From: Paraburkholderia fungorum
GTDB taxonomy: Bacteria; Pseudomonadota; Gammaproteobacteria; Burkholderiales; Burkholderiaceae
Reading direction: 5' to 3'
Assembly: GCF_900099835.1 (NCBI RefSeq)
Contig: NZ_FNKP01000001.1
Coordinates: 1,984,001-2,048,000 of the forward strand
Length of the DNA: 64,000 bases
Positions within the stretch are counted from its first letter, which is position 1, and every line of letters starts with the position of its first letter. Both the position numbers and the translations under genes were made by a program. The notes below the pieces were generated by a model. It did not search any database, was not told the origin of the DNA, and saw only the letters and a program-made list of their open reading frames with translations. This document shows positions 1 to 64,000 of this stretch, one piece after another.

Positions 1-234
1 GGGTTACCTGGCGGCGCGAGCGCTGCGTGCGCGTCGGCACGTCGTGCGCGCGAAGTTGAACTTCGGCTCGTGCTACACAGTGCGGATTGAGTGGGCTGCG
101 GGTGGCTGCGCGTGATGGCAACCAGGTGACTAATAACGGGCGATTGCCTCACAAAAGCAATGCTCGGCTGGTCCGCGAAAAGTGCTGAATACTAGCGCGA
201 GGAGAGTCGTTGTCACTAGCGTGAGACACGATCC
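1..234. other. Intergenic left edge, no gene seen
   Basis: No convincing coding region is visible here. The one structured element is a perfect 7-bp inverted repeat around a single base, CGAAGTTGAACTTCG, at 51-65. It resembles a compact protein-binding palindrome, but its gene context lies outside the window. The short reading frames here lack ribosome-binding sites and overlap the end of the MarR gene. Confidence 0.4.
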
Positions 235-693
235 TCACTCCTGCCGCGCCGACATCGCCGCTATGATCCTGTCGAGCGCGTTCCCGAACGCGGCCCTTTC
301 CTGTTCGTCGAGGCAATCGAACATATCGCCGTTCCATTTTCGCGCAATCGGCATGACCTTCCGATAAAGCGCCCGGCCTTCCGCTGTGAGCGAGACCAGC
401 ACCACCCGTCCGTCTTCCTCACTCTGCTGACGCTGAACCAGTCCTTGCTGGATCAGCGCTTCCGCCGCGCGGCTCGCCTGACTTTTGTCGAGATTAGCGT
501 GTCTCGCCAACTCCATGATCGAGAACGGTCCGAACGATCCTACCGACGCAATCACCCGCGCCTCGGGCAAGGTCACGCCGAGTTTCCCTTGATAGCGCTC
601 ACTGATGCCACGCTCCGCAAGTTTGTTCAGCACGTGCAGACGGTAGGTGAGGAGCTGCTCAAGCCCAGCTTTAACGGAGTCCTTCATGGTCAT
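235..693 (-). CDS. MarR-family transcriptional regulator
   Basis: Predicted cytoplasmic winged-helix DNA-binding protein of 152 residues, the usual size for MarR proteins. The pattern is a helical N-terminus (LEQLLTYRLHVLNKL), a recognition-helix region (ANLDKSQASRAAEALIQQGLV) and a beta-wing with the family-typical acidic DGR (EEDGRVVLVSLTAEG), followed by a C-terminal dimerisation helix. I chose the start at 693 because residues coded upstream of it look unrelated; 687 is equally possible. It lies 57 bp downstream of the glycerate kinase on the same strand, so the two may be co-transcribed and the regulator may respond to a related metabolite. The ligand is unknown. The MarR call is firm and the link to glycerate is inference. 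Confidence 0.85.
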   Translation of the reverse strand: MTMKDSVKAGLEQLLTYRLHVLNKLAERGISERYQGKLGVTLPEARVIASVGSFGPFSIMELARHANLDKSQASRAAEALIQQGLVQRQQSEEDGRVVLVSLTAEGRALYRKVMPIARKWNGDMFDCLDEQERAAFGNALDRIIAAMSARQE

Positions 694-750
694 CCCGTGA
701 TGAGTGGAGCGGTCGTGGCGCTGTGATTGTTGCCGCAACCGCCCTGCGGG

Positions 751-1920
751 TCAACGCGCGCCGGGGGCGGAGTCTGGTGTCGCCCCATACCTGAGGCGCG
801 TCAGTTGTTCCGCCTCGTTGGCAAGCAGACGTGCCGCGTCGCGAATCGCGACATCGAGCGTAATCGGGCCCGGCGCGGGCGAAAAGCATCCGCTGAAATA
901 TTCGGAAAGACGCGGCAATGCGGCTGAATCCACTGCGCCGGAAAGTAACGTGGCCGGCACACCGGCTGCCTGCGCGTGACGGCAAGCGATGAACGGCGCC
1001 TTGCCGTGCAGCGTTTGCACGTCCGAGCGGCCTTCACCCGTGATCAGCCAGTTCGCGCCTTCGAGCGCCGCGTCGAGGCCGATCTGCCGGGCGACTGTTT
1101 CCGCGCCGGGTTCGAATTTCGCGCCGAGCATATGCAGCGCAAATCCGAGGCCGCCCGCCGCGCCCGCACCGGCCTCGTCGCGCGCCTTGCGCCCGAGTGC
1201 TGCTTCGAGCAGATCGGCAAAGCGGGCGAGGGCTGCGTCGATCGACGCGATCTGTTCCGGCTTGACTCCCTTTTGCGGACCAAATACCGCGGTTGCGCCG
1301 TGATCGCCGGTCAGCGGGTTATCCACGTCGGACATGCCGATAAATTGTGTGTCCGCGAGGCGGGCGTCCAGTTGGGAAACATCGAGACGCGCGACGCGCG
1401 CAAGCTGCTCAGGCGTGCCGTCGAGTTCGTTACCCTGCGCGTCGAACAGTTTCAGGCCGAGGCCGGCCAGTAAGCCGGCGCCGCCGTCATTAGTGCTGCT
1501 GCCGCCCAGCGCGACGAAAAACCGCCGCACGCCGGCGTCCAGCAGCGCGCGTATCGCTTCGCCCATGCCGCGAGTGCTGCGTGCTTCGACCGGCACGCCC
1601 ATGCCCACCGCGTCCGTAATGCCAACGATTTCCGCTGTTTCGATAATCGCACTGCCGTCGGCGAGCAGCGCAGTCTGGGCTTCGCGCAATGGGCCGGCCG
1701 CGCCGCGCACGCTCAGCTTGCGTCGCTCGCCGCCGCTCGTGAGCATCGCGTCGAGCGTGCCTTCGCCGCCGTCGGCCATCGGGCAAATGCGCACGCTGGC
1801 ATCGGGCCGCGCGCGCTGAATGCCAGACGCGATCGCCTGCGCGACCTGTTCCGCGCTGAGCGAGCCTTTGAAGGAGTCGGGAGCAATGACGACGACAGGC
1901 GAGGACGACGAATTCGGCAT
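751..1920 (-). CDS. Glycerate kinase (GarK/GlxK family)
   Basis: Phosphorylates D-glycerate with ATP, giving 2-phosphoglycerate in the GarK/GlxK family, and so feeds glyoxylate, glucarate or hydroxypyruvate carbon into glycolysis. The 389-residue length fits this family (about 380). Family motifs are visible: PDSFKGS at residues 14-20, MADGGEGT at 48-55 and the glycine-rich GGSSTNDGGAG at 139-149. The start at 1920 is the first methionine and places PDSFKGS at its usual distance from the N-terminus. The MarR gene follows 57 bp downstream. No glyoxylate carboligase or tartronate semialdehyde reductase gene is in the window, so the upstream pathway cannot be read from context. Confidence 0.93.
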   Translation of the reverse strand: MPNSSSSPVVVIAPDSFKGSLSAEQVAQAIASGIQRARPDASVRICPMADGGEGTLDAMLTSGGERRKLSVRGAAGPLREAQTALLADGSAIIETAEIVGITDAVGMGVPVEARSTRGMGEAIRALLDAGVRRFFVALGGSSTNDGGAGLLAGLGLKLFDAQGNELDGTPEQLARVARLDVSQLDARLADTQFIGMSDVDNPLTGDHGATAVFGPQKGVKPEQIASIDAALARFADLLEAALGRKARDEAGAGAAGGLGFALHMLGAKFEPGAETVARQIGLDAALEGANWLITGEGRSDVQTLHGKAPFIACRHAQAAGVPATLLSGAVDSAALPRLSEYFSGCFSPAPGPITLDVAIRDAARLLANEAEQLTRLRYGATPDSAPGAR

Positions 1921-2540
1921 GGTGTCTCTGGATAGTTGGAATTGTTTCGCGGGATGCTGGGGCAGTCGGAACAGATCAGAAAGCGATGCAGCCCAAGCTC
2001 GTTCATTAGCTTATCAGCATGGGCGCGCGGACTGAATATGTCGAACGGCATAGCCGGAATCGTCCGCTGGAGCGTGCTAGCCGACAGGCGCTGTTCTGTG
2101 GCGGCGGTAAACGGGGATCTAGCGCAACGTGAAGGCGGACGGGGCTGGAGGCGCGGCCGTAATGGATATCGTCGCGAACGGTGGTTGCGATTGCTGTGGC
2201 TCCGGGTGCTGGGTCAACGTCGCCGCAGACAGGCGGAGACCAGGCGCAGGAGCGGCACTGGAATCAGGTGGAAACCGTGCCGAAACGGCCCGGAAAGCTA
2301 CCGGAATCTCGAGAAAAACGTCCTCATTCATCGAATCCCGGTTGGGCGCGCAAATAGTTTGCTAAAATATTCGGCTCTTTGGACCCAACCGTGCTGCCGG
2401 CGGCCTGCAAGCCCGCGGCGCAGGCGCGCAATCGATGCAAAACGACGTTAGCGAATGTAAAGAACGTTTGCACGCGACATCGACAAGCGGCACGGAGAAG
2501 ATAACTGATTCGCTCGAATAATTTTAGGACGATTGAAGCC
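1921..2540. other. 620-bp intergenic region between glxK and tig
   Basis: The region holds the divergent promoters of the glycerate kinase (minus) and trigger factor (plus). Short reading frames on both strands around 2119-2365 are rich in Pro/Ser or Arg, have no ribosome-binding site and resemble no family. No tRNA or obvious structured RNA was found. Only the tig promoter candidate is specifically supported. Confidence 0.5.
2342..2371 (+). promoter_or_regulatory. Candidate sigma-70 promoter of tig
   Basis: TTGGGC at 2342-2347 is followed, 15 bp on, by TAAAAT at 2363-2368; reading AAATAT at 2366-2371 as the -10 instead gives an 18-bp spacer. The spot is locally AT-rich in an otherwise GC-rich stretch. 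It would give a leader of roughly 165 nt for tig. Confidence 0.4.
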
Positions 2541-3887
2541 ATGGCTAACGTTGTTGAAAACCTCGGCAAGCTCGAACGCCGCGTCACGATTTCCCTGCCG
2601 AAGGATGCCGTGCAGAAGGAAGTGGATTCGCGTATCCGTCAACTCGCGAAGAACGTGCGTATGCCGGGTTTCCGGCCGGGCAAGGTGCCGCTCAAGATGG
2701 TGACGCAACAGTATTCGGGCCAGGTGGAAGCCGAAGTGCTGAGCGACAAGGTCGGCAAGGAATTTTTCGACATCAGCCGTACCGAAAACCTGCGCGTTGC
2801 AGGCCAGCCGAGCTTTGCGCCGAAGGCCGACGTCGCTGAAGGCGACTACGCATTCGACGCAACTTTCGAGGTGTACCCGGAAGTGAAGCTGGGCGATGTC
2901 GCTACGGCTGAAATCGAACGCACCACGACCACGATCAGCGAAGCGGAAATCGACCGCACGCTGGAAATCCTGCGCAAGCAACGCGTGCACTTCCACGCTC
3001 GTGGCGAAGCTGGCGATCATGGCGACGGCGGTGCCGATACGGCAGCCAAAGACGGCGATCGCGTGACGGTCGACTTCGTCGGCAAGATCGAAGGCGAAGT
3101 GTTCCAGGGCGGTAGCGCCGACGACTTCGCATTCGTGCTGGGCGAAGGCCGCATGCTGCCGGAATTCGAAAAGGCAGCGCTGGGCCTGAAGGTCGGCGAG
3201 GCTAAGGAATTCGACCTGGCGTTCCCTGAGGACTACCACGGCAAGGACGTCGCAGGTAAGACGGCGCAATTCACGATCACGATGAAGAAGATCGAGTGGC
3301 CGCACCTGCCGGAAATCGACGCTGACTTCGCGAAGTCGCTCGGTATCGAAGACGGCGATCTGACCAAGATGCGCGCCGAGATCAAAGACAATCTCGAACG
3401 CGAAGCAAAGCGCCGCACGCAAGCCATCGTCAAGAACCAGGTGATGGACGCGCTGCTGAAAATTTCCGAACTCGACGTGCCGAACGCACTGATCGAACAG
3501 GATCAGGAGCGCCTCGTCGGAATGGCGCGTCAGGATCTGGAGCAACGCGGCGTGCCCAACGCTAAAGATGCGCCGATCCCGGCTGCCATGTTCAAGGAAC
3601 AGGCTGAGCGCCGCGTCAAGCTGGGCCTCGTGCTGGCTGAGCTGGTCAAGGCTAACGAACTGCAAGCCAAGCCGGAACAGATCCGTGCTGAAGTCGACGA
3701 GTTCGCAAAAAGCTACGAAGACCCGAAGGAAGTCGTCCGCTGGTATTATTCGAACCAGCAACGTCTTGCTGAAATGGAAGCGTACGTCGTTGAAGCCAAC
3801 GTCGTCGATTTCGTTTTGGGTAAGGCGAAGGTGACGGACAAGGAAGTGAGCTTCGAAGAACTGGCAAGCGCAACGGCGCAAGCGTAA
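2541..3887 (+). CDS. tig: Trigger factor, ribosome-associated chaperone
   Basis: Peptidyl-prolyl isomerase and chaperone that binds ribosomal protein L23 at the exit tunnel and shields nascent chains. The 448 residues match the family (432 in E. coli). The ribosome-docking signature GFRPGKVP is visible near residues 43-50, within an N-terminal domain of about 110 residues. The central FKBP-type domain follows ([20 protein letters not shown] and onward), then the helical C-terminal substrate cradle. The start [13 protein letters not shown] aligns with other trigger factors. It heads the tig-clpP-clpX-lon series, a conserved order across proteobacteria that couples folding with ATP-dependent proteolysis. 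A strong terminator follows. Confidence 0.98.
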
Positions 3888-3898
3888 GCGTCGCTGCA

Positions 3899-3943
3899 AC
3901 GGCGTGCCGGCTGTCGGAGCGACGGCCCGCACGCCGTTTTTTT
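3899..3943 (+). terminator. Rho-independent terminator of tig
   Basis: A 9-bp GC-rich stem (ACGGCGTGC at 3899-3907 with GCACGCCGT at 3929-3937) is followed directly by a run of seven T. It lies 11 bp after the tig stop codon, so clpP is probably transcribed mainly from its own promoter. Confidence 0.85.
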
Positions 3944-4079
3944 GTGCTGTGAATGTGCGTTGCATTTTGCATGGCATTGCGCGTCCAGTTCGTACTGATC
4001 GCGCACTTGAATGCGGGCTCGTCGACCACACCTGTCTAGCATCGAATATTTAGAATATTTCCAGACAAGGATCCATTGC

Positions 4080-4733
4080 ATGACCTTTCGCGCTCAAATG
4101 CTGGACACGTTGACCTCCCAATCGTCGCGGGATCTCGAAGCGCAGGCGCTCGGACTGGTGCCGATCGTCGTGGAAACGAGCGGCCGGGGCGAGCGCTCGT
4201 ATGACATCTACTCGCGTCTGCTGAAGGAACGTATCGTGTTCCTCGTGGGCGAGGTGAACGATCAGACGGCTAATCTGGTTGTCGCGCAGATGCTGTTCCT
4301 GGAAAGCGAGAATCCGGACAAGGACATCAGCTTCTATATCAACAGCCCCGGCGGTTCGGTGTCGGCCGGCATGGCGATCTACGATACGATGCAGTTCATC
4401 AAGCCGGACGTTTCCACGCTGTGCATGGGTCTTGCAGCTAGCATGGGCGCGTTCCTGCTGGCGGCGGGAGCGAAGGGCAAGCGTTTTGCATTGCCGAATT
4501 CGCGAGTGATGATTCACCAACCGCTGGGCGGCGCGCGTGGTCAGGCCTCGGATATCGAAATTCAGGCTCGGGAAATTCTGTACCTGAAGGAGCGCCTGAA
4601 TAGTCTGCTCGCCCACCACACCGGCCAGCCGGTCGAGCGTATTGCCCGCGACACCGACCGCGACAATTTCATGTCCGGCGACGACGCGCAAGCTTACGGT
4701 CTGGTCGACCAGGTCGCGCACAAGCGTCCTTGA
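4080..4733 (+). CDS. clpP: ATP-dependent Clp protease proteolytic subunit
   Basis: Serine protease that forms the double-heptamer chamber receiving unfolded substrates from ClpX or ClpA. The protein has 217 residues. The catalytic triad is visible: Ser121 in GLAASMGAF, His146 in MIHQPLGG and Asp195 in TDRDNFMSG. The N-terminal ~15 residues would be the processed propeptide. I start at 4080 (MTFRAQMLD); an in-frame ATG at 4011 would add 23 residues not typical of the family. clpX lies 180 bp downstream. The gap holds an imperfect long stem-loop (about 4735-4773) without a T-tract, which may partly attenuate read-through. Confidence 0.97.
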
Positions 4734-4913
4734 TCTGGTGCGGTTTTGCCCTTAGTTGGGGCAAGGCCGCCAGATCCGTTGTGAAATAATCAAGAATCGT
4801 CCGAGCGCCTGCGGCAAACGCCGTCACCTTGGCTCAAACCCCGCCACGCCCAAACCGCGAGGCGGGGGCAAACGGCGTATCATGTAATTGAGTGTCCGGA
4901 GGCTCACACATCT

Positions 4914-6185
4914 ATGGCGGACAAGAAAGGTTCTAACAGCGAAAAGCTGTTGTATTGCTCGTTTTGCGGCAAGAGCCAGCATGAGGTCAAAAAGCTGATT
5001 GCTGGCCCGTCGGTGTTCATTTGCGATGAATGTATCGACCTGTGCAACGAAATCATCCGTGACGAGGCGGCGGGTGCGGGCATCGAGGCGGGCTTGTCCA
5101 AGTCCGATCTGCCAAGCCCGCAGGAAATTCGTGAAATTCTCGACCAGTACGTGATCGGTCAGGAACGCGCGAAGAAGATTCTTGCAGTAGCGGTGTACAA
5201 CCACTACAAACGCCTCAAGCATCTCGACAAGAAGGATGAAATCGAGCTGTCAAAGAGCAACATTCTGCTGATCGGCCCGACCGGTTCCGGCAAGACTTTG
5301 CTCGCGCAGACGCTCGCACGCCTCCTGAACGTCCCGTTTGTGATTGCTGACGCAACCACGTTGACGGAAGCCGGCTATGTCGGCGAAGACGTCGAGAACA
5401 TCATTCAGAAGTTGCTGCAGAACTGCAACTACGAAGTGGACAAGGCCCAGCGCGGTATTGTCTACATCGATGAAATCGACAAGATCAGCCGCAAGTCCGA
5501 CAACCCGTCTATCACACGTGATGTGTCGGGTGAAGGCGTGCAGCAGGCTCTGCTGAAGCTCGTCGAAGGCACGATGGCGTCAGTGCCTCCGCAGGGCGGC
5601 CGCAAGCATCCGAATCAGGACTTCATCCAGGTCGACACCACCAATATTCTGTTCATCTGCGGTGGTGCGTTCGACGGTCTGGAGAAGGTCATCGTCGACC
5701 GCACCGAAAAGACGGGTATTGGTTTCGGCGCGAGCGTGAAGAGCAAGCAGGAGCGGGACGCGGGCGAGGTGCTTCGCGAAGTGGAGCCGGAAGATCTGAT
5801 CAAGTTCGGTTTGATTCCCGAACTGATCGGCCGTCTGCCGGTGGTCGCCACGCTCGGCAAGCTCGACGAAACTGCGTTGATGAAGATCCTCGTTGAACCG
5901 AAGAACGCATTGGTGAAGCAGTACCACAAGCTGTTCAACATGGAACGCGTCGAACTGGAGATTCGTCCGGCTGCGTTGCAGGCTGTGGCGCGTAAAGCGA
6001 TCCGTCGCAAGACGGGTGCGCGTGGTTTGCGCTCCATCCTGGAACAGGCGTTGCTTGAAGTGATGTACGACCTGCCGCAAATGAAAGGCGTCAGCAAGGT
6101 CATCATCGACGACAACGTTATCGACGGCGACGGCAAACCGCTACTGATCTACGAAGACGCGCCCAAGGTCGCGGGTTCGAACTGA
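4914..6185 (+). CDS. clpX: ClpX, ATPase/unfoldase subunit of Clp protease
   Basis: AAA+ hexameric unfoldase that recognises tagged substrates and threads them into ClpP. The 423 residues match the family. The N-terminal zinc-binding domain uses Cys15, Cys18, Cys37 and Cys40. The AAA+ core shows Walker A GPTGSGKT at 121-128, pore-loop GYVG at 154-157 and Walker B IVYIDEID at 182-189. The RKH loop (GGRKHPNQ) and the ClpP-docking IGF loop (TGIGFGAS) are both intact. The start [15 protein letters not shown] matches close relatives. It is followed by a strong terminator and then lon. Confidence 0.98.
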
Positions 6186-6203
6186 TCGGCTTTCGAGTTC
6201 TGC

Positions 6204-6243
6204 AAAAAAAGCCGTTCATGGCAACGTGAACGGCTTTTTTCGT
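6204..6243 (+). terminator. Rho-independent terminator of clpX
   Basis: A stem of AAAAAAAGCCGTTCA (6204-6218) pairs with TGAACGGCTTTTTT (6227-6240). The A- and T-tracts on both sides would allow termination from either direction. It lies 19 bp after the clpX stop. Confidence 0.9.
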
Positions 6244-6277
6244 TTATCGTGTGGTCAATGAAGCTTGTTTTCACAAT

Positions 6278-6307
6278 GGAGTCACTGAACCTTCGGAGTC
6301 ACTGAAC
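6278..6307. repeat. Direct repeat in the lon upstream region
   Basis: The 13-bp sequence GGAGTCACTGAAC occurs twice, at 6278-6290 and 6295-6307, with a 17-bp period, about 85-110 bp upstream of the lon start. It could be a regulator-binding site or a local duplication. No known factor is assigned. Confidence 0.6.
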
Positions 6308-6389
6308 TTTTCCCACACGCGGAGGCCTTGCAATAGTTTCTGCTGGCCTCACCTATCGAACGAACTGATTCCACTCATGGGGAAATGAA

Positions 6390-8813
6390 ATGTCAGGAAC
6401 CCAACTCCTCCCGCCGGAACGCATTACGCTCCCGCTGCTCCCGCTGCGTGACGTAGTCGTCTTCCCGCACATGGTGATTCCGCTCTTCGTAGGCCGCCCG
6501 AAGTCGATCAAGGCTCTCGAAGCAGCGATGGAAGGCGGCAAGCACATCATGCTCGTCGCCCAGAAAACGGCTGCGAAAGATGAGCCGACCGAAAAGGACA
6601 TGTACGAAGTAGGGTGTGTCGCCAACATCCTGCAAATGCTCAAGCTGCCCGATGGCACCGTCAAGGTGCTCGTCGAAGGCTTGCAGCGCGCGAAGACGCT
6701 TTCCATCGAAGAACAGGAAACGCAGTTCTCGTGCGAAGTCATGCCGCTCGAACCCGACCACGCCGACAGCGCTGAAACCGAAGCGTTGCGCCGCGCGATC
6801 GTGTCGCAGTTCGATCAGTATGTGAAGCTGAACAAGAAGATTCCGCCTGAGATCCTGACGTCGCTGTCGGGTATCGACGAAGCGGGTCGTCTGGCCGATA
6901 CGATCGCGGCGCATCTGCCGCTCAAGCTCGACCAGAAGCAGCACATCCTCGAAATGTTCCCGGTCATCGAGCGTCTCGAGCATCTGCTCGCGCAACTCGA
7001 AGCCGAGATCGACATCCTGCAGGTCGAAAAGCGTATCCGTGGGCGTGTCAAACGCCAGATGGAGAAGAGCCAGCGCGAGTACTACCTGAACGAACAGGTC
7101 AAGGCGATCCAGAAGGAACTCGGCGAAGGCGAAGAAGGTGCGGATCTCGAAGAACTCGAGAAGCGCATCACGGCTGCCCGCATGCCGAAGGAAGCCAAGA
7201 AGAAGGCCGACGCTGAGCTCAAAAAGCTCAAGCTGATGTCGCCGATGTCGGCTGAAGCGACGGTCGTGCGTAACTATATCGACACGCTGATCGGCTTGCC
7301 GTGGCGCAAGAAGAGCAAGGTCAACAACGACCTCTCGAATGCGGAGCGCGTGCTCGATGAGGACCACTTCGGTCTCGAGAAGGTGAAGGAACGCATTCTC
7401 GAGTATCTCGCGGTCCAACAACGTGTCGACAAGGTCAAAGCGCCGATCCTGTGCCTCGTTGGGCCTCCCGGTGTCGGTAAGACGTCGCTGGGTCAGTCGA
7501 TCGCTCGCGCTACGAACCGCAAGTTCGTGCGTATGGCGCTCGGCGGCGTGCGTGACGAAGCTGAGATTCGCGGCCATCGTCGTACGTACATTGGCTCGAT
7601 GCCCGGCAAGATTCTGCAAAGCCTGACCAAGGTCGGTGTGCGCAATCCGCTCTTCCTGCTCGACGAAGTCGACAAGATGGGCCAGGATTTCCGCGGCGAT
7701 CCGTCATCGGCTCTGCTCGAAGTGCTCGATCCGGAACAGAACCATACGTTCGCCGATCACTACGTCGAAGTCGACTTCGATCTGTCGGACGTGATGTTCG
7801 TGGCGACGTCGAACTCGCTGAACATTCCGCCGCCGCTGCTCGACCGGATGGAAGTGATCCGTCTGTCGGGTTACACGGAAGACGAGAAGGTCAGCATCGC
7901 GCAACGTTATCTTTTGCCCAAGCAAAAGAAGAACAACGGCCTCAAGGAAGGCGAGGTCGATGTAACGGAAACCGCGATCCGCGACATCATTCGTTACTAC
8001 ACGCGTGAAGCGGGTGTTCGTTCGCTCGAGCGTGAAATTTCGAAGATTTGCCGCAAGGTCGTGAAGATGCTTCTGCTGAAGAAGGCAGAAGGCGCGGTGA
8101 AGGTCGACGGCAGTAATCTCGACACGTTCCTCGGCGTGCGCAAGTACGACTTCGGTCTGGCTGCGAAGGAAAATCAGGTTGGCCAGGTCACGGGTCTCGC
8201 GTGGACGGAAGTGGGCGGCGATCTGCTGACCATCGAAGCCGCGGTGATGCCGGGTAAGGGCAATGTGATCCGCACGGGTTCGCTCGGCGACGTGATGAAG
8301 GAATCCGTCGAAGCTGCGCGCTCGGTTGTGCGTTCGCGTTCGCGTCGTCTCGGTATCAAGGACGAAGCGTTCGAGAAGCAGGACATTCACATCCACGTGC
8401 CGGAAGGCGCGACGCCGAAGGACGGTCCTTCGGCCGGTATCGCGATGACGACCGCGCTGGTGTCGGTGTTGACCGGTATTCCGGTTCGTGCCGACGTCGC
8501 GATGACGGGCGAAATCACGCTGCGTGGTGAAGTCTTGCCGATCGGCGGCCTGAAGGAAAAGCTGCTGGCTGCGCATCGCGGTGGTATCAAGCTGGTGCTG
8601 ATTCCGGAAGAAAACGTCAAGGACTTGACGGAGATTCCGGATAACGTGAAGAACGCGATCGAAATCGTGCCGGTCCGCTGGATCGACAAGGTGCTCGAAC
8701 TTGCGCTCGAACGTGTACCGCAAGCATTGCCGGAAGAAGAGGCAAAGCCTGCAACGCCCGTTGCAGCCGAGCCGGGTAAAGACGCTGGCGCAACAGAAGT
8801 TGTGAAGCACTAA
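6390..8813 (+). CDS. lon: ATP-dependent protease Lon
   Basis: Homo-oligomeric AAA+ serine protease that degrades damaged and short-lived regulatory proteins. The 807 residues fit LonA. The N-terminal substrate-binding LON domain ([23 protein letters not shown]) is followed by a coiled-coil region, then the AAA+ module with Walker A GPPGVGKT at 358-365. The protease domain shows the nucleophile Ser681 in DGPSAG and the catalytic lysine in GGLKEK at 719-724, spaced as in E. coli Lon. The Ala/Glu-rich C-terminal tail of about 30 residues is a normal variable extension. It lies between terminators, which suggests a monocistronic transcript. A classic sigma-32 promoter was not clearly identifiable upstream. 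Confidence 0.98.
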
Positions 8814-8843
8814 AGCAGCTGGCAACCTGGTTGCTTGCTGGAC

Positions 8844-8876
8844 AAAAAACCCGCGGTTACGGCCGCGGGTTTTTTA
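8844..8876 (+). terminator. Rho-independent terminator of lon
   Basis: AAAAAACCCGCGG pairs with the segment CCGCGGGTTTTTT around a short loop, followed by more T. It begins 30 bp after the lon stop codon. The stem is very GC-rich and the T-run is strong. Confidence 0.9.
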
Positions 8877-9024
8877 TTGTCTGGACGCATCGCGTGATGA
8901 ACGCGCGTACTGTCATTCCCACCTTATGGGCAAAGTGCGGAGTGCCCGCGCACGCATGGAATTGTTGCAATCTTCGGTTATAAAAAAGCGGTTTAAAAAG
9001 CCGCTGAATCAGGCTCAACCCCGC

Positions 9025-9053
9025 TTGACACAAGGGTTTCGGCCAATTCTAAT
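9025..9053 (+). promoter_or_regulatory. Sigma-70 promoter of hupB
   Basis: A perfect -35 hexamer TTGACA (9025-9030) and a -10 of TCTAAT (9048-9053) are separated by the optimal 17 bp. This is the best consensus promoter seen in the window and suits an abundant nucleoid protein. The 329-bp lon-hupB gap otherwise holds only the lon terminator and a small AT-rich stretch near 8980-9000. Confidence 0.75.
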
Positions 9054-9142
9054 GAGGCGGCTCGGCGTTACCGCCAGCCGCGTGATGATCCAGGTGCGTT
9101 AAAGCACCGTCACGATTGCCATAAACATTCTCGGGGGTAGGA

Positions 9143-9415
9143 ATGAACAAGACGGAATTGATCGATCACATTGCACAGCAAGCCGACATTTCGAAGGCGG
9201 CGGCAGGTCGTGCACTCGATGCTGTGATCGGTGGCGTCAAGGGTACGTTGAAGAAAGGCGGTTCGGTGACGTTGGTCGGTTTTGGCACGTTCGCGGTCGG
9301 CAAGCGGACGGCTCGTACGGGGCGCAATCCGCGCACCGGCGCAGCGATCAAAATCAAGGCCGCAAAAGTTCCTAAATTTAGGCCTGGCAAAGCTCTGAAG
9401 GATGCGCTAAACTAA
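9143..9415 (+). CDS. hupB: DNA-binding protein HU-beta
   Basis: Small basic nucleoid protein that binds and bends DNA without strong sequence specificity. The 90 residues equal the family length. The N-terminal helices ([26 protein letters not shown]) are followed by the beta-arm signature [30 protein letters not shown]; the stretch [12 protein letters not shown] is characteristic of HU/IHF proteins. A clear ribosome-binding site (GGGGTAGG) precedes the start. Position downstream of lon is conserved in many proteobacteria. HU rather than IHF is supported by the lon linkage and by the VGFGTF and RTGRNP motifs, though these motifs are shared. Confidence 0.97.
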
Positions 9416-9545
9416 TGGGCTTGCTGCTTGAGGAATAGCAGGTTCGCCAGAAAGAAGTGCGGCGGCCAGGTGCTAACTGAGGCGTCGAAATGTTCGGCCC
9501 GAAGCGATCAGGCAGCAATAGCAGAAGCACATGAATCGTGAAGCT

Positions 9546-9621
9546 GGGTGCTTAGCTCAGTTGGTAGAGCGGCGCCCTTACAAGGCGTAGGTCGGGAGTT
9601 CGAGCCTCTCAGCACCCACCA
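9546..9621 (+). tRNA. tRNA-Val (anticodon TAC)
   Basis: A 76-nt cloverleaf. The acceptor arm GGGTGCT (9546-9552) pairs with AGCACCC (9611-9617), followed by an encoded ACCA end. The anticodon loop is CTTACAA inside a GCGCC/GGCGT stem, and the T-loop GTTCGAG is canonical. The anticodon TAC (UAC in the RNA) reads valine GUA/GUG codons. It lies 130 bp after hupB. Confidence 0.97.
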
Positions 9622-9666
9622 GTTTCAGATTCGGTTCGAGTGTTTCAGCGCAGTGACGCAGTATAA

Positions 9667-9743
9667 GGAGTGGTAGTTCAGTCGGTTAGAATACCGGCCT
9701 GTCACGCCGGGGGTCGCGGGTTCGAGTCCCGTCCACTCCGCCA
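9667..9743 (+). tRNA. tRNA-Asp (anticodon GTC)
   Basis: A 77-nt cloverleaf. Acceptor GGAGTGG (9667-9673) pairs with CCACTCC (9733-9739), followed by GCCA. The anticodon loop CTGTCAC sits in a CCGGC/GCCGG stem, and GGTTCGAGTCC is present in the T-arm. It is 45 bp after tRNA-Val, probably on the same transcript, and ends at the terminator just downstream. Confidence 0.97.
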
Positions 9744-9752
9744 GCATCCATG

Positions 9753-9782
9753 AAAGGCGAACTCCGGTTCGCCTTTTTTTTT
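9753..9782 (+). terminator. Rho-independent terminator after the tRNA pair
   Basis: A perfect 10-bp stem AAAGGCGAAC / GTTCGCCTTT with loop TCCG runs into nine T. It starts 10 bp after the tRNA-Asp CCA end and overlaps the leader of the following PpiD-like gene. Confidence 0.9.
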
Positions 9783-9827
9783 GCCCGCTGTTGTAAGATC
9801 GGGCGTTCTGTTTTTGGCACTCCACGC

Positions 9828-11771
9828 ATGCTCGATTTTTTCCGTAATCACAAACGCCTGATGATGTTCATGCTCATCCTCGTCATTGTGCCGGGGTTGG
9901 GTTTTGTGGGTATTCAAGGGTTCCGCGGCTTTTTCGACGAGAGCGCAAACGTCGCAAGCGTCAACGGTCACAAGATCACTCGCGCAGAGTACGACGACGC
10001 CATGCGTCAGCAACTCGACCGTGCTCGTCAAATGCTTGGCGCGCAGTTCGACATGAAGTCGTTCGATACGCCGGATCGTCGCCGCGACATGCTCGACGGT
10101 TTGATCGAACAGCGCGTGCTGGCCGATGAAACGCAGCGTCTGCATCTGACTGCATCCGACGACGCCGTGCGTCGCGTTCTGCTCAACGATCCGGTTATCT
10201 CGTCGCTGAAGAATCCCGACGGCTCGATCGACCTCGACCGCTACAAGCAATTGCTTGCGATGCAGGGCATGACGCCCGACCAGTACGACGAGCGCGTGCG
10301 CTATAGCATTGCCACGCAGCAACTGCCGGCAAGCATTCAAGGCAGTGCTTTCACGTCGAAAACCCTCGCACAGCAACTGACCGCACTGGCAGAACAGCAG
10401 CGTGAAGTGCAGGGCATCGCGTTCCATCCGCGTGACTATGCGGCGAAAGTCCAGCCGACCGACGCGCAATTGCAGGCGTATTACGACGCGCACAAGAGCG
10501 ACTTCGCCACGCCCGCCACGGCTACGATTCAGTACCTCGTGATGTCGCCGGCAACGTTGAGCGCGGCAACGCAGCCGAGCGACGCCGATCTGAAGAAGTA
10601 CTACGACGACAACATCACGCACTTCCGCACGGACGGCGAGGTGCGTGCAAGCCACATTCTGATTTCGGCGCCGAAAGACGCGAGCCCGGCTGACAAAGCC
10701 AAGGCGAAGCAGAAGGCCGAAGAGTTGCTCGCGCAGATCAAGGCGCACCCGGATCAGTTTGCGCAGATCGCTCAGCAGAATTCGCAGGATCCGGGTTCGG
10801 CATCGAAGGGCGGTGACCTCGGTTACTTCGGTCGCGGCATGATCGCGGGCGGTCAGGCATTCGACGACGCTGTGTTCGCGCTGAAGAAAGACGAAGTCAG
10901 CGGCATCGTGCAAACCGATTTCGGTTTCCACATCGTCAAGGTGACGGATGTGAAGCCTGCCGTCACGAAGCCGTTCGACGAAGTGAAAGATCAGATCGCG
11001 AAAGATCTGAAGACGCAACTGGCCAGCAAGGCATTCACCGACGATTCGGAAGGCTTCACGTCGATCGTCTACGAAAAGGCGAAGAGCCTGCAACCGGCCG
11101 CCGACAAGTACAAGCTCCAGTTGCAAACCGCGACGGTCACGCCGCAGCCGGATCCGAAGCTGCCGCCTGACAGCCCGTTGAACAATGCGAAGTTCCTCGC
11201 GGCCGTGTTTGCCAATGACGCGGTGCAGGCTCGCAATAACACGCAAGCTATCGACGTTGGCGGCAACGCGCTGATCGCTGCACGCGTGACCGACTACAAG
11301 GCTGCGGCCGTGCCGGCGCTCGACGCGATCAAAGATGCCGTGCGTCAGAAGGTCGTTGCGGTTCAATCGGACGAGGCAGCGCATAAGGACGGTATCGCGA
11401 AGCTGGCCGAGTTTGAAAAGTCGAAGGCAACGACCGGTTTTTCGTCTCCGCTGAAGGTTTCGCGCAATGACGCGCAGGGCGTGCCGCCTGCCGCATTGAG
11501 TGCAATCTACAAAGCCGATGCGCAAAAATTGCCGGCTTACGTGGGTGTGGACCTCGGTGCTGATGGTTACGCGATCTATCGGGTGAACTCGGTGGTCGCG
11601 GGTGCGCCGATCGACCCGCAGCGTCTGACTGCTGCGCAGCAACAGATCGCACAAGTTGCCTCGCAGTCGGAAGTCGAAGCCTATGTGCAGGCGCTGCGCG
11701 AGCGTTCGAAAGTGAAGTTCTACGGCTCGCTCGACAGCAGCAGCAATAACGCGCAAGGCAACGACGACTAA
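9828..11771 (+). CDS. PpiD-like membrane-anchored periplasmic chaperone with SurA_N and PPIC domains
   Basis: A 647-residue protein with a short cytoplasmic N-terminus and one transmembrane helix at about residues 12-30 (MMFMLILVIVPGLGFVGI). The rest is periplasmic: a SurA-like N-terminal helical region, then a parvulin-type rotamase domain from about residue 270 (VRASHILISAPKDA ... GGDLGYFGRGMI). PpiD proteins (623 residues in E. coli) sit near SecYEG and assist newly exported outer-membrane and periplasmic proteins. Position after hupB matches ppiD in E. coli (lon-hupB-ppiD), here with two tRNAs inserted between. I start at 9828 (MLDFFRNHKR); the upstream ATG would run through the tRNA terminator. 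Confidence 0.93.
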   Translation: MLDFFRNHKRLMMFMLILVIVPGLGFVGIQGFRGFFDESANVASVNGHKITRAEYDDAMRQQLDRARQMLGAQFDMKSFDTPDRRRDMLDGLIEQRVLADETQRLHLTASDDAVRRVLLNDPVISSLKNPDGSIDLDRYKQLLAMQGMTPDQYDERVRYSIATQQLPASIQGSAFTSKTLAQQLTALAEQQREVQGIAFHPRDYAAKVQPTDAQLQAYYDAHKSDFATPATATIQYLVMSPATLSAATQPSDADLKKYYDDNITHFRTDGEVRASHILISAPKDASPADKAKAKQKAEELLAQIKAHPDQFAQIAQQNSQDPGSASKGGDLGYFGRGMIAGGQAFDDAVFALKKDEVSGIVQTDFGFHIVKVTDVKPAVTKPFDEVKDQIAKDLKTQLASKAFTDDSEGFTSIVYEKAKSLQPAADKYKLQLQTATVTPQPDPKLPPDSPLNNAKFLAAVFANDAVQARNNTQAIDVGGNALIAARVTDYKAAAVPALDAIKDAVRQKVVAVQSDEAAHKDGIAKLAEFEKSKATTGFSSPLKVSRNDAQGVPPAALSAIYKADAQKLPAYVGVDLGADGYAIYRVNSVVAGAPIDPQRLTAAQQQIAQVASQSEVEAYVQALRERSKVKFYGSLDSSSNNAQGNDD

Positions 11772-11817
11772 CTGTCGTCAGCGCTTTCAGGCCGCGTGCG
11801 GAACACAGTACGCAGGC

Positions 11818-11848
11818 AAAAAAGCCCCGCATTTGCGGGGCTTTTTCA
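11818..11848 (+). terminator. Rho-independent terminator of the ppiD-like gene
   Basis: AAAAAAGCCCCGC pairs across ATTT with GCGGGGCTTTTT. It lies 46 bp after the stop codon. The A/T flanks also allow it to serve the convergent lipoprotein gene. Confidence 0.9.
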
Positions 11849-11918
11849 TTTGACGATCGCGGTGCGACCGGCAAATGGTTTGCTGCTACGCAACGAGCGT
11901 TGCGTCAGACATTAAAGC

Positions 11919-12260
11919 TTAAAGGCAGCCGCTGATCGCGCCAGCCGCTTCACCGCCAGCGCCGCCGCCTGCGCGGAAACCGACCCACGTGCCCGGGCCG
12001 CTGTAGGACGGACGCACCACAGCTGCAGCGCCGTTAGGCGGTTGCTGACCCGGCACATACACGTCCATGGCCTGGTCGTTGGCCAGGGTATTTTGCGTGA
12101 CAACCTGCTGTTGCGAACCGTCGGCCCATTTCTGCGCGATGCAGGTGGCCACGGCCTTCGGCGGTTGCTGGCTTTGTCCGACGGATTGAACGCCAGCAGG
12201 CGGTTGAGCGGCGCAGGCAGAAATTGCCACGGTCAAAGCGATTAACGGTAGGTATTTCAC
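11919..12260 (-). CDS. Small predicted lipoprotein of unknown function
   Basis: A 113-residue protein with a short lipoprotein signal peptide (MKYLPLIALTVAISAC, Cys16 as the lipidation site). The mature part has PPAGVQS and QQPPNGAAA stretches, two or three cysteines (CIAQKW, GCL at the end) and a glycine/alanine-rich tail (RAGGGAGGEAAGAISG). The segment CIAQKWADGSQQQV resembles a short conserved motif common in small burkholderial lipoproteins, but I cannot name the family. It is convergent with the ppiD-like gene across a terminator. The location is probably the inner leaflet of the outer membrane. Function is not assigned. Confidence 0.75.
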   Translation of the reverse strand: MKYLPLIALTVAISACAAQPPAGVQSVGQSQQPPKAVATCIAQKWADGSQQQVVTQNTLANDQAMDVYVPGQQPPNGAAAVVRPSYSGPGTWVGFRAGGGAGGEAAGAISGCL

Positions 12261-12379
12261 GTTATCTCCTCGGAAGTCGCTCTAGCGAAACGAGCGGGGT
12301 GACACGGGATAGGAAAGTGTCAGAACAAACTTGCCGATCCGCGTTCCCAAAGTTCTGGAAACAAGTTGTTAGCAGCTTT

Positions 12380-13084
12380 TCAGTGCGACGAACTTGTACG
12401 AAGGAGTGGCTTTACTGCAGGCCACACGTTGTTGAGTAGCACTGGCTGTGCCTGCTGGGTCGGGTGCATCTGATCGGCCTGGAACATGTCCGGTTTGTCG
12501 GCGATGCCGGCGAGCAGGAACGGCACTAACGGCACGCGCAATTCCTTCGACAGATCGCCATACAGGCCGTGGAACTTTTGCGTGTAGTCGGGGCCGTAAT
12601 TGGGCGGGACGTACATGCCCACCAGCACGACCTTTGCATGTCCCTGTTGAGCCTGCTCGATGATCGTGCGCAGGTTGTCTTCGGTGGTGGAAAGCGGCAC
12701 GCCTCGCAATGCGTCGTTGGCGCCGAGTTCGACGATCACGATGCTCGGCTTCAGGCGTTGCATGAGCGCCGGCAAGCGGGCCCGTCCGCCGCTGGTGGTG
12801 TCGCCGCTGATGCTGGCATTGGCGACGCTATAATCGATTCGCTCGTCGGACAGACGCTGGCGCATCAGCGCAACCCAGCCAGTGTCGCGAGGCAGGCCGT
12901 ATTCGGCGGAGATGCTGTCGCCGAGTACGACGATCACCGGCCGGGCAGGTTCGGGCGCATTGGCGGCCTGGGCCGCGAAGGGCATCGAAAAAAGGGCGGC
13001 GGCCATCACGGTCGAGCCGAATGCTGTAGACAGCGCTGCGGCGCGCGGGGCTATGGCGAGCACTTTCAACCTACGCTTCACCAT
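12380..13084 (-). CDS. tesA: Arylesterase / thioesterase I (GDSL/SGNH hydrolase, TesA-like)
   Basis: A 234-residue exported SGNH hydrolase. The signal peptide of about 40 residues ends near AQAANA. Block I GDS places the nucleophile at Ser57 (VVLGDSISAEYGL). Block III is GAND, and the catalytic Asp204/His207 lie in DQMHP. Family members cleave acyl-CoA, aryl esters and lysophospholipids in the periplasm. The start ATG at 13084 overlaps the start of the divergent ybbA-like gene: the tetranucleotide CATG serves both. E. coli also has tesA and ybbA as divergent neighbours, which supports both names. Confidence 0.92.
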   Translation of the reverse strand: MVKRRLKVLAIAPRAAALSTAFGSTVMAAALFSMPFAAQAANAPEPARPVIVVLGDSISAEYGLPRDTGWVALMRQRLSDERIDYSVANASISGDTTSGGRARLPALMQRLKPSIVIVELGANDALRGVPLSTTEDNLRTIIEQAQQGHAKVVLVGMYVPPNYGPDYTQKFHGLYGDLSKELRVPLVPFLLAGIADKPDMFQADQMHPTQQAQPVLLNNVWPAVKPLLRTSSSH

Positions 13085-13769
13085 GCTAAACAAAACTGAT
13101 CCAGTCATTGAAGTGCGGGGTTTGTGCAAGAAGGTTAAGGATGCAGCGGGCGAACTGACGATTCTCGACGATATCGATCTTGCTATCGATGCCGGCAGCA
13201 GTGTGGCAATCGTCGGTGCATCCGGGTCGGGCAAGTCTACGCTGCTTGGCTTGCTCGCGGGATTGGACAGCGCGAGTTCGGGCTCGGTTCGGTTGCTGGG
13301 CCGGGAACTCGGCGAACTCGACGAAGACGGGCGGGCTGCGTTGCGCAGCGGATCGGTCGGCTTCGTGTTCCAGTCGTTCCAACTGATGCCGCACCTGACC
13401 GCGCTCGAGAACGTCACGTTGCCGCTCGAGTTGCAAGGCGGCGTCGGCACGCGCGAGGCGGCGCAACGGGCGCGTGGTCTGCTGGAGCAGGTCGGCCTTG
13501 GGCAGCGTACCGGGCACTATCCGAAGTTGCTGTCCGGTGGCGAACAGCAGCGTGTGGCGTTGGCGCGGGCCTTCGTCACGCATCCGGCTATCCTGTTCGC
13601 CGACGAACCCACCGGCAGTCTCGATGCCGCGACCGGTCACGCTGTGATCGATCTGATGTTCGAGATGAATCGCGCGAACGGCGCCACGCTGATTCTCGTT
13701 ACGCATGACATCGAACTGGCGCGTCGTTGCGACAAGACGGTGACGATCGAAGCGGGGCGGCTGGCCTGA
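13083..13769 (+). CDS. ybbA: ABC transporter ATP-binding protein, YbbA-like
   Basis: A 228-residue ATPase of the LolD/MacB-like family, the same length as E. coli YbbA. Walker A GASGSGKS is at 45-52, the signature [14 protein letters not shown] starts at 150, Walker [13 protein letters not shown] follows, and the H-loop lies in LILVTHD. In E. coli it partners with the permease YbbP; no permease is adjacent here, since pgi lies downstream in the opposite orientation. The ATPase therefore either pairs with a permease elsewhere or works alone. The start codon overlaps that of tesA on the opposite strand. Confidence 0.9.
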
Positions 13770-13800
13770 TCCAGCGCTATCGACAAAAGTCGTTGCTATA

Positions 13801-13830
13801 AAAAAAGCGGGCCACGAAGGCCCGCTTTTT
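13801..13830. terminator. Bidirectional terminator between ybbA and pgi
   Basis: A 12-bp stem AAAAAGCGGGCC / GGCCCGCTTTTT with loop ACGAA. A-tract and T-tract flanks fit termination of both converging transcripts. Confidence 0.9.
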
Positions 13831-13884
13831 CATTTCCGCTATTCATTCCTGCTAGAAGCAGCGGGATTCAACCCGAAGCATCGC

Positions 13885-15507
<1,623 letters not shown>

Positions 15508-15614
15508 AGCGTCCGTCTAACCAGGGGGCACGAAGAAAGGCCGCGCGTGAAGCGCTGCCGAGGATGATGCAACGATGCTGTTAGAACGATGCCGCGCAGC
15601 CGGGTTCGCGACGC

Positions 15615-15691
15615 GGGCGGCAGTGAAGTTTCAACCGGCTCTTGACGAGCCGCAGAGCCTTCGGGCTCCGGTTGAAACTTCGCTGCTGCCC
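15615..15691. repeat. Long inverted repeat with nested hairpins between pgi and nnr
   Basis: Arms at 15615-15638 and 15668-15691 pair over 24 positions, with only two non-Watson-Crick positions that would be G-U wobbles in RNA. The shared core is GAAGTTTCAACCGG and its complement. The 29-nt apex contains two more small hairpins: CTC/GAG around TTGAC, and AGCC-TTCG-GGCT, a UUCG-type tetraloop on the plus strand. There is no T-tract, so it is not a standard terminator. It could be a transcript-end structure, a leader element or a miniature repeat. Confidence 0.8.
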
Positions 15692-15805
15692 GCGATCGAC
15701 CCGACACGCGGCGCAGTTGTCCAGTATAGCGGCGATGCGTGACAGCCTGCATGGGTTTGGGCATCGCGCGCAAAAGTTGGGACGACGGTGCGCGTCAGGC
15801 CGGCG

Positions 15806-17395
15806 TTATGCGGCCGTCGGCGGATAGAACATACGGTTCAGCAGGGTGCGCACCATCGGTGCGAGTTCGCCTGCTGTCAGGCCGGCCGGCCCATGGCCTT
15901 GCGCGGTGAGGGTGTCGGCGGCGAGGCCGTGCAGGAACACGCCCGCGAGAGCCGCCTCGTAGCGTGGCAAATGTTGCGCGAGCAATGCGCCGATGATCCC
16001 GCCGAGCACGTCGCCGGTGCCGCCCGTGGCGAGCGCCGCGTTGCCGGTCGGGTTGATCGCGAGGCGGCCGTCCGGCGCCGCGACGATCGTGCCTGTCCCT
16101 TTCAGAACCACGACGCTCGCAAAGCGCGCGGCCAGCGCGCGGGCCGCGCCGACGCGGTCGCGCTGCACGGCGGCGGCGTCGCTGCCGAGCAGGCGCGCGG
16201 CTTCGAGCGGATGCGGCGTCAGGATGCAAGGGTCGCCTTGCACGCCGCGCGCGGTCACTTCGTCGGCCAGAGCGGGATCTTTGGCGATCAGGTTCAGTGC
16301 ATCGGCATCGAACAGTTTGGGCACGTCGAGCGGCAGCACGTCGTGCATGACGCGCGTCGCGCGCTCGCGGTGCCCCATGCCGCAGCCGACCGCCAGCGCA
16401 TCCATCGAATCGAGCGGCAGATCGTCGATGGGATGCAGCATCAGTTCGGGATGCGGCGGATCGTAAGGCGGAGCGCCGTCGCCCAGCAGCGCGACGTGCA
16501 CTTTGCCCGCGCCGGTGTAGAGCGCCGCGCGCGACGCGAGGATCGGCGCGCCGCACATCCCCGTATCGCCGCCGACCACCGCGAGGCTGCCGAACGTGCC
16601 CTTGTTGGTCGCGAAATCGCGCGGCGGCAGGAACGCGCTGAAAAGCTCGGGCGCGTTCAATTGCACGACCGTGCGCGCGCCAATGTCGACGCCGATCGGC
16701 GCGACAGTCACCTGGCCGGCGAGGTCGCGCCCCTGCGCGGTGAACAGACCCGGCTTCGCGCCGATGAAGGTGATCGTGTGAGTCGCGCAGACCGCGACGC
16801 CGTCGCCATTGCCGACGACCGTGCCGGTGTCGCTGTCGAGTCCGCTTGGAACGTCGAGCGCGAGAACGCCGCCTTTTCTGGGCCGCGCTTTTGCCCGCTG
16901 CGACAACTGCCGCGCGACATTCGCGAACACGCCTTCGAGCGGACGCGTCAGGCCGATGCCGAACATGCCGTCCACGAGCCAGCGGAAGCCGTCCAGCGAT
17001 GCAGGCGGTTCCGGTGTGATCGGCACGCCCGCGGCGCGGGCCGTGTCGAGTGCCCAGCGGGCGTCGTCCGGTTTCACGTCGACGGGCATACACAACTCGA
17101 CGGCGATTCCCACCTTGTGCAATTCGGCCGCGAGAATCAACGCGTCGCCGCCGTTATTGCCGGGGCCGGCGATCAGCCACACGCGCTGCTTCGATTTTTC
17201 GACCGACGTGTCGCGGGTGATCTGCTCATGCAGAAAGCTCGCCGCCGATTGCCCGGCGCGGCCCATCAGCGTGTGCGGGGGCAGTGCGGCTTGAGCTTGC
17301 GATTCGGCGATCCGCAGATCCGTCAGCGTCAGCAGGGGCAGCGCCCGATGATGCGGGTTGATGAGGGTAGGCGGCGTGTGTTCGGCGTCTGTCAT
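15806..17395 (-). CDS. nnr: Bifunctional NAD(P)H-hydrate epimerase / ADP-dependent NAD(P)H-hydrate dehydratase
   Basis: Repairs NADHX and NADPHX formed when NAD(P)H is hydrated. The N-terminal YjeF_N epimerase half (to about residue 230) contains GPGNNGGDALILAAELH. The C-terminal ribokinase-like dehydratase half contains VVGGDTGMCGAPILASRAAL and the anion-hole signature NAALATGGTGDVLGGIIGALLAQ. The length is 529 residues from the preferred start at 17395 (MTDAEHTPP). An in-frame upstream ATG at 17440 would add a cysteine/arginine-rich stretch not expected in the family. It is on the same strand as the DadA-like gene upstream, separated by 271 bp and a strong hairpin, and so is probably an independent unit. 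Confidence 0.95.
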   Translation of the reverse strand: MTDAEHTPPTLINPHHRALPLLTLTDLRIAESQAQAALPPHTLMGRAGQSAASFLHEQITRDTSVEKSKQRVWLIAGPGNNGGDALILAAELHKVGIAVELCMPVDVKPDDARWALDTARAAGVPITPEPPASLDGFRWLVDGMFGIGLTRPLEGVFANVARQLSQRAKARPRKGGVLALDVPSGLDSDTGTVVGNGDGVAVCATHTITFIGAKPGLFTAQGRDLAGQVTVAPIGVDIGARTVVQLNAPELFSAFLPPRDFATNKGTFGSLAVVGGDTGMCGAPILASRAALYTGAGKVHVALLGDGAPPYDPPHPELMLHPIDDLPLDSMDALAVGCGMGHRERATRVMHDVLPLDVPKLFDADALNLIAKDPALADEVTARGVQGDPCILTPHPLEAARLLGSDAAAVQRDRVGAARALAARFASVVVLKGTGTIVAAPDGRLAINPTGNAALATGGTGDVLGGIIGALLAQHLPRYEAALAGVFLHGLAADTLTAQGHGPAGLTAGELAPMVRTLLNRMFYPPTAA

Positions 17396-17591
17396 GGCGG
17401 ACCTGGCGTTTCGCGTGCTCGTTGCAGCACGCGCAAGCAAAGGAAATCGCTATGTTAGTGCCGATGCGGGCGCGATGCGCGGCTCTTTCCGGCCCGCGTT
17501 GGTACGTGCGCGCCATTTGCAGCGGGAATTGCGGGAGCGGTCGTCGCGTGTGCTCGCAAACAGACGCGACCGGACGCAAAAGAACGCAACC

Positions 17592-17627
17592 GGCGATCAT
17601 GAAAACCTTGTGGTTCTCATGATCGCC
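17592..17627 (-). terminator. Perfect tetraloop hairpin downstream of the DadA-like gene
   Basis: Sixteen-bp arms at 17592-17607 and 17612-17627 enclose a 4-nt loop. The one non-Watson-Crick position becomes a U-G wobble only when transcribed from the minus strand, which favours function in the minus-strand transcript. It begins 39 bp after the stop of the DadA-like gene. The T-rich tract after it is weak (TTGCGTTCTTTTGC), so it may act as a 3'-end stabiliser or an imperfect terminator. Confidence 0.6.
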
Positions 17628-17666
17628 AATACGTTTTCAAGTGGATTTGATGCAGAAGCGACAGGC

Positions 17667-18965
17667 TTATTGAAACCGTTCTGCCCGCAGTGCGGCCAGC
17701 GTATCGGCCGGCAAATCGGACGTCTGGCCTGAAATCAGATCGGCGACCAGCTTGCCCGCTCCGCAAGCGAGGCCCCAGCCCGCCGGACCATGTCCGACAT
17801 TGACGAACAGACGCGGATGCAGCGCATTGCCGATCACCGGCAAGCCATCCGGCGACAGCAGCTTGACGCCTTCCCACGGCAGCGCCGCCGAAATCCGCGC
17901 GGCGCCCGGAATCCAGTCATGCGTGGCCTGGCCGAGCAGCGCCAGCGCTTCTTTCGTGACTGCTTCGCCCAACGGCTTGTCGATCTGGCCGGCGCTTTGC
18001 AGCACCGCACCGCCCGCAATCCGCAACCGGTGATTCATCCGGCTGATGCCGATCCGCTTCACTGCGTCGACGATCGCCACATGCGGCGCGCATTCCTCGT
18101 GCGCGATCGGCGCGACCAGCGTATGCAGCCGCAGCGGATGCAGCGGCAGCTTCAAACCCAGCGGTTCGAGCAACGACAGGCTGCCATGACCGGCCGCCAC
18201 GACAACCGCGTCGGCGTGAATCACGTCGACTTCGCGTGAACGGGCGTCCGAACCTGGACGCGGCGCCAGTTCCACCGACGCGCGTTGTCCTTCGAGACGG
18301 ATCGCCGACACTTCGCAGCCGAGCATGAATTGCACGCCGCCTTGCGCGTCGAGCGTCTGCTTGATGAGTTTGGCGAACAGCGGGCAGTTGGCCGTGCGGT
18401 CCTGGTCGAACAGCACGCCGCCGGCGAACTCCGGTTCGGTGCGCACCGAATGCTCGAACGCCGCGCATTCGGCCGGCGTCAGCACGTGATGCGGGACTTC
18501 GTACTGGCGCAGCAATTCGAGCGCGGCTTGAGTCTGCTCCCATTCCTGCTGCGAGCGCACCAGATAAAGCACGCCGTTCGACTGTTCGAATTCGAGACCG
18601 AAGCGCGATTCGACATCGATCAACGCGTCGCGCGACGCTTCGATCAGCGGACGCAGCAGGCCGAACTGGCGGCTGAACGCGTCCGGTTCCTGCAGCGCGG
18701 ACAATTGCTTGACGAACTGACGCGCCTGCCCATTGAAGCCGACCTTGCTGATCACGCCGTTGCGGGCGTTCTGGCGGCTCGCCATGAAGGTCGGGCCGAA
18801 CCAGACGTCGAGCGGCGTGGGCAGGACCGTGCCGCCGTGGCCATAGGTGGCGCCCTGCGCGACGGTGGCGTGGCGCTCGACGACGCAGACCCGGTGACCG
18901 GCCGCGCGCAGGTGATAAGCGGTGGCGGCGCCTGCAATTCCGCCGCCAATGACGATGACATCCAT
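17667..18965 (-). CDS. FAD-dependent oxidoreductase, D-amino-acid dehydrogenase (DadA)-like
   Basis: A 432-residue DAO-family flavoprotein, the same length as E. coli DadA. The N-terminal dinucleotide-binding motif is at residues 7-12 (GGGIAG), with an acidic end of the second strand in VCVVERH. The C-terminal FAD signature is visible as SPDGLPVIG and [23 protein letters not shown]. Family members deaminate D-amino acids and pass electrons to the respiratory chain at the inner membrane. I start at 18965 (MDVIVIGGG). No alanine racemase or Lrp gene is adjacent, so the DadA name is not proved; a related glycine/D-amino acid oxidase is possible. It is divergent from purL. Confidence 0.85.
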
Positions 18966-19186
18966 GTTCTGATTCGAGTTGCCGGCGGGACGCCGAAGTG
19001 GCGTATCCGTTCTGGCGTGACATGCGGCGCTGCCTGGCATGAGCCGGGCTGCTTGCGCCGATCTGGTGAAAGGCCGAATGATAGCAGTCAAACGCAAGGC
19101 GCGGCCACGCGGGCGGCGCATCGACGCAGCATCGGCGGATGGACCGAAACCGCACCGTCAGGCCCGCTGGAAGCCTGTTCCCGGGG

Positions 19187-19192
19187 TATAAT
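19187..19192 (+). promoter_or_regulatory. Perfect -10 hexamer upstream of purL
   Basis: TATAAT at 19187-19192 sits inside a small inverted repeat (CCGGG ... CCCGG on either side). The -35 position (around 19164-19169) is a poor match, so activation or an extended -10 is likely. The implied leader is about 70 nt. The DadA-like/purL divergent gap is 303 bp and holds nothing else recognisable. Confidence 0.5.
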
Positions 19193-19268
19193 CCCGGACT
19201 TCCTTTCCGCCTCACGTCGCCTGTATGTTCGAGTCTGCGGCATCGCAGAGCGACGCAACGTCAAGTCC

Positions 19269-22200
19269 ATGGCCCACTTCTCGTGTTTCCCCGGCGCTTC
19301 GGCCCTCTCCGATTTCCGTCAAACCCGCCTGCTCGACACGCTCACGCGCATCGATCCGAACATTACGGGCGTGCGCGGTCAATTCCTGCACTTCGTCAAC
19401 GCTCAAACCCCGCTCTCCGCTGAAGACAACGCGAAGATCGAAGCGCTGATGCACTACGGCGATCCGCTCGAAGAAAGTAAAGAGCGCGGTTCGGTCGAAA
19501 CTTTCCTCGTGGTGCCGCGTTTCGGCACGGTGTCGCCGTGGGCCAGCAAGGCAACCGACATCGCCCATCTGTGCAACCTCACGCAGGTGCGCCGCATCGA
19601 GCGCGGCGTCGAATACACGGTCACGCTGAAAAGCGGGCTGCTGGGCGGCAAGAAGGCGTTGTCGGACGAAGCGCGCGCGGCAGTCGCCGCCGCGCTGCAC
19701 GACCGCATGACCGAAAGCGTCGCGCCGTCGCGCGAGCACGCGCTGCATCTGTTCGACGAACTGCCGGCCAAGCCGCTGCAAACCGTCGACGTGCTCGGCA
19801 ACGGCCGTGGCGCGCTGGAAGCGGCGAACACCGAACTGGGCCTCGCGCTCGCGGACGACGAAATCGACTATCTGGTCGATGCGTTCACGAAGCTCGGCCG
19901 CAATCCGACCGACGTCGAACTGATGATGTTCGCGCAGGCCAACAGCGAGCACTGCCGCCACAAGATTTTCAACGCCGACTGGACCATCGACGGCGAGAAG
20001 CAGGACATCTCGCTGTTCAACATGATCCGCAATACCGAGAAGCTGAATCCGCAAGGCACGATCGTCGCGTATTCGGACAACTCGGCGATCATGGCGGGGG
20101 GCATGGCCGAGCGCTGGTTCCCGCGCACGCCGGAGCAACTTGGTGCGAGCGAATTGCCGGAGCACTATCGCCGCAACGTCGAGCTGACGCACACGTTGAT
20201 GAAGGTCGAAACGCACAATCACCCGACCGCGATCTCGCCGTTCCCGGGCGCCGCAACCGGTGCGGGCGGTGAAATCCGCGACGAAGGCGCGACCGGCCGC
20301 GGCGCGCGTCCGAAGGCGGGTCTCGCGGGCTTCACGGTGTCGAATCTGGAATTGCCCGACGGCGTCGAAGCATGGGAAAACGCGCGCGACGCTGCACAGC
20401 CGCTCGCCCATCGCAATCCGGACGACAAGTTCGAAGCGTATGGCCGTCCCGACCGCATCGCGTCGCCGTTGCAGATCATGATCGACGGCCCGCTCGGCGG
20501 CGCCGCGTTCAACAACGAATTCGGCCGGCCGAATCTGGGTGGCTATTTCCGCGCTTACGAGCAGAACGTCGCGGGCCTGGTGCGCGGGTATCACAAGCCG
20601 ATCATGATCGCCGGTGGTATCGGCAATATTTCGGACCAGCACACGCACAAGCACGATCTGCCGGAAGGCTCGCTGCTGATCCAGATCGGCGGTCCCGGCA
20701 TGCGCATCGGCATGGGCGGCGGTGCGGCCAGCTCGATGGCAACCGGCACGAACACCGCTGAACTCGACTTCGATTCGGTGCAGCGTGGCAATCCGGAAAT
20801 CGAACGCCGTGCGCAGGAAGTCATCAATGCGTGCTGGCAACTCGGCGACAAGAACCCGATCCTGAGCATTCACGACGTCGGCGCGGGCGGTTTGTCGAAC
20901 GCGTTCCCGGAAGTGGTGGACGGTGCTAGCAAAGGCGCAGTGTTCAATCTGCGCAATATTCAACTCGAAGAAAGCGGCTTGTCGCCGCGCGAAATCTGGT
21001 CGAACGAAGCGCAGGAACGTTATGTTCTGGCGATCGATCCGGCCGATCTGCCGGCCTTCGAAGCGATGTGCAAACGCGAGCGCTGCCCGTTCGCGGTGAT
21101 CGGCACGGCAACCGCCGAGCGTCAACTGAAGCTGATCGACTCCGAGCAGAAAGACAACGCTCACGAGCCGGTCGACATGCCGATGGAAGTGCTGCTCGGC
21201 AAGGCGCCGCGCATGCATCGCGACGTGAAGCGCGTCGAGCAGAAGCTCGAACCGGTCGACGTCACCCATATCGCTTTGCCGGACGTGGCAGCGAGCGTGC
21301 TGCGTCATCCGACGGTGGCGAGCAAGTCGTTCCTGATCACGATCGGCGACCGTTCGGTGGGCGGCACGACCGCGCGCGACCAGATGGTCGGTCCGTGGCA
21401 GGTGCCGGTGGCCGACGTCGCGATCACGACGATGGACTACGCGGGTTTCACCGGCGAAGCGATGACAATGGCCGAGCGCGCGCCGCTCGCCGTCATCAAC
21501 GCACCGGCGTCGGGCCGCATGGCGGTTGGCGAGGCGATCACGAACATTGCAGCGGCGCCGATCGCGTCGCTCGACAAGCTGAAGTTGTCGGCGAACTGGA
21601 TGGCTGCTTGCGGCGCACCGGGCGAAGACGCGGCGCTGTACGACACGGTCAAGGCGATCGGCATGGAACTGTGCCCGGCGCTGGGCATCAGCATTCCGGT
21701 CGGCAAAGACTCGTTGTCGATGCGCACCAAGTGGGAAGACCGTGGCGTCGCGAAGGAAGTCGTCGCGCCGGTCTCGCTGGTCATCTCGGCGTTCGCGCCG
21801 GTCGAAGACGTGCGCAAGCACCTCACGCCGCAACTGCGCCGTACGAACGGCACGGACGGCGTGGGCGACACCGTGCTGATCGCGATCGACCTTGGCCGCG
21901 GCAAGCATCGTCTGGGCGGCAGTATCCTCGCGCAGGTGACGCAGCAGGTCGGCGACACCGTTCCCGACGTCGACGACCCGGAAGACGTGAAGCGCTTCTT
22001 CAACGCGATCCAGTCGCTGAACAACGACGGCAAGCTGCTCGCTTACCACGACCGCTCGGACGGCGGCCTGTGGGCGACGGTCTGCGAAATGGCGTTTGCG
22101 GGCCACGTCGGCGTGTCGCTGAATGTCGACATGCTGGTGCTCGATCCGCATCACGAATCCGATTACGGCGACGCGAAAGACTGGGCGAAGCAGACCAGCG

Positions 22201-23360
22201 GCCGTCGCGAAGACCGCACGATCCGCGCGCTCTTCAACGAAGAACTTGGTGGCGTGATTCAGGTGCGTGCAGCCGATCGCGACGTGGTGCTCGCCGCGTT
22301 GCGCGAACATGGCCTGTCGGCGTGCTCGCACGTGATCGGCAAGATCAACGAGCGTGACACGATCGAAATCTATCGCGACGCGAAAAAGATTTATGAAGCG
22401 CCGCGCGCCGAATTGCATCGCACGTGGAGCGAGGTGAGCTGGCGTATCGCGCGTCTGCGCGACAACCCTGCTTGTGCCGATGCCGAATACGACACGCTGC
22501 TCGACGCGGCAGATCCGGGCATCACGCCGGTCCTGAGCTTCGATCCGGCTGAAGACGTGGCTGCGCCGTTCGTCGGCAAAAGCGCGCGTCCGCGTGTCGC
22601 GATTTTGCGCGAACAGGGCGTGAACTCGCACCTCGAAACGGCGTATGCATTCGACCGCGCCGGCTTCGACGCGCACGACGTGCACATGAGCGATCTGCTC
22701 TCGGGTCGCGCGAGTCTCGCTGACTTCGCCGGCGCGGTGGCCTGCGGCGGTTTCTCGTACGGCGACACGCTAGGTGCAGGCGAAGGCTGGGCGAAAACCA
22801 TCCGCTTCAATTCGCAACTCGCCGACATGTTCGCCGAATTCTTTGGTCGCGACGACACGTTCGCGCTCGGCATCTGCAACGGCTGCCAGATGATGAGCAG
22901 CCTCGCGTCGATGATCCCGGGTGCCGAAGCCTGGCCGAAGTTCACGCGCAACAAGTCGGAGAAATTCGAAGCGCGTTTCTCGCTGGTCGAAGTGCAGGCG
23001 TCGCCGTCGATCTTCTTCGCCGGCATGGAAGGCTCGCGCATTCCGGTGGCGATCGCGCACGGCGAAGGTTTCGCAGACTTCTCGCAGCAGGGCGATGCGT
23101 CGAAGGTCGCGGTGGCAATGCGTTATATCGATCACCGTGGTCAGGCGACCGAGCAGTATCCGTTCAACCCGAACGGTTCGCCGAACGGCATCACGTCGGT
23201 CACGACGGGCGACGGCCGCTTCACGGTGCTGATGCCGCACACCGAGCGCGTGCATCGTGCAGTGCAGATGAGCTGGCACCCGGAAGGCTGGGGCGAGGGC
23301 AGCACGGACGCAAGCCCGTGGTTGCGCGTGTTCCAGAACGCACGTCGCTGGCTGGGTTGA
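19269..23360 (+). CDS. purL: Phosphoribosylformylglycinamidine synthase
   Basis: Converts FGAR, glutamine and ATP to FGAM in purine biosynthesis. This is the large single-chain proteobacterial form, 1363 residues (1295 in E. coli). The order is an N-terminal PurS-like region, a linker, two AIRS-like halves ([53 protein letters not shown], then [19 protein letters not shown]), and a C-terminal glutaminase. The glutaminase nucleophile is Cys1203 in [10 protein letters not shown], and PHTERVHR is near the end. I start at 19269 (MAHFSCFPG), which fits the family N-terminus. It is monocistronic between a divergent neighbour and a strong terminator. Confidence 0.97.
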
Positions 23361-23403
23361 TTTGTGTGGGGCTGCCGCTTCGGGCGGTGGCCTTTATCGC
23401 ATC

Positions 23404-23432
23404 AAAAAAGCTGCCTTTGGGCAGCTTTTTTA
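23404..23432 (+). terminator. Rho-independent terminator of purL
   Basis: AAAAAAGCTGCC pairs across TTTG with GGCAGCTTTTTT. It lies 43 bp after the purL stop. It is symmetric enough to work on both strands between convergent genes. Confidence 0.9.
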
Positions 23433-23506
23433 TTTCTGAGCTAATGCCAAAGCTCGAACTGCGATGCACCTGCTTTCGCACCTTCAAGCCCATCAAATTC
23501 ACGGCA

Positions 23507-23532
23507 ACAAAAAAGCCGCCCAAGGGCGGCTT
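23507..23532 (-). terminator. Rho-independent terminator of the PpiC-type gene
   Basis: On the minus strand, GCCGCC-CTTG-GGCGGC is followed by TTTTTTG. It lies about 50 bp beyond the stop of the parvulin gene at 23584, so it is the likely end of the ppiC-bolA-yciB transcript. Confidence 0.85.
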
Positions 23533-23583
23533 CTCTGCATTTCAATCTTCATCAACCAAAGCGGTCTCTGAATAATCAGCCGC

Positions 23584-24363
23584 TTATTGAATCTTCGCGT
23601 TCTTACGCAGACCTTCTTCGAACGCTTGCAGCTTTTCCTGCTGGATCTGCTGAACGATCTGTGCACGAACCTGTTCCAGCGGCGGCGGCGTGACAGCACG
23701 CACGTCGTCGACACGGATGATGTGCCAGCCGAATTGCGTATGCACCGGCGCGTCGGTCATCTGGCCTTTCTGCAGCTTCTCGGCCGCAGCCGCGAATTCA
23801 GGCACATAAGCCTTCGGGTCCGACCAGTCGAGGTCGCCGCCGTTCTTGCCCGATCCCGGGTCCTTCGAGTATTGCTTCGCGAGGTCTTCGAAGCTTGCGC
23901 CGGCCTTGATCTTCGCGATCAGGTCCTTAGCCTGCTGCTCGTTGTCGACCAGGATGTGGTGCAGGTGATATTCCTTGCCGCCCGCGTCCTTGATCAGCGA
24001 GTTGTAGCGCGCGGTGACTTCGGCGTCGCTCGGCTGGTTGTTCTTCACGAAGTCTTCGATCAGCGCGCGCAGCACGACGGTTTGTTGTGCGACGGCGATT
24101 TGCGCCTTGATGTCCGGACGATTCGGCAGGCCGCGGCGCAGCGCTTCCTGCATCAGGATCTGGCGGTTCACCAGTTCTTCGCGCACTGCCATTTGCAGTT
24201 GCGGCGTGTTTTGCTGGCCTTGATGGACCAGTTGATCGATCAGTGCATCGGCTTGTGCTTTCGGAATCGGCGTGCCGTTCACGACAGCGATGTTCTGTGC
24301 AAATGCAGGTGCGGCCGCAAATGCAGCCAGCAATACCCAAAGGCGGGTTTTCTTCAAGGTCAT
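23584..24363 (-). CDS. Periplasmic peptidyl-prolyl cis-trans isomerase, PpiC/SurA-like
   Basis: A 259-residue exported foldase. The signal peptide MTLKKTRLWVLLAAFAAAPAFA is followed by a cleavage site near residue 22. A helical chaperone region spans about 23-125. A parvulin rotamase domain follows at about 130-225 (EYHLHHILVDNEQQA ... YSKDPGSGKNGGDLDWSD ... QFGWHIIRVDD). It assists folding of exported proteins. It lies 9 bp downstream of the bolA-family gene on the same strand, so the two are almost certainly co-transcribed. This gene is distinct from the membrane-anchored PpiD-like protein at 9828-11771. Confidence 0.93.
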   Translation of the reverse strand: MTLKKTRLWVLLAAFAAAPAFAQNIAVVNGTPIPKAQADALIDQLVHQGQQNTPQLQMAVREELVNRQILMQEALRRGLPNRPDIKAQIAVAQQTVVLRALIEDFVKNNQPSDAEVTARYNSLIKDAGGKEYHLHHILVDNEQQAKDLIAKIKAGASFEDLAKQYSKDPGSGKNGGDLDWSDPKAYVPEFAAAAEKLQKGQMTDAPVHTQFGWHIIRVDDVRAVTPPPLEQVRAQIVQQIQQEKLQAFEEGLRKNAKIQ

Positions 24364-24372
24364 CGGAAGTTC

Positions 24373-24687
24373 CTAGCGGGGCAACAAAGCAAATTCTTCG
24401 GGCGTGTACGCCGTGATGGCAAGGGCATGAATGCCGCGCTGCATGGCATCGGCCAGCGCATCATACACCATGCGATGCCGTGCTACGCGGGGCTTTCCGG
24501 CAAATGCGGCGGCCACGATCGTGACGGTAAAGTGACCGCCCGCCGATGCGCCGGCGTGTCCCGCGTGCTGCGCGCTGTCGTCCGTGATCTGGATCGACGC
24601 GACCGGCGCGAGTGCGGCGGCGAGGCGCGCTTCGATCAACGCGGCGCGCTCGGCGGTGGTGGCGTGCATGAAAACATCGGTCGTCAT
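24373..24687 (-). CDS. BolA-family protein
   Basis: A 104-residue protein with the BolA fold: ARLAAALAPVASIQITDDS, then the SGGHF-like strand (ASAGGHFTVTIVAAAFAGKPRVARHRMVYDAL) and the C-terminal HALAITAYTPEEF. BolA proteins work with monothiol glutaredoxins in iron-sulfur trafficking and affect cell shape and stress response. The start codon lies one base past the stop of yciB, and the stop is 9 bp from the parvulin gene. This gives a tight three-gene unit, yciB-bolA-ppiC, read on the minus strand. Confidence 0.92.
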   Translation of the reverse strand: MTTDVFMHATTAERAALIEARLAAALAPVASIQITDDSAQHAGHAGASAGGHFTVTIVAAAFAGKPRVARHRMVYDALADAMQRGIHALAITAYTPEEFALLPR

Positions 24688-24688
24688 G

Positions 24689-25219
24689 TCATTCTTCCTT
24701 CATGTACTTCGACAGCCACAAACTCTGTCCGACGATGAACACCAGCAGGCATCCGGTCGCGCCGAACAGCTTGAAATTGACCCACTGATCGGTCGTGTAG
24801 TGATACGCGACAAACAGATTGACCAGCCCGAGCAGCACGAAAAACGCTGCCCAGATCAGGCTGAGCTTGCTCCAGATCGCGTGCGGCAGCGTGATCTGCT
24901 TGCCCATCATCGCTTCGATCAGGTTCTTGTTGAAGGCCAGTTGCGACACCACCAGCGCGACGGAAAACGCCCAGTACAGCACGGTCGGCTTCCACTTGAT
25001 GAAGGTGTCGTTGTGCAGCACGAGCGTGGCGCCGCCGAACACGGTGACGACGCCCAGGCTCACCCACAGCATCGGGTCGACCTTGCGGTGGCGGAAGGCC
25101 ACCCACGCGATCTGCACCAGCGTGGCGACGATCGCCACTGCCGTCGCCGTGAAAATGCCCCAGATCTTGAAGGCGACGAAGAACAGGATGATCGGGAACA
25201 GATCGAACAGGAATTTCAT
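24689..25219 (-). CDS. yciB: Inner-membrane protein YciB (septation protein A family)
   Basis: A 176-residue polytopic membrane protein with about five hydrophobic helices, beginning [19 protein letters not shown] and ending with [26 protein letters not shown]. Conserved family features include [19 protein letters not shown] and [11 protein letters not shown]. YciB contributes to envelope integrity and septation. I start at 25219 (MKFLFDL); the upstream in-frame ATG gives an unlikely hydrophilic extension. It is the first gene of the yciB-bolA-ppiC unit. Confidence 0.95.
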
Positions 25220-25569
25220 TATCTGGTCGGGAATTCGGAGAGTGAGTCGGAGAATTGGGCGCGTTTCAAAGCGCCCGGTAGTGTACGCCGCGTGAGACCC
25301 GATGCGGCAGCGACCAGCGATAAATGGTGCCAGGTGCTGCATGCCGTCTGCTGTCTGCCGCCGAAGGTCGGTGCGGTTGCACCAGCCGACGCGGGTTCAG
25401 CGGGCCAGTGCCAGCGGCGTTGCGGACCAGACTGGTAAGACACCAGCCCGAATCCGCGTAACCCGCTTGTGAACGGTGTGCAAACTTTTCGCAAGCCGCC
25501 CGAAAACGACCCGCAGGCCGCCGCAAGCAAGATGAAGTTTTCGTGGCGACCGGCCAGCCACGCGCCGCG
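25220..25569. other. 350-bp intergenic region between yciB and msrB
   Basis: This must contain the promoter of yciB and the 3' end of the msrB transcript. Reading frames on both strands are Arg/Ser-rich shadows without ribosome-binding sites. No strong hairpin or RNA gene was found. Confidence 0.45.
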
Positions 25570-25992
25570 TTACTTGGGCTCGAATTGTAACGCAGCCGAA
25601 TTGATGCAGTAGCGCAGGCCGGTCGGCGCGGGACCGTCTTCAAACACGTGGCCCAGATGCGCGCCGCAGTTCTTGCATTGCACCTCGATGCGCAGCATGC
25701 CGTGCGAGCGGTCGGTTTTCTCGGCGATCACTTCGCCGTCGATCGGCTTGAAGTAGCTCGGCCAGCCGCAACCGGCGTCGAACTTGGTGTCGGATTCGAA
25801 CAGCGGCGTGCCGCAGCACACGCAATCGTAAATGCCGCGGTCCCAGTGATCGTGATAGCGGCCCGTGAACGGGCGTTCGGTGGCCGCATGGCGCGTCACC
25901 TGATATTCGACGTCGGACAGCTGTTTGCGCCATTCGGCGTCGTCTTTCTGCACGGCGGGTGCGTCGGTGTTGAGATCGTCGGGCTTGTTCAT
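25570..25992 (-). CDS. msrB: Peptide-methionine (R)-S-oxide reductase
   Basis: Reduces methionine-R-sulfoxide in proteins, using thioredoxin. The 140 residues match stand-alone MsrB. The structural zinc ligands are Cys57 and Cys60 (DCVCCG) and Cys106 and Cys109 (QCKNCG). The catalytic cysteine is Cys129 in [16 protein letters not shown] (Cys75) and HLGHVF are conserved. There is no signal peptide, so the enzyme is cytoplasmic. It lies just downstream of selO on the same strand (92-bp gap), pairing two redox-stress proteins. Confidence 0.96.
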
Positions 25993-26084
25993 GGTCGGGT
26001 TCCTGTCTCGGGCTTGTTTTGGGGACGGCTCAATGGCTCAGGCTTCTTTCACATCAGATTCAGGCGTCGGGCGGATTGCGCGCA

Positions 26085-27641
26085 TCACGACGAGCAACTG
26101 ACTTCCAGCGAACTCGCCCAGTCCGGCGGCAACCCCGCATACGCTTCATTTTCAGGCTGTTCGTCGAACGGACGGCGCAGTACGGCCGCCAGGCGCTCCA
26201 CTTCGGAAAAATCCTTCTCTTTCGCGCGACGGATCGCCGTTTCCGCCAGGTGATTGCGAAGTACGAATTTGGGGTTCACCGCGTTCATTGCAATGGCGCG
26301 CGCGGCGTCGTCACGCGTTTCGTGGGACAGGCGCGCGCGATAGTCGTTCGCCCAGGTGTCGAACGCGGCACGGTCGAGGAACAGGTCGCGCACCGGCGCG
26401 TCGCCGCTGGCATCGTGTTTCGACATGCGCGCAAGGTGGCGGAAGGTCAGCGTGAAATCGGCGCGATTCGCGTGCATCACTTCGAAAAGGCGATTGACCA
26501 GCGTGTCGTCGCCGTCGCGCGCGGTTTCGAGCCCGAGCTTCGCGCGCATCCGGCGTTCGAGCGCGGGCGCAAAACGGTCCTTGAAGCCGCCGAGCACACG
26601 CTGTGCGTCTTCGATCGACTTGTCGCCACGCACGCTTTCTTCGTGCTGTTCGCCGAGCAGCGGCAACAAGCCTTGCGCGAGGCAGAACAGATTCCAGTAC
26701 GCAATTTGCGGCTGCATCTTGTACGAATAGCGGCCTTGCGAATCGGAGTGATTGCAGATGTAGCCGGCGTCGAAGCCGTCCATGAAACCGAACGGGCCGT
26801 AGTCGATCGTCAGACCGAGGATCGACATGTTGTCGGTGTTCATCACGCCGTGGCAGAAGCCGACCGCCTGCCACTCGACCATCAGGTCGGCGGTGGAATC
26901 GACGGCTTCGCCGAGCAGAGCGAGATAGGGGTCTTCAGCGTTGCGGCAATGCGGATAGAAACGATCGATCACGTGATCGGCGAGCGCGCGCAACGCGTCG
27001 GTCCGGTCGTTCGAATAGAAGTGCTCGAAGTGGCCGAAGCGCACGAAACTCGGTGACACCCGCGTGACCACGGCAGCCGTTTCGAGCGTCTCGCGCCGCA
27101 CCGGCTGATCGGAGCCGATCACGCACAGCGCGCGCGTGGTCGGAATACCGAGGTGGTGCATCGCCTCCGAACACAGATATTCGCGGATCGACGAGCGCAA
27201 CACCGCGCGGCCGTCGCCCATCCGCGAATAGGGGGTGCGGCCCGCGCCTTTGAGCTGTAACTCGAAGCGCCGGCCGTCATGTTCGATTTCGCCGAGGCCG
27301 AGCGCTCGGCCGTCGCCGAGTTGACCGGCCCACACGCCGAACTGATGACCCGAATACACCGACGCATAAGGCAGCGCGTCGGCGGCCCATTCACGCGTGG
27401 CGTTACCGGAAAACAGCTCGGCAAAGCCCGGATCGTTCTGAATGTCCGTGTTCAGACCGAGCAACGCGGCGGTCTCGGCGGAAAAACCGACCATGTACGG
27501 CGCGGGTAACGGCGCTGCCGGCAGGCGCGTCAGAAACGTGCTGCCGAGCCGCGCAAATGCGCTGTCGGACGATGTGGTCAACGCGTTGGAAAGATCCGTT
27601 ACCGCTTCGGATAACCCTGCAATGCTTGGGGAAAACGACAT
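26085..27641 (-). CDS. selO: SelO/YdiU protein adenylyltransferase (pseudokinase-fold AMPylase)
   Basis: A 518-residue SelO-family protein. Family members keep a kinase fold with flipped ATP and transfer AMP to Ser/Thr/Tyr of target proteins, including redox enzymes. Visible signatures are the glycine-rich [20 protein letters not shown] and the active-site MNTDNMSI with Asp270 and Asn271. The metal-binding Asp280 lies ten residues after Asp270, in DYGPFGFMD, the spacing known from characterised SelO. The C-terminal part has RMRAKLGL and a normal bacterial end ([15 protein letters not shown]). The bacterial enzyme has cysteines here (SCSS) where eukaryotic SelO has selenocysteine. I start at 27641 (MSFSPSIAG). 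msrB follows. Confidence 0.94.
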
Positions 27642-27857
27642 ATTGAGCGCCTCTGGATTAACCGATATTGTAAGTCCGCGCCCGCGGAGCTGCTGGCCAG
27701 CCTGCCGACGCTGTCGCAACGCGCTGTTGCAACGATCTCTCGCCGGTCTCGAAGCATAGCCCGGCGGCGCATCCCGACACGTCCGCCCAAGTCCTCGCGG
27801 CTCCCGGCCCGAATTCCAATCCGATCGAACAGAACACAAGCCAGGAGACCCCGTTTT

Positions 27858-29534
<1,677 letters not shown>

Positions 29535-29701
29535 CGATAAATTGAACGAGCGTGCTTTTTTGTGTATTCTGCCTGCTGACCCCGGACAATCGGAAAGATG
29601 GACAATGAGTTGGGCCGCATGAGTCATGCGCCAACTCGATGAACCGGACAGGCGGCACGCAACGTGCCGCCTCATTGCATGGATCGCATGGAGGCAGGCA
29701 G

Positions 29702-31792
29702 ATGGCAGTGGACTACACAACTCACGACGGCGTGGCCGTCATCACGCTGAACAATCCTCCCGTGAACGGCCTGGGCCTTTCGACACGCGCGGGCATCGTC
29801 GACGGGATCGAGCGCGCGCAGAACGACCAGGCCATCAAGGCCATCGTGCTGACGGGCGCGGGCAAGGCCTTTTCGGGCGGCGCCGACATCACCGAATTCA
29901 ATACGCCTAAAGCGACACAGGAGCCGACGCTCGCCACGGTCATCAGGATCGTCGAGGGCAGCGCGAAGCCGGTTGTCGCGGCGATTCACAGCGTGGCGAT
30001 GGGCGGCGGGCTGGAACTGGCGCTCGGCGCGCACTATCGGATCGCGGCACCCGGCGCGCAGATCGCGCTGCCGGAAGTGAAGCTCGGCATCCTGCCGGGC
30101 GCGGGCGGCACGCAGCGTCTGCCGCGTGCAATCGGCCTCGAAGCTTCGTTGAACATGATCGTCTCGGGTGCGCCGGTGTTGTCGGAAAAGCTCGCCGATT
30201 CCGGTCTCTTCGATGAAGTCGTGCAGGGCGATCTGGCCGAAGCGGCGCTCGCGTTTGCACGCAAGGTCGGCGCCAAAACGGGCTCGCATCCGCGAGTGCG
30301 CGATCGCAAGATCGAACATCCGAATGCCGCTGGTTTTATCCAGTTCGCACGCAACAGCGTCGCGGCGATCGCGAAGAATTTCCCGGCTCCGCAAAAGTGT
30401 ATCGACGCGGTCGAAGCGGGCGTGCAGAACGGTTTCGACAAGGGCTTGGCATTCGAGCGCGAATGCTTCATGGCGCTCGTGCAGACGCCGGAAAGCCATG
30501 CGCTGCGTCACGCTTTCTTCGGTGAACGTGCGGCGAGCAAGATTCCCGATGTGCCGGCTGATACGCCGGTGCGCGAGATTGCCAGGGTCGCCGTGATCGG
30601 CGCGGGCACGATGGGCGGCGGCATCGCGATGAACTTCATCAACGCGGGCATTCCGGTCACGCTGCTGGAGACGAAACAGGAAGCGCTCGACCGCGGTCTC
30701 GCGACCATCCGCAAGAACTACGATGCCACGGTGAAGAAGGGCAAGCTCAAGCCCGAAGCGCTCGAACAGCGCATGGCCTTGCTTACGCCCACGCTGTCCT
30801 ACGACGACCTCAAGCAGGCCGATCTGATCGTCGAAGCCGTGTTCGAAGAACTTGGTGTGAAGGAGCAGGTGTTCAGGAAGCTGGACGAGGTGGCGAAAGC
30901 CGGAGCGATCCTCGCGTCGAATACGTCGACGCTCGATGTCGACAAGATCGCGGCATTCACGAAGCGTCCGCAGGACGTGGTCGGCATGCACTTCTTCAGC
31001 CCGGCCAACGTGATGAAGCTGCTTGAAGTGGTGCGCGGCAAAGAGACGTCGAAAGACGTGCTCGCCACCGTGATGAAGCTCGCGAAGAAGATCAAGAAGA
31101 CGGCCGTGGTGTCGGGCGTTTGCGACGGCTTTATCGGCAACCGGATGATCGAGCAGTACATCCGCCAGGCGCTGTTCATGCTCGAAGAAGGCGCGTTGCC
31201 CGCGCAGATCGACAAGGCCATCGAGAAGTTCGGCTTTGCGATGGGCCCGTTCCGCATGAGCGACCTGGCCGGCAACGACATCGGCTGGGCGATCCGCAAG
31301 CGCCGCTATCAGGAACATCCTGACATGCACTATTCGAAGGTCGCCGACCGTCTGTGCGAGATGGGCCGCTTCGGTCAGAAAACCGGCGGCGGCTGGTACG
31401 ACTACAAGGCCGGCGACCGTACCGCGTATCCGTCGAAAGTGGTCGACGAGATGATCGGCGAGTTCTCGAAAGATGCCAACGCCGAGCGCCGCAAGATCGG
31501 CGACGACGAGATTGTCGAGCGACTCGTGTTCGCGCTCGTCAACGAAGGCGCGAAGATTCTCGAAGAGGGCATTGCGTCGAAGGCGTCGGACATCGACATG
31601 GTCTATCTGACCGGCTACGGCTTCCCGCTCTATCGCGGCGGTCCGATGCTGTACGCGGACACGGTGGGCCTCTACAACGTCGAGCGCGCGATTCGCCGCT
31701 ATGCATCGCGGGCCAATGGCGACGCGTGGAAGCTCGCGCCGAGCATCGCGGAGCTGGCCGCGAAGGGCCGTGGTTTTAACGACCACGGTTGA
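29702..31792 (+). CDS. Bifunctional enoyl-CoA hydratase / 3-hydroxyacyl-CoA dehydrogenase
   Basis: A 696-residue fusion in the FadB/FadJ class. The N-terminal crotonase domain (about 1-190) shows the oxyanion-hole segments [10 protein letters not shown] and [22 protein letters not shown], and [14 protein letters not shown]. The NAD-binding domain begins near residue 296 with [12 protein letters not shown]. The C-terminal 3HCDH domains contain [17 protein letters not shown] and [21 protein letters not shown]. It performs hydration and NAD-dependent oxidation in fatty acid breakdown. I start at 29702, as the upstream ATG at 29639 adds an unrelated stretch. The thiolase follows 262 bp downstream after a repeat array. 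Confidence 0.95.
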
Positions 31793-31882
31793 GCGGGCGA
31801 AAGACCTCCCGATTGGACTAACTGAGGTAGCGCGCGTTGCTGCGTTTCTGCTGCATGGCGAATCGCCGGCGCGCTGCTCGAT

Positions 31883-32041
31883 TCGTATGGGACTGGAGTG
31901 GACGTTAAAGCGCTAACTCGAACTCACTCGTATGGGACGTGAGTAAGAGCTTTGCATGGGACCAGAGTAGGCGCTAAAGCGCCAAATCGAAACTACTCGT
32001 ATGGGACCGGAGTCAGCGCTAGAGCGCCAACTCCGATCGAC
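31883..32041 (+). repeat. Degenerate tandem repeat array (45/24/45/45 bp) upstream of the thiolase gene
   Basis: Four direct copies start at 31883, 31928, 31952 and 31997. Each begins TCGTATGGGAC (TTGCATGGGAC in the third). The first, third and fourth are 45 bp and contain a GCGCTAAAGCGC-like palindrome followed by CCAACTCGAAC-type sequence. The second is cut to 24 bp just before the palindrome. The array ends at 32041, directly adjoining the ribosome-binding site AAAGGAG at 32042-32048. There are no unique spacers, so it is not CRISPR. Confidence 0.85.
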
Positions 32042-32054
32042 AAAGGAGATATGC

Positions 32055-33233
32055 ATGACTGATGCCGTAATCGTATCGACCGCCCGGACGGGACTCGCCA
32101 AATCATGGCGCGGCGGTTTCAACATGACGCACGGCGCGACACTCGGCGGCCACGTGACGCAGGCCGCCGTCGAGCGCGCGAAGATCGACCCGGCTCGCGT
32201 CGAAGACGTGATCATGGGTTGCGCGAATCCGGAAGGCGCGACAGGCATGAACATCGCACGGCAAATCGCGCTGCGCGCAGGCTTGCCGGTCAGCGTGCCG
32301 GGCATGACGGTGAACCGCTTCTGTTCATCGGGCTTGCAGACTATCGCGCTCGCCGCACAACGCGTGATCGCCGGTGAAGGCGACGTGTTCGTCGCGGGCG
32401 GCGTGGAGTCGATCTCGTGCGTGCAGAACGAAATGAATCGCCACATGATGACCGAAGGCTGGCTGAGCCAGAACAAGCCGGAAATCTACTGGTCGATGTT
32501 GCAGACCGCCGAAAACGTCGCGAAGCGTTATTCGATCTCGAAGGAGCGTCAGGACGAATACGGCGCACGCTCGCAGCAGCGCGCGGCCGCCGCGCTCGAA
32601 GCCGGCAGGTTCAAGGACGAAATCGTTCCGCTGACGGTGCTGGCAGGTGTCGCCGACAAAGCGACCGGCCGTCTGTTCACGAAGGAAGTGACGGTCAGCG
32701 GCGACGAAGGCATTCGCGCCGACACGACGCTCGAAGGCGTATCGAAGATCCGTACGGCGATGCCCGGCGGCGTGATCACCGCGGGCAATGCGAGCCAGTT
32801 TTCGGATGGCGCGTCGGCATGCGTCGTGATGAACGCGAAGGTCGCCGAGCAGGAAGGACTGCAACCGCTCGGCATTTTTCGCGGCTTCGCGGTGGCTGGT
32901 TGCGAGCCGGACGAAATGGGCATCGGCCCAGTGTTCGCGGTGCCGAAGCTGCTGAAGCAGGCGGGTCTGAAGGTCGAAGACATCGACCTGTGGGAACTGA
33001 ACGAAGCGTTTGCCGTGCAGGTGCTGTATTGCGCTGACAAGCTCGGCATTCCGCACGACCGGCTCAACGTGAACGGTGGCGCGATTGCGGTTGGTCATCC
33101 GTATGGCGTGTCGGGTGCGCGGTTGACGGGCCATGCGCTGATCGAAGGAAAACGTCGCGGCGCAAAGCTGGTGGTCGTGACGATGTGTATCGGCGGCGGC
33201 CAGGGCGCGGCGGGCCTGTTCGAAGTAGTGTGA
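32055..33233 (+). CDS. Acetyl-CoA C-acyltransferase (thiolase)
   Basis: A 392-residue thiolase. The acyl-carrying nucleophile is Cys90 in [11 protein letters not shown]. The catalytic His348 is in [12 protein letters not shown], and the proton-shuttling Cys378 is in [11 protein letters not shown]. The C-terminal NEAFAVQVL is conserved. It cleaves 3-ketoacyl-CoA as the last step of beta-oxidation, or condenses acetyl-CoA. The start at 32055 is fixed by a strong AAAGGAG site 6 nt upstream. Its position after the hydratase/dehydrogenase gene favours the degradative role. The leader consists mostly of the 45-bp repeats, each able to form a small GCGC hairpin. Confidence 0.95.
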
Positions 33234-33326
33234 ACGGGCGCGTTCGGCGGTGAAGTGCGAAAGGCGGGTGCCACTGGTTCAAGCTGATAACACTGAACTG
33301 GCAGCGCCCGTTTTTACCCGCGCGCG

Positions 33327-33839
33327 TTACTGCAAGCCCATGTCCGCCATCGGCAGCTTCAAGCTTCCCTGATCGACGAATCGCGTGGTGCCGGTCAGGC
33401 CGCTCGCGAGCTTGCCGCGTAGCGTGTACGGGACTTGCCCCGACTGCATCGCGCCGGGCAGCGCGAGCGCCTGGCGAACCACGGTGAACGCAGGCACGGT
33501 CAGCGGCACGCTCACCACTGTTTCGCCGAAGCGCGGCACCGTGCCGCTCTGGTCGCTGACGCCGCTAGCGAACGGCTTGCCGTTCAGATCGAGATCGACC
33601 GAGATGCCGTTGAAACTGATCGTGGAGTCGTTCGGATTCTGCACGCGCAGTTTGATGTTGAAGCGCATCTCGAGTCCCTGGTTGTCGATCGGCTCGATGC
33701 CGGCCACATTGACACGCAACGGGTCGGCGCCGAACAGCCCGGCGCAACCGTTGAGCGTCAGCGTGACGACCGCGCCGATCGCAACCAGGCGGGCAACGCG
33801 GGAGAAGGGTCCGGACAGCAGCGTGCGAACGAAGGACAT
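33327..33839 (-). CDS. LEA14-like WHy-domain lipoprotein
   Basis: A 170-residue predicted lipoprotein. The hydrophobic signal ends at LTLNGC, giving Cys32 as the lipidation site. The mature part looks like an LEA type 2 / WHy beta-sandwich: MRFNIKLRVQNPNDSTISFNGISVDLDLNGKPFASGVSD carries the family's N-P-N pattern. It then has PRFGETVVSVPLTV and a final YTLRGKLASGLTGTTRFVDQG. These proteins are linked to desiccation or stress tolerance, with little biochemical evidence in bacteria. I start at 33839. It is convergent with the thiolase gene and 69 bp downstream of the DUF2917 gene on the same strand. Confidence 0.85.
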   Translation of the reverse strand: MSFVRTLLSGPFSRVARLVAIGAVVTLTLNGCAGLFGADPLRVNVAGIEPIDNQGLEMRFNIKLRVQNPNDSTISFNGISVDLDLNGKPFASGVSDQSGTVPRFGETVVSVPLTVPAFTVVRQALALPGAMQSGQVPYTLRGKLASGLTGTTRFVDQGSLKLPMADMGLQ

Positions 33840-33908
33840 GACCGGCACCTCGATGGAAGCGGGTTGGTCATGCATTGTAGCCGGGGGCAAAGTGCGACCG
33901 GAGACCGT

Positions 33909-34322
33909 TCAGGCGATACGCCGCAAGCGCGCGTTGACGATACTGCCCAGATGGCGAACGGCTCGATGGAAAACACGGCGGATCGAGTTTTCCGAGCCAG
34001 AAGCCTGCACGACGAAGGTCGCGCTACGGGCATCGGCAGCGTGAATCGAAACGACACCGCGTTGCGGCGTCACGAACCGTTCGCCTTCGCGCAAGGTGAC
34101 CGATGTGGGCTGGACCGTATCACCGAGCCATGCGAGCGAATGATCGCGGAAGCCAAGTTGCAGATCACCTTCCACGGCCACGATCGACGTACCGGCCTGC
34201 AGGTCGTGCACGCCGATCTGACCGGCGGCGAGATGAGACAGAGCAGGGGCGGCATCGTCGAAAAGCCGGCCGCTGCTGGATTGAAGTACTGGCATGACTG
34301 GCTTCCTGTAAACCGTTTTCAT
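33909..34322 (-). CDS. DUF2917-type small protein
   Basis: A 137-residue protein of unknown function with a cupin-like beta-rich pattern: HDLQAGTSIVAVEGDLQLGFRDHSLAWLGD, then TVQPTSVTLREGERFVTPQRGVVSIHAAD and a basic C-terminal helix (IRRVFHRAVRHLGSIVNARLRRIA). This resembles DUF2917 proteins, which are common beside MocR-type regulators in burkholderias (recalled, not checked). The start may be at 34322 (MKTVYRK) or 34295 (MPVLQSS). It is divergent from the MocR regulator, with operator-like repeats between them, so it is probably a target of that regulator. Confidence 0.7.
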   Translation of the reverse strand: MKTVYRKPVMPVLQSSSGRLFDDAAPALSHLAAGQIGVHDLQAGTSIVAVEGDLQLGFRDHSLAWLGDTVQPTSVTLREGERFVTPQRGVVSIHAADARSATFVVQASGSENSIRRVFHRAVRHLGSIVNARLRRIA

Positions 34323-34379
34323 GTCACCCAGCTTATTGAGTCCGTTCGCATGAAAACAGCCACAGCTTTCGACAATCTG

Positions 34380-34439
34380 AACCGGTACAGGATCGTGATT
34401 TATCGCGCTGTATCGGTTGGAATCAGGCCGATCTGTATC
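34380..34439. promoter_or_regulatory. Probable MocR operator sites in the divergent region
   Basis: AACCGGTACAG at 34380-34390 and CTGTATCGGTT at 34408-34418 form an inverted repeat with 10 of 11 matching positions. A third half-site CTGTATC follows at 34433-34439. Read in one orientation the half-sites are CTGTACC and CTGTATC, similar to operator half-sites reported for MocR/PdxR regulators. They lie between the starts of the DUF2917 gene (34322) and the MocR gene (34475). Confidence 0.6.
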
Positions 34440-34474
34440 TGTCGCGGCGTGCAAACTGTCCGCACCATCGGTTC

Positions 34475-35977
34475 ATGACCCAAGCCAACTTCAATCACAC
34501 CAATCCGGCCGGAACCCGTCCAGCGGATACCGACCCGCTCTATCGGCAACTCGCCGACCAGTACCGGCGTGCCATCGGCAGCGGCGTGCTGCGTCCGGGC
34601 GACCGTATGCCGTCGATGCGCGCGTTCATGCAGCGCCACGGTGTGAGTCTCGCGACGGCAACCGAGAGTTATCGCGTGCTCGAGCGGGCGGCGTTGATCG
34701 ACGCACGGCCGCGCGCCGGCTATTTCGTGCGCGCGCAGCACACGGCGGCGTTGCCCGCCGCGTCCGAACCCGACCTCGCGAACTTGCCGCGCGCCGCTCA
34801 ATTCGTCGGCATTCACTCGACGATTTCGTCGATCGTGTCGACTTTCCAGCGCTATCCAGATGCGTTGAATCTTGGCGGCGCAACCGCATCGCCGGATCTT
34901 TTCCCCACCGACGCATTGCAGAAGGCTGCACTGCGCGCATTGCGCAGCAAGCCGACGTTGCTGACCGCCGCCGGCCCCGATCAGGGCGATCCGGGCTTGC
35001 GGGCAATCATCGCGCGCCGGGCGCTTGCGGCGGGCATCCAGATCGGTCCCGACGACATCATCATGACGCACGGCGGCATCGAGGCCGTGAACCTCGCGTT
35101 GCGCGCGGTCACGCAGCCGGGCGACACCGTCGCGGTCGAGTCGCCGTGTTTCTTCGGCTTGTTGCAGGCGCTCGAAAGCCTCGGCCTGCGTGCGCTCGAA
35201 ATTCCTGTCAGTCCGACCACCGGCCTTTCCGTCGAAGCATTGGCGTTCGCGCTGCAAACCCATCCCGACATTAAAGCCGTGGTGGTCGTGCCGAATCTGC
35301 AAAATCCGCTCGGCAGCGTGATGCCCGACGCGCACAAGGCGAGCCTCGTCGAACTGTGCTCGCGGGCCGGCGTTGCGCTGATCGAGGACGACCCGTATCG
35401 CGAACTGGTCGATGCCGCGCAGCCGCCGAAGTCGCTGAAAGCGTGGGACACGGATGGCACCGTGATTCATTGCACATCGTTCAACAAGTCGCTCGCGCCA
35501 GGGATGCGGGTCGGCTGGCTGAACGGCGGGCGCTGGCATCCGCGAATCGGCATGCTGAAGTTCGCGCAGTCGCGGCATAACGAGCAGTTGTCGCAAGTGG
35601 TGCTGGCCGGGTTTCTCGAAACGAACGCGTACGAGCGGCATCTGCGGCGTTTGCGGGAGAGCCTGCGGATTCAGCGTGAGCGCATGGCCGCAGCGGTGGC
35701 CGCGTCGTTCCCCGATGGCACGCGATTCACGCCGCCGCGCGGCGGGATGTTTTTCTGGATCGAATTGCCACGCAAGGTGTCGTCGGCGGCTTTTTTTGAG
35801 GCCGCTCTCGCTGACGACATTCGCGTGATGCCGGGCACCGTGTTTTCGAACAGCGGGCGCTTCGATCATTTCATCCGCCTGAGTTGTCCGAGCACCGATC
35901 TTGATCTCGCGGACGAAGCGATACGCCGGCTCGGGCGGCTCGCGGCGCGGATGCCGGAGCATGCGTCGGTGCCATAG
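34475..35977 (+). CDS. MocR-family regulator (GntR HTH fused to class I aminotransferase domain)
   Basis: A 500-residue chimeric regulator. The N-terminal GntR winged helix (DPLYRQLADQYRRAIGSGVLRPGDRMPSMR ... VSLATATESYRVLERAALI) is followed by a fold-type I PLP domain with DQGDPGLRAIIARR, VVPNLQNPLGSVM and VALIEDDPYREL. The PLP-binding lysine is Lys338 in TSFNKSLAPGMRVGW. Family members sense PLP, amino acids or GABA-like effectors, often activating the divergent gene. No pdxST or GABA genes are near; the only divergent target is the DUF2917 gene. Candidate operators lie in the shared upstream region. Confidence 0.94.
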   Translation: MTQANFNHTNPAGTRPADTDPLYRQLADQYRRAIGSGVLRPGDRMPSMRAFMQRHGVSLATATESYRVLERAALIDARPRAGYFVRAQHTAALPAASEPDLANLPRAAQFVGIHSTISSIVSTFQRYPDALNLGGATASPDLFPTDALQKAALRALRSKPTLLTAAGPDQGDPGLRAIIARRALAAGIQIGPDDIIMTHGGIEAVNLALRAVTQPGDTVAVESPCFFGLLQALESLGLRALEIPVSPTTGLSVEALAFALQTHPDIKAVVVVPNLQNPLGSVMPDAHKASLVELCSRAGVALIEDDPYRELVDAAQPPKSLKAWDTDGTVIHCTSFNKSLAPGMRVGWLNGGRWHPRIGMLKFAQSRHNEQLSQVVLAGFLETNAYERHLRRLRESLRIQRERMAAAVAASFPDGTRFTPPRGGMFFWIELPRKVSSAAFFEAALADDIRVMPGTVFSNSGRFDHFIRLSCPSTDLDLADEAIRRLGRLAARMPEHASVP

Positions 35978-36117
35978 CGGGTATCATTTCCTGCTGCGCG
36001 TGGGCGTCCGTGAATTCGAATCGACGTGATTCATCGGGTATGCGTCCAGGCAGTCTGAAGTTCAACGAATCCGTCGATGGCGCTTGCCGCCGTCGGCTCC
36101 GAAATCCGAATACCGCA

Positions 36118-36603
36118 ATGACCGATTCCTCTTCATCCACTCAATCCGGCAACGCAACGCTGCCCGAAAGCCCGTTCGTCGACCGGCTCGGCGCAAAACT
36201 GCTGTCGGCCGCCGACGGCGTCAGCGAAGTCGTGCTGCCGTTGCAGCCGGACCATATGAACACCTGGGACGTCGCGCACGGTGGCGTCACGATGACGCTC
36301 GCCGACGTTGCGCTCGCGATGGCCGCGCGCAGTCTGGCCGGCGACGGCGTGGGCGTCGTCACCGTCGAAATGAAGGTCAACTTCATGCAGCCGGGCCGTG
36401 GCGAATTGCGCGCAACCGGCCGCGTGCTGCACCGCTCGACCACGATGGCGTATTGCGAGGGCGAGATTCGCGACAGCGAAGGCCATTTCGTCGCCAAGGC
36501 GCTCGGCACCTTCAAATACATGCGACGCCTCGCCGTGGGCCGCGACGTGACGCAGCAGCGCCTGCGCAGCGACCCGTCGGCGAAACCCGGTCCTAGCGAC
36601 TGA
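36118..36603 (+). CDS. PaaI-family hotdog thioesterase
   Basis: A 161-residue hotdog-fold protein. The core contains NTWDVAHGGVTMTLADVALAMAARS, in which HGG and the following helix form the usual active-site region, and EMKVNFMQPGRGELRATGRVLHRS. Members hydrolyse acyl-CoA or aryl-CoA thioesters. I start at 36118 (MTDSSSSTQ); the longer in-frame start at 36010 adds Arg/Ser-rich sequence. It stands alone between the MocR gene and the CurA-like oxidoreductase, with the same direction throughout. The substrate is not predictable. Confidence 0.9.
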   Translation: MTDSSSSTQSGNATLPESPFVDRLGAKLLSAADGVSEVVLPLQPDHMNTWDVAHGGVTMTLADVALAMAARSLAGDGVGVVTVEMKVNFMQPGRGELRATGRVLHRSTTMAYCEGEIRDSEGHFVAKALGTFKYMRRLAVGRDVTQQRLRSDPSAKPGPSD

Positions 36604-36775
36604 TCGTGCCGGCCGTGTCGTTTCGATCGGCCGCACAACCGCGCGCGCGGGAAACGGCGCGCGGGCTTCGCAGAAGTTTCGCTGAGGTTTCACACAACCG
36701 CCGTTTAAATCATTCACTGGTCACCCGGCAGATCATCGCCAGCTTATTCACGCATAACTCAAGGAGACGCCCGTC

Positions 36776-37774
36776 ATGACCCAGATCAACCGTCAACTCG
36801 TGCTCGCTTCGCGTCCGCAAGGCGCGGTGACGCCCGACAATTTCCGTCTCGTCGAAACGCCGCTTGCACCGCTCGCCGATGGCGAGGTGCGTGTGCGCAA
36901 TCACTACCTGTCGCTCGATCCGTACATGCGCGGCCGCATGAGCGACGCCAAGTCGTACGCAGCGCCGCAAGCGCTCGACGAAGTGATGATCGGCGGCACG
37001 GTCGGCGAAGTGGTGGAGTCGAAGAATCCGAAGTTCGCGGTCGGCAACAAGGTCGTCGGCATGTTCGGCTGGCAGGAATTCGGCACCTCGAACGGCACCG
37101 GCATCCAGAAAGTGGACGACACGCATGTGCCGCTGTCCGCGTATCTCGGCCCGGTCGGCATGCCCGGCGTCACCGGCTGGTACGGGCTGAACCGGATCAT
37201 CGCGCCGAAAGCGGGCGAGACGGTCGTGGTCAGCGCGGCGAGCGGCGCGGTGGGCAGCGTGGTCGGCCAACTGGCGAAGCTGGCCGGCGCGCGCGCGGTC
37301 GGCATCGCGGGCGGCGCGGACAAATGCCGCTATGTGGTCGAGACGCTCGGCTTCGATGCGTGCGTCGATTACAAGGCCGGCAATCTGTACAAGGACCTGA
37401 AGGCCGCGACGCCGGACGGCGTGGACGGCTATTTCGAGAACGTCGGCGGTGAAGTGCTCGACGTGACGCTCGCGCGGATGAACGCGTTCGGCCGGATCGC
37501 GCTGTGCGGCTTCATCGCGGGCTATGATGGCGAGCCGATCCCGCTCAAGCATCCTTCGCTGATGCTCACGCAGCGGCTGCTGGTGCAAGGGTTCATCGTC
37601 AGCGAGCATATGGACGTGTGGCCGGAAGCGCTCAAGCAGCTCGGCACACTGGTCGCGCAGAAAAAGCTGCAATATCGCGAGACGATCGCCGAAGGGCTCG
37701 ACGCCGCGCCCGAGGCTTTCATGGGTCTGCTGAAGGGCAAGAATTTCGGCAAGCAACTGGTCAAGCTGATCTGA
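36776..37774 (+). CDS. NADP-dependent MDR oxidoreductase (CurA/prostaglandin-reductase-like)
   Basis: A 332-residue zinc-independent medium-chain reductase. It begins with NRQLVLASRPQGAVTPDNF and has LSLDPYMRGRMSD, the nucleotide-binding VVVSAASGAVGSVVGQLAK, then DGVDGYFENVGGEVLD and GRIALCGFIAGYDG, all typical of the CurA / leukotriene B4 12-hydroxydehydrogenase group. These reduce alpha,beta-unsaturated ketones and related double bonds with NADPH. The SDR gene follows 53 bp downstream, so the two may be co-transcribed. Confidence 0.92.
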   Translation: MTQINRQLVLASRPQGAVTPDNFRLVETPLAPLADGEVRVRNHYLSLDPYMRGRMSDAKSYAAPQALDEVMIGGTVGEVVESKNPKFAVGNKVVGMFGWQEFGTSNGTGIQKVDDTHVPLSAYLGPVGMPGVTGWYGLNRIIAPKAGETVVVSAASGAVGSVVGQLAKLAGARAVGIAGGADKCRYVVETLGFDACVDYKAGNLYKDLKAATPDGVDGYFENVGGEVLDVTLARMNAFGRIALCGFIAGYDGEPIPLKHPSLMLTQRLLVQGFIVSEHMDVWPEALKQLGTLVAQKKLQYRETIAEGLDAAPEAFMGLLKGKNFGKQLVKLI

Positions 37775-37827
37775 ACGATGTGAAGTCGCGGCGCGTCGAC
37801 CACGCGCCGCTCAACCCGGAGTCGGTT

Positions 37828-38751
37828 ATGTTCGAATTCGCAGACAAGGTGGCGGTGATCACCGGCGCGGCCAGTGGCTTTGGCCGGGCGTTCGCGCAGA
37901 AGGGGGCGGCGCTCGGCATGAAGCTCGTGCTGGCCGACGTGAACCCCGACGCGCTTGCGCAAACCGTCGATGCGTTGCGTTCGAACGGCGTCGAAGTGAT
38001 CGGCGTGCCCACCGACGTGTCGAATGCGGCCCAGGTCGAAGCGCTGGCGCAAGCGGCGCTCGACGCATTCGGCAAGGTGCATCTGCTGTTCAACAACGCG
38101 GGCGTGGGCGCGGGCGGCTTCCTCTGGGAAAGCTCCGCGAACGACTGGGCGTGGGTGTTCAACGTCAACGTGATGGGCGTCGCGCACGGCATCCGCGTGT
38201 TCACGCCGATCATGCTGGCGCAGAACGAACCGGCGCATATCGTCAATACGGCGTCGGTGGCGGGCTTGCTGTCGCCGCCTGCGATGGGGATTTACAACGC
38301 GTCGAAGCACGCGGTGGTGTCGCTGACGGAGACGCTGTATCACGATCTGCAACTCACCCAGGCGGGGCAAGTGTCGCAGGCGGCTCAGGGTGCTGCGGAT
38401 GCATCCGCCGTGGTTCCATTCGTCGGCTGCTCGCTGTTGTGCCCGGCGTTCGTGCCGACCGGTATCGCCGATGCGGAACGCTCGCGTCCCGAGCAATTGC
38501 GCAACGACAGCGGACCGACCCGTTCGCAGATCGCCGCCGACAAGCAACTGCAGCGCGCAGTGCGCTCGGGCAAGCTGACCGCCGACGATGTCGCCGACAT
38601 CACCTTCGAGGCCATCGCCGTGCGGCGGTTCTATATCGTCACGCATCCGGGCATCATGGCGACGGTGGAACTGCGTCACGAGGACATCGAACATTTGCGC
38701 AATCCGACCGATCCGATGTCGCTGAAACCGGAAGTGAAGAACGCTAACTGA
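37828..38751 (+). CDS. Short-chain dehydrogenase/reductase
   Basis: A 307-residue classical SDR. The cofactor motif is TGAASGFGRAFA near the N-terminus, the conserved NNAG is present (FNNAGVG), and the active-site Tyr156 and Lys160 lie in YNASK. The C-terminal part is longer than average, with PTDPMSLKPEVKNAN at the end. I start at 37828 (MFEFADKVAV). Substrates are not predictable; proximity to CurA-like, thioesterase and esterase genes suggests lipid-like or xenobiotic carbonyl metabolism, which is inference. Confidence 0.92.
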   Translation: MFEFADKVAVITGAASGFGRAFAQKGAALGMKLVLADVNPDALAQTVDALRSNGVEVIGVPTDVSNAAQVEALAQAALDAFGKVHLLFNNAGVGAGGFLWESSANDWAWVFNVNVMGVAHGIRVFTPIMLAQNEPAHIVNTASVAGLLSPPAMGIYNASKHAVVSLTETLYHDLQLTQAGQVSQAAQGAADASAVVPFVGCSLLCPAFVPTGIADAERSRPEQLRNDSGPTRSQIAADKQLQRAVRSGKLTADDVADITFEAIAVRRFYIVTHPGIMATVELRHEDIEHLRNPTDPMSLKPEVKNAN

Positions 38752-38885
38752 GCGCGCGGTAATCGCAGCGGTCTGGTGTTTGTCCAAACGCTTATCCGAA
38801 CGTTTATCCGATGGCCGGCGTGCGGTTCCTCGCGCCGGCTTTTTCAATTTGCGGCGCGTTTGCGCCATCGAACCCACATGCGCCC

Positions 38886-39845
38886 ATGCCGCTGAATCCG
38901 AAGATCGAGCAGGTGCTCGATATGATCGCGCGGGCCAGGCGCCCGCAGTATCACCAGATGTCCGCGCAGCAGGCGCGTGCGTCGTACGAAAAAAGCGCGC
39001 CGATTCTGGAAATCGCGAGCGCGCCGATGGTCACGCTCGACGATCTGCACATACCGGTCCGCGACGGCGCGGCGATTCGCGCGCGTTTGTATCAGGCGGT
39101 CGAACCGAGTTGGGCCGAACCTGCGCCCGCGCTGGTGTATTTCCATGGTGGCGGCTTCACGGTGGGCAGCGTCGATACCCACGACGCGCTATGCAGGATG
39201 TTCGCGCGCGACGGCCAATGCACGGTGTTATCGGTCGATTACCGGCTCGCGCCGGAGCACAAATTTCCCACCGCCGTCGACGATGCTTTCGATGCGCTGA
39301 TTTGGCTTCACGCGCATGCCGCCGAGTATGGCGTCGACGCGAACCGGTTGGCGATAGGCGGCGACAGCGCGGGTGGGACGCTGGCCACAATTTGCGCCGT
39401 GCTGGCCCGTGACGCCGGTATCCGGCTCGCACTGCAATTGCTGATTTATCCGGGTACGACGGGTTATCAAAACACCGTGTCGCACGCGCGGCTCGCCGAC
39501 GGTTTTCTGCTGACCGCCGACACGATTCAATGGTTCTTCGAGCAATACGTACGCGATAAAAGCGATCGTGACGACTGGCGTTTCGCGCCGCTCGACGGCC
39601 AGCGCGGGGCGCCCGATTTCCGCGGCGTCGCGCCGGCGTGGATCGCGACTGCCGAATACGATCCTCTGAGCGACGAAGGGCAGGCGTATGCGGAAAAGCT
39701 GCGCGCGGCGGGGAATCGGGTGACGCTGAAGTGCTATGCGGGCATGATCCACGAGTTCTTCAAGATGGGTGGATATGTGCCCGAGGTGGCCGCCGCTCAT
39801 GCAGATGCGGCTGCGGTGTTGCGCAGGGCGTTCGGTATCGGGTGA
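38886..39845 (+). CDS. Alpha/beta hydrolase, HSL-type esterase/lipase
   Basis: A 319-residue carboxylesterase of the hormone-sensitive-lipase group (family IV). The oxyanion-hole motif HGGG is at residues 87-90, the nucleophile Ser161 is in GDSAGG, and the C-terminal catalytic His is in GMIHEFFKMGG. The aspartate region is in TAEYDPLSDEGQAYAE. No signal peptide is seen, so it is probably cytoplasmic and acts on short-chain esters. I start at 38886 (MPLNPKIEQVLDMI). It is last of the plus-strand run and convergent with the NRDE gene. Confidence 0.93.
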   Translation: MPLNPKIEQVLDMIARARRPQYHQMSAQQARASYEKSAPILEIASAPMVTLDDLHIPVRDGAAIRARLYQAVEPSWAEPAPALVYFHGGGFTVGSVDTHDALCRMFARDGQCTVLSVDYRLAPEHKFPTAVDDAFDALIWLHAHAAEYGVDANRLAIGGDSAGGTLATICAVLARDAGIRLALQLLIYPGTTGYQNTVSHARLADGFLLTADTIQWFFEQYVRDKSDRDDWRFAPLDGQRGAPDFRGVAPAWIATAEYDPLSDEGQAYAEKLRAAGNRVTLKCYAGMIHEFFKMGGYVPEVAAAHADAAAVLRRAFGIG

Positions 39846-39944
39846 TGCAAGCGACGCCCGGCGGTGTTGCCCAGATCGACTAGCTCTGCGATGCCCAGTG
39901 TGTGCTCCGTGAGCCGCGCGCGTGAGCCCAGACAAAGACTGCCC

Positions 39945-40790
39945 TCACACCATCTCACGCTCGATATTGAATGCAAAGCTGCGTTCAAAGTCTCCGGGCC
40001 GCGCGATCCGGTGCGAGCCGTTATCGTCGCTGCGCTCGGCGACGGCCACGCTGACCACTTCGCCATGCGCGCTCACCCTCAACGCCGTCGTGCCACGCGT
40101 GCCGTATTCAGGCGTTTCGATAAACGCCGCCGACAACGCCCGCTCCCGTTCAAGCGGAATACCGGTGGACGGCAGTTCGTCATCGCGGGCAAGACGCGGG
40201 TCGCGCATCAGATCGATCAGACGTTCGAGCGTCGGCATGGCGTCGCGTGAGAGCAGGGTGCCGAGTTCGGTGCGCTTTTTGACCAGCTTCGGCCACGCAG
40301 TATCGAGTACCGCGTTCGAAATGCCGTGCGTACCCGGCGTCAGCAGAGCAGGCGCTGCGTCGGAGCGGTTGCAGTACCACGCGAGTTCGCGGCGCGTCCA
40401 GTCGCCGACCAGAAGATTGAAGCCGTTGTAGATGTCGCCGGTTTGCGCAACCTGTTGCAGATACGCGAGCGGGTTGTCGTGAGCGACGCCGTTCGCATCG
40501 CGCGCCGAGCCGCTCAGCCAGTCGCTCACCAGCGTGCCGCGCGTCGGCGCGTCGGCGCGCATTTCGTGCGGCGCCCGGTAGTTGGTCAGCGCGGCAAACC
40601 GGCCATCACGCGACATGCCGAGCCACGTGCCGCCGCCCACCAGATCGCGGCCCGCCAGCACGCCCGGCGCGTCCTGCCACCAGCTGATCGGATCGGCTGT
40701 GCGTCGAAAGAATTCGTCGCGATTTGCGGCGAGCGTGAAGAGCGGGCCGTCGACCGCGTTGGGTCGCCAGTCGAAAACGATCAGGCACAT
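39945..40790 (-). CDS. NRDE/TANGO2-family protein
   Basis: A 281-residue protein with the defining NRDE motif at residues 23-26 (LAANRDEFF) and the conserved N-terminal MCLIVF, whose Cys2 would be a terminal nucleophile after Met removal in an Ntn-like fold. SRDGRFAALTNYR and YNGFNLLVGDW are also typical. Biochemistry of bacterial members is not settled; the eukaryotic relative TANGO2 is linked to haem and lipid handling. I start at 40790, which puts Cys at position 2. It lies downstream of ygfZ on the same strand, separated by a terminator. Confidence 0.92.
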   Translation of the reverse strand: MCLIVFDWRPNAVDGPLFTLAANRDEFFRRTADPISWWQDAPGVLAGRDLVGGGTWLGMSRDGRFAALTNYRAPHEMRADAPTRGTLVSDWLSGSARDANGVAHDNPLAYLQQVAQTGDIYNGFNLLVGDWTRRELAWYCNRSDAAPALLTPGTHGISNAVLDTAWPKLVKKRTELGTLLSRDAMPTLERLIDLMRDPRLARDDELPSTGIPLERERALSAAFIETPEYGTRGTTALRVSAHGEVVSVAVAERSDDNGSHRIARPGDFERSFAFNIEREMV

Positions 40791-40873
40791 CGGGGACGAT
40801 CTCCCGCTTGAAGTGAAGGGTGTGGTGAAGGCGCGTGGGTGTCGACGCGTCGACCCGACCAGCACGGACCAGT

Positions 40874-40904
40874 AAAAAGCGGCGCCAGATTGCGCCGCTT
40901 TTTA
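40874..40904 (-). terminator. Rho-independent terminator of ygfZ
   Basis: AAAAAGCGGCGC (40874-40885) pairs with GCGCCGCTTTTT (40892-40903). It starts 14 bp beyond the ygfZ stop and separates it from the NRDE gene. Confidence 0.85.
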
Positions 40905-40917
40905 CCATGCACGGGTA

Positions 40918-41991
40918 TTAAACCTCGGTGGGCAAGCCGTACGGCAGCGTGAGGAACCGGAGCGCCGGACCGTCGGCCGCGCCCAGATGCACCGATCCGC
41001 TTTCCAGCGACGCGAGCTTGATCTCGACCAGCAGATCGACCCCGCCGCCTTGCGCAGAGGCCGCGTTGACAATCATTCCGCATGGCTGGCCGGGATCGTC
41101 TGAGTGGAACAGTTCCGTGCCCGCGCGGACTGCGTCCAGTTCGCCGGCCACATTCGCAAGCGACGTGCGGCGCTTGATCGTGCCGCGATACTGGCTGCGC
41201 GCGACCACTTCCTGACCGGGATAGCAGCCCTTGCGGAAGTTCACCGCGCCGAGCACGTCGAAATTGACCATTTGCGGCACGAACTGCTCGACCACCGGCT
41301 GCGTGATACGCGGTTCGCCCGCGCGAATGTCGAGCCAGTCCCACACGGCCGGCGACACGCGCGTGAGCTTTTCATCGAGCGACGCAAGGTGCGCGTCGAC
41401 CTGCGCCTTCGGGCCGATCCACAGATAACGCAGTCGCTCCAACGCGTCGGGCACGCGGATCAGCGAACCGGTCGTGCTGTCGACCTGCACGTGCACGCCG
41501 TCGGGCAACGCGTCGAATACGCCGGACAACGCGCGGCGCACGTCGCCCGCCAGACCCACGACGGCCAGTTCGCCGCTCGCGTCGGTCAGCTTCGCCTTGG
41601 CCCGCAGCACGAACATCGAGAGCCGTTTCTGCACTGCCGCCTGCACGTCTTTCGACACCAGCAGGCGGATCGTGTCGCCGCTGCGCCACGTCAGGAACGA
41701 CGCCAGCAAGCGTCCCTTGGCCGAGCAGTAGCCGGCGAGGCGCGCGGTGGCGGCGTCCAGATGCTGGGTGTCGTTGGTCAACTGGCCGTGCAGGAAGCTC
41801 GCCGCGTCGTCGCCGGTTGCGTCGATCACGCCGAATTGCGTGAGCGGCATGTAAGCGCCGCGCTGGAGCACGGCCTCGAATTCTTCAGCCGACGGCCGCG
41901 GCAGCACGGGCAAGCCAGTAGCTGCTGGGGTTGACGTCGTAGCTGTGGTACCTGATGCAGTGCCTGGAGCGGTAGCGAGCGGTGTGTTCAT
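40918..41991 (-). CDS. ygfZ: tRNA-modifying / folate-binding protein YgfZ
   Basis: A 357-residue protein of the GcvT-like folate-binding family that supports iron-sulfur enzymes, including the tRNA methylthiolase MiaB. The signature KGCYPGQE is present with its conserved cysteine at residue 256. An N-terminal Thr/Ala-rich stretch of about 25 residues (TAPGTASGTTATTSTPAATG) precedes the domain and is probably disordered. It is divergent from mltG, with only 78 bp between the starts. The order ygfZ/mltG-tmk-holB is common in betaproteobacteria. Confidence 0.93.
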   Translation of the reverse strand: MNTPLATAPGTASGTTATTSTPAATGLPVLPRPSAEEFEAVLQRGAYMPLTQFGVIDATGDDAASFLHGQLTNDTQHLDAATARLAGYCSAKGRLLASFLTWRSGDTIRLLVSKDVQAAVQKRLSMFVLRAKAKLTDASGELAVVGLAGDVRRALSGVFDALPDGVHVQVDSTTGSLIRVPDALERLRYLWIGPKAQVDAHLASLDEKLTRVSPAVWDWLDIRAGEPRITQPVVEQFVPQMVNFDVLGAVNFRKGCYPGQEVVARSQYRGTIKRRTSLANVAGELDAVRAGTELFHSDDPGQPCGMIVNAASAQGGGVDLLVEIKLASLESGSVHLGAADGPALRFLTLPYGLPTEV

Positions 41992-42069
41992 GGATTCCGG
42001 GAACAGTCAATTCTGACTTTGGCTAAGGCAAACAGCTATTATATGCAGTCAAACCACCTCCCGTTCCGC

Positions 42070-43080
42070 ATGTCCCTGTTCAAGAAATGTTTCGTCGCCG
42101 GCTCAATTGTCGTTGTGCTGGCCGCAGCCGCAATTGCAGGCGGATATCACTGGGCCACCAGCCCGCTCGACCTGACCCCCGCGCAACTCGACGTCACCGT
42201 CAAACCGCACAGCAGCCTGCGCAGCGTCGCGCAGCAGCTCAATCGGGGCGGCGTGCCCGTCGAGCCGGAGTTGTTCGTCGCCATGACGCGGCTGCTCGGC
42301 CTGCAGACCGATCTGAAATCGGGCAACTACGAGTTCAAGAGCGGCGTCACGCCCTACGAAGTGCTGCAGAAAATCGCGCGCGGCGACGTCAACGAATACG
42401 TTGCGACGATTATCGAAGGCTGGACCTTCAAGCACATGCGTGCCGAGCTGGACGCCAATCCGGCGCTCAAACACGACACGCTCGGCATGAGCGACGCCGA
42501 TCTGATGACCGCGATCGGCGCGCCGGAAGCGTCGATCGGCAACGGCGAAGGGCTGTTTTTCCCCGACACGTATCTGTTCGACAAGAACACCAGCGACCTC
42601 GACGTCTACCGTCGCGCGTACCGGCTGATGCGGCTGCGGCTCGACGAAGCATGGGTCGCACGCGCGCCGGACCTGCCGTACAAGACGCCGTACGACGCGC
42701 TGACCATGGCGTCGATCATCGAAAAGGAAACCGGCAAGAAGTCCGACCGGCCGATGGTGGCGGCGGTGTTCGCGAACCGTCTGCGCACGGGTATGCCGCT
42801 GCAGACCGATCCGACGGTGATCTACGGAATGGGTGAGAGCTATGCCGGTCACATCAGAAAGAAAGACCTGCAAACCGACACTCCCTACAATACCTACACC
42901 CGCATGGGCCTGCCGCCCACGCCGATTTCGCTGCCCGGTGTCGCGTCGCTGCAGGCGGCGATGAACCCGGCGCAGAGCACCGCGCTGTACTTTGTGTCGC
43001 GCGGCGACGGAAGCAGCATCTTTTCTGACACCCTCGGCGATCACAACAAGGCCGTGGACAAATACATTCGAGGGCAATGA
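42070..43080 (+). CDS. mltG: Endolytic murein transglycosylase MltG
   Basis: A 336-residue inner-membrane lytic transglycosylase that cuts nascent glycan strands and sets their length. One N-terminal transmembrane helix lies at about residues 8-25. A LysM-like region follows ([21 protein letters not shown]), then the YceG catalytic domain with Glu218 in SIIEKETG, the same number as in E. coli Mlt[21 protein letters not shown] and [17 protein letters not shown] are typical. I start at 42070 (MSLFKKCF). Its stop overlaps the tmk start (ATGA), showing translational coupling. Confidence 0.96.
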
Positions 43081-43700
43081 TGGCGCGCGGCAAATTCATT
43101 ACGTTTGAGGGCATCGACGGAGCCGGCAAGACGACCCATCTCGGCTGGTTTCGCGAACGGCTCGAACAGAAGGTCGCGAGCACCGGCCGTTCGGTGGTCA
43201 TGACGCGCGAACCGGGCGGCACGCCGCTCGGCGAACAGATCCGCGAGATCGTGCTGCATCAGAAAATGGACCTCGAAACCGAGGCGCTGCTGATGTTCGC
43301 ACTGCGCCGCCAGCATCTGGCCGAGGTGATCGAACCGGCGCTCGCGCGCGGCGACTGGGTGCTGTCCGACCGTTTCACCGACGCGACGTTCGCCTATCAG
43401 GGCGGCGGGCGCGGCCTGCCGCGCGACAAGCTGGAAGCGCTGGAGCGCTGGGTGCAGGGCGGTTTTCAGCCGGATCTGACGGTGCTGTTCGATCTGCCGC
43501 CCGAAGTCGCCAACGAACGGCGCAGTGCGGCGCGCGATCCGGACCGGTTCGAGAGCGAATCGACGGCTTTTTTCGACCGGACTCGCGCCGAATACATGCG
43601 CCGCGCAGAAGAGGCGCCTTACCGATTCGCTATCATCGACTCTTCGCAGAGCATCGCCAGAATTCAGAAGCAGCTTGAGGAGTTGGTCGCAGGTCTTTGA
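43077..43700 (+). CDS. tmk: Thymidylate kinase
   Basis: Phosphorylates dTMP to dTDP for DNA synthesis. The protein has 207 residues. The P-loop GIDGAGKTT is at 12-20, the DR(Y/F) motif appears as [18 protein letters not shown], and the lid region contains [14 protein letters not shown]. The gene can start at 43077 or at the next codon, 43080, since two ATG codons are adjacent; the first overlaps the mltG stop. holB follows 95 bp downstream after an AT-rich gap. Confidence 0.97.
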
Positions 43701-43795
43701 TTTTAAATAAATATAACTGTGATTTATAACTCTGCCATCAAGCTCGTATAGAACTTTAGATAACGGCATCAACTGATTGATTTCAAAGAGAAACG

Positions 43796-44824
43796 ATGAT
43801 TTATCCGTGGCAAGCCGATGACTGGAACCGCCTGCAGCAGCTGCGCGGCCACTGGCCGCATGCGTTGCTGCTGCATGGACAGGCGGGCATCGGCAAGCTG
43901 CGCTTTGCGCAGCATCTGGCGCAAGGCCTGCTGTGCGAAGCGCAGCAGGCTAACGGCGAGCCGTGCGGGAAATGTGTGGCGTGCAACTGGTTCACGCAGG
44001 GCAACCATCCTGATTACCGGATCATCGTGCCCGAGGCGCTGGCCGCCGAAGCGGGCCTGAACGCGACTGCACCGGACGAAAAAGCCGACGCCGACGAGAG
44101 CAAGAAAACCCGCACGCCGAGCAAGGAAATCAAGATCGAGCAGATTCGCGGCCTGCTCGATTTTGTCGGCGTGGGTTCGCATCGCGGCGGCGCTCGCGTC
44201 GTCGTGTTGTATCCGGCCGAAGGGCTGAATATCGCGGCAGCCAACGCGTTGCTGAAGACGCTCGAAGAGCCGCCTGCGGGTGTCGTGTTCCTGATGGTGT
44301 CGGCGCGGATCGACCGTTTGCTGCCCACTATCATCAGCCGCTGTCGCCAGTGGCCGATGACCGTGCCCGCGCCGGATGTGGCGACGAAATGGCTGGCCGC
44401 GCAAGGCGTCGCCGACGCGCCCGCGCTGCTCGCCGAGGCCGGTGGCGCGCCGCTCACGGCACTCGCACTTGCCAGTGACGAAAACCGCGCGCTGCGCGAC
44501 TGGACGCTCAAACAACTGGCCGCCGGTCCCGATTGCGACGCGTTCGCATGCGGTGAAGCGCTGCAAAAGCTGCCCGTGCCGCTGGTGCTGGGCTGGCTGC
44601 AACGCTGGATGTACGATTTGCTGGCGCAAAGCACGGCAGGCGCACCGCGCTATTTTCCGCAGGCTGCCGGCGCGTTGACGCGCTGCGCATCGCAGGCCGA
44701 CGCCGGCGCATTTGCGCGCTTCATCCGCACCGTGACGCGTCAGCGCGCGGTCGAGAACCATCCGCTAAATGCGCGGCTGGTGTTCGAGGAACTGTTTATC
44801 GGCTACCGCGAGTTGTTCGCATAA
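43796..44824 (+). CDS. holB: DNA polymerase III subunit delta'
   Basis: Clamp-loader subunit, 342 residues. The degenerate ATP-binding motif GQAGIGK is at 28-34, followed by Leu rather than Ser/Thr, as expected for a subunit that does not hydrolyse ATP. A cysteine cluster (Cys47, Cys57, Cys60, Cys63) forms the zinc module. KIEQIRGLLDFV, NALLKTLEEPP and ISRCRQW are conserved. The insert DEKADADESKKTRTPSKE near residue 95 is hydrophilic and variable. The gap from tmk is AT-rich for this genome, so an internal promoter is possible. Confidence 0.95.
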   Translation: MIYPWQADDWNRLQQLRGHWPHALLLHGQAGIGKLRFAQHLAQGLLCEAQQANGEPCGKCVACNWFTQGNHPDYRIIVPEALAAEAGLNATAPDEKADADESKKTRTPSKEIKIEQIRGLLDFVGVGSHRGGARVVVLYPAEGLNIAAANALLKTLEEPPAGVVFLMVSARIDRLLPTIISRCRQWPMTVPAPDVATKWLAAQGVADAPALLAEAGGAPLTALALASDENRALRDWTLKQLAAGPDCDAFACGEALQKLPVPLVLGWLQRWMYDLLAQSTAGAPRYFPQAAGALTRCASQADAGAFARFIRTVTRQRAVENHPLNARLVFEELFIGYRELFA

Positions 44825-44946
44825 AGCCGTTACACGGAATCCGCCTGGCATCGCGCACACTGGCCGTGGCGCGACAGCCGGCCGGCTTCGCGTCCCGTTA
44901 AGTTGTCACTGTCTTTCATCACAATCAAACCAATTCGAACAGCACC

Positions 44947-45498
44947 ATGAGCCTTTCCTACCGCGATGCCACGCTCGACGATCTGCCCACCATCGTCGCT
45001 ATTTACAACTCGACCGTGCCGTCGCGGCAAGTGACCGCCGACCTCGAACCGGTCAGCGTCGAAAGCCGGCTGGCGTGGTTTCACGCGCATGGTCCGCAGA
45101 AGCGTCCGTTGTGGGTAGTGGAAGATTCCGAGCAGCCGGGCCGGGTGATCGCGTGGTTGAGCTTTTCGGATTTCTACGGCCGTCCGGCCTATCTGCGCAC
45201 CGCCGAAGTCAGCATTTATCTCGACGAAAGCGCGCGCGGCAAAGGCCTCGGCAAGCAATTGCTGGCGGCGTCGCTCGCGGCGGCACCGGCGCTCGGCATC
45301 GACACCGTGCTGGGTTTTATTTTTGGTCACAACGACGCGAGCCTGCGGCTGTTCCGCGGCTTCGGTTTTGACACGTGGGGCTCGCTGCCGCGCGTGGCCG
45401 TGCTGGACGGCGTGGAGCGCGACCTCGTGATTCTCGGCAAGCGCCTCGATACGAAGCACGCCGACCCCGCCGCGCCTGTGAACCAGGCCACCGCCTGA
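44947..45498 (+). CDS. GNAT-family N-acetyltransferase, phosphinothricin-acetyltransferase-like
   Basis: A 183-residue GNAT enzyme. The acetyl-CoA pyrophosphate loop is RGKGLGKQ at residues 97-104. The N-terminal YRDATLDDLPTIVAIYNSTV and the later IFGHNDASLRLFRGFGFDTWG match the PAT/Bar subgroup, whose natural substrates are often methionine derivatives or small amino acids. It is inserted between holB and tatD, which are usually adjacent or separated by a PilZ gene in other bacteria. Same direction as both. Substrate unknown. Confidence 0.9.
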   Translation: MSLSYRDATLDDLPTIVAIYNSTVPSRQVTADLEPVSVESRLAWFHAHGPQKRPLWVVEDSEQPGRVIAWLSFSDFYGRPAYLRTAEVSIYLDESARGKGLGKQLLAASLAAAPALGIDTVLGFIFGHNDASLRLFRGFGFDTWGSLPRVAVLDGVERDLVILGKRLDTKHADPAAPVNQATA

Positions 45499-45532
45499 GC
45501 CACCTCCGGCCAATTTTTTGCAGGACATCACC

Positions 45533-46324
45533 ATGTTTGTCGATTCGCACTGTCACATCAACTTCGAAGGACTCGCCGACCGCCTGCCGCAAGTGCTGGA
45601 AAACATGCGCAGTCATTCGGTCACGCATGCGCTGTGCGTGTCCGTCGATCTGGAGACGCTGCCGTCCGTGCTGGAGATCGCCAGCCAGCACGAGAACGTG
45701 TACGCATCGGTGGGTGTGCATCCCGATCACGAGGACATGCGTGAGCCGAGCCTCGCCGAGCTGATCGAACTGGCTGAACATCCGAAGGTGGTCGCGATCG
45801 GCGAGACCGGGCTCGATTACTACCGTCTGGAAGGCCGCTCCATTGCCGATATGGAGTGGCAGCGCGAGCGGTTCCGCACGCATATCCGCGCCGCGCACGC
45901 GACGAAAAAGCCGCTGATCATCCACACGCGCTCGTCGTCGGAAGACACGCTGCGAATCATGGCCGAGGAGCGCGCGAGCGAGCCGGGCGGCGTGATGCAT
46001 TGCTTTACCGAGCCGTGGGACGTCGCCGAACAGGCGCTGGCGCAGAATTTTTACATTTCGCTGTCAGGCATCGTCACGTTCAAGAGCGCGACCGACGTGC
46101 AGGACGTCGCGCGCCGCGTGCCGCTCGACCGTCTGCTGATCGAAACCGACTCGCCGTACCTCGCGCCGGTGCCGTATCGCGGCAAGCCTAATGAACCTGC
46201 GTACGTAAGTTATGTCGGACGCTTCATCGCTCAACAACGCGAGATGCCGGACGAGGCGCTGGCCGCTGCGACCACGCAGAACTTTTTCCGGCTTTTCAAC
46301 ATCCCTTCGCCGAACGTTGCCTGA
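45533..46324 (+). CDS. TatD-family metal-dependent DNase
   Basis: A 263-residue TIM-barrel hydrolase. Metal-binding residues are visible in DSHCHIN (His6 and His8), the first strand, in GETGLDYYR, in IHTRSSSEDT and in GVMHCFTE, and the final aspartate is in LIETDSPYLAP. Bacterial members have 3'-5' DNase activity and some deaminate D-aminoacyl tRNAs. I start at 45533 (MFVDSHCH). It belongs to the mltG-tmk-holB run. The ankyrin gene follows 61 bp downstream. Confidence 0.94.
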   Translation: MFVDSHCHINFEGLADRLPQVLENMRSHSVTHALCVSVDLETLPSVLEIASQHENVYASVGVHPDHEDMREPSLAELIELAEHPKVVAIGETGLDYYRLEGRSIADMEWQRERFRTHIRAAHATKKPLIIHTRSSSEDTLRIMAEERASEPGGVMHCFTEPWDVAEQALAQNFYISLSGIVTFKSATDVQDVARRVPLDRLLIETDSPYLAPVPYRGKPNEPAYVSYVGRFIAQQREMPDEALAAATTQNFFRLFNIPSPNVA

Positions 46325-46385
46325 TAGGTTGGCAACGCAATACCGAGCAATATCAAAAGGATAGGGAAGTTTCCTAAAGCAAAAC

Positions 46386-47138
46386 ATGAAAACTATTTCG
46401 ATGTCGACTGTCAGAGTTAATCCGATGTTTGCAGTAAGCGATGTGGCCACTGCAACGCTGGCTTCAATCAGGCGCCGCATGTCGCGTGGCGTTTTTGCCA
46501 CCACGTTCGCCTGCGCGGCGTTGGCCTCGCTGGTCGCTTCGCCGGCGCACGCCGCGCCGATCGACTCGCTGATCAAGTCGGTCAAGTTCGACGACGTCGA
46601 CGGCGTCAACAAGCTGCTCGCCAAGGGCATGGACCCGAATAGCGTCGACAACCAGGGCATTCCGCTGCTGGTCATCGCCGCGCGCGAAAAGTCCGACAAG
46701 GTCGGCGCGGCGCTGGTCGCCAATCCGAAGACCAACATCGAGATTGAGGATAAGGCTGGCGAGAACGCGATGATGATGGCCGCGCTGGGCGGCGATCTCG
46801 ACTTCGTCAATCTGCTGATCGCGAAAGACGCCGAAGTGAACAAGAAGGGCTGGGCGCCGCTGCACTACGCGGCTGCGAACGGTCACGACGACATCGTCAA
46901 GGTGCTGCTCGACCATTCGGCCTACGTCGACGCCGGGTCGCCGAACGGCACCACGCCGCTGATGATGGCCGCGCGCGGCGGTCACGTGTCGACGGTGAAG
47001 CTGCTGCTCGACCACGGGGCGGACCTGACGGTGAAGAACCAGATCGGCTTGACCGCGCTCGATTTCGCGAAGACCTATAAGGAACCGGACGTCATCGAAG
47101 GCCTGACTGCACGGATGCAGCAGATGCAGCAGAAGTGA
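46386..47138 (+). CDS. Exported ankyrin-repeat protein
   Basis: A protein with about four to five ankyrin repeats: DDVDGVNKLLAKGMDPNSVDNQGI, KAGENAMMMAALGGDLDFVNLLI, KGWAPLHYAAANGHDDIVKVLL, NGTTPLMMAARGGHVSTVKLLL and QIGLTALDFAKTYKEPDVIEGL. A signal peptide (RGVFATTFACAALASLVASPAHA) precedes the repeats, so the product is probably periplasmic. The annotated start at 46386 puts 31 extra residues before it; a start at 46479 (MSRGVF) gives a standard signal peptide and a 219-residue protein, and I prefer that biologically. Neither start has a strong ribosome-binding site. Partner unknown. Confidence 0.85.
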   Translation: MKTISMSTVRVNPMFAVSDVATATLASIRRRMSRGVFATTFACAALASLVASPAHAAPIDSLIKSVKFDDVDGVNKLLAKGMDPNSVDNQGIPLLVIAAREKSDKVGAALVANPKTNIEIEDKAGENAMMMAALGGDLDFVNLLIAKDAEVNKKGWAPLHYAAANGHDDIVKVLLDHSAYVDAGSPNGTTPLMMAARGGHVSTVKLLLDHGADLTVKNQIGLTALDFAKTYKEPDVIEGLTARMQQMQQK

Positions 47139-47361
47139 CGTCAAGCGGACGTAAGGTGGCGAGCCGGCCATTCAGTCTGCTGATTGACTGGCAGACGCGC
47201 GGCTCACCCCCGGTTCACCACCGATTTGCCTGAAGATACGCGGTTGCCAGCCTGCTGCGACCCCGTAAAACAGTGCAAAATGACGACTTTGGCGCGCCGC
47301 ACGGCGCGCCCTCTGGATGCGGCGAAAGACCGCCTGATAAACGACCCTGGAAAGGAACACC

Positions 47362-47718
47362 ATGCTGCGGGCTTTGATTTTCGCCAGCGCGCTCGCCGTA
47401 CCGCTATCGGCAGCCGCGTTTACGGGGGGCGACCTCAACAAGCTATGCACGAAGACGGACATAGCATCGCGTAGCGCATGCGCGGCTTATATCGAAGGCG
47501 CCGCCGACGGTATCTTCAACACGATCGACGCGATTGGCGGCACCACCGGTCCGCGTGTCGGCCAGTATTTCTGTCTGCCGCCCGACGCTCGCTCGGCCCA
47601 ATTGACCGACGCCGTGCGCAAATACATCGCTGAAAATCCGAATGTTTCCGGCTACAACGCCAGCACGGCCATTTCGCTGGGGCTTGGCAAGGCATTTCCT
47701 TGCCGGAACGGAAGCTGA
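47362..47718 (+). CDS. Rap1a/Tai-like secreted protein
   Basis: A 118-residue protein with a signal peptide (MLRALIFASALAVPLSAAAF) and four cysteines (29, 40, 71, 114), likely forming two disulfides in the periplasm. The pattern GGDLNKLC ... ACAAYIEGAADG ... YFCLPPDARSAQLTDAVRKYI ... AFPC matches the Rap1a/Tai family, whose best-known members neutralise T6SS amidase effectors. No effector or secretion gene is in the window, so an immunity role is not implied by context. A good ribosome-binding site (AAAGGAA) precedes the ATG. Confidence 0.82.
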   Translation: MLRALIFASALAVPLSAAAFTGGDLNKLCTKTDIASRSACAAYIEGAADGIFNTIDAIGGTTGPRVGQYFCLPPDARSAQLTDAVRKYIAENPNVSGYNASTAISLGLGKAFPCRNGS

Positions 47719-48104
47719 ATTGTAGTGATCTGAAGGGCGGGTGCAGGCGCCGAAGGCCGCAGCTTTCGTCCTGTCCTGAGTTCGAGCTGAAAGCCGGGAT
47801 TCCGAATGGGCGCGCGCTTCCAGACAACCCGGCCCTCCGGGGCGCCGGGCGCGAGCCGCCGGGACACCTTTTTCACTGTGCGTGGATGAACACCTAAGAT
47901 GTCGATAACGGTGTCATCGATTTGCCACGCATTTACTGCCGAACCGCCACGTCAGCACGGCCGAAGCCGTGATGTGCCGATGTCGTGATTTCCCCGATTC
48001 GACCTGCGTAGGCACTACTGCCGCCGCACCACACGCAACGCCGCCCCCGCGCTTCACGCGCAGCGGTCCTGTCTACCCGTCAAGCCAGGAGGATCACGCC
48101 CGTT
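47719..48104. other. 386-bp intergenic region before the MscS gene
   Basis: This holds a GC-rich stem (CCCGGC ... GCCGGG near 47828-47850) that may end transcription of the Rap1a-like gene, and presumably the promoter of the MscS-type gene. Short frames here lack family resemblance. No RNA gene was recognised. Confidence 0.4.
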
Positions 48105-49331
48105 ATGTTTACTTCCGACGACATCAGCCGCCTCGCCGATTCGCCTCTGCATACGTGGCTCGGCACGTTGATCGTCTCGATCATCTGCGCATCCCTCGCC
48201 GTGGCCGTTCACCGCTTCGGCTCGCGCATCGTGATGCGCCTCGCGAAGCCTCATCCGCTGCCCAGCGTCATCCTGCGTTATATCAACAAGCCTTCGCTGT
48301 TCGTCCTCGTGATCGTGGTGCTGGAAGGCATCTGGGCTGAAGCGCCCGACACGCTCAATTACATCGTGCCGCTGCGCGACGTCACCGCGATCGCGTTGAT
48401 TGCCGCGCTCACGTGGCTGTCGGTGCGCTCGGCGGCGGCGATCGGCGAGGCGATCATCCGCGCCCATCCGCTCGATACCGCAGACAACCTGCACGCCCGC
48501 CGCATCCATACGCAGGCGCGCGTGCTGGCGCGCTCGGTGATGATCGTCATCGTGATCGTCGGGGTCGGCGGTGCACTGATGACTTTTCCGAACGTGCGGC
48601 AGATCGGCGCGAGCCTGCTGGCGTCGGCGGGGGTGGCCGGTCTGGTCGCCGGTATCGCGGCGCGGCCGGTGCTCGGCAATCTGATCGCGGGCTTGCAGAT
48701 CGCGCTGTCGCAGCCGATCCGGCTCGACGACGTCGTCGTGATTTCAGGCGAGTGGGGGCGCATCGAGGAGATCACCGGGACCTACGTGTCGGTGCGGCTG
48801 TGGGACCAGCGTCGGCTGATCGTGCCGTTGCAATGGTTCATCGAAAACCCGTTCGCCAACTGGACCCGCAGCAGCTCGCAGATCATCGGCACGGTGTTTC
48901 TGTTCGTCGATTACCGGATGCCGCTCGCGCCGCTGCGCGAAGAACTGGCGCGGATCGTCGAGGGCGCGCCGGAGTGGGATCGTCGCGTGCAGGTGTTGCA
49001 GGTGACGGACGGCACCGAGCGCGCGATGCAGTTGCGCGCGCTGGTCAGCTCACTCGATTCGGGGCTGAACTGGGATTTGCGCTGCCGGGTCCGCGAAGGG
49101 CTGCTGGACTTCATTCAGCGGAACTATCCGCAGTATCTGCCGAGGGCGCGCGCCGAAGTGTCGGCGGAACTGGATGTGGGTCAGGCCCAGCCGCCGGTCG
49201 ACTGGGTTCCGCGCAGTGCACAGTCGCCAGCGGGAAGTACCGCCGCGAATACCGAGGCGGATCCGGTGGCGAGCCGGATCGGCCGGCATGGTGTTAGCGA
49301 CGTCGCGGAGAAGGCGAGGGAAAAGGCTTAG
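48105..49331 (+). CDS. MscS-family mechanosensitive channel
   Basis: A 408-residue inner-membrane protein. Several hydrophobic helices (WLGTLIVSIICASLAVAV, SLFVLVIVVLEGIW, DVTAIALIAALTWLSV, VMIVIVIVGVGGALMTF) are followed by the Gly/Ala-rich pore helix (ASLLASAGVAGLVAGIAARPVLGNLIAG, read in two parts). The MscS beta-domain comes next, with QPIRLDDVVVISGEWGRIEEI and VPLQWFIENPFANWTR. It would release solutes on hypo-osmotic shock or act in signalling. The next gene makes the compatible-solute precursor trehalose-6-phosphate, so an osmotic-stress theme is plausible but inferred. Confidence 0.93.
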   Translation: MFTSDDISRLADSPLHTWLGTLIVSIICASLAVAVHRFGSRIVMRLAKPHPLPSVILRYINKPSLFVLVIVVLEGIWAEAPDTLNYIVPLRDVTAIALIAALTWLSVRSAAAIGEAIIRAHPLDTADNLHARRIHTQARVLARSVMIVIVIVGVGGALMTFPNVRQIGASLLASAGVAGLVAGIAARPVLGNLIAGLQIALSQPIRLDDVVVISGEWGRIEEITGTYVSVRLWDQRRLIVPLQWFIENPFANWTRSSSQIIGTVFLFVDYRMPLAPLREELARIVEGAPEWDRRVQVLQVTDGTERAMQLRALVSSLDSGLNWDLRCRVREGLLDFIQRNYPQYLPRARAEVSAELDVGQAQPPVDWVPRSAQSPAGSTAANTEADPVASRIGRHGVSDVAEKAREKA

Positions 49332-49749
49332 GTTACGCCGGGGCATAATCGTACGAATGTGTCGGCGTGATCGATTTTGTGAGCGGATGTAGTGCTTTAA
49401 GCGTTTGGGCGGCCTGCATGCAGATTTCGCAGCGAAGCGCACTGAAACTTGCGCCTGGGGCTGACAGGAATGCGCCCTCATCCGCAATGTGCGCATGACA
49501 AAAAAGCCTGCATTTTCATGGGCTAATTGCTCGGCAGACTCCCGGACGGCGAAGCCCGATAAGCCGTCGCATAGAACCGATCCCGCCTTCGCGCGGTCGA
49601 AACGTCCACTCACTCACGAATCCGGCGCGGCCTTGCGTGCTTCACCAGGCTTCGGGCGGTCGCGGTATCGCAACGTCATTGCGTCAGCGACACGCACCGG
49701 GTCCTGGCGCATCCGGCACGCGTCGTGCGAACCAAGGAGGACATGCAAG
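49332..49749. other. 418-bp intergenic region upstream of otsA
   Basis: This presumably holds the otsA promoter. A small hairpin (GACGGC ... GCCGTC, near 49550-49570) is the only structure noticed. A longer in-frame otsA start at 49489 lies inside this region but gives sequence foreign to the family, so I leave it non-coding. No RNA gene was recognised. Confidence 0.4.
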
Positions 49750-51162
49750 ATGGGCCGATTGATCGTTGTGTCGAATCGCGTTGCAACACCGACGGAAACC
49801 AAAGGATCGGCGGGCGGACTCGCGGTCGGCGTATTCGGTGCGCTGAAAGATGCAGGCGGTGTGTGGTTCGGGTGGAGCGGCGATGTGGTCAGCGAGACCG
49901 TCGCCAATGCAGGGCCGACCCTCGAACAGGACGGCGCCGTCACCTTCGCGACCGTGGGCCTCACGCGCAAGGACTACGACCAGTACTACCGTGGCTTTTC
50001 GAACGCGACGCTGTGGCCGGTGTTCCACTATCGCAACGACCTCGCGCGCTACGAGCGCGAAGAATACGCGGGCTACCGGCGCGTCAACGCATGGCTCGCG
50101 CACAAGCTGATCAAGCTGCTCGAACCCGACGACGTGATCTGGATTCACGACTACCATCTGATCCCGTTTGCCGAAGCGCTGCGCAACGAGGGCATCACGA
50201 ACCGCATCGGTTTCTTCCTGCACATACCGTTTCCGTCGCCGCAAATCCTGCTCAACATTCCGCCGCACGAGGAACTGGTCAAGTCGCTGTCGTGCTACGA
50301 CCTGCTGGGCTTCCAGACCGCGACGGACCAGGAAGCTTTCCATGATTACGTCACGCGGCACGCGCGCGGCACGGTGAGCAAAGACGGCATTATCGAAGCG
50401 TTCGGGCGCAAGCTGCGCACCGGCGTCTACCGGATCGGCGTGTTCCCCGACGAAATCGCCGAACAGGCCAAACGCTACGAAAGCCGCCAGCACGTACTCG
50501 ACCTGAAGCAGAGTCTTGAAGGGCGCAAGCTGATCATGAGTGTCGACCGGCTCGATTATTCGAAAGGGCTGGTCGAGCGATTCCGCGCATTCGAGCATTT
50601 GCTGGAGCGTTCGCCCGAGTGGCGGGGCAACGTCACGCTGGTGCAGATTGCGCCGCCCACGCGCTCCGATGTCGTCACGTATCAGAAGATCCGCCAGGAC
50701 CTGGAGTACGAAGCCGGGCGAATCAACGGACGCTATTCAGGCCTCGACTACACGCCGATCCGCTATCTGAACCAGCAATACGACCGCTGGAAACTCATGT
50801 CCCTTTTCCGCGAATCGCAGATCGGCTTCGTGACGCCGCTGCACGACGGCATGAATCTGGTCGCGAAGGAATACGTCGCTGCGCAGAATCCCGACGATCC
50901 GGGCGTGCTGGTCCTGTCGATTTTTGCGGGCGCGGCGGCTGAACTGACTGGCGCGCTGCTGGTGAATCCGCACGACGCGATCGGCATGTGCGAAGCGTTG
51001 CAGCGTGCGTTGCAGATGCCGCTCGACGCGCGTCAGCGGCGTCACGAGATCAATATGGCGGCCTTGCGCAAGAACGACCTCGGGGTGTGGCGCGATACGT
51101 TCCTGAGCGATCTGCGCAGCGTGCCGGTGCAGAAGCCGGGCAAGGGCGGCGGGCATAAGTGA
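49750..51162 (+). CDS. otsA: Trehalose-6-phosphate synthase
   Basis: A 470-residue GT20 enzyme that joins UDP-glucose and glucose-6-phosphate. The N-terminal GRLIVVSNRVATP and GSAGGLAVGV bind glucose-6-phosphate. WIHDYHLIPFAEALR is conserved, and the UDP-glucose site has Arg267 and Lys272 in DRLDYSKG. PLHDGMNLVAKEY is near the end. I start at 49750 (MGRLIVVSN). No otsB phosphatase is adjacent, which is unusual given the common otsBA pairing; it must lie elsewhere. The product protects against osmotic and drying stress. Confidence 0.96.
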   Translation: MGRLIVVSNRVATPTETKGSAGGLAVGVFGALKDAGGVWFGWSGDVVSETVANAGPTLEQDGAVTFATVGLTRKDYDQYYRGFSNATLWPVFHYRNDLARYEREEYAGYRRVNAWLAHKLIKLLEPDDVIWIHDYHLIPFAEALRNEGITNRIGFFLHIPFPSPQILLNIPPHEELVKSLSCYDLLGFQTATDQEAFHDYVTRHARGTVSKDGIIEAFGRKLRTGVYRIGVFPDEIAEQAKRYESRQHVLDLKQSLEGRKLIMSVDRLDYSKGLVERFRAFEHLLERSPEWRGNVTLVQIAPPTRSDVVTYQKIRQDLEYEAGRINGRYSGLDYTPIRYLNQQYDRWKLMSLFRESQIGFVTPLHDGMNLVAKEYVAAQNPDDPGVLVLSIFAGAAAELTGALLVNPHDAIGMCEALQRALQMPLDARQRRHEINMAALRKNDLGVWRDTFLSDLRSVPVQKPGKGGGHK

Positions 51163-51247
51163 TGGCGCGGGCCGACGTACCGGTTTTCAAGTCTGCTAAA
51201 GCAAAAGTAGGGCGGTTCGCAATCGCCATCAGGCCACGGGGGCATGC

Positions 51248-52429
51248 ATGTTGAGCACGTTAGCCGTCGCGGGATACCGGTCGTTGCGCGAGCTGATCGT
51301 GCCGCTTGGCCGGCTGAACGTGATCACCGGCGCGAACGGCAGCGGCAAGTCGAGCGTATACCGCTCGCTTCGTCTGCTGGCGGAAACCGCACGTGGCGGC
51401 GTGATTACGTCGCTCGCCCGTGAGGGCGGTTTGCCGTCGACTTTATGGGCCGGTCCCGAGCGGTTTTCGCGCGCCATGCTGGCGGGTGAAGTGCCGGTGC
51501 AAGGCACGCGCCGTAACGAGCCGGTCAGCCTCCGGCTCGGTTTTGCCAGCGACGAATTCAGTTACGCAATCGATCTGGGGCTGCCTCCGCCCGAAATGCC
51601 CGCGAATCCGATACCGAGCAAATTTCTGCTCGATCCGGTCATCAAGCGCGAATGCATCTGGAGCGGTCCGGTGCTGAGGCCTTCGGCGTTACTGGTCGAC
51701 CGGCACGGCGTGGCGCTGCGTACGCGTGACGAGAATGGCGAATGGCAGACCATTCCGCAGCCCGTCGCAAGCTTCGACAGCATGATGACGGAGTTCGCCG
51801 ACCCTCGCAGCGCGCCCGAGATGATCACGGTTCGCGAACAGATCCGCTCGTGGCGTTTCTACGATCATTTCCGCACCGACGCCGACGCACCAGCGCGCTT
51901 GCCACAGATAGGCACGCACACGCCCGTGCTATCCAACGACGGCGCCGATCTGGCCGCTGCGTTGCAAACCATCCGCGAAATCGGCGATCCGGCCGCGCTC
52001 GACGCTGCCATCGACGACGCCTTTCCCGGCTCACGTCTCGACATCGACACGCATGACGGCCGTTTCGAAGTGGCGATGCAGCAGCACGGCCTGCTGCGGC
52101 CGCTCAAGGGCGCGGAATTGTCGGACGGCACGCTGCGTTATCTGCTGCTGGTTGCTGCGCTATTGACGCCGCGTCCGCCCGCGCTGCTGGTGCTGAACGA
52201 ACCGGAGACGAGCCTGCATCCCGATTTGCTGCCGGCGCTCGCCCGTCTGATCGCACGGGCTTCGGTGCATTCGCAGGTGCTGGTGGTGTCGCATGCCGCG
52301 CGTCTGATTGCGGCGCTGGAACGCGAGGAGGCTAGCGAGTCGATCGTGCTGGAGAAGCACTTCGGCGCCACCCGCATCGCCGATGCCGACGAGCGCGATC
52401 TTCCCGCCTGGAAATGGCCGTCGCGTTAG
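51248..52429 (+). CDS. ABC/SMC-like AAA ATPase (AAA_21 type), function unknown
   Basis: A 393-residue ATPase of the RecF/OLD-like group. It begins STLAVAGYRSLRELIVPLGRLNVITG, a standard start for this class, with Walker A GANGSGKSS at 28-36. The ABC signature LSDGT is at 291-295, Walker B LLVLNEPE ends at residue 319, and the switch histidine is His349 in VVSHAAR. There is no long coiled coil and no TOPRIM or HNH nuclease domain, and no nuclease gene adjoins it. Such single-gene ATPases occur both as housekeeping genes and as parts of defence systems. The 85-bp gap from otsA allows co-transcription. Confidence 0.88.
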   Translation: MLSTLAVAGYRSLRELIVPLGRLNVITGANGSGKSSVYRSLRLLAETARGGVITSLAREGGLPSTLWAGPERFSRAMLAGEVPVQGTRRNEPVSLRLGFASDEFSYAIDLGLPPPEMPANPIPSKFLLDPVIKRECIWSGPVLRPSALLVDRHGVALRTRDENGEWQTIPQPVASFDSMMTEFADPRSAPEMITVREQIRSWRFYDHFRTDADAPARLPQIGTHTPVLSNDGADLAAALQTIREIGDPAALDAAIDDAFPGSRLDIDTHDGRFEVAMQQHGLLRPLKGAELSDGTLRYLLLVAALLTPRPPALLVLNEPETSLHPDLLPALARLIARASVHSQVLVVSHAARLIAALEREEASESIVLEKHFGATRIADADERDLPAWKWPSR

Positions 52430-52671
52430 TCGGCGACGACGGCGCGGATCCACGAGGGAATGTAAGCTGAATGTAACAGCGCGCAGGAAGTGCAAGACTC
52501 GGCGCCTTCGTTGCCCGGGACGCGAATAATGGTCGGAAGCCGTCCGCGCAATGACGCAGCTTGGCGCCTGCGCGGACGATCGCATTGATTGGATGTAACG
52601 GCGCTGTCATACTCGGCGTCGCTGATGTGCACCGCCACAAGGCGCAAGCCATCAGTCCACGGAGACAGACT

Positions 52672-53739
52672 ATGAAGATTGCGCAGATCGCCCCCTTGAC
52701 CGAATCGGTGCCACCCAAGCTGTACGGCGGCACCGAGCGTGTCGTGTCGTACATCACCGAGGCGCTGGTCGAGCTTGGCCATGACGTGACGCTGTTCGCC
52801 AGCGGCGACTCCGTCACCAGCGCGAAACTCGAGGCCGTCTGGCCGCGTGCGCTGCGCCTCGACCCGGGCATTCGCGACCGCGTCGCGCCGCACATGTTGC
52901 TGATGGAACTCGTGCGACGCCAGGCCGAAGACTTCGACGTGCTGCACTTCCACCTCGACTATTACTCGTTCTCGGTGTTCAAGCGTCAGGACACGCCGTT
53001 CGTCACGACCATGCACGGTCGTCTCGATCTGCCCGAGCAGCAGCCCGTGTTCGACACCTTCAATACCGCACCGGTCATCTCGATCTCGAACGCGCAGCGT
53101 CACCCGTTGCCGCAGGCGCGCTGGCTGACCACCGTCTATCACGGCCTGCCGGAGCAGCTTTACACGCCGCAGCCCGTCGAACAGAAGTACCTCGCGTTCC
53201 TTGGGCGTATCTCGCCGGAAAAGCGGGTCGACACGGCCATTCGCATTGCCGGCCGTTGCGGCATGCAGATCCGTATCGCGGCAAAAGTGGACGCGGCCGA
53301 CCGCGAATATTTCGAACGCGAGATCAAGCCGTTGCTGGACTTGCCGCACGTGGAATTCATCGGCGAGATCGCGGATAACCAGAAGGCCGAATTCCTGTCT
53401 GGTGCGCATGCGCTGCTGTTCCCGATCGACTGGCCGGAGCCGTTTGGTCTCGTGATGATCGAAGCGATGGCGTGCGGCACGCCGGTGGTCGCGTTCAATC
53501 GCGGCTCGGTGCCCGAAGTGCTGGAAGACGGCGTGACGGGGTTTATCGTCGAAGATGAAATCGGTGCGGTGGCGGCGGTCAACCGTCTGCACAAGATGCC
53601 GCGCGCGGGCGTGCGGCAGCGCTTCGAAGAACGCTTCACGTCGCACCGGATGGCCCAGCAGTATGTCGACGCGTATCAGTCGGTGATTCGGGCGCAGAAG
53701 CGCTCACGCTTCAAGGTGATCGATACGTCGGGTAGTTGA
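52672..53739 (+). CDS. Glycosyltransferase family 4
   Basis: A 355-residue GT-B glycosyltransferase. It begins MKIAQIAPLTESVPPKLYGG, with the acceptor-side glycine loop and TERVVSYITEALVELGHDVTLFASGD. The C-terminal GT4 half contains LGRISPEKRVDTAIR, the EPFGLVMIEAMACGTPVVAF E-x7-E motif and NRGSVPEVLEDGVTGF. It transfers a sugar from a nucleotide donor, but acceptor and product are unknown. I start at 52672. It lies alone, convergent with the SYLF gene across a terminator, and is about 5 kb from the exopolysaccharide genes. Confidence 0.93.
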   Translation: MKIAQIAPLTESVPPKLYGGTERVVSYITEALVELGHDVTLFASGDSVTSAKLEAVWPRALRLDPGIRDRVAPHMLLMELVRRQAEDFDVLHFHLDYYSFSVFKRQDTPFVTTMHGRLDLPEQQPVFDTFNTAPVISISNAQRHPLPQARWLTTVYHGLPEQLYTPQPVEQKYLAFLGRISPEKRVDTAIRIAGRCGMQIRIAAKVDAADREYFEREIKPLLDLPHVEFIGEIADNQKAEFLSGAHALLFPIDWPEPFGLVMIEAMACGTPVVAFNRGSVPEVLEDGVTGFIVEDEIGAVAAVNRLHKMPRAGVRQRFEERFTSHRMAQQYVDAYQSVIRAQKRSRFKVIDTSGS

Positions 53740-53776
53740 GCGCACCGGGCGGGCCAATCGGTCCGCACAAAAAAAG

Positions 53777-53807
53777 ACGGCGATGTGCGTGGCACATCGC
53801 CGTTTTC
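53777..53807. terminator. Terminator after the GT4 gene
   Basis: A 12-bp perfect stem ACGGCGATGTGC / GCACATCGCCGT around GTG is followed by TTTT, with an A-tract on the other side. It sits between convergent genes and can serve both. Confidence 0.85.
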
Positions 53808-53922
53808 ATGTCTGCCAGAGATTCAACGCCTGTGTTGACGCTGAACGCCTGCATCGGGGCAAAGCCTCGCCCCGATGACGCAAGCCGGCCGACCCGCTGC
53901 TAAACCCAGCCCGAGCTCACGC

Positions 53923-54516
53923 CTAGATCTTCAGACGCGACACCTTCGTGCCTTGCAGCGACAGGTCGCCCATAAGGCCGGCATTGGTCAGCACGAATAC
54001 CTCGACCGGCGCGGTTGCCGTGTTCGAGTCGATCGCACCGTTTGCGCCGACCGTGACCAACGCAACCGACGCGTCGCCGCCGACCGACCAGCCATCCGTG
54101 TTGCGGAATTTGTCCAGCGCGTCCTGCGTCATGAACAGGAAGATGAGCGCTTTCGACTGCGCACCGGCCTGCAGGCCGAACGAGCCGGAAATCGTACTGT
54201 AGTAGCCGACCGTGCTGCCGCCGACGCGCAATGCACCTTCGCCATACTGGCCGCCGACAATGAAGCCGGCTTGCAGAACCGACGGGAACACGAGCACGCC
54301 GCGCGCCTTGGAAACCAGTTCACGCGAACCCTTGACGGTGGTGAAAAGCCGCGACATGGTGCCGTCGACGCTGGCATCGATCGACTGACGTTTGGATTCG
54401 TTGGTGGAGGCGGTGCCTTTGTTGCTGTCAGTGCCGGTGGTGGTACAACCCGCGAGTGCAAGGCCGCCGAAAGCGAGCGCAGCGGTGGTCTTCAGCATGA
54501 AGTTTCGTCTTTGCAT
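53923..54516 (-). CDS. SYLF-domain lipoprotein
   Basis: A 197-residue predicted lipoprotein. The lipobox LAGC gives Cys24 as the modified residue. The mature part is a SYLF (DUF500) lipid-binding domain with VSKARGVLVFPSVLQAGFIVGGQYGEGALRV, GYYSTISGSFGLQAGAQSKAL and FVLTNAGLMGDLSLQGTKVSRLKI. A B. pseudomallei SYLF-type lipoprotein is known structurally, but its role is not established. I start at 54516 (MQRRNFMLK), where positively charged residues begin the signal. Confidence 0.93.
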   Translation of the reverse strand: MQRRNFMLKTTAALAFGGLALAGCTTTGTDSNKGTASTNESKRQSIDASVDGTMSRLFTTVKGSRELVSKARGVLVFPSVLQAGFIVGGQYGEGALRVGGSTVGYYSTISGSFGLQAGAQSKALIFLFMTQDALDKFRNTDGWSVGGDASVALVTVGANGAIDSNTATAPVEVFVLTNAGLMGDLSLQGTKVSRLKI

Positions 54517-54922
54517 CGTTTTTCTCCGTATGGTTCCGGGGCGCAACCCCAGTGGAAGTGCTAGGTCGCGTTTAAGTTATATCACACGCAAGCATAAATG
54601 GCGCATTCCGCAGACAGCCGAAAAGCCTTACGCGGCGGGGCTTTGCGGCAAATCGTAAGGCACGCCGAAGTAATTTTGACCGGCTTCGCAGAGTGCGGCG
54701 GCGCGCTTCGTACGATGTGTTTGAACAGGTTTTCCATGACGCGCGCCTGGTTGATGACTTTTGCCCACGCCCCGCTGCGAGGCCTGATGAAGGGCTTATG
54801 AGCCGGCCTTTTTTACCGATTCTGGATAACAGACTAATCGGCGAAATCGAATTGAAAGTGTTGCGGGGACGCCGCAGTCGCGCCTGCAAGCACGGGTGGC
54901 GCAAGGATTCGTTCCGCCGACG
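54517..54922. other. 406-bp intergenic region downstream of the two-helix membrane protein
   Basis: An 8-bp inverted repeat GCCTTACG (54625-54632) / CGTAAGGC (54654-54661) with a 21-nt loop is the only structure noticed. It could be a weak terminator for the upstream minus-strand gene or an operator for the SYLF gene. Small reading frames on the plus strand here have no family resemblance. Confidence 0.4.
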
Positions 54923-55384
54923 CTATCCATGATTGGCCGGGCTCTTCACCGGCGGCGGCCTGCGCAGCGCCCGCCGCACCATGCCGATCAGCACGCCGAT
55001 CAGGAACAGCACGACCGCCGGCACGACCCAGTAGCCAACGAACGCGTGCCACAGATAAGACATCAGCGTCGAACGCCGAACGCTGTACTCATGGATCGCA
55101 TCCTTCTGATGCGGCAGATTGGCGGCCAGCACGTCGGCGGGGCAGCCGGCGGCCTGCGCCTCCTCAGGCTTGCCGCGACAGCGCGCGGGAGCACCGGCGG
55201 CGCGTTGTGCGTCGGTGAAACTCCAGGTGGACAGCTCGCGGTCGAGGTCGACGGCGTTATAAGCCATTTCCTCGCGGATTTCGTTGACCGCCACGATCGC
55301 CACGGGCACGGCCCAGAACACGATGACGACCAGCCACCGCCTCAACCAGCGGTTTTTATGTTTCGATACCATCCTTGCCTCCAA
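54923..55384 (-). CDS. Small membrane protein with two predicted helices, function unknown
   Basis: Up to 153 residues (start at 55384, or at 55372 for MVSKHKNRW). A basic N-terminus leads into a hydrophobic helix (WLRRWLVVIVFWAVPVAIVAV). A roughly 80-residue hydrophilic segment with two cysteines follows (ARCRGKPEEAQAAGCPADVL). The second helix is VGYWVVPAVVLFLIGVLIGMV, and the tail is proline/arginine-rich. The cysteine pair and topology suggest that the central loop is periplasmic with a disulfide. I do not recognise the family. Confidence 0.7.
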   Translation of the reverse strand: MEARMVSKHKNRWLRRWLVVIVFWAVPVAIVAVNEIREEMAYNAVDLDRELSTWSFTDAQRAAGAPARCRGKPEEAQAAGCPADVLAANLPHQKDAIHEYSVRRSTLMSYLWHAFVGYWVVPAVVLFLIGVLIGMVRRALRRPPPVKSPANHG

Positions 55385-55654
55385 TCGATGCTCAGCGGCA
55401 TCAACGACAAGATGGCGGCCCGTCTAATGTGATTGATTTATATCTGGGGGTGGGCCGTCTCCGCAGCCATCATAGAAGAAAACGGCAGGTTCAGGCGGGC
55501 GGACTGTAGCGGGAGGGGCAGACGGACAAAGGCCGCGCCAGACAGCAGCGCGGCCCGATCGGGACGATGCGTGTTTCAGTAATCAGATGAGCGCGAAGAG
55601 GGATGTTTGACTTCCGCGCCCGTCATGCATCGCTCATACGGCAATCACACGCAA

Positions 55655-55960
55655 TCAGTTGGCCGGTGCGGACGACAGGCAGCTCTTCATGAATGCCTTG
55701 CGGTCGTCGCCTTTCTTGCCGGTGGCTTGCGTGTTGCACGCTTTCATCTTGTCCTGCTGGCTCATCGGTGCAGCGGCCGGTTTGGACGAGAGACACGTTT
55801 TCATGAACGCCTTGCGGTCGTCGCCTTTCTTGTCGGCGGCCTGCTTGTTACAGTCGGCCATTTTCGTTTGCTGGCTGTTCTGTGCGAATGCAGGTGTGAA
55901 CATCGGGGACGCGAGAACAGCGCCGAGCGCCAGCGTAGCAATAGCGGATTGGATTTTCAT
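55655..55960 (-). CDS. PsiF-family secreted protein with duplicated repeat
   Basis: A 101-residue protein with a signal peptide ending near PAFAQ (residue 27). It carries two near-identical PsiF repeats at about 34-59 and 72-97. Each has the pattern M-x2-CN-x-Q-A-x2-KKGDDRKAFMK-x-CLSS, so each contains two cysteines. Family members are annotated as phosphate-starvation-inducible, but no pho box was recognised upstream and function is unknown. The DNA copies are also very similar, pointing to a recent internal duplication. I start at 55960 (MKIQSAIATL). Confidence 0.9.
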   Translation of the reverse strand: MKIQSAIATLALGAVLASPMFTPAFAQNSQQTKMADCNKQAADKKGDDRKAFMKTCLSSKPAAAPMSQQDKMKACNTQATGKKGDDRKAFMKSCLSSAPAN

Positions 55961-56419
55961 GTGACACTCCATCGGTGGTGAAAACGTTTTTGGTCGTTCA
56001 TGCGCGTGGGCGTCAACGGCATCCAGGTACCCCCGGCGCATCCATTATGGCAAATGCTGTCTGCCAGAACGGACAAAAGCGCATTCCGGTTGACAGCCGA
56101 TTCCGCTCGTTTTCCCTGACTACAAGGGACATCACAGAGGGGTTCACACAGCCTTTCCGTTTGAAACAGGCGAATGGAAATCGTAATAAATTATCGTATG
56201 CATTCCAGATCAATTGAAATGGCAATTTCAAACGATTTATTCCATGCTTTATTCAAAGCGGATGAAAAAAATTGAAAATGCTTTTCGCATTGCTGCACAT
56301 GCACCTGAATAGTAAATCGGAAAAAAATCCCACGGCCGATCCTGCGGGTAATTCTGGCCTCGCAGCCTGCAATGGATCGTCTTTTACCTGTAACCGAAGA
56401 AGGCCATAGGAGGTTCTTC
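55961..56419. other. 459-bp AT-richer intergenic region
   Basis: Composition is clearly more AT-rich than the neighbours, especially 56150-56340. A hairpin TTGAAAT (56214-56220) / ATTTCAA (56225-56231) is present. This must contain the promoter of the PsiF gene (minus) and of the YciI gene (plus). No open frame with family resemblance. Confidence 0.45.
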
Positions 56420-56722
56420 ATGCACTACCTGTTGATGTATGAGCTTGTCTCCGACTACCTCGACCGTCGCGGCGAGTACCGCGATGAGCACCTGAGACTC
56501 GCATGGACAGCGTCCGAACGCGGCGAACTTTTGCTGGGCGGCGCGCTAGCCGATCCTGTCGACGGTGCCGTGCTGCTCTTTAAAGGCGATTCACCCGCAG
56601 CCGCCGAAGCCTTTGCCAGAGCCGATCCGTACGTGCGATCGGGACTCGTCGGAAGCTGGCGGGTGCGTGAATGGACGACCGTCGCCGGTGAGGGCGCTAC
56701 CAAACCTGTGCGTCCCGCATAG
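56420..56722 (+). CDS. YciI-family protein
   Basis: A 100-residue YCII-related protein with a ferredoxin-like fold. MHYLLMYELVSDYLDRRGEYRDEHLRLAWTA (in two parts) carries the conserved His-Asp region (the R-x2-H-L motif), followed by GELLLGGALADPVDGAVLLFKGDS and FARADPYVRSGLVGSWRVREW. Members are small enzymes or binding proteins of uncertain activity. The start at 56420 is set by AGGAGG 6 nt upstream. It stands alone. Confidence 0.9.
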   Translation: MHYLLMYELVSDYLDRRGEYRDEHLRLAWTASERGELLLGGALADPVDGAVLLFKGDSPAAAEAFARADPYVRSGLVGSWRVREWTTVAGEGATKPVRPA

Positions 56723-57298
56723 CGCGGATAGAGGCATCCACGTATCGATGGGAGGCGGGTGGGAGCACGTGTACCAACACCGAACGCGCGCTTCCCGTCG
56801 CGCAATTTCCCTCAGGCATGTTTGCTGCTGAATGCCCGTCAGACTGTGCTACGCCCAGCATCTTCGGCCGGAAACAATACTTCGAAATAGCATCCCGGCC
56901 ATGCTATAGATTCCTAAATCAATTCAGTGATGCTGCATACCGTTGTGCCGTGCAATAACGTATTCCGTTGCCCGATAACACAGTGCTTTTGTTACCGCAA
57001 TGCGTGAAGCGACGCAGCGAAAAGGACAAGATTGTTTCTATCCGTAACACTTGTCTCAACCGTATTCACGCAAACCCTGGTGGTGGTATGCTTCGTGCAC
57101 AAATTCTCCCATGCACGAGTGAGACCACGTTTTGTGCTTCGGAATAGGGACAAACCGCACTAACTCAGGGCGGTATTGACCAGCCAACAGAACGTACAAA
57201 ACATATTTGTGCAACCGCGGGCTGCACACGAATCGTGAAAGCTGAATTCGTGGCAAGTCCAAAGCCGCGGCCAGGCCAGGCTGCGTGGAGAAAACCCA
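56723..57298. other. 576-bp intergenic region upstream of the transposase-derived gene
   Basis: An unusually long and AT-richer upstream region (especially 56870-57200). A 7-bp inverted repeat TCGTGCA (57093-57099) / TGCACGA (57112-57118) with a 12-bp spacer is a candidate operator. I looked for IS5-type terminal inverted repeats flanking the downstream gene and saw none. No RNA gene recognised. Confidence 0.45.
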
Positions 57299-58525
57299 AT
57301 GTTTTTCGATGAGCTAAGCAATGACGAATGGGCGCTGCTGGCAGTGCTTGTCTCTGACGAGCCGGCCGTCCGTCTGAACCGACGCGGCCGGCCCCGCGCC
57401 GAACCGCGCATCGTCGCGAATGCCGTCCTGTGGATTCTGACAACCGGCGAACCCTGGTCGAAACTGCCAGGCCGCTATCCGTCCGGGCCAACGTGCCGGC
57501 GGCGGTTCGAAGAGTGGCAACTGAACGGCACTCTCCTCGAGATGGTTCGGCTGTTGTCGCAAACCGGGCGCACGTTCGCGTACATTCCGCCACCGGCACC
57601 GCCGGTTGCGGCCAAACCCGTGGCTCCGGTCACGGAAACGCCCAGCATGCGTGACGAAGGTCTGCGTGGTGTGTCGTGGAAAAGCCCTGAATCGTGGCAG
57701 GCGCCTCGTGTGTCGAACACGCTGGGCAACTGGCGCTCGGCCGATCCGATTGCCGATATCACGCGTCAATTGTCCGGTCTCTCGAACGAGGCGCCGGTGG
57801 CGCGCGCGCGTCCAATGCCTGCAACGCCGGCAGCGGTCGTTGCGCGCTCAGCGGCGCGCGTCGATCTGCCGGTCAGAACGGGAGAGGCGGGCGCGGTGGG
57901 CTCGGCAATGGCGCAACTCGATTTCGCTATTGCGTCGGCACGCCGTACGCCGAATGCGCCCAACGACGACCTTCGCAGTCCACTGTCGATGAGTCTCGCG
58001 CCGCGCGGCACGCAGGTGGCCGGCAGCAACGGCTATCTGATCTGTACCGTCGCCGAGCAGGTGCCTGGCGCGATGTATCGCGCGTCGGCGGAAATCGTGA
58101 AGGACGGCAAGCGTGTCGAACGCTCCGGCCTGATCGGCCCGCGCTTTGCCGAGGCGGCCGAAGCCGAGCAGTACGCGCTCGACTGGGCGCAGCAGTGGAT
58201 CGACCGGAAATGCGTCGCGCAGGGAGCGGCAGAGCCTGCTTTGGCGGCGTCGAATCAATCCGCCGAAACGCATGCCGAAACTCATCCGCGCGTGGCTCGT
58301 CCATTGCCCGCGCTGCGTCACGTGCCGGAACCCGTCACTGTGAATCACGGCGCGCCGCTGCACGGTCCGATCAATGCGTTTCGCGGACCACTGCGTCGTT
58401 ATCCGGGCGAACCGGTTGCCGCAACTGTCACGGCGTCGTCCGTTGCGGTGAACGCGGTGACCGACAGCACGGCATCGGATCGTTTTTCGTCGGCCTATAT
58501 AGAACTCGTCTCCCACGTGGGATGA
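57299..58525 (+). CDS. Transposase-derived protein: IS5-type DUF4096 N-terminal domain fused to a unique C-terminal region
   Basis: An intact 408-residue frame with a good start (GGAG 8 nt upstream). Residues 1 to about 88 match the N-terminal domain of IS5-family transposases: LSNDEWALLAVL, RRGRPRAEPRIVANAVLWIL, TTGEPWSKLPGRY and TCRRRFEEWQLNGTLLEMV. No DDE domain follows. Instead there is an Ala/Pro-rich linker (about 95-225), a small predicted alpha/beta unit at about 245-305 (GYLICTVAEQVPGAMYRASA, then a helix ending WAQQWIDRKC) and a low-complexity tail. It therefore cannot transpose. It probably kept DNA binding and was recruited as a host protein, possibly a regulator of the adjacent exopolysaccharide genes; that last step is inference. 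Confidence 0.8.
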   Translation: MFFDELSNDEWALLAVLVSDEPAVRLNRRGRPRAEPRIVANAVLWILTTGEPWSKLPGRYPSGPTCRRRFEEWQLNGTLLEMVRLLSQTGRTFAYIPPPAPPVAAKPVAPVTETPSMRDEGLRGVSWKSPESWQAPRVSNTLGNWRSADPIADITRQLSGLSNEAPVARARPMPATPAAVVARSAARVDLPVRTGEAGAVGSAMAQLDFAIASARRTPNAPNDDLRSPLSMSLAPRGTQVAGSNGYLICTVAEQVPGAMYRASAEIVKDGKRVERSGLIGPRFAEAAEAEQYALDWAQQWIDRKCVAQGAAEPALAASNQSAETHAETHPRVARPLPALRHVPEPVTVNHGAPLHGPINAFRGPLRRYPGEPVAATVTASSVAVNAVTDSTASDRFSSAYIELVSHVG

Positions 58526-58670
58526 GCATGTAGTACCCCGCGGCCGGTAGGAGCAACCGCCGCAGGTTCCCGCTTCATTCGTTGTGATCTACCGCTGTTG
58601 CCCTGAATGTCGTCCGCGCTGTTGCACGTGCCCGCTGCTGTTGCCGGTGCCTGAGCCTGCCTGACTTGAT

Positions 58671-58700
58671 GAGTCGTCGACGACACCCCGCCGACGACTC
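58671..58700. terminator. Hairpin between convergent genes
   Basis: GAGTCGTCG (58671-58679) pairs with CGACGACTC (58692-58700) over 9 bp with a 12-nt loop. There is no T-tract on either side. It lies 12 bp after the manC stop (minus) and 145 bp after the transposase-derived gene, so it is more likely the 3' end of manC. Confidence 0.5.
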
Positions 58701-58712
58701 CCAATGGCCTGG

Positions 58713-60275
58713 TTACTGGCGACCGTACGTGTCGTCGAAACGCACGATATCGTCTTCGCCGAGATACGAGCCGGACTGCACCTCGATCATTTCGAGCGGC
58801 ATCTTGCCCGGATTTTCGAGGCGGTGGGTGACACCCAGCGGAATATAAGCCGACTCGTTTTCGGAGACGATAAAGCGCTCTTCACCTCGCGTGACGAGCG
58901 CTGTGCCGCGCACGACGATCCAGTGTTCCGCCCGGTGATGATGCATTTGCAGCGACAGGCGCGCGCCCGGCTTCACCACAATGCGCTTGACCTGGAAACG
59001 CTCGCCGGTATCGACGGAATCGTAATTGCCCCACGGACGATGCACCTTGCGATGGTTGGCCGCTTCGGCGCTGCCATCTTCGCGAAGGCGTCCGACAATC
59101 TTCTTGACGTCCTGCACGCGCGATTTGTCGGCAACCAGAATCGCGTCCGGCGTTTCGACGATGACGAGATCCTGCGTGCCCACGCAGGCAATCAGGCGTC
59201 CTTCCGAGTGGGCGAAGGTCGATGCCGCGCCTTCGAACATCACGCGGCCGCGCGCCACATTCTGATCCGCGTCTTTCTCGGAGATGTCCCAGATCGCGTC
59301 CCACGAACCCACGTCGGACCAGCCGGCTTTCAGCGGCACGACCACGCCCGATGCCGCGCTTTGATCGCCGCCGAGTTTTTCCATCACCGCATAGTCGATC
59401 GAATTCGACGGCGATGCGCTGAACGCGTCACGCTGCAGGCGGAAGAAGTCGCCGTCCGATTTACCGCCCGCGAAAGCTGCTTCGCAGGCTTCGAAAATGG
59501 CGGGCTGGAAGTGACGAATCGCCTTCAACCACGTCGACGCACGCATGATGAAAATGCCGCTGTTCCACCAGTATTCCTGCGATTCGATGTAGCGCTGCGC
59601 CAGTTCGAGATGCGGCTTCTCGACAAAGCGGTCGAGTTGGCGAGCAACAATCGACGCAGATGATTCGCCATCCGAATCAACGGCCGCGTTACCGCCTTCA
59701 GTTGTGCCAAGCGCCGCGCCGATGCGAATGTAGCCATAGCCGGTTTCCGCGCGGGTCGGCACGATACCCATCGTGACGATATGACCGGCTGCCGCGTGCC
59801 TGACGCCTGCAGCAACGGCGGCCTGAAATCCCTTGCCGTCGGTGACCGCGTGATCGGCGGGCATCACGACCATGATGCCGTCCTCGTCCTGCGCGGCGAT
59901 CGACAACGCGGCCACCGTCAGCGCCGGAGCCGTATCGCGGCCGGCCGGCTCGAGAATCAGACGCGTCGGCTTGCCGCTCGTGCGCAATTGCTCGGCGGTA
60001 GTGAAGCGCTGTTCTTCATTCGCGACCACGACGAGTTGTCCACTTAGCGGATAACCCGCTTCGAGTCCATCGAGTCGGCGCGTGGTGGATTGCAGCAGCG
60101 AATCGTCGCCGAGCAGTCCGATCAACTGCTTCGGATGCTGCTCACGCGACATCGGCCACAACCGCGTGCCGGAACCGCCCGCAAGAATCACGGGATGAAC
60201 CTTGAGCTTGACGTTCAGGGGCGTAGCTTGGGTGGACCGGGTGTCGGCAGACTTGGCCGTGACCGGAGCTGTCAT
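58713..60275 (-). CDS. Mannose-1-phosphate guanylyltransferase / mannose-6-phosphate isomerase
   Basis: A 520-residue bifunctional type II PMI/GMP enzyme. It converts fructose-6-phosphate to mannose-6-phosphate and mannose-1-phosphate to GDP-mannose. The pyrophosphorylase signature GGSGTRLWP is at 33-41. FVEKPHLELAQRYI and the C-terminal cupin motif with three His then RAEHW near 444-451 (isomerase metal site) are visible. It is a likely bceA (manC) homologue: the next genes match bceB, bceC and bceD of the cepacian cluster. GDP-mannose also feeds rhamnose and fucose routes. A ribosome-binding site (GAGGAG) precedes the start. Confidence 0.95.
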   Translation of the reverse strand: MTAPVTAKSADTRSTQATPLNVKLKVHPVILAGGSGTRLWPMSREQHPKQLIGLLGDDSLLQSTTRRLDGLEAGYPLSGQLVVVANEEQRFTTAEQLRTSGKPTRLILEPAGRDTAPALTVAALSIAAQDEDGIMVVMPADHAVTDGKGFQAAVAAGVRHAAAGHIVTMGIVPTRAETGYGYIRIGAALGTTEGGNAAVDSDGESSASIVARQLDRFVEKPHLELAQRYIESQEYWWNSGIFIMRASTWLKAIRHFQPAIFEACEAAFAGGKSDGDFFRLQRDAFSASPSNSIDYAVMEKLGGDQSAASGVVVPLKAGWSDVGSWDAIWDISEKDADQNVARGRVMFEGAASTFAHSEGRLIACVGTQDLVIVETPDAILVADKSRVQDVKKIVGRLREDGSAEAANHRKVHRPWGNYDSVDTGERFQVKRIVVKPGARLSLQMHHHRAEHWIVVRGTALVTRGEERFIVSENESAYIPLGVTHRLENPGKMPLEMIEVQSGSYLGEDDIVRFDDTYGRQ

Positions 60276-60930
60276 GATGAACTCCTCGAGGCTGGGTGAA
60301 TGCGTCGAGATTTAACACGACTTCTTCAATCAATAAAAGCGCGTTAAATGAAAACTATATAAAACGAATAATAAAATTCACCCGTCGATGAAGGAAAAAT
60401 GTCCGGTTAATTTATAAAAAAGAAAAATTACCCGAAAAAATTCGGAAGAGATTTTTTTACATCATTTTCTGCGTCAGAATAACGCCACAGGGTGTTGCGT
60501 AAGTTTCGTAGGGAAGCTGGCAGTCTTGCCCGCAGATGCTTACAGGACGGCCTGAAAATGCATACGAGAGCGACAAAAGCGGTAACAATTGCCGTACAAA
60601 ACTCGGAAAAAATGCCGAAATATTGACCGATACAATTTGAGATATTTTGCGGTCTTGCAGCGCGAATTTTAATATCGCTTTATCTATACCTGTACAAGGG
60701 TATTCACTCATTCCGACACATCTTTTCTGATCCGGGCATTCCGCTAATTCGGCGGCCGATTCCGGATCGGGAAATGGAAGGGCAATCGCACCGGTTCAAT
60801 CAGTTTCGCGTGGCGTATTGATTTACGCGACGCGGATACCGGCGTTGCGCGCCCATCCGGCGGACTGACGTGCAACGTAATTTCAACCTGGCAACGGACG
60901 ACACTTGACTGACGAACTGAGGGGCCGCGC
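60276..60930. promoter_or_regulatory. 655-bp AT-rich divergent control region between manC and bceB-like genes
   Basis: The stretch 60330-60720 is much more AT-rich than the rest of the window, with long A and T runs and a CCGAA-AAAA-TTCGG palindrome at 60432-60445. It separates manC (minus) from the undecaprenyl-phosphate transferase gene (plus). Such low-GC intergenic DNA often binds nucleoid silencers and regulators. An 84-residue minus frame at 60457-60711 is not convincing as a gene. No JUMPstart/ops element was found. Confidence 0.55.
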
Positions 60931-62328
60931 ATGCTGAGCGTTCTATCGAGAATCATCGACATCGCCATGGTCGCGCTTGGCGCCGCCATCGCGGCGGCCG
61001 TGCACAGCGGGAAAGTGGTGTGGCTGGACGACATGCAAAGCGTGTCGCTCGCGTTCGGCTGCCTGCTGATGGTGGTTTTTTTCCCGGCGCTGGGCATCTA
61101 TCAATCGTGGCGCGGCAAGCCGCTCTACGACCTGCTGTCGCGCGTCACGGGCGGCTGGCTGATGGTGGAGATCACGGGTGTGCTGATCAGCTTCAGCCTG
61201 CACCGCTCGGACGGTCTGTCGCGTCTATGGCTCGTGTACTGGGCGCTCGCCACGGTGGTGCTGCTGATCATCACCAAGGTCATCGTCTATTCGATTCTGC
61301 GCGGGCTGCGGCGCGAAGGCTTCAACCAGCGCGCGGTGGCGATCGTCGGTGGCGCGCCGTATGGACGCTTTCTGATCGAGCAGATGCGCAGCCGCCCGGA
61401 AGCAGGGTTTAGTCCGGTTGTCGTGTTCGACGAGGACGGCACCATCAATCCGTACGAAGACCCGGATGCGGCCAACGCAATCGACGGCGTACCCGTCGAG
61501 CGCGACTATCAACGGATGATTCAACTCGTGCGTCAGCGTTCGATCCGCGAATTGTGGCTGGCGCTGCCGATTTCGAAAGAGAAGGCGATCCATCGCTTCG
61601 TGATGGATCTGCGCAACGACTTCGTGAATATCCGTTTCATACCGGACGTGCGCAGCCTCACGCTGTTCAATCAGCCGATGGTCGAATTGCTCGGCGTACC
61701 CGCGATCAACCTCGCCGCGTCGCCGATCACCGATCTGCGCGTGCTGCCCAAGCGTGTATTCGACCGGCTGTTCGCGCTTGCTGCGTTGACCGCGCTGTCG
61801 CCGCTGATGATCGTGATCGCCGTGATGGTGAAAGTCAGCTCGCCTGGGCCGGTGTTTTTCCGGCAGAAACGCAAGGGCATCGACGGCAATCAGTTCGAGA
61901 TCTACAAATTCCGCTCGATGAAGATGCACAAGGAAGAGGCCGGCAAGATCACTCAGGCCACGCGCCGCGACCCGCGCATCACGGCGGTCGGCGCGTTCCT
62001 GCGGCGCACGAGCCTCGACGAATTGCCGCAATTCATCAACGTGCTGCGCGGCGAGATGTCGGTGGTCGGCCCGCGTCCGCATGCGCTCGAACACGACGAC
62101 ATCTACAAGGATCTGGTGAAGGGCTACATGCACCGCTACCGGATCAAACCAGGCATCACCGGCTGGGCGCAGATCAACGGCTATCGCGGCGAAACCGACC
62201 GCATCGAAAAGATGATGGGGCGCGTCAAGCTCGATCTGTACTACATGCAGCACTGGACCTTCTGGCTCGACATCAAGATCGTCGTGCTGACGCTGTGGAA
62301 GGGCTTCGCGGGCAGCAACGCGTATTGA
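60931..62328 (+). CDS. Undecaprenyl-phosphate glucose phosphotransferase (exopolysaccharide initiation)
   Basis: A 465-residue polyprenol-phosphate hexose-1-phosphate transferase of the WcaJ class. It starts polysaccharide repeat-unit assembly by moving glucose-1-phosphate from UDP-glucose to undecaprenyl phosphate. About four N-terminal membrane helices (for example [13 protein letters not shown] and [17 protein letters not shown]) are followed by a soluble nucleotide-fold domain. The catalytic bacterial sugar transferase domain starts near 276 ([18 protein letters not shown]), with [42 protein letters not shown] and [14 protein letters not shown]. It is a likely bceB homologue. A GAGGGG ribosome-binding site precedes the ATG. 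Confidence 0.95.
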
Positions 62329-62422
62329 GTCCGGGCCGTGCAGAACGCTTTACGCATGACTGCATGGGCCGTACTCCTGAATCAACTTCACCGAATCAAC
62401 CCTTTTTTCCGAGGTGCAACAC

Positions 62423-63883
62423 ATGAACCTGACGATCATCGGTAGCGGCTACGTAGGCCTCGTGACGGGCGCATGTCTGGCCGACATCGGCCACGATGTG
62501 TTCTGTCTCGACGTCGATCAGCGCAAGATCGACGTGCTCAACGGCGGCGGCGTGCCGATCCATGAACCGGGTCTGCAGGAGATCATCGCGCGCAATCGCA
62601 AAGCGGGCCGCCTGAAGTTCTCGACCGATATCGAAGCGGCGGTCGCGCATGGCGATATCCAGTTCATCGCGGTCGGTACGCCGTCCGACGAAGACGGTTC
62701 CGCCGATCTGCAATACGTGCTTGCCGCCGCGCGCAATATCGGCCGGCATATGACGGGCTTCAAGGTGATCGTCGACAAATCGACGGTACCGGTCGGCACC
62801 GCTTCGCGCGTGCGCGACGTGGTGGCCGCAGAACTCGCATCACGCAAGGTCGATCACATGTTCTCGGTGGTGTCGAATCCCGAGTTCCTGAAAGAAGGCG
62901 CGGCGGTCGAAGACTTCACGCGGCCCGATCGCATTGTGCTCGGTTGCGATGAAGATGTTCCTGGCGAGAAGGCGCGCGAACTGATCAAGCGCCTCTATGC
63001 GCCGTTCAACCGCAATCGCGAACGCACGCTGTACATGGATGTGCGCTCGGCGGAATTCACCAAATACGCGGCCAATGCGATGCTCGCCACGCGTATCTCG
63101 TACATGAACGAACTGGCGAATCTGGCCGATCGCGTCGGTGCGGATATCGAAGCAGTGCGTCGCGGTATCGGCTCCGATCCGCGCATTGGTTACGACTTTC
63201 TGTATGCCGGTTGCGGTTATGGCGGCTCGTGTTTTCCGAAGGACGTGCAGGCATTGATCCGCACGGCGGCCGACCAGGGCTCGAATCTGCGCATTCTCGA
63301 AGCGGTCGAAGCCGTCAACGACTCGCAGAAAAAGATTCTCGCGAACAAGATCGTCGCGCGTCTGGGCGAAGACCTGTCGGATCGCACGTTCGGCGTGTGG
63401 GGCCTCGCGTTCAAGCCGAATACCGACGACATGCGCGAAGCACCGTGCCGTCCGCTGATCGCGGAACTGCTGCGGCGCGGCGCGACGGTGAAGGCGTACG
63501 ACCCGGTTGCGATCGACGAAGCGAAGCGCGTGTTCGCGCTCGATCTGAAGGACGTGCCGCAACAGCACGCGCGCCTGCAGTTCGTGAACGACGAGATGGA
63601 AGCTGCCGACGGCGCCGATGCGCTGGTGATCCTCACCGAGTGGAAAGTCTTCAAGAGCCCGGACTTCGATTCGCTGAAGCAGATCCTGAAGACGCCGCTG
63701 ATTTTCGACGGCCGCAACCTGTACGAACCGGATGCGCTGCTCGAACTGGGTATCGAGTATCACGCGATCGGCCGTCAGCACGCACTGCGCAACGCGCCGG
63801 CGCGAGTCGGCGCGAACGGCTTGCCGCTCGCGCACGCGGGTGTCGATGTCGATGCGCTGAAAGCCTCGGCGTTCAGCAACTGA
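62423..63883 (+). CDS. UDP-glucose 6-dehydrogenase
   Basis: A 486-residue enzyme that oxidises UDP-glucose to UDP-glucuronate using two NAD. It begins [24 protein letters not shown] (read in two parts), with the NAD-binding GSGYVG at residues 7-12. The catalytic Cys270 is in [24 protein letters not shown] and the C-terminal [16 protein letters not shown] are conserved. The last ~40 residues (after [18 protein letters not shown]) are a normal variable tail. I start at 62423; an ATG at 62414 would add three residues. It is a likely bceC homologue: glucuronate is a cepacian component. Confidence 0.96.
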
Positions 63884-63950
63884 TCTCGTCGAGTCACATC
63901 GAGTGTTACCGGGTCGCCGCGCCACCATTCGCCTCACCAGGGAGCCTGCC

Positions 63951-64000
63951 ATGTTCGCCAACGTTCTGATCGTCTGCCACGCCAACGTGTGCCGTTCGCC
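63951..64000 (+). CDS. Low-molecular-weight protein-tyrosine phosphatase, 5' end only
   Basis: The gene starts at 63951 with MFANVLIVCHANVCRSP and is cut by the window end. The C-x5-R-S phosphatase loop (CHANVCRS) is complete. The GGGAG ribosome-binding site lies just upstream. Position after the UDP-glucose dehydrogenase matches bceD of cepacian clusters, whose product dephosphorylates the tyrosine autokinase that controls chain length. The rest of the gene is not visible. Confidence 0.88.
   Translation, partial: MFANVLIVCHANVCRS

Follow-up and report, generated by a model that had tools for sequence, protein, structure and literature searches.

How does an open reading frame that begins like an insertion-sequence transposase come to lie, intact, beside the exopolysaccharide genes manC and bceB, and what might its product do there? 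The gene is found in a 64,000-nucleotide stretch of DNA from Paraburkholderia fungorum (host genome, 8.58 Mb), which we refer to as the window. A preliminary description of this DNA had proposed that a transposase DNA-binding domain was taken over by the host, perhaps as a regulator of the manC/bceB locus. The features on which our analysis rests are collected in Table 1.

Table 1. Features of the fused gene and its surroundings, in window coordinates
Feature	Coordinates	Strand	Basis
Palindrome TGTTTC-N5-GTAACA, candidate enhancer site for a sigma54 activator	57033..57049	+	Conserved upstream of the box
Sigma54-like -24/-12 box, TGGTATG-CTTC-GTGCA	57084..57099	+	TGGYAY-N6-TGC pattern
UUCUCC, complementary to the ribosome-binding site, possible pseudoknot	57104..57109	+	Four pairs, 96.1% of cells paired
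Dyad of the GCAC-N7-GTGC type, imperfect (GGGC) in the window copy	57157..57171		100-locus count
Hairpin H3 (57227-57233 with 57246-57252)	57227..57252	+	7/7 pairs changed on both sides; 86.6% of cells paired
Hairpin H4 (57266-57272 with 57279-57285), directly before the ribosome-binding site	57266..57285	+	98.0% of cells paired
Ribosome-binding site, GGAG	57287..57290	+	57/57 distinct orthologous genes compared
Fused DUF4096-DUF6566 gene	57299..58525	+	408 aa; open reading frame, domain matches, genus-wide presence
DUF4096 domain, residues 1-92, four helices, presumed DNA-binding	57299..57574	+	Pfam; AlphaFold; dN/dS 0-0.07
Motif LRGxxWxxPESWxAP, residues 122-136, common to the fused protein and the solo paralog	57662..57706	+	46-row alignment
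DUF6566 domain, residues 244-307	58028..58219	+	Pfam E 4e-4; AlphaFold unit
manC (bceA), conserved neighbor	58713..60275	-	38/38 loci; 91/100 loci
bceB, conserved neighbor	60931..62328	+	135/137 genomes

Architecture of the gene and its product

The reading frame is uninterrupted from its ATG to a stop codon 408 amino acids later, and its product comprises an IS5-type DUF4096 domain, a disordered linker, and a DUF6566 domain; the DDE domain is absent, as the preliminary description had maintained. DUF4096 is a putative transposase domain of the IS4/5 family. In the window protein, residues 6-81 match the Pfam model with E 1.9e-18 (66.9 bits vs. a cut-off of 34.3), and the match to the NCBIfam IS5 transposase model is limited to residues 5-88, at 64 bits, below the cut-off of 110. 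The AlphaFold model places four confident helices within residues 1-95 (pLDDT 85-96 per ten residues, except for 53 at residues 21-30, around which there is a loop), whilst the middle of the protein and its tail are disordered. The closest named record that we found, from Paraburkholderia metrosideri, is identical over residues 1-88.

The C-terminal region had been described as unique. This proved to be wrong, as it contains a DUF6566 domain that also occurs twice as a stand-alone domain in the P. fungorum genome. The match to DUF6566 (PF20204) in the window copy is a weak one (20.9 bits, under the curated cut-off of 26.7), and the PF20204 label is present on many orthologs of the fused gene. 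In the AlphaFold model, the unit consists of five strands (residues 238-283) followed by a helix (286-320), with pLDDT values of 90-96 per ten residues over 241-310. Fold searches with the DUF4096 and DUF6566 domains returned no clear relative for either. Between the two domains lies the LRGxxWxxPESWxAP motif, in which V125, W127, P130, and W133 are invariant, and R123, G124, E131, and S132 nearly so, among the 46 aligned rows; a similar motif is also found in L042, L225-L228, L230, and L231. Lastly, the good ribosome-binding site noted earlier is a general property of the gene, given that GGAG precedes the ATG in every ortholog compared (67 loci, reduced to 57 distinct genes).

Mobile element or host protein

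No inverted repeats of at least 14 nt bracket the gene within 56720-58720, in agreement with the earlier claim that terminal repeats are lacking. A genome-wide search for DDE_Tnp_1 (PF01609) gave three hits, all of them away from the window gene; no such domain is encoded nearby. The same genome contains seven DUF4096 hits, and no DUF4096 gene lies beside a DDE_Tnp_1. A true IS5 transposase of another genus (L232), used as a control, has both DUF4096 and DDE_Tnp_1 (72.6 bits) and reaches 253 bits against the IS5 model.

The gene is by no means confined to one strain, as it is present in 137 of the 144 genus genomes at E 4e-58 or better. Presence was set at this value; all 144 genomes give some match, and a solo paralog described below matches too. 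None of the 137 copies has an internal stop (the TGA listed for G109 terminates an intact gene, past which the match had extended), and the variable position of an IS5-type element is not seen, with 135 of the 137 genomes keeping the gene in the same place and the locus being syntenic across genera.

We also compared the window copy with ten orthologs by the Nei-Gojobori method. The DUF4096 part, residues 1-92, is under extreme purifying selection (dN/dS 0-0.07). Elsewhere in the protein the ratio is higher, at 0.13-0.26 in residues 93-165, 0.18-0.75 in the linker, 0.19-0.38 in DUF6566, and 0.15-0.52 in the tail. The stretch 57299-57574 also shows less synonymous divergence than the rest of the gene in most comparisons, which hints at an additional constraint on the nucleic acid.

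A role as a transposase in gene transfer of the bce cluster has been suggested in print for Bphy_1055, and the published coordinates of the P. phymatum bce cluster begin at 1183179, which is the start of our hit G069. The presence of a DUF4096 domain would agree with a transposase that takes part in acquisition or transfer of the cluster, but the missing DDE domain, the lack of flanking terminal repeats, the fixed position, and the purifying selection all speak against it, and we regard such a role as extremely improbable. The reading of the gene as a mobile element was rejected on the same grounds. Instead, it is near certain that the window gene encodes an exapted host protein derived from the N-terminal domain of an IS5-type transposase, as the preliminary description had held.

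Descent and DUF4096 relatives

In a tree of 44 DUF4096 domains (39 of them different), all 21 fused rows fall into one clade (support 98/96), which is joined to 13 rows of a solo DUF4096 protein with support of 99/92. The IS row and the other DUF4096 rows lie outside this group on long branches, in a tree that is rooted at its midpoint only. Together, the dN/dS values, the single clade, and the synteny record long purifying selection and vertical inheritance, as in an exapted protein.

The solo protein is 133 amino acids long and occurs in several genera of the family (L042, L241-L270; C1:1724931-1725329 in the P. fungorum genome itself). At E 1e-30 or better, it finds matches in 61 of 120 family genomes, in rows that include fused copies, and the 30 loci that we fetched are 92-100% identical. 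Given a single fused clade and a strongly conserved solo protein, the fused gene appears to be related to a protein that had been exapted earlier, and to have gained DUF6566 once.

Further combinations were seen elsewhere. In related genera, DUF4096 is followed by long, Lys/Ala/Pro-rich basic tails that resemble histone H1 (L235:835-1752(-), L237:1015-1794(-), and L239:1360-2160(-)), and these proteins are possibly another exapted DNA-binding family. At L046, in the P. fungorum genome itself, a solo DUF4096 gene (4942-5229(-)) and a solo DUF6566 gene (5963-6307(-)) lie within 1 kb on the same strand, with a SnoaL-like gene between them on the opposite strand; the pair echoes the two domains of the fused protein.

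Linkage to the bce genes

The link to manC and bceB, suspected in the preliminary description, is now strongly supported by synteny, co-loss, and co-decay. An ortholog of bceB (at least 68% identity; the next class of hits listed drops to 56%) was found in 137 genomes, and these are the very genomes that carry the fused gene. From the fused gene downstream to bceB the distance is 3154-4259 bp, with both genes on one contig and one strand, except in two genomes where the genes are on different contigs. Likewise, the seven genomes without a bceB ortholog are the same seven that lack an intact fused gene. In six of them the best match reaches only E 4e-38 to 5e-40, about the score of the solo paralog (L225, 7e-43). 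In the seventh, G129, two frame changes interrupt the gene, manC is divided between two frames, and a search of the 18 kb retrieved did not reveal bceB, whilst the leader is still recognizable; the fused gene in this genome has decayed together with the pathway.

A second set comprised 100 loci (L121-L220), including named Paraburkholderia, Caballeronia, and Burkholderia records. Some genomes in this set are repeated (e.g., L129/L209, L130/L210, and L137/L214), it contains 97 distinct upstream sequences, and it overlaps the genomes of L048-L085. Counting duplicates and contig ends, bceB is retained in 90 of these loci, and manC in a similar number (Table 1). In Burkholderia sp. TSV86 (L216) and B. 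singularis (L218), manC is matched less well, and the match begins at a much shorter distance from the gene. Some Caballeronia carry an additional copy elsewhere (L129/L209, L130/L210, and L211).

It could be argued that the product is a host protein unrelated to cepacian and that the linkage reflects plain chromosomal neighborhood: psiF and yciI are also conserved upstream (33 and 33 of 38 loci, i.e., most Paraburkholderia loci), and L125 and L136 keep the fused gene with manC and bceB not nearby. However, neither psiF nor yciI was found in the Burkholderia and Caballeronia rows of the 100 loci, where manC and bceB mostly stay; therefore, the lasting linkage is with manC and bceB. The shared absence of the fused gene and bceB from the same seven genomes is likewise at odds with mere proximity, which we judge improbable. 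We conclude that the fused gene is very likely dedicated to the bce locus. One side observation concerns L136, in which a UDP-glucose dehydrogenase gene of the bceC type (10229-11653(+)) lies 1.6 kb downstream of the copy that is without manC and bceB.

Candidate promoter elements

Among the 57 distinct genes, conservation is strong over the upstream DNA, beginning at about -280 and reaching the start codon, and this DNA contains a sigma54-like box. The TGGYAY-N6-TGC pattern is found in 91 of the 100 loci, compared to 0.35 expected in shuffles (single-base shuffles, as for the dyad, the palindrome, and the box of the paralog). A conserved GG-N10-GC thus stands in a TGGCAC-like context, though an extended -10 fits too: TGnTATnnT is invariant in a 51-row alignment of the leaders (A1), and the box columns also suit sigma70. 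Because the invariant positions allow both, sigma54 is the likely, rather than the certain, driver of this candidate promoter as judged from its sequence, and we keep a plain sigma70 (extended -10) promoter as the alternative. A scan of 56720-58720 for sigma70 promoters gave none on the + strand.

Of the 30 solo paralog loci, 23 have a sigma54-like box as well, between -160 and -181. In eight of the 30 the box reads exactly TGGCACG-CTTC-GTGCA, which differs from the window box at two positions, is closer to the consensus, and resembles the sigma54 consensus quoted in PMC5491218.

The nine loci without the strict box include six copies away from manC (L129, L130, L140, and L209-L211). In L213, L216, and L218 the GG or GC of the box is lost, with L216 and L218 having no GG. 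The leaders of L129, L130, and L211 have diverged along with the loss of the strict box, and L140 has neither leader nor box. A similar box and leader are found before L125 and L136, two copies that are not beside manC.

Upstream of the box is a palindrome, TGTTnC-N5-GnAACA, which by analogy is a candidate enhancer at which an activator of sigma54 could bind. It was counted in 79 of the 100 loci and never in mononucleotide shuffles; 78 loci have both elements, and in every one of them the palindrome precedes the box by 50-52 nt. It is missing from 21 loci (Caballeronia rows, L139, L216, L218, and copies away from manC), being confined to Paraburkholderia and some relatives, and was found in none of the 30 solo paralog loci. 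Farther downstream is a dyad that is presumably NtrC-like, by its consensus; perfect GCAC-N7-GTGC copies occur in 45 of the 100 loci (0.3 expected in shuffles).

A structured leader RNA

The message would begin with a leader of ~200 nt in which two hairpins, H3 and H4, covary. Alignment A1 contains the window and 50 of the 100 loci; near-duplicates, divergent Caballeronia leaders (L126-L128, L137, L138, and others), and L129, L130, L135, L140, and L209-L211 were omitted, so the pair counts lean to alignable leaders. For H3 and H4 together, 92.2% of the cells are paired, vs. 28-46% when slid, a comparison that favors the unslid version because the structure was drawn from the same sequences. 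Changes on both sides of a pair were counted in 65 cells, against a mean of 24.2 in shuffles, and at H4 they affect three of the six inner pairs in the 51 aligned leaders.

Pairing of UUCUCC with the ribosome-binding site has no double-sided change in this alignment, and we offer it as a suggestion. Two other pairings were discarded as RNA elements: H1 (5' GTGCA arms), with a double-sided change in one cell only, and H2 (CGCAC/GTGCG), which is unpaired in 16-26 of the 51 rows at three of its seven pairs. The H2 element may be a DNA dyad rather than an RNA hairpin.

Rfam gave no match in 56700-61000 at E 1, nor in L133 or L121 at the gathering score. In the genome, a covariance model built on the leader's 3' half detects a single copy (E 6e-20; next hit, E 3.6). 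Both the leader and the sigma54-like box are new observations of this study. Another explanation is that the protein serves mainly to control its own production: DUF6566 or DUF4096 would bind to the structured leader, and any effect on cepacian would be secondary or post-transcriptional. We think this unlikely.

Published data and the manC-bceB intergenic region

We take BCAM0853 of Burkholderia cenocepacia as the counterpart of the window gene, given its position in the locus and its "transposase" label. According to PMC5491218, its ortholog I35_4766 ("Transposase and inactivated derivatives") is part of bce-I and is sigma54-NtrC-dependent, with a fold change of -4.1 in an ntrC mutant; bce expression depends on sigma54 and NtrC, and less EPS is made by ntrC and sigma54 mutants. 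Table 1 of PMC3502180 gives wild type/rpfF ratios for BCAM0853 of 3.1 (RNA) and 10.0 (protein), and values of 0.8 and 0.7 for the wild type vs. the complemented strain, so that its expression is BDSF-dependent and the protein was detected. In the literature that we could search, which left most subscription journals aside, we found no paper naming the gene a domesticated DNA-binding protein, and the terms IS5 and DDE do not occur in the accessible text of a review on recruited mobile elements (PMC8987985).

The preliminary description had pointed to the manC-bceB intergenic DNA (60276-60930) as a region to test for binding of the protein, and binding there gained no support from our comparison. 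No 7- or 8-mer is common to this region and the gene's own promoter at >60% of loci, and four 6-mers are. The strict sigma54 box is absent from the intergenic DNA of all 126 loci searched; a looser pattern gives 9 forward and 10 reverse occurrences among the 126 regions. Sites of the form TTTGTGCA number three in the window, which is not above chance (1.84 expected). Within the intergenic DNA, 60580-60712 is strongly conserved in 38 aligned loci and partly recognizable in other genera, and is the probable bce promoter region.

Proposed role

We consider it probable, on balance, that the product is a DNA-binding protein of the host, made from a transposase N-terminus, that belongs to bce-I and relays NtrC/sigma54 and quorum signals to the bce operons. 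On this model, an IS5-type transposase would have lost its catalytic domain long ago, and what was left of it, the N-terminal domain, would have been fused once to DUF6566 and become a lasting component of the cepacian (bce-I) locus. The gene would be driven by a sigma54-type promoter, with translation proceeding through the structured leader, and the protein would bind DNA via DUF4096 and pass nitrogen (NtrC/sigma54) and quorum signals on to the bce operons. Since bce expression reportedly depends on NtrC and sigma54 and the divergent bce promoter has no strict box, the simplest step leads from NtrC/sigma54 to the fused gene, and from there to the bce promoters. Whilst a regulatory role is likely, we infer DNA binding by the DUF4096 protein, its target sites, and the direction of regulation.

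Alternatively, the protein might be a local architectural or silencing factor, with DUF4096 coating or bending the bce locus and no specific nitrogen relay. The disordered linker and tail would fit such a factor, as would other DUF4096 proteins of the family, which look like DNA-binding units with basic tails. Yet there is one strictly syntenic copy, absent together with bceB, and the conserved promoter-like box and the regulated expression in print suggest a specific role. We accordingly give this alternative a small chance. A broader version of the relay from NtrC/sigma54 to cepacian, which we put forward tentatively and consider less likely than not, would have nitrogen and quorum signals both received at the one strict sigma54-like box that was found, in front of bce-I. 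It would add translational feedback through the leader and make the protein one of several exapted DUF4096 regulators across the Burkholderiaceae that go by the name "transposase."

If the relay is true, a gene that appears as a "transposase" in published transcriptomes and in a genome paper belongs permanently to the system that controls cepacian in Paraburkholderia, Burkholderia, and Caballeronia. The action of NtrC and sigma54 on the bce genes would then be accounted for, despite the lack of a strict sigma54 box in the bce promoter region.

Comparison with known systems

The fused protein shares its N-terminal DUF4096 domain with IS5-family transposases of the NF033580 group, such as the control above. 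Unlike them, it has no DDE domain, no terminal repeats were found around its gene, its syntenic place is fixed, and DUF6566 has been added. Solo proteins of the L042 type have the same domain, a tail motif like LRGxxWxxPESWxAP, and a near-identical sigma54-like box, but they are without DUF6566 or a long tail, lie at another locus, and have no TGTTnC-N5-GnAACA palindrome. BCAM0853/I35_4766 and Bphy_1055 are the "transposases" found beside bceA, at the same bce-I place as the window gene; the accessible parts of the papers on BCAM0853 and Bphy_1055 give a label, expression values, or a guess about gene transfer only.

Finally, TldR proteins offer a parallel, in that they too are transposon proteins turned regulators after loss of catalysis. 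They are reportedly derived from TnpB, RNA-guided, and of an unrelated fold, whereas a plain DNA-binding domain is proposed for the fused protein. If that proposal is true, a route that keeps the DNA-binding domain only would join the known kinds of bacterial transposase exaptation.
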